Positions 1-23,295 of a stretch of 23,295 bases of DNA are shown one piece after another. Numbering within the stretch: position 1 is the stretch's first letter; every line of letters starts with the position of its first letter. Origin of the DNA: a virus; the IMG/VR virus record IMGVR_UViG_3300030406_001494, positions 1-23,295 of that record; one strand, given 5' to 3'. Position numbers and translations under genes: made by a program. The notes under the pieces were generated by a model that did not search any database, had not been told where the DNA came from, and worked only from the letters and a program-made list of their open reading frames with translations.

Positions 1-2
1 CA

Positions 3-476
3 AAACCTTATAGAGAAAGTGAGCAAGATGGTAAAAGCAAACAAGAAGGACAAGAAGATATTATCTTTTTAGTAAGATATATGTACACACCTTATAGTGC
101 TGCATATAAAACAGTAGCACCTAAATCAAGAGAATTTTGTATAAAAATGATTAACGCAAAAAAAGTATATCGTAAAGAAGATATAATAGCTATGGAAGAT
201 AAAGTAGTTAATGCAGGTTTTGGTAAAGGTGGTTCTGATAAATATTCGGTATGGCTACACGCTGGAGGTGCTAGATGTTCTCATCGCTGGACACGAAAGA
301 TATATGCAAGAAAAGAAGGTAGTAAATCTTTAGGTGATACAATTAGTACAACTCAAGCAATAAAGAAAGGTTTTAGACCAGCAAAAAATGATAAAAGAGT
401 ATCAATAGCACCACGAAATACGGCAAAAAAAGGTTATACGGCAGCGTATTGGAATAAAATGGGATTTAAGAACTAA
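3..476 (+). CDS. Head-associated structural protein, C-terminal part (cut by left edge)
   Basis: The frame is open to the left edge. Codons before the internal ATG at 81 read KPYRESEQDGKSKQEGQEDI, so 81 is not the true start and the gene begins outside the window. The remaining 157 codons contain an 'SREFCIKMI' segment, 'YRKEDI', 'FGKGGSDKYSVW' and 'GGARCSHRW', then a basic tail. This arrangement (SR.FC...RKEDI...GG..C.HRW) is one I recognise at the C-terminus of a large head-associated protein in Bacteroidetes phages, sometimes annotated XkdF-like or head morphogenesis. Only the tail is visible, so the activity cannot be assigned. The conserved Cys and His could bind a metal; that is inference. 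The stop overlaps the next start as TAATG. Confidence 0.75.
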   Translation, partial: KPYRESEQDGKSKQEGQEDIIFLVRYMYTPYSAAYKTVAPKSREFCIKMINAKKVYRKEDIIAMEDKVVNAGFGKGGSDKYSVWLHAGGARCSHRWTRKIYARKEGSKSLGDTISTTQAIKKGFRPAKNDKRVSIAPRNTAKKGYTAAYWNKMGFKN

Positions 477-976
477 TGGCAACAGCGTTATTTATAAATA
501 GAACAGACCTTGTAAAAAACAGTATCATAGATGGTAATGTTGATACAAACAAGTTTATACAATTTGTTAAGATAGCACAAGAGATACATATTCGTAACTA
601 CACAGGTAGTAAGCTATACGACAAACTACAATCTGATATATTAGGAAGTGGATTGTCTGGTGCATATCAAACACTTGTAAATACTTATATAGCACCTATG
701 CTTATACATTTTGCACTTGTGGAGTATTTACCTTATGCTGCTTACCAACTTAAAAATGGCGGACTATTTAAGCATACAAGCGAAAATGGAGAAACACCTA
801 CTAAAGATGAAATAGATTTTTTAGTAAACAAAGAAAGAAATTTAGCTGAGTATTATACAACTAGAATGATAGATTACATCACATTTAATCAATCTTCATT
901 TCCAGAATATAATACAAATGTTAATGAAGATATTTACCCTGATAAAGACAGCTTATTTAACGGATTTGTACTTTAA
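476..976 (+). CDS. Putative head-tail connector/adaptor protein (DUF6712-like)
   Basis: The protein has 166 residues, is mostly helical and has no signal peptide. Residues around 70-100 read 'YIAPMLIHFALVEYLPYAAYQ' followed by 'NGGLFKHTSENGETPTKDEI', then 'KERNLAEYYTTRMIDYI'. From memory this matches a Bacteroidetes phage family placed directly after head genes and thought to act as the connector (gp6-like adaptor) between portal and tail. Its position right after a head protein fits. The start overlaps the upstream stop (TAATG). The last codons lie in the first copy of a 23-bp tandem duplication. Confidence 0.6.
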   Translation: MATALFINRTDLVKNSIIDGNVDTNKFIQFVKIAQEIHIRNYTGSKLYDKLQSDILGSGLSGAYQTLVNTYIAPMLIHFALVEYLPYAAYQLKNGGLFKHTSENGETPTKDEIDFLVNKERNLAEYYTTRMIDYITFNQSSFPEYNTNVNEDIYPDKDSLFNGFVL

Positions 977-1003
977 CATATAACGGATGGGTACTTTAAC
1001 ATA
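959..1003 (+). repeat. 23-bp tandem duplication over the stop of the connector gene
   Basis: Positions 959-980 and 982-1003 are the same 22 bases except for TT versus GG at 966-967 and 989-990, with a period of 23 nt. The shared core is GTACTTTAACATA (968-980 and 991-1003). Copy 1 holds the last four codons and the stop of the connector gene. Copy 2 contains the only ATG (987) of a small downstream ORF, created by the GG difference. Confidence 0.9.
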
Positions 1004-1091
1004 CAAACCAAAAAATAAAAATATTAAGAAACTAAAAGTGTTTTTGAATGGCAAACGAAATCTATCACAGAAGCAATTGGGGAGAAAGTAA
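987..1091 (+). CDS. Small basic ORF (34 aa) overlapping the first fibre gene
   Basis: ATG 987 to TAA 1089-1091 encodes a 34-residue, very basic peptide starting MGTLTYKPKNKNIKKLKVFL. It begins inside the second copy of the 23-bp duplication and overlaps the following large gene by 44 nt in another frame. The peptide is Lys/Arg/Asn-rich without obvious low-complexity drift, and small overlapping genes are common in this phage. Without homologues it may be a coupling ORF or chance. No function is assigned. Confidence 0.35.
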   Translation: MGTLTYKPKNKNIKKLKVFLNGKRNLSQKQLGRK

Positions 1092-2850
1092 ACCAGAAGG
1101 TTTTGGTGATATGTACTTTGATTCTAGTGCAACCAATAAGTTGTACAATCGTTCTACATATTATGAGAACTCAGATGCTACAGATAAAATATTAGGAGAT
1201 ATTCCTAACAAAGCAAGTATTGTACTTACACCTACAGGTTACTCAGAAGATAGTATCAATACAGCCATACCACCTTATCAGGTATTACCAGAAGAATTAG
1301 TTACTAATGGTACATTTGATACAGATAGTGATTGGACAAAAAGTTCATCTGTTACAATCACAAATGGTAAAGCAAGAATATTAAGTACTGATGGTAGTTA
1401 TCAATATTTAGCACAAACAGGATTTACTGAATCTCAAACCAAAAGAGTACAAATTAGTCTTGAGATTGTTGAGTATGTAAGTGGAACTTTAAAAGCACAA
1501 TTTTCTGGTGGCAGTAATTATAATTTCCCACAATCAATAGGTATTCATACTTTAACTGTAATAAATGATGGTACTGCAGGCACTCTTAATTTAGCAAGAG
1601 TTTCAGGTGTAACAGACATCACAATAGATAATGTGTCAGTTAAAGAAATACAAGAAGCTGATTTTACCTTTGCAAGAAACTCAAGTGCTACAAGAGTAAA
1701 CCAAGCAGGACTTATAGAAGCATCACAAAGTAATGACACACCAAGATTAGACTACACTACTGGACAAGGTGCTTTTTTACTAGAACCACAAAAGACTAAT
1801 GAACTTAGATACTCAAATGATTTCAGTGAATGGGATGAAAATAATAATGCTTCAGTAACCCTTAATGTTTTGACATCACCTGATGGTACACAAAATGCTG
1901 CTCAATTTACATATGATGGTACAAGTAATGGAAGAATTGAAGAAGCTATAACAGTAAATAATGGAAGTGATTATACATTTTCAATATATTTGAAAAATAA
2001 AGATATATCAGATCCTACTCAAGTATTTATTGGTTTTAGTTCTGCTCCCAATGAAGGTGAATATGTAACAATAACTAACGAATGGAAAAGATTTTCTACA
2101 ACACAAACAGCAAATGGCTCTACAGAATTTCCAAGAGTTAGTTGTGACTTAGCAGGAAGTTTATATGCTTTTGGTGCACAAGTTGAAGAAAGTTCATTTG
2201 CTACATCCTACATACCTACTAACGCTTCTACAGTAACAAGAAGTGCAGAAACATCTGTTGGTAGTGGAAACTCTGATTTATTTAATGATAGTGAAGGAGT
2301 ACTGTACGGAGAAATAAGTGCTTTAGCTGATGATGGAACTTATCGTGCATTTGCTATTTGTGATGATTCAAGTTCAAATAGAATTTATTTAGGTTTTGGT
2401 AATGGTAGTAATCAATTAAGATTAGAAATAACTGCAAGTAGTTCTGCTCAAGTAATTTTAACACACAATGTGTCTGACACAAAAGAATTTCAAAAATTAG
2501 CTGTAAGATATAAAACTAATGATGTTAGTTTTTATGTAAATGGTTTAGAAGTTGGTACAGATACAAATGCTACAATACCTTCAGGTTTAGATACTTTAAA
2601 ATTTACAAGTGGTAGTACAGGTAGTATTCTATATGCTCGTACAAAAAATATGTCAGTATTTAAAGAAGAACTTACGGCTTTAGAACTTGAAAAGCTTACA
2701 TCTTGGAGAGATTTTAGAGATTTAGCAGAAAGTCAACAATATACATTAGTAACAATAAAATCTGATGCCATAGTCGTATCAGCATACGGAACAACTTCAG
2801 GTGGTGGTGGTGTGTCTGGTGGTGGCTCTGGTGGAGGAGGAGGATATTAA
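1048..2850 (+). CDS. Phage appendage / tail-fibre-like protein 1 with carbohydrate-binding-like and LamG-like domains
   Basis: This 600-residue beta-rich protein is the longest of three tandem paralogues. Residues ~84-200 ('LVTNGTFDTDSDWT' to 'ITIDNVSVKEI') look like a carbohydrate-binding jelly roll. Residues 208-224 carry 'FARNSSATRVNQAGLIE' and 243-252 'FLLEPQKTNE', a hallmark linker of phage appendage proteins. Another jelly-roll-like stretch follows (~265-395), then a LamG/concanavalin-like domain (~408-551, 'NDSEGVLYGEISAL...FYVNGLEVGTDT'). The last ~17 residues (584-600) are almost all Gly and Ser, as in flexible phage tips. Likely role: receptor or glycan recognition on the virion. 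Whether it belongs to tail or head is not shown. Confidence 0.75.
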   Translation: MANEIYHRSNWGESKPEGFGDMYFDSSATNKLYNRSTYYENSDATDKILGDIPNKASIVLTPTGYSEDSINTAIPPYQVLPEELVTNGTFDTDSDWTKSSSVTITNGKARILSTDGSYQYLAQTGFTESQTKRVQISLEIVEYVSGTLKAQFSGGSNYNFPQSIGIHTLTVINDGTAGTLNLARVSGVTDITIDNVSVKEIQEADFTFARNSSATRVNQAGLIEASQSNDTPRLDYTTGQGAFLLEPQKTNELRYSNDFSEWDENNNASVTLNVLTSPDGTQNAAQFTYDGTSNGRIEEAITVNNGSDYTFSIYLKNKDISDPTQVFIGFSSAPNEGEYVTITNEWKRFSTTQTANGSTEFPRVSCDLAGSLYAFGAQVEESSFATSYIPTNASTVTRSAETSVGSGNSDLFNDSEGVLYGEISALADDGTYRAFAICDDSSSNRIYLGFGNGSNQLRLEITASSSAQVILTHNVSDTKEFQKLAVRYKTNDVSFYVNGLEVGTDTNATIPSGLDTLKFTSGSTGSILYARTKNMSVFKEELTALELEKLTSWRDFRDLAESQQYTLVTIKSDAIVVSAYGTTSGGGGVSGGGSGGGGGY

Positions 2851-2851
2851 T

Positions 2852-4081
2852 ATGGCAAATACATTTAAATTTGGTAATGAAAATTGGGCAGTAAAAGATG
2901 GTAAGGTACTCGCATATAATGATGAGAACAATGCATTCAAACCTTTACCTTTTACTTTTGCAAGGTCTAGCTCTGCTACAAGAGTAGATAATGAAGGACT
3001 TATAAAAACTACTGATTCTGGTTTTGCAAGAATAGATTTCCTAAACAACACAAGTGGACACTTATTACTTGAACCTAGTAGTACAAATTTATTTGACTAT
3101 AGTGAAGATTTTAGTCAATGGGTAAATATAAGAACTACAGATGCTTTAAGCTCAATTAGCTCTCCATCAGGTAGTGCTAATGTATATAAAATAGTTCCAA
3201 CAACTGATAACAATACTCATAGAATAGACAAGGTTGTTACTTTAACAGATAGCAATACTTACTCTTTATCATTTTTTGCAAAGAAAGGAGAATATAATTG
3301 TATCAGGGCTTCAATAGGAAAAACTTCAGTAACAGGAGACATTGTATCCTTTAATTTAGATACAGGTGTAAAAACTGAAACAGGTACTATTGCAAGTTCT
3401 TCAATGGTTGAATTTTCAAATGGATGGTTTAGATGTTCTTTTACAGCAGCTGCAAGTACAGCAGATAGAGTTGTTATAGGACTAGGTAATGATGATACAT
3501 ATAGTTTTGCTGGAGATGGTAGTTCAGGTATTTTTTTATGGGGAGCTATGATAGAAGAACAAGAGTTTAGTACATCTTACATAGCTACAACTGGTAGTAC
3601 AGTTACTAGAGCTGCTGATACTTGTAATAGTGCAGGAAACTCTTCTGTATTTAACGATAGTGAAGGTGTTCTTTATGCAGAGATTGCTTCTTTAGCAGAA
3701 AATGTTGGAAGTAATAAAAAGTTTTCTATATCATCAGGTGCTTCAAGCAATTCAGTTACTTTTTCATATAGAAGTACAAACAATCAAATACAAGCTTTAG
3801 TAAAGAGTGGTGGTACAACCACATTCAATAAAACAACAATTATTTCTCCTGCTGTTACTAATTTTTTTAAAATTGCTATTAAATATAAAACTGATGATTG
3901 TGCTTTATTTGTTAACGGAACAAAAGTTGCAACTGACACAAGTGCTACTGTGCCTTCTGGATTGAATACTTTAAATTTTGATAGGGGAGATGGTGGTCAA
4001 GACTATATTGGAAAAGTAAAAAACATACAAGTATATAATACTGCACTAACAGATGCGGAACTAATAGAATTAACAAGTTAA
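2852..4081 (+). CDS. Phage appendage / tail-fibre-like protein 2 (LamG-like)
   Basis: I start it at ATG 2852 (MANTFKFGN...), giving 409 residues. An upstream in-frame ATG at 2801 would only add 17 residues translated out of frame from the Gly-rich end of the previous gene. A GGAGGAGGAGGA tract (2833-2844) lies 7 nt before ATG 2852 and could act as a Shine-Dalgarno while also encoding glycines. Residues 37-51 carry 'FARSSSATRVDNEGLI' and 71-80 'LLLEPSSTNL'. A jelly-roll-like region follows to ~265 and a LamG-like domain ('NDSEGVLYAEIASL', 'LFVNGTKVATDT') fills ~280-409. It is a paralogue of the flanking genes and probably a host-surface-binding virion part. It ends TAATG with the next gene. 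Confidence 0.75.
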   Translation: MANTFKFGNENWAVKDGKVLAYNDENNAFKPLPFTFARSSSATRVDNEGLIKTTDSGFARIDFLNNTSGHLLLEPSSTNLFDYSEDFSQWVNIRTTDALSSISSPSGSANVYKIVPTTDNNTHRIDKVVTLTDSNTYSLSFFAKKGEYNCIRASIGKTSVTGDIVSFNLDTGVKTETGTIASSSMVEFSNGWFRCSFTAAASTADRVVIGLGNDDTYSFAGDGSSGIFLWGAMIEEQEFSTSYIATTGSTVTRAADTCNSAGNSSVFNDSEGVLYAEIASLAENVGSNKKFSISSGASSNSVTFSYRSTNNQIQALVKSGGTTTFNKTTIISPAVTNFFKIAIKYKTDDCALFVNGTKVATDTSATVPSGLNTLNFDRGDGGQDYIGKVKNIQVYNTALTDAELIELTS

Positions 4082-5373
4082 TGTCATTAGCAGAAATACA
4101 TAAGAAAGCAAAACTTGTAATGATACCTTCTGGTTTCAAGTCCAGTAGTTCTACAGATAATTTGTATTCTGTTATACCTAGTAATGGTGATGGTGATTTT
4201 AATTATGCAGGTACTACAAATGGCACAAGAGTAAATAAAGATGGACTTATAGAAATAGCATCATCTAATCAACCAAGATTAGATTATGATCCTAGCAACC
4301 CACAAAACCCACATTTGTTATTAGAACCATCAAGAACAAATTTGTTTAAATACTATAATGACTATAGTCAATCTGACTGGTCTAAAAATAACATAACTGT
4401 TACAGACAATGACATCACAGCACCAGACGGTAGTTTAACAGGTGCAAAAATATTAACTACTGCTACAACTACAGCTACTTATTTATTTCAAAGTGTTACA
4501 GAAACTACAGGAACAGATAAATACACGTTCAGCATATTTGTAAAAAAAGGTGATACAGATAGAGTTGCACTAAGATTTCAAACAAACTATCCAGACAGGT
4601 CAGATGTAGTTTTTGTTTTTTCTACAGCAAGTTTTGAAACACAATCTACAGGTGGTAGTATATCGGTTACATCAAATAAAATAGTAGCTTATCAAAATGA
4701 TTGGTTTAGAATAGAACTTACAATACAAGCAGTATCTGGGAACTCTACTGTACAAGGTTATATAAGACCAAGAGTTACTTCTGGTGTTGTAGATGCCACA
4801 GACACAGGTACTTCTTTTTGTTATGTATGGGGTGGACAAATGGAAGAAAGTGATGTAGCAACAAGTGTTATACCTACAGCAAATAATCAAGTAACAAGAA
4901 CTGCTGATAGTTGTAATAGTTCTGGAAGCTCTAATGTATTTAATTCGTTAGAAGGTGTTTTATTTTGTGAAATAGCTGCACTTTCAGATGATGGTACTTT
5001 TAGAATGTTATCAATAAGTGATGGAACAAACAATAACAGAGTTCGTATCAATTATACTTCTAGTACAGAACAACTACAAGGAAGATTAGTAACAGGTGGT
5101 GTAACACAAGCAGATATAATTAAAACTTCAGCAGGTGTAACAACTTTTCATAAAGCAGCATTACAATACAAAGCTAATGAAGTAAAATTTTTTGTAGATG
5201 GAACTCAAGTAGGAAGTACTGATACATCAGCTTCTGTACCAACAGTTACCACTCTAGACACACTTAATTTTAATGGTGGTTCAGGTACTAATGTTTTTTT
5301 TGGTAAATGTAAACAGCTTATGTACTTTGACACAATATTAACAGATGCAGAATTAACAACTTTAACAACATAA
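4081..5373 (+). CDS. Phage appendage / tail-fibre-like protein 3 (LamG-like)
   Basis: Third member of the tandem paralogue set, 430 residues. The N-terminus 'KAKLVMIPSGFK...SVIPSNGDGDFNY' differs from the other two and resembles the attachment segment of Bacteroidetes phage appendage proteins. Then come 'TRVNKDGLIE' (49-58), 'LLLEPSRTNL' (79-88), a central jelly-roll-like part and a C-terminal LamG-like domain ('LEGVLFCEIAALSDDGTF', 'FFVDGTQVGSTDTSA'). The different N-termini on similar C-terminal modules suggest the three proteins attach differently or assemble in order while using related binding folds; that is inference. Confidence 0.75.
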   Translation: MSLAEIHKKAKLVMIPSGFKSSSSTDNLYSVIPSNGDGDFNYAGTTNGTRVNKDGLIEIASSNQPRLDYDPSNPQNPHLLLEPSRTNLFKYYNDYSQSDWSKNNITVTDNDITAPDGSLTGAKILTTATTTATYLFQSVTETTGTDKYTFSIFVKKGDTDRVALRFQTNYPDRSDVVFVFSTASFETQSTGGSISVTSNKIVAYQNDWFRIELTIQAVSGNSTVQGYIRPRVTSGVVDATDTGTSFCYVWGGQMEESDVATSVIPTANNQVTRTADSCNSSGSSNVFNSLEGVLFCEIAALSDDGTFRMLSISDGTNNNRVRINYTSSTEQLQGRLVTGGVTQADIIKTSAGVTTFHKAALQYKANEVKFFVDGTQVGSTDTSASVPTVTTLDTLNFNGGSGTNVFFGKCKQLMYFDTILTDAELTTLTT

Positions 5374-5376
5374 GAT

Positions 5377-5748
5377 ATGAGTATAATTTTTAAGAAATAC
5401 GAATTTAAAGACAAAGAGCAATATCAAACAGCTCTAGGTAAACTACCTACAAAAAAAGATGTAGATGGTGAAGAATATCCTGACTACAATCACTCTATTG
5501 TAGAGTTAGGTAACATAGTAATAGAAGAAGGTGAGTATGATGATGACTTCCAAGAAACAAAAGCACCTGTGCTTTCTGATAAGTACCACATAGATGTACT
5601 ATGGAAAAAAGAAGAATTAACAACTACAGATGAAGAAGGTAATGAAACATTATCTTACCCTTACGGATGGAAATCTAAAGAAATAGATTTTAGTGAAGGT
5701 GAAGGTGTACATACATTCTTAGGTGTATCATATCAAGCAAACAAATGA
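5377..5748 (+). CDS. Small acidic phage protein, function unknown
   Basis: 123 residues, strongly acidic, beta/turn-rich, no signal peptide or membrane segment. Features seen are 'DYNHSIVELGNIVIEEGEYDDDF', 'YHIDVLWKKEEL' and a C-terminal 'HTFLGVSY'. I recall similar proteins after fibre genes in flavobacterial phages, without known function. It starts 3 nt after the fibre stop and ends in an ATGA overlap with the exported beta-rich protein. A virion accessory or fibre chaperone role is possible only from position. Confidence 0.6.
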   Translation: MSIIFKKYEFKDKEQYQTALGKLPTKKDVDGEEYPDYNHSIVELGNIVIEEGEYDDDFQETKAPVLSDKYHIDVLWKKEELTTTDEEGNETLSYPYGWKSKEIDFSEGEGVHTFLGVSYQANK

Positions 5749-6923
5749 AAAAACTATTACTATTATTATTTGTAAGCTCTATAGGTTACGGACAATTTTT
5801 TAAGGATCTGTACAAAGATTTTTTACAATACGGAACTATATATGTAGCAGGTAATGTTGCTAATGCCAAACTTGAGCAACCAGATTACTTTATAAGAACA
5901 AATCCAGAGAATCTATACGACATACCAAGAGTAATAGATGAAACAACATACCACCCATACGATTACAGATATGGCGTAGGTATTCGTAAACTAGCTAGAT
6001 TTGGATATGAGAACAAACCAAACTTCTACAATGGTACAGAAAACAACATAGGTTTGTCATCTCCTACATCTGCTTTTAAAGGTTTAGAATATTTGTTACA
6101 CTTTGAAAAAGAAAGAATAAATGGTGATGAGTATAACAACAAAAGATTCTTTGTAAGACATACAGGTAAATACCACATAGCAAAGTTTGAAACAAGAGAA
6201 TCAGGTAAAGTAGGATTTGAATATACTTCAGGAGAAGTTAGAGCCAGACTACCTATTGGTAAAAAGTTAAGTGTATCACTTGGTGCGATATATAGAACAC
6301 ACCAAAAACCTTATGGGTACAATCCTATAGAGATATGGCTAAATGAAACATTTATAAATCCAGAAACAAACATAGAAGAACCATTAAACCCTTGGTACAG
6401 CTTAGGTTATTTTTATGGTTTTACAGACGAACCAACTACCTATACAAACGAATACACAGGTGAATCTTTTTTTGATTGGATATGGAGAAACGAGCAAGGA
6501 GATATTGTAGCTTATGGTGATAGGGATTTTAGAGATAGAGTTTTTGGTAACCTTATGAATAGATTTAACAATGAAGTATGGTCTGAGCTTGATGCATTTG
6601 CAGAAGTAGCACCTGTAGTAGGATTTGATTTCTACCATTACAAGAGTAAGTTTTGGTTACACGCTTTTGGTAGTTGGATATTACCACATCATAAATACGT
6701 TAAAGGTGAAGAAACATTCTCATATCTAAACAGAAACAATTGGGGTAAAGGTGGACTAAGACAAGATTCAAGTTTAGAACAATGGGATGACTACCAAGCA
6801 GGTATTATGTTTGGATGGAAGATAAGTAAAGTATTAGGAGTATTCATAGAAGGTGAGTACACTAAGTTTTGGGATAGTGAAATATACCAAACAAACGTAG
6901 GAATTAATTTAACTTTAAAATAA
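5745..6923 (+). CDS. Exported beta-rich, outer-membrane-like protein
   Basis: 392 residues with a clear signal peptide (MKKLLLLLFVSSIGYGQ, probable cut near residue 16-17), typical of Bacteroidetes export. The rest is rich in aromatic residues and alternating strands. The end reads 'GIMFGWKISKVLGVFIEG' and 'NVGINLTLK', two terminal strand-like segments like those of outer-membrane beta-barrels. A phage-coded protein sent to the envelope could block receptors (superinfection exclusion), assist lysis, or be a virion part matured in the periplasm. Its position between fibres and the lysis genes leaves all three open. From memory, related proteins occur in marine flavobacterial phage genomes. Next ORF begins TAATG. 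Confidence 0.65.
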   Translation: MKKLLLLLFVSSIGYGQFFKDLYKDFLQYGTIYVAGNVANAKLEQPDYFIRTNPENLYDIPRVIDETTYHPYDYRYGVGIRKLARFGYENKPNFYNGTENNIGLSSPTSAFKGLEYLLHFEKERINGDEYNNKRFFVRHTGKYHIAKFETRESGKVGFEYTSGEVRARLPIGKKLSVSLGAIYRTHQKPYGYNPIEIWLNETFINPETNIEEPLNPWYSLGYFYGFTDEPTTYTNEYTGESFFDWIWRNEQGDIVAYGDRDFRDRVFGNLMNRFNNEVWSELDAFAEVAPVVGFDFYHYKSKFWLHAFGSWILPHHKYVKGEETFSYLNRNNWGKGGLRQDSSLEQWDDYQAGIMFGWKISKVLGVFIEGEYTKFWDSEIYQTNVGINLTLK

Positions 6924-6961
6924 TGGATTGTATATTTTGTGTACAGTGTGGATTGTGTTAG
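6923..6961 (+). CDS. 12-codon Cys-rich micro-ORF (CxxCxxCxxC)
   Basis: ATG 6923 overlaps the preceding stop (TAATG) and the TAG (6959-6961) directly abuts the next ATG (6962). The encoded peptide is MDCIFCVQCGLC, with Cys at 3, 6, 9 and 12. The perfect fit between two genes and the periodic Cys spacing are unusual in a phage whose other proteins contain few Cys. It may be a coupling ORF that carries ribosomes across the junction, or a real metal- or thiol-binding peptide. The DNA also holds two GGATTGT copies (6925-6931 and 6951-6957), so a simple sequence effect is possible. Confidence 0.3.
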   Translation: MDCIFCVQCGLC

Positions 6962-7240
6962 ATGGCAGAAGTTAGTGAAAATACGAAAGTAACACTTGAT
7001 TTAAAAACTATTGGTATAATCATTAGTTTTACAATCACTTTAGCAGGTATGTATTTTACTCTTAAATCAGATATTGCAGAAGCTAAAGAACTACCTGCAC
7101 CTAATATATCCAGAACTGAATATGATTTAAAAGATGAGCTTATACGACAAACTATTATGGACACACAAGAAGATGTAGATGTCATTTTAGAAAAGATAGA
7201 TAAGCTAGATGAGAGATTATACGAATTACAAAAAAAATGA
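6962..7240 (+). CDS. Membrane-anchored coiled-coil protein (possible lysis accessory)
   Basis: 92 residues. An N-terminal hydrophilic stretch is followed by one membrane segment (~17-34, 'IGIIISFTITLAGMYFTL') and a charged helical C-terminus (~55-92) with heptad-like Leu/Ile spacing ('DVILEKIDKLDERLYELQKK'). The layout is that of an inner-membrane spanin-like or holin-accessory protein. Its location with the M15 endolysin and holin supports a lysis role, but no spanin signature proves it. It overlaps the next gene as ATGA. Confidence 0.55.
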   Translation: MAEVSENTKVTLDLKTIGIIISFTITLAGMYFTLKSDIAEAKELPAPNISRTEYDLKDELIRQTIMDTQEDVDVILEKIDKLDERLYELQKK

Positions 7241-7647
7241 TAAAATATATTTTTTTGTTTTTTAGTCTTGTTTTGTACACTCAAGAAGATGTACCAGATG
7301 AGTATTGGATAGATGATAGTAATTTTGAAGATACTATTTCTGATAGTTCTGCTTTTGGTGAAAACAATGAAGATACAATACTTGTAGAATTTTGGGCAGA
7401 GTTTAACAAAGTAAATTGTTTTGCTGAATGGCAACAAATACAAGATGCAAAATACTATAGAGTAGATATTGTAAAATCACCACTTGCAAAGAAAAAGTAC
7501 AGAATAAGAATGACACCATCTCTGCTTATATTTAAGAATGGTGAGTTAGAGAAATCTTACAAAGCAGGTTTAGATTTACTACTACCAACAAACTTACAAG
7601 AATTACAAGAAGATATAAACAACATAAATAAAGCATCACAGTTTTGA
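7237..7647 (+). CDS. Exported thioredoxin-fold protein lacking the CXXC pair
   Basis: 136 residues. The hydrophobic N-terminus (MIKYIFLFFSLVLYTQ) looks like a signal peptide or anchor. An acidic linker (17-46) leads to a thioredoxin-like core: 'ILVEFWAEFN' (48-57), 'YYRVDI' (73-78) and 'RMTPSLLIFKNGE' (91-103), where P94 sits at the usual cis-Pro position. The redox site is degenerate: only C61 is present where thioredoxins have WCxxC, so ordinary dithiol exchange is unlikely. It may bind or scaffold a protein in the periplasm. It lies between the coiled-coil membrane protein and the endolysin, in ATGA and TTGA overlaps. Confidence 0.6.
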   Translation: MIKYIFLFFSLVLYTQEDVPDEYWIDDSNFEDTISDSSAFGENNEDTILVEFWAEFNKVNCFAEWQQIQDAKYYRVDIVKSPLAKKKYRIRMTPSLLIFKNGELEKSYKAGLDLLLPTNLQELQEDINNINKASQF

Positions 7648-7997
7648 AATATTTTAATTACACAGAATTTGATAGTCCAGATGTAATAGGATCTGGGAAA
7701 CTAATGAACAAAGATTTATTAGATATGTTAGATTTGGTAAGAGAAAAGTTTGACAAACCTATAGTGATAAACTCTGGTTATCGCACAGCAGAACACAACA
7801 ATAAAGTAGGTGGTACTTCTGCATCATCTCATTTAAAAGGTTTAGCAGTAGATATAAAATGCACAAACTCTACAGACAGATACAATTTAATAAATTGTTT
7901 ACTTGATGTAGGTTTTAAAAGATTAGGTATTGCAAAAACATTTATACACGCTGACATAGACAAAGACAAAGCACAGGGTGTTGTGTGGACTTATTAA
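7644..7997 (+). CDS. M15-family peptidase, probable endolysin
   Basis: 117 residues, matching a single-domain peptidase M15A (D-Ala-D-Ala carboxypeptidase type). Motifs: 'INSGYRT' (42-48), 'SSHLKGLAVDI' (61-71) giving zinc ligands H63 and D70, and 'IHADID' (101-106) giving H102. It should cut peptide cross-links of murein at lysis. No signal peptide, so export needs the holin encoded just downstream. I use TTG 7644, overlapping the previous TGA as TTGA; the next ATG would remove the first domain segment. The stop overlaps the next ATG (TAATG). Confidence 0.85.
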   Translation: MKYFNYTEFDSPDVIGSGKLMNKDLLDMLDLVREKFDKPIVINSGYRTAEHNNKVGGTSASSHLKGLAVDIKCTNSTDRYNLINCLLDVGFKRLGIAKTFIHADIDKDKAQGVVWTY

Positions 7998-8146
7998 TGG
8001 AATTTAAAATATTAAACATAGTAAATACTGGTTTACTTCTTGGAGTAACCTTTTACGACAATCCAGAAGAAGGATACAGTTACGAAGTAAACATTTTTTT
8101 ATTTATAATAACTTTACATTTTAGGTGGTATGAAAAAAATATTTAG
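7997..8146 (+). CDS. Small hydrophobic protein of the lysis cassette
   Basis: ATG 7997 to TAG 8144-8146 encodes 49 residues (MEFKILNIVNTGLLLGVTFY...). It has two hydrophobic stretches, residues ~5-19 and ~31-43, split by an acidic loop (DNPEEGY) and ends 'RWYEKNI'. Coding is supported by TAATG coupling to the endolysin and a 17-nt overlap with the holin gene in another frame. I recall similar short ORFs beside flavobacterial phage holins. It could be a holin regulator or second membrane component; this is inference. Confidence 0.6.
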   Translation: MEFKILNIVNTGLLLGVTFYDNPEEGYSYEVNIFLFIITLHFRWYEKNI

Positions 8147-8516
8147 CTTAATTACAGGCTCTCTAATCAACGATATTGGAAAAGTGGTAGACAACCTACA
8201 CACGAGTGAAGAAGAACGCTTAGAAGCAAAGCAAAAGCTATCTGAGCTTATAAAACAAGCTGATGAAAAAGCACAGAATGAAGTAACAGCTAGATGGGAG
8301 TATGATACAAAGAATGGTAACTTCTTAACTCGTAGTATAAGACCTTTGGTTTTAATATTTCTTACATCTATGTTTACACTACTTGCATTTACAGATGGTA
8401 ATATAGGTGGTTTTAAAGTACAAGAACAGTATATACCTATCTTTCAAACTTTACTTGTTACTGTATATGGTGCATATTTTGTTGGTAGAACTTACGAAAA
8501 AACAAAAAAAAATTAG
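8130..8516 (+). CDS. Holin, 3-TM type (GTA_holin_3TM-like)
   Basis: 128 residues. An amphipathic N-terminus and a charged helix (25-60, 'SEEERLEAKQKLSELIKQ') precede 'RSIRPLVLIFLTSMFTLLAF' (69-87) and a second membrane span (~102-118, 'IPIFQTLLVTVYGAYFVGR'), then a basic tail. The RP.V..F segment after a 'WEYD...NFLTRS' stretch is characteristic of the 'holin of 3TMs' family. It would make the inner-membrane lesion that releases the M15 endolysin. It is the last gene of this + strand run before the AT-rich spacer. Confidence 0.8.
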   Translation: MKKIFSLITGSLINDIGKVVDNLHTSEEERLEAKQKLSELIKQADEKAQNEVTARWEYDTKNGNFLTRSIRPLVLIFLTSMFTLLAFTDGNIGGFKVQEQYIPIFQTLLVTVYGAYFVGRTYEKTKKN

Positions 8517-8639
8517 TATTTTCTTAATATATATATATAGTAATAATTATATATAGTATTATATTATTATAATATATTATTATTATTATATAATATTATA
8601 TATATAGTAGAGATGTTTAATGTTATTTTATAAAATTGT
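8517..8639. promoter_or_regulatory. Extremely AT-rich spacer with palindrome between lysis and early modules
   Basis: Between the holin stop and ATG 8640 there is no gene. Positions 8521-8610 contain only five G or C bases in 90 (my count), made of TA, TAT and ATT runs that can fold on themselves imperfectly. A perfect 12-bp palindrome, ATTTTATAAAAT (8625-8636), sits 3 nt before the next start codon. The spacer separates two functional modules, so a promoter/operator, a transcription end, or a DNA-unwinding site are all possible. I could not place a convincing TTG / TAnnTTTG promoter pair. Confidence 0.5.
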
Positions 8640-8852
8640 ATGTTTGAAGAAATTATAAAGATGCCTATTACAGATCGTGAAAAAATAGATAAGTTACTTG
8701 AGATAGATGCAGATTTATATACCAACTTAGGTATAGATAGCACAAAGAAAGAAAGATTAGAAGTAAAAAGATTATCTAAAAAAATATATAGAATGATACA
8801 AGGTATAAACCCTGCTATAGGTAAAACTTTACTTCAAGCTATGGATAGATGA
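8640..8852 (+). CDS. Small helical protein, first gene of the early operon, unknown function
   Basis: 70 residues, helical and charged (MFEEIIKMPITDREKIDKLL...), no membrane segment. It directly follows the AT-rich spacer and palindrome, and overlaps the NinG-like gene as ATGA, so it is probably the first product of the DNA-metabolism operon. The basic middle ('STKKERLEVKRLSKKIYRM') could contact nucleic acid, but no named domain is recognised. Confidence 0.6.
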   Translation: MFEEIIKMPITDREKIDKLLEIDADLYTNLGIDSTKKERLEVKRLSKKIYRMIQGINPAIGKTLLQAMDR

Positions 8853-9208
8853 CAAGAAGTAAACTTGTCAAAAAACTTGACAAACTATTTTCTTTATACA
8901 TAAGAAACAGATACTCAAAAAATGGCAAAGCAAAATGTTTTACTTGTGGTAAAGTAGATGACATTAAAAGACTACACGCAGGACATTTTATGAGTAGAAA
9001 ACATCATAGTACGAGATGGGATGAAACAAATGTACAAGTGCAATGTCCTAAATGCAATTTGTTTGGACAAGGTGAACAATACACTTTTGGTAAAAACTTA
9101 GATAAGAAATACGGAAAAGGCACAGCAGATAAACTACATAGAAAAGCAAGAAAGGTAGTCAAACTATCTACAAATGATTTGAAAGAACTTATAGAAAAAT
9201 ATAAGTAA
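8849..9208 (+). CDS. NinG-like recombination protein
   Basis: 119 residues. It carries the paired metal-binding pattern of lambda NinG (Rap): 'CFTCGK' (C30, C33), 'HAGHFMSRKHHSTRWDE' (43-59) and 'NVQVQCPKCNLFGQG' (C66, C69, 61-75). NinG/Rap proteins are structure-specific DNA junction endonucleases in phage recombination, which fits the exonuclease and helicase encoded downstream. Its stop codon lies within the A-run that is the T-tract of a minus-strand terminator, so the gene ends exactly where opposing transcription should stop. Confidence 0.8.
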   Translation: MTRSKLVKKLDKLFSLYIRNRYSKNGKAKCFTCGKVDDIKRLHAGHFMSRKHHSTRWDETNVQVQCPKCNLFGQGEQYTFGKNLDKKYGKGTADKLHRKARKVVKLSTNDLKELIEKYK

Positions 9209-9233
9209 AAAAAAACCACCTAAGAAGGTGGTT
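9207..9233 (-). terminator. Rho-independent terminator for minus-strand transcription
   Basis: A 7-bp stem AACCACC (9214-9220) / GGTGGTT (9227-9233) encloses a 6-nt loop. The A-run 9207-9215 precedes it on the + strand, so on the minus strand the hairpin is followed by a T tract. On the + strand the stem is followed by ATTAG, not a T tract. This polarity points to a minus-strand transcript, matching the micro-gene at 9331-9257. Confidence 0.7.
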
Positions 9234-9256
9234 ATTAGTGTAAGTATAACTATCTC

Positions 9257-9331
9257 TTAGTCATCTTCACCATAATCTGAAAACCTTTCATAATGTGTAG
9301 AAAGATTTTCCCAATATTGCTCTTCATTCAT
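9257..9331 (-). CDS. 24-aa micro-gene on the minus strand
   Basis: The minus strand from ATG 9331 to TAA 9257 encodes a 24-residue acidic peptide beginning MNEEQYWENLSTHYE and ending GEDD. It is the only convincing minus-strand gene. Coding is supported by its frame: it is flanked upstream by a Bacteroidetes-like promoter candidate (9384-9354) and downstream, 23 nt after the stop, by a minus-strand terminator. The sequence is protein-like (aromatic and acidic) rather than the hydrophobic shadow seen in other antisense frames. Function unknown; a small inhibitor, or an RNA whose antisense action matters more than the peptide, are both possible. Confidence 0.5.
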   Translation of the reverse strand: MNEEQYWENLSTHYERFSDYGEDD

Positions 9332-9353
9332 AATATTAATTTTAAAATTCTGT

Positions 9354-9384
9354 CTAATATACACAAATGTTAATAAATACAAAA
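9354..9384 (-). promoter_or_regulatory. Candidate Bacteroidetes-type promoter for the minus-strand micro-gene
   Basis: Read on the minus strand, TTTTG (9384-9380) is followed after 18 nt by TATATTAG (9361-9354). The Bacteroidetes sigma-ABfr consensus is TTTG, about 19 nt, TAnnTTTG; the -7 box here differs at one base. Transcription would begin near 9347, about 16 nt before the ATG at 9331. Confidence 0.4.
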
Positions 9385-9432
9385 GAAATTATATAAAAAT
9401 TTTTTTTTATAACTTTAGGAAAATTTATAATT
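9385..9432 (+). promoter_or_regulatory. Candidate + strand promoter region of the replication operon
   Basis: The stretch before ATG 9433 contains an A/T tract (AAAAATTTTTTTTTAT, 9395-9410) and TAACTTTA (9410-9417), one base from TAnnTTTG. No TTG is found at the expected distance upstream, so the call is weak. With the minus-strand promoter candidate it makes a divergent control region at 9332-9432. Confidence 0.25.
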
Positions 9433-9579
9433 ATGACACATTTAGAAGATTTACAAAGATTGCGAAACTTAAATTATGGTTTTGCAGAAACTACAGCTCT
9501 TAGAAATAAAATACAAGAGCTAGAAGCTAAAATAGAAATACTAACCCAACAAATTCAAGAATATGATTTATACGAGTAA
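9433..9579 (+). CDS. Small coiled-coil protein (48 aa)
   Basis: ATG 9433 to TAA 9577-9579 encodes 48 residues starting MTHLEDLQRLRNLNYGFAET. The second half ('LRNKIQELEAKIEILTQQIQEY') has clear heptad spacing of Leu/Ile and should form a coiled coil. It overlaps the next gene by 17 nt in another frame, a pattern repeated by other small genes here. It is the first + strand gene after the divergent region. A small dimeric regulator or adaptor is possible, but nothing identifies a function. Confidence 0.6.
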   Translation: MTHLEDLQRLRNLNYGFAETTALRNKIQELEAKIEILTQQIQEYDLYE

Positions 9580-9922
9580 AATAAAAACTATTGTAAAAAG
9601 CAGTAGTTTCAAGACACAAGATGGTGCTACTATGCATAACTATGTAGTAACATTTGCAAATGGACACAATCCAAATATTTATTCTACAAAACCTTTACCT
9701 TACAATGAAGGTGAAGATGCAACTTATGACTTAGACCAAGCAAAAAATAAAGCTAAGTTTGTAAATAATCAACTTAAAACTACTTATACTAATAAAGACC
9801 AAATCATTATTAGACAAACAGTAATAAAAGCTGCATCAGAGTTTCACGCAGGTACAGAATCAACTGCTGATGATGTAGTAAAAACAGCACAAACCTTTTT
9901 AAATTGGATAAACAATGGCTGA
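9563..9922 (+). CDS. Replication-module protein, possible OB-fold, function unknown
   Basis: 119 residues. The first half is strand-rich ('YTSKIKTIVKSSSFKTQDG', 'HNYVVTFANGHNPNIYS') with an acidic turn ('NEGEDATYDLD'), and the second half is helical ('NKAKFVNNQL', 'DDVVKTAQTFLNWINN'). The beginning looks like an OB-fold, but I recognise no named family. It overlaps by 8 nt with the DUF3127-like protein, so the two are probably made together and may act on the same DNA substrate. Confidence 0.55.
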   Translation: MIYTSKIKTIVKSSSFKTQDGATMHNYVVTFANGHNPNIYSTKPLPYNEGEDATYDLDQAKNKAKFVNNQLKTTYTNKDQIIIRQTVIKAASEFHAGTESTADDVVKTAQTFLNWINNG

Positions 9923-10250
9923 GATTAAAGGACAAATATTGGAAATAGGAGATTCCATTTCAAGTAAAGGAACAAACAAGTATAGAAACCTTATACTAAA
10001 AACTGAAGAGAAGTACCCACAAGTACTTTGTATAGAGTTTTGGAATGATAAAGTTAATCAAATACTAAACCTTAACGTGAAAGATACTGTAACAATATCT
10101 TACAACATAAGGGGTTCAAGATGGCAGAAGGATAATATAGTCAAATACTATACCAAATTAGTAGGTTGGAAAGTATCTGAATCAAAGGAAGTTTCAAACG
10201 CTGAATATTCACCAGATAGAGAAACTTATGAAGATGATTTACCCTTCTAA
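9915..10250 (+). CDS. DUF3127-like OB-fold single-strand DNA-binding protein
   Basis: 111 residues. The core resembles DUF3127: 'MAEIKGQILEIGDSISSKGT', 'RNLILKTEEKYPQVLCIEFWNDK', 'VKDTVTISYNIRGSRW' and 'YYTKLVGWKV'. An acidic linker leads to the C-terminal DDLPF, which copies the acidic tip (DDxPF) of bacterial SSB that docks partner enzymes. It probably coats single-stranded DNA at the phage fork or recombination intermediates. The helicase gene directly downstream overlaps by one base (TAATG). Confidence 0.75.
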   Translation: MAEIKGQILEIGDSISSKGTNKYRNLILKTEEKYPQVLCIEFWNDKVNQILNLNVKDTVTISYNIRGSRWQKDNIVKYYTKLVGWKVSESKEVSNAEYSPDRETYEDDLPF

Positions 10251-11155
10251 TGTTTATCAATCTTGACAATGAGATTAAAAAACTTGATGACTACCGAGCA
10301 GGAAAACTAAAGACTGGTTTAAAGCTCGGTATCTCTCGTTTAGATGAATACCTACGTTTTAAGTATGGTGCTATGAATGTTGTAGTAGGACATTCTAATG
10401 TGGGTAAAACATCTGTATTATTGTATCTAATGACACTATATTCTTTGAAGCATAACATTAGATGGCTTGTGTATTCAAGCGAAAACGAAACCTATACTAT
10501 CTACAGGAAGATATTAGAATACTTAGAAAACGAAGTATTCAACAAAATACCAGAAGCTATATATAAAGAAAGAATAAGATGGATAGATTCCCATTTTAAA
10601 TTTATAGACACTTCAAGATTATATAGCTATACTCAAATATTAGACTTAGCAAATCAATTAAAAAAAGCGTGGGACTACCAAGCATTTGTTATAGATCCTT
10701 GGAACTCACTTGCTAAAGATAAACACAAACTTAAAGGTACAAACTCTTATGAGTATACTTATGAAGCTCTGTCTGAAGTTAGATTGTTCTGTAAGCAAAA
10801 CAATGTTTCAACTTACATTTGTACACACGCTGCTACAGAAGCATCAAGAAAAGTACACCCTAAAGGACACGACTTTGAAAACCAACCAACACCACCAAGT
10901 GCAGCTTCTATAGAATATGGTTCTATGTTTAACAATAGATGTGATAATATGATACGAATACACAGATACATCTATTCTCCTACAGATTGGATGTACTCAA
11001 GGATAGCAATATTAAAATGTAAGAACATAGACACAGGTGGTAAATGTACACCTATAGATATGCCTGTACTAATGAAGAGTTTAAAAAACAATACTGGTTT
11101 TGAAATAGAAGGTGTAAACCCTATACCTAAAAGAACACAAGGCAAGATATTATGA
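10250..11155 (+). CDS. DnaB/RecA-fold replicative helicase (SF4-like ATPase domain)
   Basis: 301 residues containing only the RecA-like motor. Walker A is 'GHSNVGKTS' (47-55), Walker B 'AFVIDP' (145-150) with D149, and 'ICTHAATEASR' (190-200) fits the H3/sensor region of DnaB-type helicases. The N-terminal DnaB domain is missing, as in other short phage helicases. It should unwind DNA at the fork with the SSB-like protein encoded just before. No primase is visible in the window. It overlaps the next gene as ATGA. Confidence 0.75.
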   Translation: MFINLDNEIKKLDDYRAGKLKTGLKLGISRLDEYLRFKYGAMNVVVGHSNVGKTSVLLYLMTLYSLKHNIRWLVYSSENETYTIYRKILEYLENEVFNKIPEAIYKERIRWIDSHFKFIDTSRLYSYTQILDLANQLKKAWDYQAFVIDPWNSLAKDKHKLKGTNSYEYTYEALSEVRLFCKQNNVSTYICTHAATEASRKVHPKGHDFENQPTPPSAASIEYGSMFNNRCDNMIRIHRYIYSPTDWMYSRIAILKCKNIDTGGKCTPIDMPVLMKSLKNNTGFEIEGVNPIPKRTQGKIL

Positions 11156-11898
11156 TAGAATTAAATAAAATATATAATGAAGATTGTATTAAAACAATGG
11201 AAAAGATGCCAAATAATTTTATAGATGTTATAGTTACTTCTCCACCTTATAATATTGGTAAAGGAAGAAAAAATGGTAAAAAAGGTGTTTCATTAAATTA
11301 TAAAAATTATGAAGATAACCTATCATTAGAAGATTATTTTAAACAAACTAAAAAATGGATTGATGAAATGTTTAGAGTTACAAAACATCATATATTTTAT
11401 AACATACAAGAGATTAAAGGTAATAAAGGTGTTATTAATTTTATTATGAATGAATACAAAAACAATATAAAACATATATTTTTTTGGGCTAAACCAAATC
11501 CACCAAGTGCTATTTTGGATAATGGAGTATCAAACGGAATAGAATATATATTTTGCATATCTAAAGATAATCCAACTAAAAATAATTTTACTTATTGCAA
11601 TTTTTCTAATTATAAAGGAGATTATATTAAGAATGTAATCATAAAACCTGTTAATTCAGACAAAGAAACAAATGGACATAACTTTGCTTTTGGAGATTGG
11701 TTACCAAAACACTTTATAAATTATTTTTCTAAAAAGGGGGATTTAATATATGATCCTTTTATGGGAACAGGAACAACAGCAAAAGCTGCTCATATTTTAA
11801 ATAGAAAATGGATAGGTTCTGAATTATCAAATGAATATACAAAATTAGCTTATAAAAGATTAAAAAAGTATTTAGAACAATTAACACTTGATTTATAA
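11152..11898 (+). CDS. DNA methyltransferase, beta class (TSPPY)
   Basis: 248 residues in the beta order: catalytic motif IV first, 'TSPPY' (29-33), then SAM-binding motif I near the C-terminus, 'DPFMGTGTT' (201-209), and 'WIGSELSNEYTKLAYKRL'. TSPPY is frequent in N4-cytosine enzymes, but the base cannot be decided from sequence alone. No restriction enzyme lies next to it, so it is probably an orphan enzyme that protects phage DNA. The gene looks more AT-rich than the helicase before it: I counted 37 G/C in 11161-11340 against 57 in three 60-base lines of the helicase, which may mean separate acquisition. Confidence 0.85.
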   Translation: MIELNKIYNEDCIKTMEKMPNNFIDVIVTSPPYNIGKGRKNGKKGVSLNYKNYEDNLSLEDYFKQTKKWIDEMFRVTKHHIFYNIQEIKGNKGVINFIMNEYKNNIKHIFFWAKPNPPSAILDNGVSNGIEYIFCISKDNPTKNNFTYCNFSNYKGDYIKNVIIKPVNSDKETNGHNFAFGDWLPKHFINYFSKKGDLIYDPFMGTGTTAKAAHILNRKWIGSELSNEYTKLAYKRLKKYLEQLTLDL

Positions 11899-11920
11899 TA
11901 GAGTAAAATAAAAGATTATT

Positions 11921-12604
11921 TTGATTACAAACGAAGATTGTATGGAGTTGATGAAAAGGTATGAAGATAATTACTTTGACTTGGCTATTGTAGATCCACC
12001 TTATGGTTTAGGTTTATCTTTTTCAGGAAGAAAAAAATTATTTAAAAATAAATTTACAAAAGGACACAAACAAAAAAATTGGAATGATAATATACCAGAT
12101 ATAAAATACTTTAAAGAATTAACTAGAGTATCTAAAAAGCATATAATTTGGGGATGTAGTTATTATGGAAAAGCACAAAAATTATTTGGAAAAGGTAGAA
12201 TTATACATAATAAATTACTTACACCTTTTTTAAAAGGTAGAAATGCATCTCACGCTGACATAGCTGCAACAAATTGCCAAAATAGAATTACAATGTTTGA
12301 TTTTCAATGGAGTGGAAATGTGCAATCAGGATATATGAATACTAAAGGTTTAAACGATTATGCAAGGGGTATAGAAAAAAGAATTCACCCAACACAAAAA
12401 CCTGTTAAACTTTATGAGTGGTTATTAATGAACTATGCTGAAGAAGGAGATAAAATATTAGACACACATTTAGGTAGTGGTTCAATAGCTATTGCTTGTC
12501 ATAATTTAGGATTTCATTTAACAGCTTGTGAGATAGATAAACAGTATTATGATGAAGCTCTGAAAAGAATAAAGAATCACAAACTTCAAAAAAGATTATT
12601 TTGA
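11921..12604 (+). CDS. DNA methyltransferase, beta class (DPPY)
   Basis: 227 residues. 'NEDCMELMK' (4-12), DPPY (25-28), 'RIHPTQKPV', 'LDTHLGSGS' (180-188) and 'CEIDKQYYDEALKRI' follow the order of beta-class enzymes; DPPY usually marks adenine-N6 methylation. I start at TTG 11921 because an in-frame stop lies 10 nt upstream and the first ATG (11942) would lose the N-terminal 'NEDC' segment. It follows the TSPPY methyltransferase after 22 nt and overlaps the next gene as TTGA. Two different methyltransferases in a row suggest wide protection against host restriction. Confidence 0.85.
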   Translation: MITNEDCMELMKRYEDNYFDLAIVDPPYGLGLSFSGRKKLFKNKFTKGHKQKNWNDNIPDIKYFKELTRVSKKHIIWGCSYYGKAQKLFGKGRIIHNKLLTPFLKGRNASHADIAATNCQNRITMFDFQWSGNVQSGYMNTKGLNDYARGIEKRIHPTQKPVKLYEWLLMNYAEEGDKILDTHLGSGSIAIACHNLGFHLTACEIDKQYYDEALKRIKNHKLQKRLF

Positions 12605-13098
12605 TAAAAGATATACTTGTAAGTAAACATAATAAATGGATTTCCTATTGTTTAAGTTGGAAATGTAACCCAGATACAGCAGAAGATTTGGTACAATCTA
12701 TGTATCTTAAATTACTTATAATGATTGACAATGGTATAGATATAACTTATAAAGGAGATATAAATGACTTCTACATATACAAAACTTTAAGATGTATGTT
12801 TATTGATTTGTGTAGAAAAGAAAAAAGGATGCAAGTAATAGATGTTAAAGATGAATACATCAAACACATTATAGACACAAAAAACAAAGTAGAGCTTGAA
12901 GAAGAAAATATGTTTGAAGAAGCATACAACAAAGTAACCAAAGCACTTAACGAAATGCATTGGTACGATAAAAAAGTATTTGAACTCATACAAGACGAAG
13001 GTAACATTTCTGCTTTGTCAAGAGAAACAACAATAGAGTATAGAAGTTTATACAATACTTATCAGAAAGTAAAACAAAAAATTAAAAGTAAATTATGA
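12601..13098 (+). CDS. Sigma-70-family-like transcription factor
   Basis: 165 residues. The N-terminal half resembles sigma region 2: 'NPDTAEDLVQSMYLKLL' (23-39) and 'FYIYKTLRCMFIDLCRKEKR' (57-76), as in ECF-type factors. A charged linker (80-110) leads to a C-terminal HTH-like part ('MHWYDKKVFELI...NISALSRETTIEYRSLYNTYQKVKQKIK', ~119-162) in the region 4 position. It may direct host RNA polymerase to phage promoters, for instance those of late genes. The start is TTG 12601, overlapping the upstream TGA. Confidence 0.65.
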   Translation: MIKDILVSKHNKWISYCLSWKCNPDTAEDLVQSMYLKLLIMIDNGIDITYKGDINDFYIYKTLRCMFIDLCRKEKRMQVIDVKDEYIKHIIDTKNKVELEEENMFEEAYNKVTKALNEMHWYDKKVFELIQDEGNISALSRETTIEYRSLYNTYQKVKQKIKSKL

Positions 13099-13193
13099 TA
13101 GTTATACACCCTTGTCCAATATGTTTTGCCTTGTTAATATTAGGTTATATTGGTTACAGTTTTTACAGAATATATAAAAAATTTAAAAAATGA
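13095..13193 (+). CDS. 32-aa single-pass membrane micro-protein
   Basis: ATG 13095 overlaps the sigma-like gene's TGA (ATGA) and the stop 13191-13193 overlaps the next ATG (13190). The peptide starts MIVIHPCPICFALLILGYIG and ends in a basic 'YRIYKKFKK', the pattern of a small membrane protein with a cytoplasmic positive tail. The CPxC motif could bind metal or a thiol. Short length makes it less certain, but both ends are coupled to genes. Confidence 0.5.
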   Translation: MIVIHPCPICFALLILGYIGYSFYRIYKKFKK

Positions 13194-13348
13194 AATTAGG
13201 AGATTTAGTTTATTACATTACAAAATATACAGGTATTAGGTATGTCTGGAAAAAGATATATCCTAATTGCGAATGTGACAGAAGAAGAGAAGAATGGAAT
13301 GACATAGAGATAGACATCAAAGATATATGGAAGAAGAAGATAAAATAG
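13190..13348 (+). CDS. Small phage protein with CxC-RRR motif (52 aa)
   Basis: ATG 13190 to TAG 13346-13348. It begins 'MKLGDLVYYITKYTGI' and contains 'YPNCECDRRREEWNDIEI', a C.C..RR..WN pattern that I recall from short proteins common in Bacteroidetes phages, with no function known. It overlaps the next ORF by 22 nt in another frame and the previous stop by 4 nt. Confidence 0.65.
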   Translation: MKLGDLVYYITKYTGIRYVWKKIYPNCECDRRREEWNDIEIDIKDIWKKKIK

Positions 13349-13530
13349 AATGGGATGAATTTAGAATTAACACAACAGATAGATTAGAAAATAAATATTT
13401 TAAATTAATAATGAGATTACACGCTAAATATTTTAACCATAAGTATCAAGAGTTATGCACTTGTAGTCCGAAACGTATAAAGCAATGGATAACTCATTTA
13501 AACGATATTTATGATAAAGAAAATACATAG
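13327..13530 (+). CDS. Small protein with a CTCSPKRIKQW motif (67 aa)
   Basis: 67 residues, acidic at the start, then 'LIMRLHAKYFNHKY' and 'CTCSPKRIKQWITHLNDIY'. The short Cys-x-Cys followed by a helix recurs in small proteins of flavobacterial phages, as far as I recall. It is linked by overlaps to both neighbours (22 nt before, 20 nt after). A zinc- or DNA-binding role would be guesswork. Confidence 0.6.
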   Translation: MEEEDKIEWDEFRINTTDRLENKYFKLIMRLHAKYFNHKYQELCTCSPKRIKQWITHLNDIYDKENT

Positions 13531-13939
13531 TTTAGAAAAAGCTGTAGTATTTGCATTTAATTTAGAAGGATGGGATTTAATACATACTGGAGAAACTTGC
13601 TTACCATTTGATGCACAAGGAACAACACCAAAAGGTAGAAAAGCTGTTATAGAAATGAAGTTTAGAGAAAAATATTATGAAACCAAAATACTTGAAGTAA
13701 GCAAGTACAATGCTCTTATGAATCTTGACACAGACATAGAAAAGTTTTACTATGTACAAGATCCTAAAGCAAACTATCTTTTTTGGCTAAACGAACTTAT
13801 AGACTTACAAAAACAAGAATTGTATTGTCCTAACACTACAATGTGGAATAAATCTAAGAGAAATAAAAATGTATATTTGTTAAGAGAACAACAAGCAAGA
13901 ATTATAAACCCAAACACAAATGCCGATACCGAAACCTAA
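13511..13939 (+). CDS. PD-(D/E)XK nuclease-like protein
   Basis: 142 residues. 'PFDAQGTTPKGRKAVIEMKFR' (32-52) gives D34, E48 and K50 in the D-x(13)-ExK order of PD-(D/E)XK nucleases, followed by a helix ('LEVSKYNALM'). This is the fold of Holliday-junction resolvases and many restriction enzymes. Among replication and recombination genes it may resolve junctions or trim DNA. A cognate endonuclease for the methyltransferases 1 kb upstream is possible but less likely as four genes lie between. Confidence 0.65.
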   Translation: MIKKIHSLEKAVVFAFNLEGWDLIHTGETCLPFDAQGTTPKGRKAVIEMKFREKYYETKILEVSKYNALMNLDTDIEKFYYVQDPKANYLFWLNELIDLQKQELYCPNTTMWNKSKRNKNVYLLREQQARIINPNTNADTET

Positions 13940-14072
13940 AAAAACAGAAGATAGAAAAACCTATATGCAAAGATGTATGTCTGATGCAGTAATGGTAAAA
14001 GAATATAAAAACACAGACCAAAGACTAGCTGTGTGTGCAAAAGTATTTAGAGATGAGCAGAGAACTTCTTAA
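13920..14072 (+). CDS. Small phage protein 'MPIPKP...VCAKVF' type (50 aa)
   Basis: ATG 13920 to TAA 14070-14072, 50 residues beginning MPIPKPKKTEDRKTYMQRCM, then 'DAVMVKEY' and 'QRLAVCAKVFRDEQ'. The RCM..D.VM..EY...QR.AVC pattern is one I recognise from short proteins and domains in many phages. Its role is unknown. It overlaps the nuclease gene by 20 nt and the next gene by 20 nt. Confidence 0.65.
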   Translation: MPIPKPKKTEDRKTYMQRCMSDAVMVKEYKNTDQRLAVCAKVFRDEQRTS

Positions 14073-14328
14073 GTTAAAGTTTCAAGGTGATTTTAGTGCA
14101 GCTTCAGATATTATTCTAAAGGCAGTAAAAGACAAACCTAACAATCAAAAAATAGAGATACTATCAAACTATCTAAGCACATCTTATTTATATGTAAATG
14201 CTTTAGAAATGCAATTAAAAGAAGCAAACTTAAGAATGGACAAACTCTTAGAAAGCAGAGATGAAGCATACGAATTAGCAGAAGAATACAAAAAATTTTA
14301 TTTAGAACTACAAAGTAAAACAATATGA
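14053..14328 (+). CDS. Coiled-coil protein, unknown function
   Basis: I choose ATG 14053 (MSRELLKLKFQGDF...), 91 residues; a GTG at 14035 would add six residues and more overlap with the preceding ORF. The protein is helical: 'ELLKLKFQGDFSAASDIILKAVKDK' then 'NALEMQLKEANLRMDKLLESRDEAYELAEEYKKFYLEL', a long amphipathic coiled-coil-like stretch. It overlaps the RecE-like exonuclease as ATGA, so it may partner that enzyme, which is an inference from position only. Confidence 0.6.
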   Translation: MSRELLKLKFQGDFSAASDIILKAVKDKPNNQKIEILSNYLSTSYLYVNALEMQLKEANLRMDKLLESRDEAYELAEEYKKFYLELQSKTI

Positions 14329-15089
14329 TACAATTACTAAACCTTGAAGAATGGGATAAACAAGAAATACTTAAGAAAATGGATAGTGATGATTTCTATT
14401 ATAATTATCTTGGTAGACACGCTTTGAGTAGTTCTTCTATAAAACTTTTGTACTCAAGTCCAAAAAAGTATCACTATGTTTCATTATACGGACAACCAGA
14501 TAGTCAAGCACTAAGAGATGGTTGGTTGTTTCACACAAGTATATTAGAACCAGATAAATTTGCAAAACAAAGATTTATTGAAGTGCAAAGTAAGAACACA
14601 AAGAAATATAAAGAAGCATTAGCTGAGTATGGCAAAGTATATACAATAAAAGAAAAGTCAGATGCAGAAAGGTTGCAAGATGCATTCTACCAAAATGAAA
14701 GTGCTTTACAAATGATAAGTGATTGTGAGTTTGAAAAACCTGCAATAGGTATAATAGATGGTTTAGCATTTAGGGGTAAAGCAGATGCAATAGGAAAGTA
14801 TTTAGTAGATTTAAAAACTACAACAGACATAAAAGGTTTTGAATACTCTGCAAGAAAGTTTGGTTATGATATTCAGGTTTATATTTATTGTAAGTTATTT
14901 GAAAGACATTATGAAGATTTTAGATTTGTTGTTATAGACAAGTCAAGTTTAGATATAGGAATATACACAGTAAGCGAAGATTTCTATAATCAAGGCAAAC
15001 GTAAAACACACGAAGCAATAGATAGATACAGAACATTTTTTATAAATGGTGTGGATTTACATAGTTATACATTAAGGGGAGAACTATAA
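14325..15089 (+). CDS. RecE/exonuclease VIII-like PD-(D/E)XK exonuclease
   Basis: 254 residues. 'LRDGWLFHTSILEPDKF' (63-79, H70), 'FRGKADAIGKYLVDLKTT' (149-166) with D154 and D162-x-K164, and 'DIQVYIYCKLF' (182-192, Q184...Y188) match the phage RecE-type 5'-3' exonuclease core (PDDEXK_1 / DUF3799 type). It should resect double-stranded ends for recombination. No RecT/Erf annealing protein was recognised in the window. It overlaps upstream as ATGA and ends 2 nt before the next ORF. Confidence 0.8.
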   Translation: MIQLLNLEEWDKQEILKKMDSDDFYYNYLGRHALSSSSIKLLYSSPKKYHYVSLYGQPDSQALRDGWLFHTSILEPDKFAKQRFIEVQSKNTKKYKEALAEYGKVYTIKEKSDAERLQDAFYQNESALQMISDCEFEKPAIGIIDGLAFRGKADAIGKYLVDLKTTTDIKGFEYSARKFGYDIQVYIYCKLFERHYEDFRFVVIDKSSLDIGIYTVSEDFYNQGKRKTHEAIDRYRTFFINGVDLHSYTLRGEL

Positions 15090-15091
15090 AA

Positions 15092-15280
15092 ATGCACAAA
15101 ACATTATATGTAAAGGTTTATACTTATCTGATTGAACAATTAGAAGAGGCAAGACAAAAAAATAATAAAAAATTAATAGAACATTACTTATATGAAATAC
15201 AAAGACTACACTCAAGATACAAACGAGAAGAGAACAAAAAAAGCTCAAGAACTCGCAAAGACAATACAAAGACTAACTAA
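15092..15280 (+). CDS. Small basic helical protein (62 aa)
   Basis: 62 residues: a helical first half ('YLIEQLEEARQKNNKKLIEHYLYEIQ') and a Lys/Arg/Thr-rich tail ('YKREENKKSSRTRKDNTKTN'). It overlaps the next gene by 89 nt in another frame, the second longest overlap in the window. Both frames read as protein. The basic tail, encoded entirely in the overlap, may be less constrained. Unknown function, perhaps nucleic-acid binding. Confidence 0.5.
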   Translation: MHKTLYVKVYTYLIEQLEEARQKNNKKLIEHYLYEIQRLHSRYKREENKKSSRTRKDNTKTN

Positions 15281-15653
15281 TATCAATCCTTTTGCAAAGG
15301 GTAGAAAACAACAAGTTATAGAAATAAGGTCCTTGTTTAATGTGATACTATTTAAGTATTTAAACTTCACACTTTGTAAGATACGAGATATACACCAAGA
15401 CAACGGACTAAAAACATACCATCACGCTACAGTATTACACTCTCTAAACAACTTTCCAATGTACAGAAAGTACAATAAACAATTAGACATATTCTTAAGC
15501 GACATAACACAAAACTATTCTTCATTTGATAGAGATGCTAAAATAAAAGCAATACAATACAAAATAGAGTTCCTAAGCAACAAAACTTTAATATACATAT
15601 CAGAATATGTAAACGATATGTTTTTACAGGAGAGTGAAGAAAATACAGATTAA
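15192..15653 (+). CDS. Protein with DnaA domain IV-like helix-turn-helix
   Basis: 153 residues. Residues ~38-88 resemble the DnaA C-terminal DNA-binding domain: 'RKQQVIEIRSLFNVIL' , 'YLNFTLCKIRDIHQ' and 'YHHATVLHSLNNF' (76-88), matching the DnaA signature '(D)HxTVLHA'. There is no AAA+ ATPase domain, so it cannot be a full initiator. It may bind DnaA-box-like DNA in the phage or compete with host DnaA. The start ATG 15192 is deep in the preceding gene, but no later start precedes the domain. Confidence 0.65.
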   Translation: MKYKDYTQDTNEKRTKKAQELAKTIQRLTNINPFAKGRKQQVIEIRSLFNVILFKYLNFTLCKIRDIHQDNGLKTYHHATVLHSLNNFPMYRKYNKQLDIFLSDITQNYSSFDRDAKIKAIQYKIEFLSNKTLIYISEYVNDMFLQESEENTD

Positions 15654-15667
15654 TAAACGTTATACTT

Positions 15668-16147
15668 ATGTTGAAACAAACATTTATAAAAACAAATTTA
15701 AGAGCATATACTTTTGAAGTTAAAAAAATAAAAGAATGGGTAGAAGATAGATGTAAAGATGGTAAAGTATTAAATCTTTTTTCTGGTAAAACAAAACTAA
15801 ATATTAATGAATTTAGAGTAGATATTGATAAAAAAGAAGCAATTGCAGATGTGTATATGGATGTTTATGATTTTGTTAAAAATTGCGAGGATAGATATGA
15901 CACCATTATATTAGACCCACCATATTCAATAAGAAAGTCTATGGAATATTATAAAGGAAATTATACTTCAAAATTTAAACTAATAGCTGATGAATGTGCA
16001 AGATTATCAGACAGAGTAATTAGCTTTGGTTATCATTCAACTTTTTTGGGTGAAAAAAGGGGTTATCAATTAGAAGAATTATGTGTATTTGGACATAGTG
16101 GTTCGCAACATTGCACTATTGCAATCATTGAAAAAAATAAATTATAA
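15668..16147 (+). CDS. Small SAM-dependent (probably adenine) methyltransferase
   Basis: 159 residues. 'KVLNLFSGKTKLN' (33-45) resembles SAM-binding motif I, 'FRVDID' fits the next acidic strand, and 'YDTIILDPPYSIRKSMEYY' (77-95) contains DPPY. The order motif I then motif IV differs from the two upstream beta-class enzymes, so it is not their paralogue. No target-recognition domain is evident, so the substrate may be DNA or something else. A 14-nt gap before ATG 15668 contains ACGTTATA. The stop overlaps the terminase gene as TAATG. Confidence 0.7.
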   Translation: MLKQTFIKTNLRAYTFEVKKIKEWVEDRCKDGKVLNLFSGKTKLNINEFRVDIDKKEAIADVYMDVYDFVKNCEDRYDTIILDPPYSIRKSMEYYKGNYTSKFKLIADECARLSDRVISFGYHSTFLGEKRGYQLEELCVFGHSGSQHCTIAIIEKNKL

Positions 16148-16506
16148 TGTACAAAACAGAAGAACTTAAAGAACAATCCATCAAAGCAATAAAAGAAAAC
16201 AATCTACTATTCATAGGAGATATATTTGCTTATGTACCATTCTCACAAGCTACCTTTTACAATCACAAATTAGAAGAATTAGAAGATATAAAAAGCGAAT
16301 TATACAAGAATCGTTCTAATATGAAAGTAAGTATGAGAAAGAAGTGGTACAAGTCAGACAACCCAACATTACAAATAGGACTAATGAAACTTATAAGTGA
16401 CGATGATGAAGCTCATAGACTTAATGGTACAAAGCGTGAAATAAAACACGATACCAAAAAGAAAAGTTTTAAAGTAGAAATAATTGACAACTCTTCAAGT
16501 CAATAA
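16147..16506 (+). CDS. Terminase small subunit (putative)
   Basis: 119 residues. An N-terminal helical HTH-like part ('NLLFIGDIFAYVPFSQATFYNHKL') precedes 'SMRKKWYKSDNPTLQIGLMKLISDDDEAHRLNG', a stretch I recognise from Bacteroidetes phage small terminases. It sits directly before the large subunit with a 23-nt overlap. It should recognise the packaging site and load the motor. The basic C-terminus ('REIKHDTKKKSFKVEI') fits DNA contact. Confidence 0.7.
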   Translation: MYKTEELKEQSIKAIKENNLLFIGDIFAYVPFSQATFYNHKLEELEDIKSELYKNRSNMKVSMRKKWYKSDNPTLQIGLMKLISDDDEAHRLNGTKREIKHDTKKKSFKVEIIDNSSSQ

Positions 16507-17635
16507 AGTATATAAACACTTACTACACTCCAATAAGAAAATAACATTAGAAGTAGGTGGTACAAGAAGTGGTAAGACATACAATATCTTGCTTTGGATT
16601 ATACTACACTATTGTCAGCACAACGAGAATAAAATAATAACTATTTGTAGGAAAACATTTCCTGCACTAAGAGCTACAGTGATGCGAGATTTCTTAGAGA
16701 TACTTAACAAGTTAGATTTGTATGATGAAGAGAAACACAACAAAAGCAACCACGAGTACAAGCTAGATAGTAACCTTATAGAATTTATATCCTTAGACCA
16801 ACCACAGAAAGTAAGGGGAAGAAAAAGGGATTTACTATTCTGTAACGAGATGAACAATCTTACGTATGAAGATATGAATCAATTACTATTTAGAACATCA
16901 GAGAAAGTAATAGGTGATTTAAACCCTTCTGATGAGTTTCATTGGATATGGGATAAGTTAGAACAGAGAGATGATGTAGAGATACACTACACAACTTATT
17001 TAGACAATCCATTCATAGATGATAGCATAAGAAAAGAAATAGAACTACTTAGAGAAACAGATGAAACGTACTGGACAATATACGGACTTGGTAGAAGAGC
17101 TACAAGCAAAGCAACTATATTTAATTACACAGAGTGTGAAACAATACCTGAAGATGCTTTTTTAGTAGCTTATGGTATGGACTTTGGTTTCAACGACCCT
17201 ACAACTCTTGTTGCTACTTACAAGAAAGAACACAACTTATATTTTAAAGAATTATTGTACAGACAAAAAATGACAACAGAAGACATACACCAATATCTAA
17301 AAGGTGTAGATTTACAAGGTATAACATATGCAGATTCAGCTAGACCAGAAATCATAGAACAACTTAGAAGATACGGACACAAAGTTTTGAAATCTTACAA
17401 AGGCAGTAATTCAGTACTTGCAGGTATTGACTTACTAAAAAGATATAAACTACACATCACAAAGGATAGTGAGAATATGATAAAAGAATTTAGAAGTTAC
17501 AAATGGAAAGAAGATAGACTAGGTAGAATTACAAACATACCAGAAGATGCAAACAACCACACAACTGATGCAGCTCGTTATAGTGTTTACTCCATACTAT
17601 CAAAGGTTAACTTCGGTAAATATTACATACATTAA
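16484..17635 (+). CDS. terL: Terminase large subunit
   Basis: 383 residues, full length for a compact PBSX-type large terminase. ATPase: Walker A 'GGTRSGKT' (25-32) and Walker B 'LLFCNE' (117-122, E122), with 'DLNPSDEFHW' (145-154). RNase H-like nuclease: 'MDFGFNDPT' (232-240, D233), 'ADSARPEII' (283-291, D284) and 'HTTDAARYS' (359-367, D362). It cuts and translocates DNA into procapsids. I use TTG 16484; a start at the first ATG (residue 67) would remove Walker A. Confidence 0.92.
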   Translation: MTTLQVNKVYKHLLHSNKKITLEVGGTRSGKTYNILLWIILHYCQHNENKIITICRKTFPALRATVMRDFLEILNKLDLYDEEKHNKSNHEYKLDSNLIEFISLDQPQKVRGRKRDLLFCNEMNNLTYEDMNQLLFRTSEKVIGDLNPSDEFHWIWDKLEQRDDVEIHYTTYLDNPFIDDSIRKEIELLRETDETYWTIYGLGRRATSKATIFNYTECETIPEDAFLVAYGMDFGFNDPTTLVATYKKEHNLYFKELLYRQKMTTEDIHQYLKGVDLQGITYADSARPEIIEQLRRYGHKVLKSYKGSNSVLAGIDLLKRYKLHITKDSENMIKEFRSYKWKEDRLGRITNIPEDANNHTTDAARYSVYSILSKVNFGKYYIH

Positions 17636-17683
17636 GTAGTTATTAAAAATTTTGTATATTTACTTGAACTTTAAAATTAATTT

Positions 17684-17836
17684 ATGATGAAAAAAAACTA
17701 TTTTAAGAATTTAGCACACCTTCACTATATACACCCTATAACAAGGAATGCAATTACTCAAAAAGAATACTTTGATTTTGTTTTTAGTAAAGAATACGAA
17801 CAAGTAATCAAGAGAGATTTTCTCAAGATAAAATAA
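17684..17836 (+). CDS. Isolated 50-aa gene between terminase and tail module
   Basis: ATG 17684 (a second ATG follows at 17687) to TAA 17834-17836. It encodes a basic, aromatic-rich peptide (MMKKNYFKNLAHLHYIHPIT...) ending 'IKRDFLKIK'. Unlike its neighbours it does not overlap any gene: 48 nt precede it and a strong terminator follows 11 nt after its stop. This suggests its own transcript. TATATTTA at 17655-17662 is a weak -7 candidate without a clear -33 element. Function unknown. Confidence 0.55.
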   Translation: MMKKNYFKNLAHLHYIHPITRNAITQKEYFDFVFSKEYEQVIKRDFLKIK

Positions 17837-17847
17837 GTATCAACTTA

Positions 17848-17872
17848 AAGTCCTACTTCGGTAGGATTTTTT
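17848..17872 (+). terminator. Rho-independent terminator with cUUCGg tetraloop
   Basis: Stem TCCTAC (17851-17856) / GTAGGA (17861-17866) closes a TTCG loop, giving the very stable cUUCGg tetraloop; three more pairs (A-T, A-T, G-T) extend it. A T6 run (17867-17872) follows directly. Strong + strand intrinsic terminator between the 50-aa gene and the tail operon. Confidence 0.9.
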
Positions 17873-17908
17873 GTTTCTAAAAACATTTGATTTATACGTT
17901 ATATTATT

Positions 17909-18553
17909 ATGAAGTATGAATTGAAAGTACCTACATCATTAAGCGATATAACTTTAGGACAATACCAAGAGTACTTAAAGCTACCTGAAGATTTATCAGA
18001 CAATCAACTTGCACTTAAGATGATTTCAATCTTTTGTAATGTATCAGACAAAGTAGCAAGATATATCAAAGCATCAGATGTAAGTAGGATCGTAGAAAAG
18101 ATTTCTTTGATGTTTAAAGAATCACCTACACTTATACAAAGATTCAAACTTGGTAAAAAAGAATATGGATTTATACCCAATCTTGATGAGATGACTTTTG
18201 GTGAATATATAGACATAGATACGTTTTTAGGTGATTGGGATAACATAGAGAAAGCAATGGCTGTGCTTTACAGACCGATACAGAGCAGATATTCTGATAA
18301 ATATAATATAGTACCATACGAGCCGAGAAACGCTCTTAAATACAAGGAAATGCCGTTATCCGTAGTTATGAGTTCTATACTTTTTTTTTACAATTTAGGG
18401 AAGGAGTTATGTCAAGTTATGATTCACTCTACACACAGACAGGGGATGACCTTTCAAGAGTTGCAACCTTTGGACAAAAATGGGGTTGGTATCAATCAGT
18501 ATTTGGACTCGCTAACGGAGATATTACACGATTTAAAGATATCACTAAACTAA
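17909..18553 (+). CDS. Tail assembly chaperone (gpG-like)
   Basis: 214 residues. 'LSDITLGQYQEYLKLPED', 'ALKMISIFCNV', 'KKEYGFIPNLDEMTFGEYIDIDTFLGDW' and 'AMAVLYRPI' match, from memory, a Bacteroidetes phage protein placed before the tape measure, in the position of the lambda G tail chaperone. The C-terminus ('KNGVGINQYLDSLTEILHDLKISLN') also reads as genuine. The downstream 145 nt overlap another ORF in the -1 frame, and a T9 run lies just before that overlap, so a G/GT-type frameshift is likely. It starts a new transcription unit after the terminator; ACGTTATA is 5 nt before the ATG. Confidence 0.7.
   Translation: MKYELKVPTSLSDITLGQYQEYLKLPEDLSDNQLALKMISIFCNVSDKVARYIKASDVSRIVEKISLMFKESPTLIQRFKLGKKEYGFIPNLDEMTFGEYIDIDTFLGDWDNIEKAMAVLYRPIQSRYSDKYNIVPYEPRNALKYKEMPLSVVMSSILFFYNLGKELCQVMIHSTHRQGMTFQELQPLDKNGVGINQYLDSLTEILHDLKISLN
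18381..18389 (+). other. Candidate -1 ribosomal frameshift site (T9 run)
   Basis: The zero frame reads CTT TTT TTT TAC here, containing the heptamer T TTT TTT (18382-18388) needed for a tandem -1 slip. The -1 frame is open from 18340 to the stop at 18634-18636. A slip after 18388 would fuse 160 chaperone residues to 82 residues of the -1 ORF, giving about 242 residues. Transcript slippage on T9 would be another route. Confidence 0.5.
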
Positions 18554-18636
18554 ACGTACACGAATGTCTATATGCTTTAGAATTTATGAAAGAAAAAAAC
18601 GAAATAGAAACGAAAAGAATTAGAAGAAATGGCTAA
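18409..18636 (+). CDS. Tail assembly chaperone T-part, overlapping -1 frame
   Basis: If started at ATG 18409 it has 75 residues; if reached by frameshift it is the C-terminal part of a longer protein. 'FGQKWGWYQSVFGLANGDITRFKDITKLNVHECLYALEFMKEKNEIE' is a conserved-looking stretch that I know from Bacteroidetes phages just before tail genes. GGAAGGAG precedes the ATG by only 2 nt, too close for a normal Shine-Dalgarno, which favours the frameshift. It overlaps the previous gene by 145 nt and the next by 8 nt. Confidence 0.65.
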   Translation: MSSYDSLYTQTGDDLSRVATFGQKWGWYQSVFGLANGDITRFKDITKLNVHECLYALEFMKEKNEIETKRIRRNG

Positions 18637-19099
18637 TCAAGGTGTAAGAGCATATTACTTAGTAACACAAACACTTAAAGATACACTCTTGTTAGATGAG
18701 AATGTAAACACAGTAACCACAGGTGATTTGACAGAAATAGATTTATCTAAACAAACCATATTCCCTTTGACACATATCATAATAAACAATGTTACAATAG
18801 CAGAGCAAATACTTACATTCAACATTACAATACTTTCTATGGATATAATAGATCTAAGCAAAAGCGAAGTAACAGACATATTTGTAGGAAACAACAATGA
18901 ACAAGATGTACTCAATACACAATTAGCTGTACAGAATAGATTGTTTGGATTGCTAAGACAAGGCACACCATACTTTGACAAATATCAATTGTTAGGTACA
19001 CCAAGTTGTGAACCTTTTTATGATAGATTTGAAAACCAACTTGGTGGTTGGGCATCTACATTTGATTTAACAATACACAACGACTTGTACTTATGTTGA
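18629..19099 (+). CDS. Tail completion/terminator-like structural protein (putative)
   Basis: 156 residues, mixed alpha/beta without signal peptide. 'ANQGVRAYYLVTQTLKDTLL', 'THIIINNVTIAEQILTFNITILSMDIID', 'NTQLAVQNRLFGLLR' and a final 'GWASTFDLTIHND' give a pattern seen in Bacteroidetes phage proteins next to gp10-like genes. A tail terminator or completion role is inferred from fold impression and gene order. It overlaps the next gene by 7 nt. Confidence 0.5.
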   Translation: MANQGVRAYYLVTQTLKDTLLLDENVNTVTTGDLTEIDLSKQTIFPLTHIIINNVTIAEQILTFNITILSMDIIDLSKSEVTDIFVGNNNEQDVLNTQLAVQNRLFGLLRQGTPYFDKYQLLGTPSCEPFYDRFENQLGGWASTFDLTIHNDLYLC

Positions 19100-19599
19100 A
19101 CAATACTGAAGAAATATTAAACAAATTTGCAAAGCGTGTAATACAACAATCCAGAACACGACTTACAAAAGGTAAGAAGAACGCTAGTAAAGATTTGTAT
19201 AATAGTTTGAGATATGACCTTACAACTTCTGCTGCTGCATTTATACTAAACTTCTTTATGGAAGAATATGGTATATATCAAGACAGGGGTGTAAGTGGTA
19301 AGAAACGTAAATACAATACACCATTTAGTTACAAAGATAAAATGCCACCACCCAAAGCTCTTGATAAGTGGATGGTAAGAAGAAACATAAAAGGCACAAG
19401 AGATGCACAAGGTAGATTTATAAAACGTAAGAGTTTACAATACTTGTTAGCAAGAAGCATATACAATAAAGGTATAAAACCAAGTAACTTCTTTACTAAG
19501 AGTTTTGAACAAGCATTTGATAAATTACCAGAAGATATGGTAAAAGCATATAGATTAGATTTAGAAGAATTTTTAAGAAGTAGTACAATTGGCAACTAA
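19093..19599 (+). CDS. gp10-like head-tail joining / tail completion protein (putative)
   Basis: 168 residues, basic. 'MEEYGIYQDRGVSGKKRKY', 'PFSYKDKMPPPKALDKWMVRRNIKG', 'LQYLLARSIYNKGIKPSNFFTKSF' match the usual layout of HK97 gp10-like minor tail proteins (YG.Y.D.GVSG, W...RG, A..IY..GI.P..F). Such proteins sit at the neck and join or seal the tail. Overlaps by 7 nt upstream and 11 nt downstream. Confidence 0.6.
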   Translation: MLNNTEEILNKFAKRVIQQSRTRLTKGKKNASKDLYNSLRYDLTTSAAAFILNFFMEEYGIYQDRGVSGKKRKYNTPFSYKDKMPPPKALDKWMVRRNIKGTRDAQGRFIKRKSLQYLLARSIYNKGIKPSNFFTKSFEQAFDKLPEDMVKAYRLDLEEFLRSSTIGN

Positions 19600-20764
19600 G
19601 ATAAACGTAAGAAGTCCTTTTTATTTAAAAGTAGCACAAACAAATATTGCAACTGCTACACTCAACCTTTATATATATACAGGCACATTTGTAGCGAATG
19701 CTTCTGTAGCAAATCCTAAATATACAATAACCAAAAATGTAGTTACATCAGGATATATAGTTTTTGAAGTAGCTGAGCTTATAAGAGATTATTTAGACAT
19801 TACATTCAATGGTACTTATGATAGTCAAGTGGTTTGGGTAAACGCTATTATTAGTACTACAGTTTCAAGTGGTTCTGCTACAGCAACTGTCAAACCTGAC
19901 AATACAAATGGTTTTGTAGCTTTTGATGGATATGGATATTATGAAGATGGTGCAAATCCTACAAACGCTAAGACAATAGACACGGGTACACTACAATCCA
20001 ATAAAGTCATATTTAGATTAAATGATGAGAATGTAAGAGTACCAGTATATACAGGCATAACAGATTCTGTAACATTTTTATTTGAAGGCACAGTAAAAAG
20101 AACACAATCAGTATCTACTTCTACAAACACAAATGCACAAATAGATTACATTACAGTATCAGGTAGTGATAACACAGACAACTATAGAGAAAGGGTACTA
20201 GCTGATGGTGGTACATTAGAAGATAATACTTTACTTGATGATTTTCTTTGTGATATAGATGATGGACTTGTAGATGAGTTGTATATCAATTCAGAAAATG
20301 GTACAGAAGTCATAAAGATAAAAACAGAACCAGAAACAAAATACACTCCAATAAAAGTTACATTTGTAAATAAGTTTGGTGCTTTACAAGATTTGCACTT
20401 TAGCTTGAAATCTACAGAGAGCTTAAATATTACTGGACAAACCTTTAAATCTAATCTTGTTGACTTTACTACAGAAACTCCTTCATATGTTGTGAGTAAA
20501 CCACAAGTATCACAATATGATAAATTAGGAAAAGAAAGCATCACACTCAATACAGGATATTTATCTGATGACTATGAAGAAGTAATAAAACAACTTTTGT
20601 TATCAGAGCAAGTATTTCTTACAAAACTTACAGACAGAGAACTTGTACTACCTATCATACCAAAAACAAGCAATGTAACTTACAAGACAACTTTAAATGA
20701 TAGACTGGTACAATACACAATAGAATTTGATTATGCTTTTGATAAGATTAACACAATCAGATAA
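19589..20764 (+). CDS. Tail or baseplate structural protein, unknown type
   Basis: 391 residues, strand-rich with many Thr/Ser/Asn. The N-terminus 'MATKINVRSPFYLKVAQTNIATATLNLYIYTG' and the stretch 'ELIRDYLDITFNGTYDSQVVWVN' recur, as I recall, in a virion protein of flavobacterial phages of unknown detailed role. TTG 19589 is taken as the start because it gives the usual MA.KI beginning and overlaps the upstream gene. Stop and next start share TAATG. No enzymatic motif visible. Confidence 0.55.
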   Translation: MATKINVRSPFYLKVAQTNIATATLNLYIYTGTFVANASVANPKYTITKNVVTSGYIVFEVAELIRDYLDITFNGTYDSQVVWVNAIISTTVSSGSATATVKPDNTNGFVAFDGYGYYEDGANPTNAKTIDTGTLQSNKVIFRLNDENVRVPVYTGITDSVTFLFEGTVKRTQSVSTSTNTNAQIDYITVSGSDNTDNYRERVLADGGTLEDNTLLDDFLCDIDDGLVDELYINSENGTEVIKIKTEPETKYTPIKVTFVNKFGALQDLHFSLKSTESLNITGQTFKSNLVDFTTETPSYVVSKPQVSQYDKLGKESITLNTGYLSDDYEEVIKQLLLSEQVFLTKLTDRELVLPIIPKTSNVTYKTTLNDRLVQYTIEFDYAFDKINTIR

Positions 20765-22794
20765 TGCAAGTAATACAGTTGTTTATTGGTACAGACCAAG
20801 TAGAACTTTTCAAAGATGAGAGTGTTACTATTACAGATAGCATACAAAACATAAAAGACATTGAAAAAGTTTTTACAACTTTTAGTCAATCATTCAATGT
20901 ACCTGCATCTAAAGCAAATAATAAAATATTTAAACACTACTACAAGTTTGATATAGTAAGTGGTTTTGATGGTAGAAAAAAAGTAGATGCAACTATAGAA
21001 CTAAACTATCTACCTTTTAGAAGTGGTAAAGTAAAACTTGAAGGTGTTGATTTAAAAAACAACAAACCAAATACTTATAAAATTACATTCTTTGGTAGTA
21101 CTGTAGATTTAAAAGACAAACTTGGTGATTCCAAACTTTCAGATTTAACTTTAACAGCATACGATTTAAATTATGATGCTTCCACAATAGAAACAAAACT
21201 TACTACAGCAGAGAGTAGTAGTAATCACATCATAGTACCTTTGATTACACACTCCCAAAGATTGTTTTTTGATAGTGGTACAGACACAGCAGATAGTGGA
21301 AACTTACACGATGCAAGTGCAAACAAAGGAGTAAAGTTCAACGAATTAAAATATGCAATAAGAGTAAATAAAATTATAGAACAAATAGAAACAGATTTTG
21401 GTTTAACATTTAGTACAGATTTTTTTAAAAACACAAGTATTACAGAGATGGACCATTTGTTTATGTGGTTACACAGAAAAAGTGGTGCAGTAGAAGATTT
21501 ATCAGGTAGTACAAGTAATTTTGAAACTCAGGTAGATGGTTGGACTGCTGATACCACAGAAAGAGAAGTACAAATAACTACAACAACTTTAAATATAATC
21601 GGTACTGAAAGTGAATTTTTTACAGAGTTTGAATTAGACTTGGTTAGGTCTGGTTCTACTTCTTACGATATAGAAATACTAAAAGATGGTGTAAGTGTGT
21701 TTAGTGAAACAGGTATTACTGCTACTGCAAAAGAAATAAATGCACATACAGGAGATTTTGATATGGGTAATGGTGCATACAATGTTTTTATTACAGCTTC
21801 TTCAAGTATAACTTTTTCAAGTATAGTATGGAGGATAACTTATGATGAACCAGATGAAGCAACAATTACAAAAGATTTCTCAACAGGTACATTTGCTACA
21901 AGTGGTTCTTTTACTTTTAATGTATCAAGACAAATACCAGATATAAAAATTATAGATTTTCTTACAGGTTTATTTAAGCTATTTAACCTTACTGCTTTTG
22001 AAGATAGTGGTACAATAAAAGTACAAACCTTAGATGCTTTTTATACAAGCACAAATACATTTGATATTACAGAATTTGTAGATGTTAAGAATAGTAAAGT
22101 AGATGTAGCTTTACCATATAGAGAACTTATATTTAAATTCAAAGACACAAAAACTTTTCTTGCAAATAAATTTGGTGAATTAAATAACAGACATTGGGGA
22201 GAGTTTAGATTTACAGGTGATACTGAAATAGCAGGACAACTATATAAAGTAGAAGCACCTTTTGGACATATGTTGTTTGAAAAACTCAATGATGTAAATG
22301 GTGGTACACCAAAAGATATTCAAATTGGATATAACGTAGATAGCAACCAACAAGCATATTTAGGAGAACCTTTATTATTTTATCCTTTGTTAGTCAATAC
22401 TGGTGGTATAAGTTTTGTAGATGTTGTAAATTCTGATAATGTTGCAAGTAGTCATAAACAAATAACTAACGTAAACTTACCATTCAATAGTCCATCCAAT
22501 AACTCAGGTACAAATACAAGTCAGTTAAATTTTAACAGAGAGCAAAGTGAATGGACTGGAAATAATACTTTTACTAATGATTTGTTTACTGAATTTTATT
22601 TAAGCTACATAAATAGTATATTCAATCCAAAACAAAGATTAACAAAACTTAAAGCATATTTACCACAGAGAATCCTACTAAACTTTGGATTGGGTGATAG
22701 ATTTATTATATCAGGTAACAAGTATAAAATAAATAGTATATCTACAAACTTACTAACAGGTGAAAGTAACTTAGAATTAATTAATGACTTATGA
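20764..22794 (+). CDS. Large tail hub / baseplate-like virion protein
   Basis: 676 residues. The N-terminus ('QVIQLFIGTDQVELFKDESVTITDSIQNIKDIEKVFTTFSQSFNVPAS') and the C-terminus ('YLPQRILLNFGLGDRFIISGNKYKINSISTNLLTGESNLELIND') match, in my memory, the large virion proteins encoded near the tape measure in flavobacterial phages. A middle part (~260-370, 'TSNFETQVDGW...VWRITYDEP') resembles a carbohydrate-binding jelly roll inserted between the two structural ends. Tail hub or baseplate is inferred from size and position. It overlaps the next gene as ATGA. Confidence 0.6.
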   Translation: MQVIQLFIGTDQVELFKDESVTITDSIQNIKDIEKVFTTFSQSFNVPASKANNKIFKHYYKFDIVSGFDGRKKVDATIELNYLPFRSGKVKLEGVDLKNNKPNTYKITFFGSTVDLKDKLGDSKLSDLTLTAYDLNYDASTIETKLTTAESSSNHIIVPLITHSQRLFFDSGTDTADSGNLHDASANKGVKFNELKYAIRVNKIIEQIETDFGLTFSTDFFKNTSITEMDHLFMWLHRKSGAVEDLSGSTSNFETQVDGWTADTTEREVQITTTTLNIIGTESEFFTEFELDLVRSGSTSYDIEILKDGVSVFSETGITATAKEINAHTGDFDMGNGAYNVFITASSSITFSSIVWRITYDEPDEATITKDFSTGTFATSGSFTFNVSRQIPDIKIIDFLTGLFKLFNLTAFEDSGTIKVQTLDAFYTSTNTFDITEFVDVKNSKVDVALPYRELIFKFKDTKTFLANKFGELNNRHWGEFRFTGDTEIAGQLYKVEAPFGHMLFEKLNDVNGGTPKDIQIGYNVDSNQQAYLGEPLLFYPLLVNTGGISFVDVVNSDNVASSHKQITNVNLPFNSPSNNSGTNTSQLNFNREQSEWTGNNTFTNDLFTEFYLSYINSIFNPKQRLTKLKAYLPQRILLNFGLGDRFIISGNKYKINSISTNLLTGESNLELINDL

Positions 22795-22937
22795 TACAAA
22801 ACATTTTAGATTTACTAAAACTAGCAAATGGTGAAACGGAAAACATTCGTATAGCACAAGGTAAATATTACTTACCTAAAGGACTAATGGGTGCAGGTAG
22901 AAAGATTAAAAAAGAATTGAGATGGCAGAAAAAATAG
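22791..22937 (+). CDS. Small basic protein before the tape measure (48 aa)
   Basis: ATG 22791 to TAG 22935-22937. 48 residues: 'MIQNILDLLKLANGETENIR', then 'QGKYYLPKGLMGAGRKIKKELRWQKK'. It shares ATGA with the upstream gene and overlaps the tape measure start by 16 nt. I recall such short ORFs in the same position in flavobacterial phages, so it is probably real; role unknown. Confidence 0.6.
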   Translation: MIQNILDLLKLANGETENIRIAQGKYYLPKGLMGAGRKIKKELRWQKK

Positions 22938-23295
22938 TAATACAACTTGAAACAGATTCTAAAGAAGCAGTAGATAGTATAAAAGAAGTTAACAAATCTG
23001 TAGAAGCAACAAACGAAACTACAGGAGAACTTACTAATTCACTTGATAAAATGACAGGTGGTGCAATATCTGGTTTTACTGGTATTTTAAAAAGTGTAAA
23101 GAAAGCAGTACTTGGTTTTAAGTCTTTAAAGGTAGCGATAGCAGCTACAGGTATTGGAGCTTTGCTAATTGCCATTACAGCTATAGGACAAGCATTCACT
23201 AGAAGTGAAGAAGGACAAAACAAGTTTGCAAAACTTATGGGTGTTATTGGTGCTGTAACAGGACAATTTTTAGATGCAGTTGCAGATTTAGGTGA
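22922..23295 (+). CDS. Tail tape measure protein, N-terminal part (cut by right edge)
   Basis: ATG 22922 opens a frame that stays open to the right end (124 codons). It begins MAEKIVIQLETDSKEAVDSI, followed by 'INKVNKS'-like helical heptads ('KEVNKSVEATNETTGELTNSLDKM') and a hydrophobic part ('SLKVAIAATGIGALLIAITAIG', ~68-90), then 'MGVIGAVTGQFLDAVADLG'. Coiled-coil N-terminus plus inner hydrophobic helix is typical of tape measure proteins, which set tail length and pass with DNA into the host. Tail module position agrees. Confidence 0.75.
   Translation, partial: MAEKIVIQLETDSKEAVDSIKEVNKSVEATNETTGELTNSLDKMTGGAISGFTGILKSVKKAVLGFKSLKVAIAATGIGALLIAITAIGQAFTRSEEGQNKFAKLMGVIGAVTGQFLDAVADLG

Follow-up and report, generated by a model that had tools for sequence, protein, structure and literature searches.

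Introduction

Most descriptions of morons and promoter-early stem-loops (PeSLs) come from enterobacterial, pseudomonad and T4-type phages. The morons of lambdoid and other phages consist of a single coding region, equipped with its own promoter and terminator, that lies between adjacent genes; they are absent in close relatives and are often directed against the lytic operons (PMC4378225, PMC1524935). In the PeSLs of T4-type phages, repeated promoter and terminator sequences flank small accessory genes and accompany gene shuffling (Arbiol 2010 and Comeau 2014, via PMC4503421). The SAS/ESAS of Cluster K mycobacteriophages is a conserved sequence, repeated genome-wide, that immediately precedes the start codons of small genes unrelated to each other (PMC3203893).

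In this study we considered a short minus-strand unit within a stretch of 23,295 nucleotides (hereafter termed the window), which comprises positions 1-23,295 of the virus record IMGVR_UViG_3300030406_001494; the whole record is 30,464 bp long. Because the large terminase has its best matches, among those listed, in Phocaeicola phages, and because the record also has genes for NinG and for a single-strand binding protein of the DUF3127 type, its sequence fits an uncultivated Bacteroidota phage as the source. Sequence comparison indicates that the unit is most probably a moron-type accessory cassette, placed head-on at the boundary where the operon ending in ninG meets the replication operon of this phage.

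Results

The ninG/replication junction

The first-pass annotation had placed the unit inside the early operon. NinG relatives were found at 80 viral loci, and in most relatives that share the junction, the sequence after ninG holds a + strand terminator, a TAnnTTTG-like sequence and a small gene that opens the next operon, in this order. As relatives carry this terminator and the TAnnTTTG-like sequence between ninG and the next gene, including relatives in which the site is empty, the junction is on comparative grounds a boundary between two operons rather than an operon interior, and the unit lies between the two. Ahead of the same 48-aa gene that opens the next operon in the window, relatives have TAGCTTTG, TAAGTTTG or TATATTTG in place of TAACTTTA (Table 1).

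Further upstream, at positions 1048-5373, there are three consecutive long genes with a common motif resembling TFARxSSATRVxxxGLIE; these are tandem paralogues, and the alignments of L003 and L004 have gaps there. A methyltransferase-like gene at positions 15668-16147 is missing in L001, L002, L004 and L094. Its counterpart in L092 is 93.5% identical, whereas the other alignable regions of L092 reach only about 66-72%, which suggests a recent exchange.

Table 1. Features of the cassette, of its flanks and of sister copies (positions in the window unless noted).
Feature	Position	Strand	Evidence
Whole cassette, 187 bp	9211..9397	-	Interval missing from close relatives L001/L002
Putative promoter, Bacteroidota sigma-A type, TTTTG-18-TATATTAG	9354..9384	-	Consensus match and relatives
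Leader TTTTAAAATTAATATT ahead of ATG, core TTAAAATTAAT	9332..9347	-	Cassette alignment
24-codon gene MNEEQYWENLSTHYERFSDYGEDD, ATG 9331 to TAA 9257	9257..9331	-	Translation and similarity to L102
3' untranslated element ATAGTTATACTTACACTAAT, common to several cassettes	9234..9253	-	Repeat comparison; pattern matches in other phages
Predicted intrinsic terminator, 8-bp stem and T tract, overlapping the ninG stop codon	9207..9233	-	Hairpin scan
ninG (NinG/Rap), last gene ahead of the junction	8849..9208	+	PHROG 5034, E=2.8e-30; Pfam NinG, E=2.7e-14
Start of next operon: promoter-like TAACTTTA at 9410 and 48-aa gene MTHLEDLQRL...YDLYE (9433-9579)	9410..9579	+	Comparison of relatives
Third promoter-leader copy, ahead of a 50-aa gene downstream of the large terminase gene	17640..17836	+	79% identity over 58 bp with the cassette promoter-leader
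Second cassette, 98-aa Cys-rich protein	about 24639-25067 of the record (L085:1440-1868), outside the window	+	Repeat of the cassette ends

Signals of the minus-strand unit

The 24-codon minus-strand frame, the hairpin with its T tract and the overlap of the terminator with the ninG stop codon, all reported by the first-pass annotation, were confirmed (Table 1). The hairpin AACCACCTTCTTAGGTGGTT occupies 9233-9214 and is followed by the minus-strand T run that extends to 9207. This is the sole terminator-like site in the interval 8000-11000, for which shuffled sequences give an expectation of 0.5. The promoter sequence that had been proposed is likewise present and carries 9 of the 10 bases of the Bacteroidota consensus TTTG/TAnnTTTG (PMC6847099, PMC9723704), with TATATTAG being one base off TAnnTTTG. 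Its significance as a standalone motif did not hold, however, as a scan with the consensus TTTG-N17-21-TAnnTTTG, near-matches counted, yielded 45 sites in the window where 42 were expected, and simulations placed at least one near-match in a 225-bp stretch of such composition with P=0.36. Because near-matches to the consensus are no commoner than chance, the promoter match alone proves nothing. A sigma-70 scan found no site at the cassette promoter, and its total count was below chance. The 24-codon frame taken by itself is also within chance, short open frames being cheap in AT-rich DNA of 30% GC.

The unit gains its significance from conservation, because the promoter-leader and the 3' end recur around other genes. 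At the position of the cassette promoter, L092 has TATATTTG and L102 has TATCTTTG as the -7 box, and both of these boxes match TAnnTTTG in full. The leader core, with an ATG shortly downstream, is invariant in ten aligned copies. Adenines are present in the leader at -3, -6 and -12, and initiation in Flavobacterium is favoured by adenines at -3, -6, -12 and -13 (PMC6847099). The ORF does not differ in composition from its neighbours (GC 0.307, compared with 0.303 for both the window and ninG), and the low GC of the whole cassette (0.246) is due to its A+T-rich signals. In L003 and L004, the spacer of the cassette promoter contains a perfect inverted repeat, TATACACA-TT-TGTGTATA, that overlaps the promoter and is a candidate operator-like element; its left arm is degenerate in the window.

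Gain and loss of cassettes at the junction

L001 and L002 lack exactly the cassette interval and have 9 bp in its place, and their flanks are about 97% identical to the window up to 9210 and 96% identical again from 9398. The cassette is present in L003 and L004. By parsimony, the 187-bp unit would be an insertion, rather than a sequence that L001 and L002 have lost. Other relatives carry different minus-strand genes at the ninG junction, namely an 89-aa gene (L008, L011 and L035), a 49-aa gene (L019), or a 55-aa and an 89-aa gene together (L029). The junction cassettes of these five share the promoter TTTG-19-TATATTTG, end in a different hairpin and have cargo unrelated to that of the window, and in L015 only a promoter and leader remnant is found. 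Phages with identical NinG proteins differ in the presence of a cassette (L029 versus L030; L008 versus L009 and L013), and therefore gain and loss appear to be fast. As judged from these alignments, the junction is a repeatedly used insertion site. BLAST searches against isolated phages gave no match for the junction and only weak matches for the cassette.

The unit had been proposed to be a tiny switch, acting as a peptide, as an antisense RNA or as a promoter that blocks readthrough. As a regulatory switch, its minus-strand transcription or antisense RNA would keep transcripts of the ninG operon from running on into the replication operon. It does oppose the + strand genes precisely where the two operons meet, and the window junction, unlike that of most relatives, has no + strand terminator. 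However, the unit is missing at about 97% identity from the near-identical phages L001 and L002, where there is no obvious substitute, and in other relatives unrelated minus-strand cassettes replace it at the same site. The predicted transcript stops at the ninG stop codon and overlaps the ninG frame by about 2 nt, which speaks against the antisense proposal. Moreover, a cassette of the same type is found on the + strand elsewhere in the genome, co-oriented with its neighbours, and the peptide frame is kept in a phage whose 62-aa host gene sits elsewhere. Given that near-identical phages dispense with the unit, that its transcript would terminate at the stop codon of ninG, and that its sister cassette is co-oriented, we consider a switch or antisense function very improbable.

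Sister cassettes with shared ends and different cargo

The DNA of the cassette matches the second cassette of the record, located on the other strand, in three pieces that correspond to the promoter, the leader and the 3' end with the terminator, and the coding part is unmatched. Identity between the two 3' ends, terminator included, is 85% over 47 bp. In L096, a near-identical relative, the site of the second cassette carries a 67-aa gene flanked by the same ends. Versions with a 46-aa cargo (L092, L093 and L098) and with a 62-aa cargo (L102) were also found, and a terminator hairpin of the same type closes the 98-, 67-, 62- and 46-aa cassettes. Phages of the group carry two to four copies of the promoter-leader, and the pattern of the 3' element has matches in other phages too. 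The promoter-leader pattern was found in one of 396 Flavobacteriales genomes, where it precedes a chromosomal gene; the 62-aa protein has no homologue in these 396 genomes. A search of phages and plasmids gave no match for the 98-aa and 62-aa proteins, and family libraries gave no convincing match for any cassette cargo. On contig 3300030406_004568 (L088 and L102), the 62-aa and 98-aa cassettes are arranged back to back and are divergent.

As other small genes are found between the same promoter-leader and 3' end, cargo appears to be swapped between conserved ends. Such swapping suggests recombination through the ends, as has been proposed for T4-type PeSLs (via PMC4503421).

The 24-residue peptide

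The 62-aa protein of L102 ends with MSESRYWDNLATHHERFSDYGEDD (residues 39-62), a segment that aligns without gaps to the entire peptide of the window, Met on Met, with 18 of 24 residues identical and 23 of 24 similar (E=3e-14). The two coding parts differ at 13 nucleotides, distributed as 3, 3 and 7 over the first, second and third codon positions, with no stop introduced (dN 0.15, dS 0.60). Among random sets of 13 substitutions, 65% create a stop and 0.01% reach the observed similarity, such that the observed set surpasses 99.99% of them. The peptide frame is, by this sequence measure, conserved in a distant phage. Together with the recurrence of the signals around other genes, the frame kept in L102 supports the first-pass description of a unit with its own promoter, peptide and terminator, at the level of sequence. 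That annotation had also called for a search of related phages for the unit and for conservation of the peptide or only of the signals; L003 and L004 carry the unit, and both the peptide frame (in L102) and the signals are conserved.

The peptide is known in two sequence types, one common to three phages and one fused in L102. It has no match to a Pfam, NCBIfam or PADLOC family, and a peptide search returned one phage match at E=5 and none in plasmids. A degenerate pattern of the peptide end matched L090, L095, L102 and L103; the L103 match was rejected because it is inside a structural gene.

The promoter-leader of the window most resembles the one ahead of the 98-aa gene of L088 (91% over 58 bp), and the cassette from its ATG on is 81% identical over 130 bp to the end of the 62-aa gene of L102. 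With a promoter-leader of the 98-aa type and a sequence of the 62-aa type from the ATG onward, the window cassette seems to be a recombinant with its junction at the start codon. These matches, the back-to-back position of the two genes and the promoter-only leftover at the junction in L015 are also what would be expected of a decaying remnant, in which the final 24 codons of a gene of the 62-aa type became attached to the promoter-leader of a 98-aa-type cassette and the product is now functionless. We consider this unlikely, as the two parts meet precisely at a Met codon that is positioned as in all cassettes, and as three phages have an identical ORF although the remaining cassette sequence diverges by about 2-3% and their flanks by about 3.5%.

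The 147-nt predicted transcript folds better than shuffled sequences (z-score -3.9). At window positions 9230-9273 on the minus strand, the end of the ORF is predicted to pair with the shared 3' element around the stop codon, and this hairpin is also predicted in L004, L102 and L092; in L092 a G-U pair is replaced by A-U. Such features could reflect a small regulatory RNA whose structured transcript acts and whose peptide frame is incidental. The transcript has no Rfam match up to E=1, however, and for the 98- and 67-aa cassettes no stop-codon hairpin is predicted. A hairpin in the coding part loses 2 of its 11 pairs in L102, where the amino acids are still similar, and cassettes with the same ends contain different, longer genes. 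A small RNA function is thus quite improbable.

Discussion

If the unit is a moron-type cassette, its promoter would most likely be read by the host sigma-A RNA polymerase independently of the phage operons, and owing to this independence the cassette could sit in either direction. Transcription would produce a monocistronic mRNA of roughly 150 nt, lacking a Shine-Dalgarno sequence and ending at the cassette's own terminator, and translation of this mRNA would yield a 24-residue acidic microprotein. The peptide may serve as a small accessory protein, for example in host takeover or counter-defence. Cargo would probably be exchanged between the conserved ends by homologous recombination through these ends.

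The cassette resembles morons in that it sits between two genes that are adjacent in L001 and L002, in that it has a putative promoter and terminator of its own, with signals conserved across cassettes, and in that it contains a predicted protein-coding gene whose frame is conserved in L102 with conservative changes. It differs in the very small size of its cargo and in having ends that are common to other cassettes with other cargo. The GC content of its ORF (31%) is also close to that of the phage (30%), whereas a deviating composition is usual, although not required, for morons. Morons are also expressed independently of the lytic programme of their phage, as would be predicted for this cassette.

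As in PeSLs, a repeated regulatory sequence is associated with gene shuffling, seen here in the multiple promoter-leaders per phage and in the 98- and 67-aa genes that occupy one site. PeSLs lie between genes as promoter-terminator units, with a T4 early promoter and a stem-loop, whereas promoter and terminator here bracket one gene; the promoter is, moreover, of the Bacteroidota TTTG/TAnnTTTG-like type, and the phages are of about 30 kb and not T4-like. The cassette leader, like SAS/ESAS, recurs before the start codons of various small genes that are not related to one another. SAS includes a ribosome-binding site, whereas the cassette has a promoter and an A-rich leader without a Shine-Dalgarno sequence, and its 3' end is shared as well.

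A broader proposal, which we put forward tentatively as somewhat short of an even chance, is that these elements constitute a dedicated mobile expression cassette of Bacteroidota phages, with a fixed promoter-leader and 3' end and an exchangeable microprotein, and that recombination through its ends carries it from site to site and from phage to phage. The 24-aa peptide would then rank among the smallest cargos and be a functional acidic microprotein, one that is also found as a module at the C-terminus of a longer protein.

The interest of the unit lies in its very small cargo, its shared and replaceable ends and its Bacteroidota setting. It would extend the logic of morons and PeSLs to uncultivated phages of the Bacteroidota, in combination with the promoter type of this phylum. 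At 24 codons, the cargo is so short that gene callers would miss genes of this kind, and the invariant promoter-leader and 3' end may provide a search handle for further tiny accessory genes of Bacteroidota phages, a class of phage genes that often includes host-takeover and counter-defence proteins.
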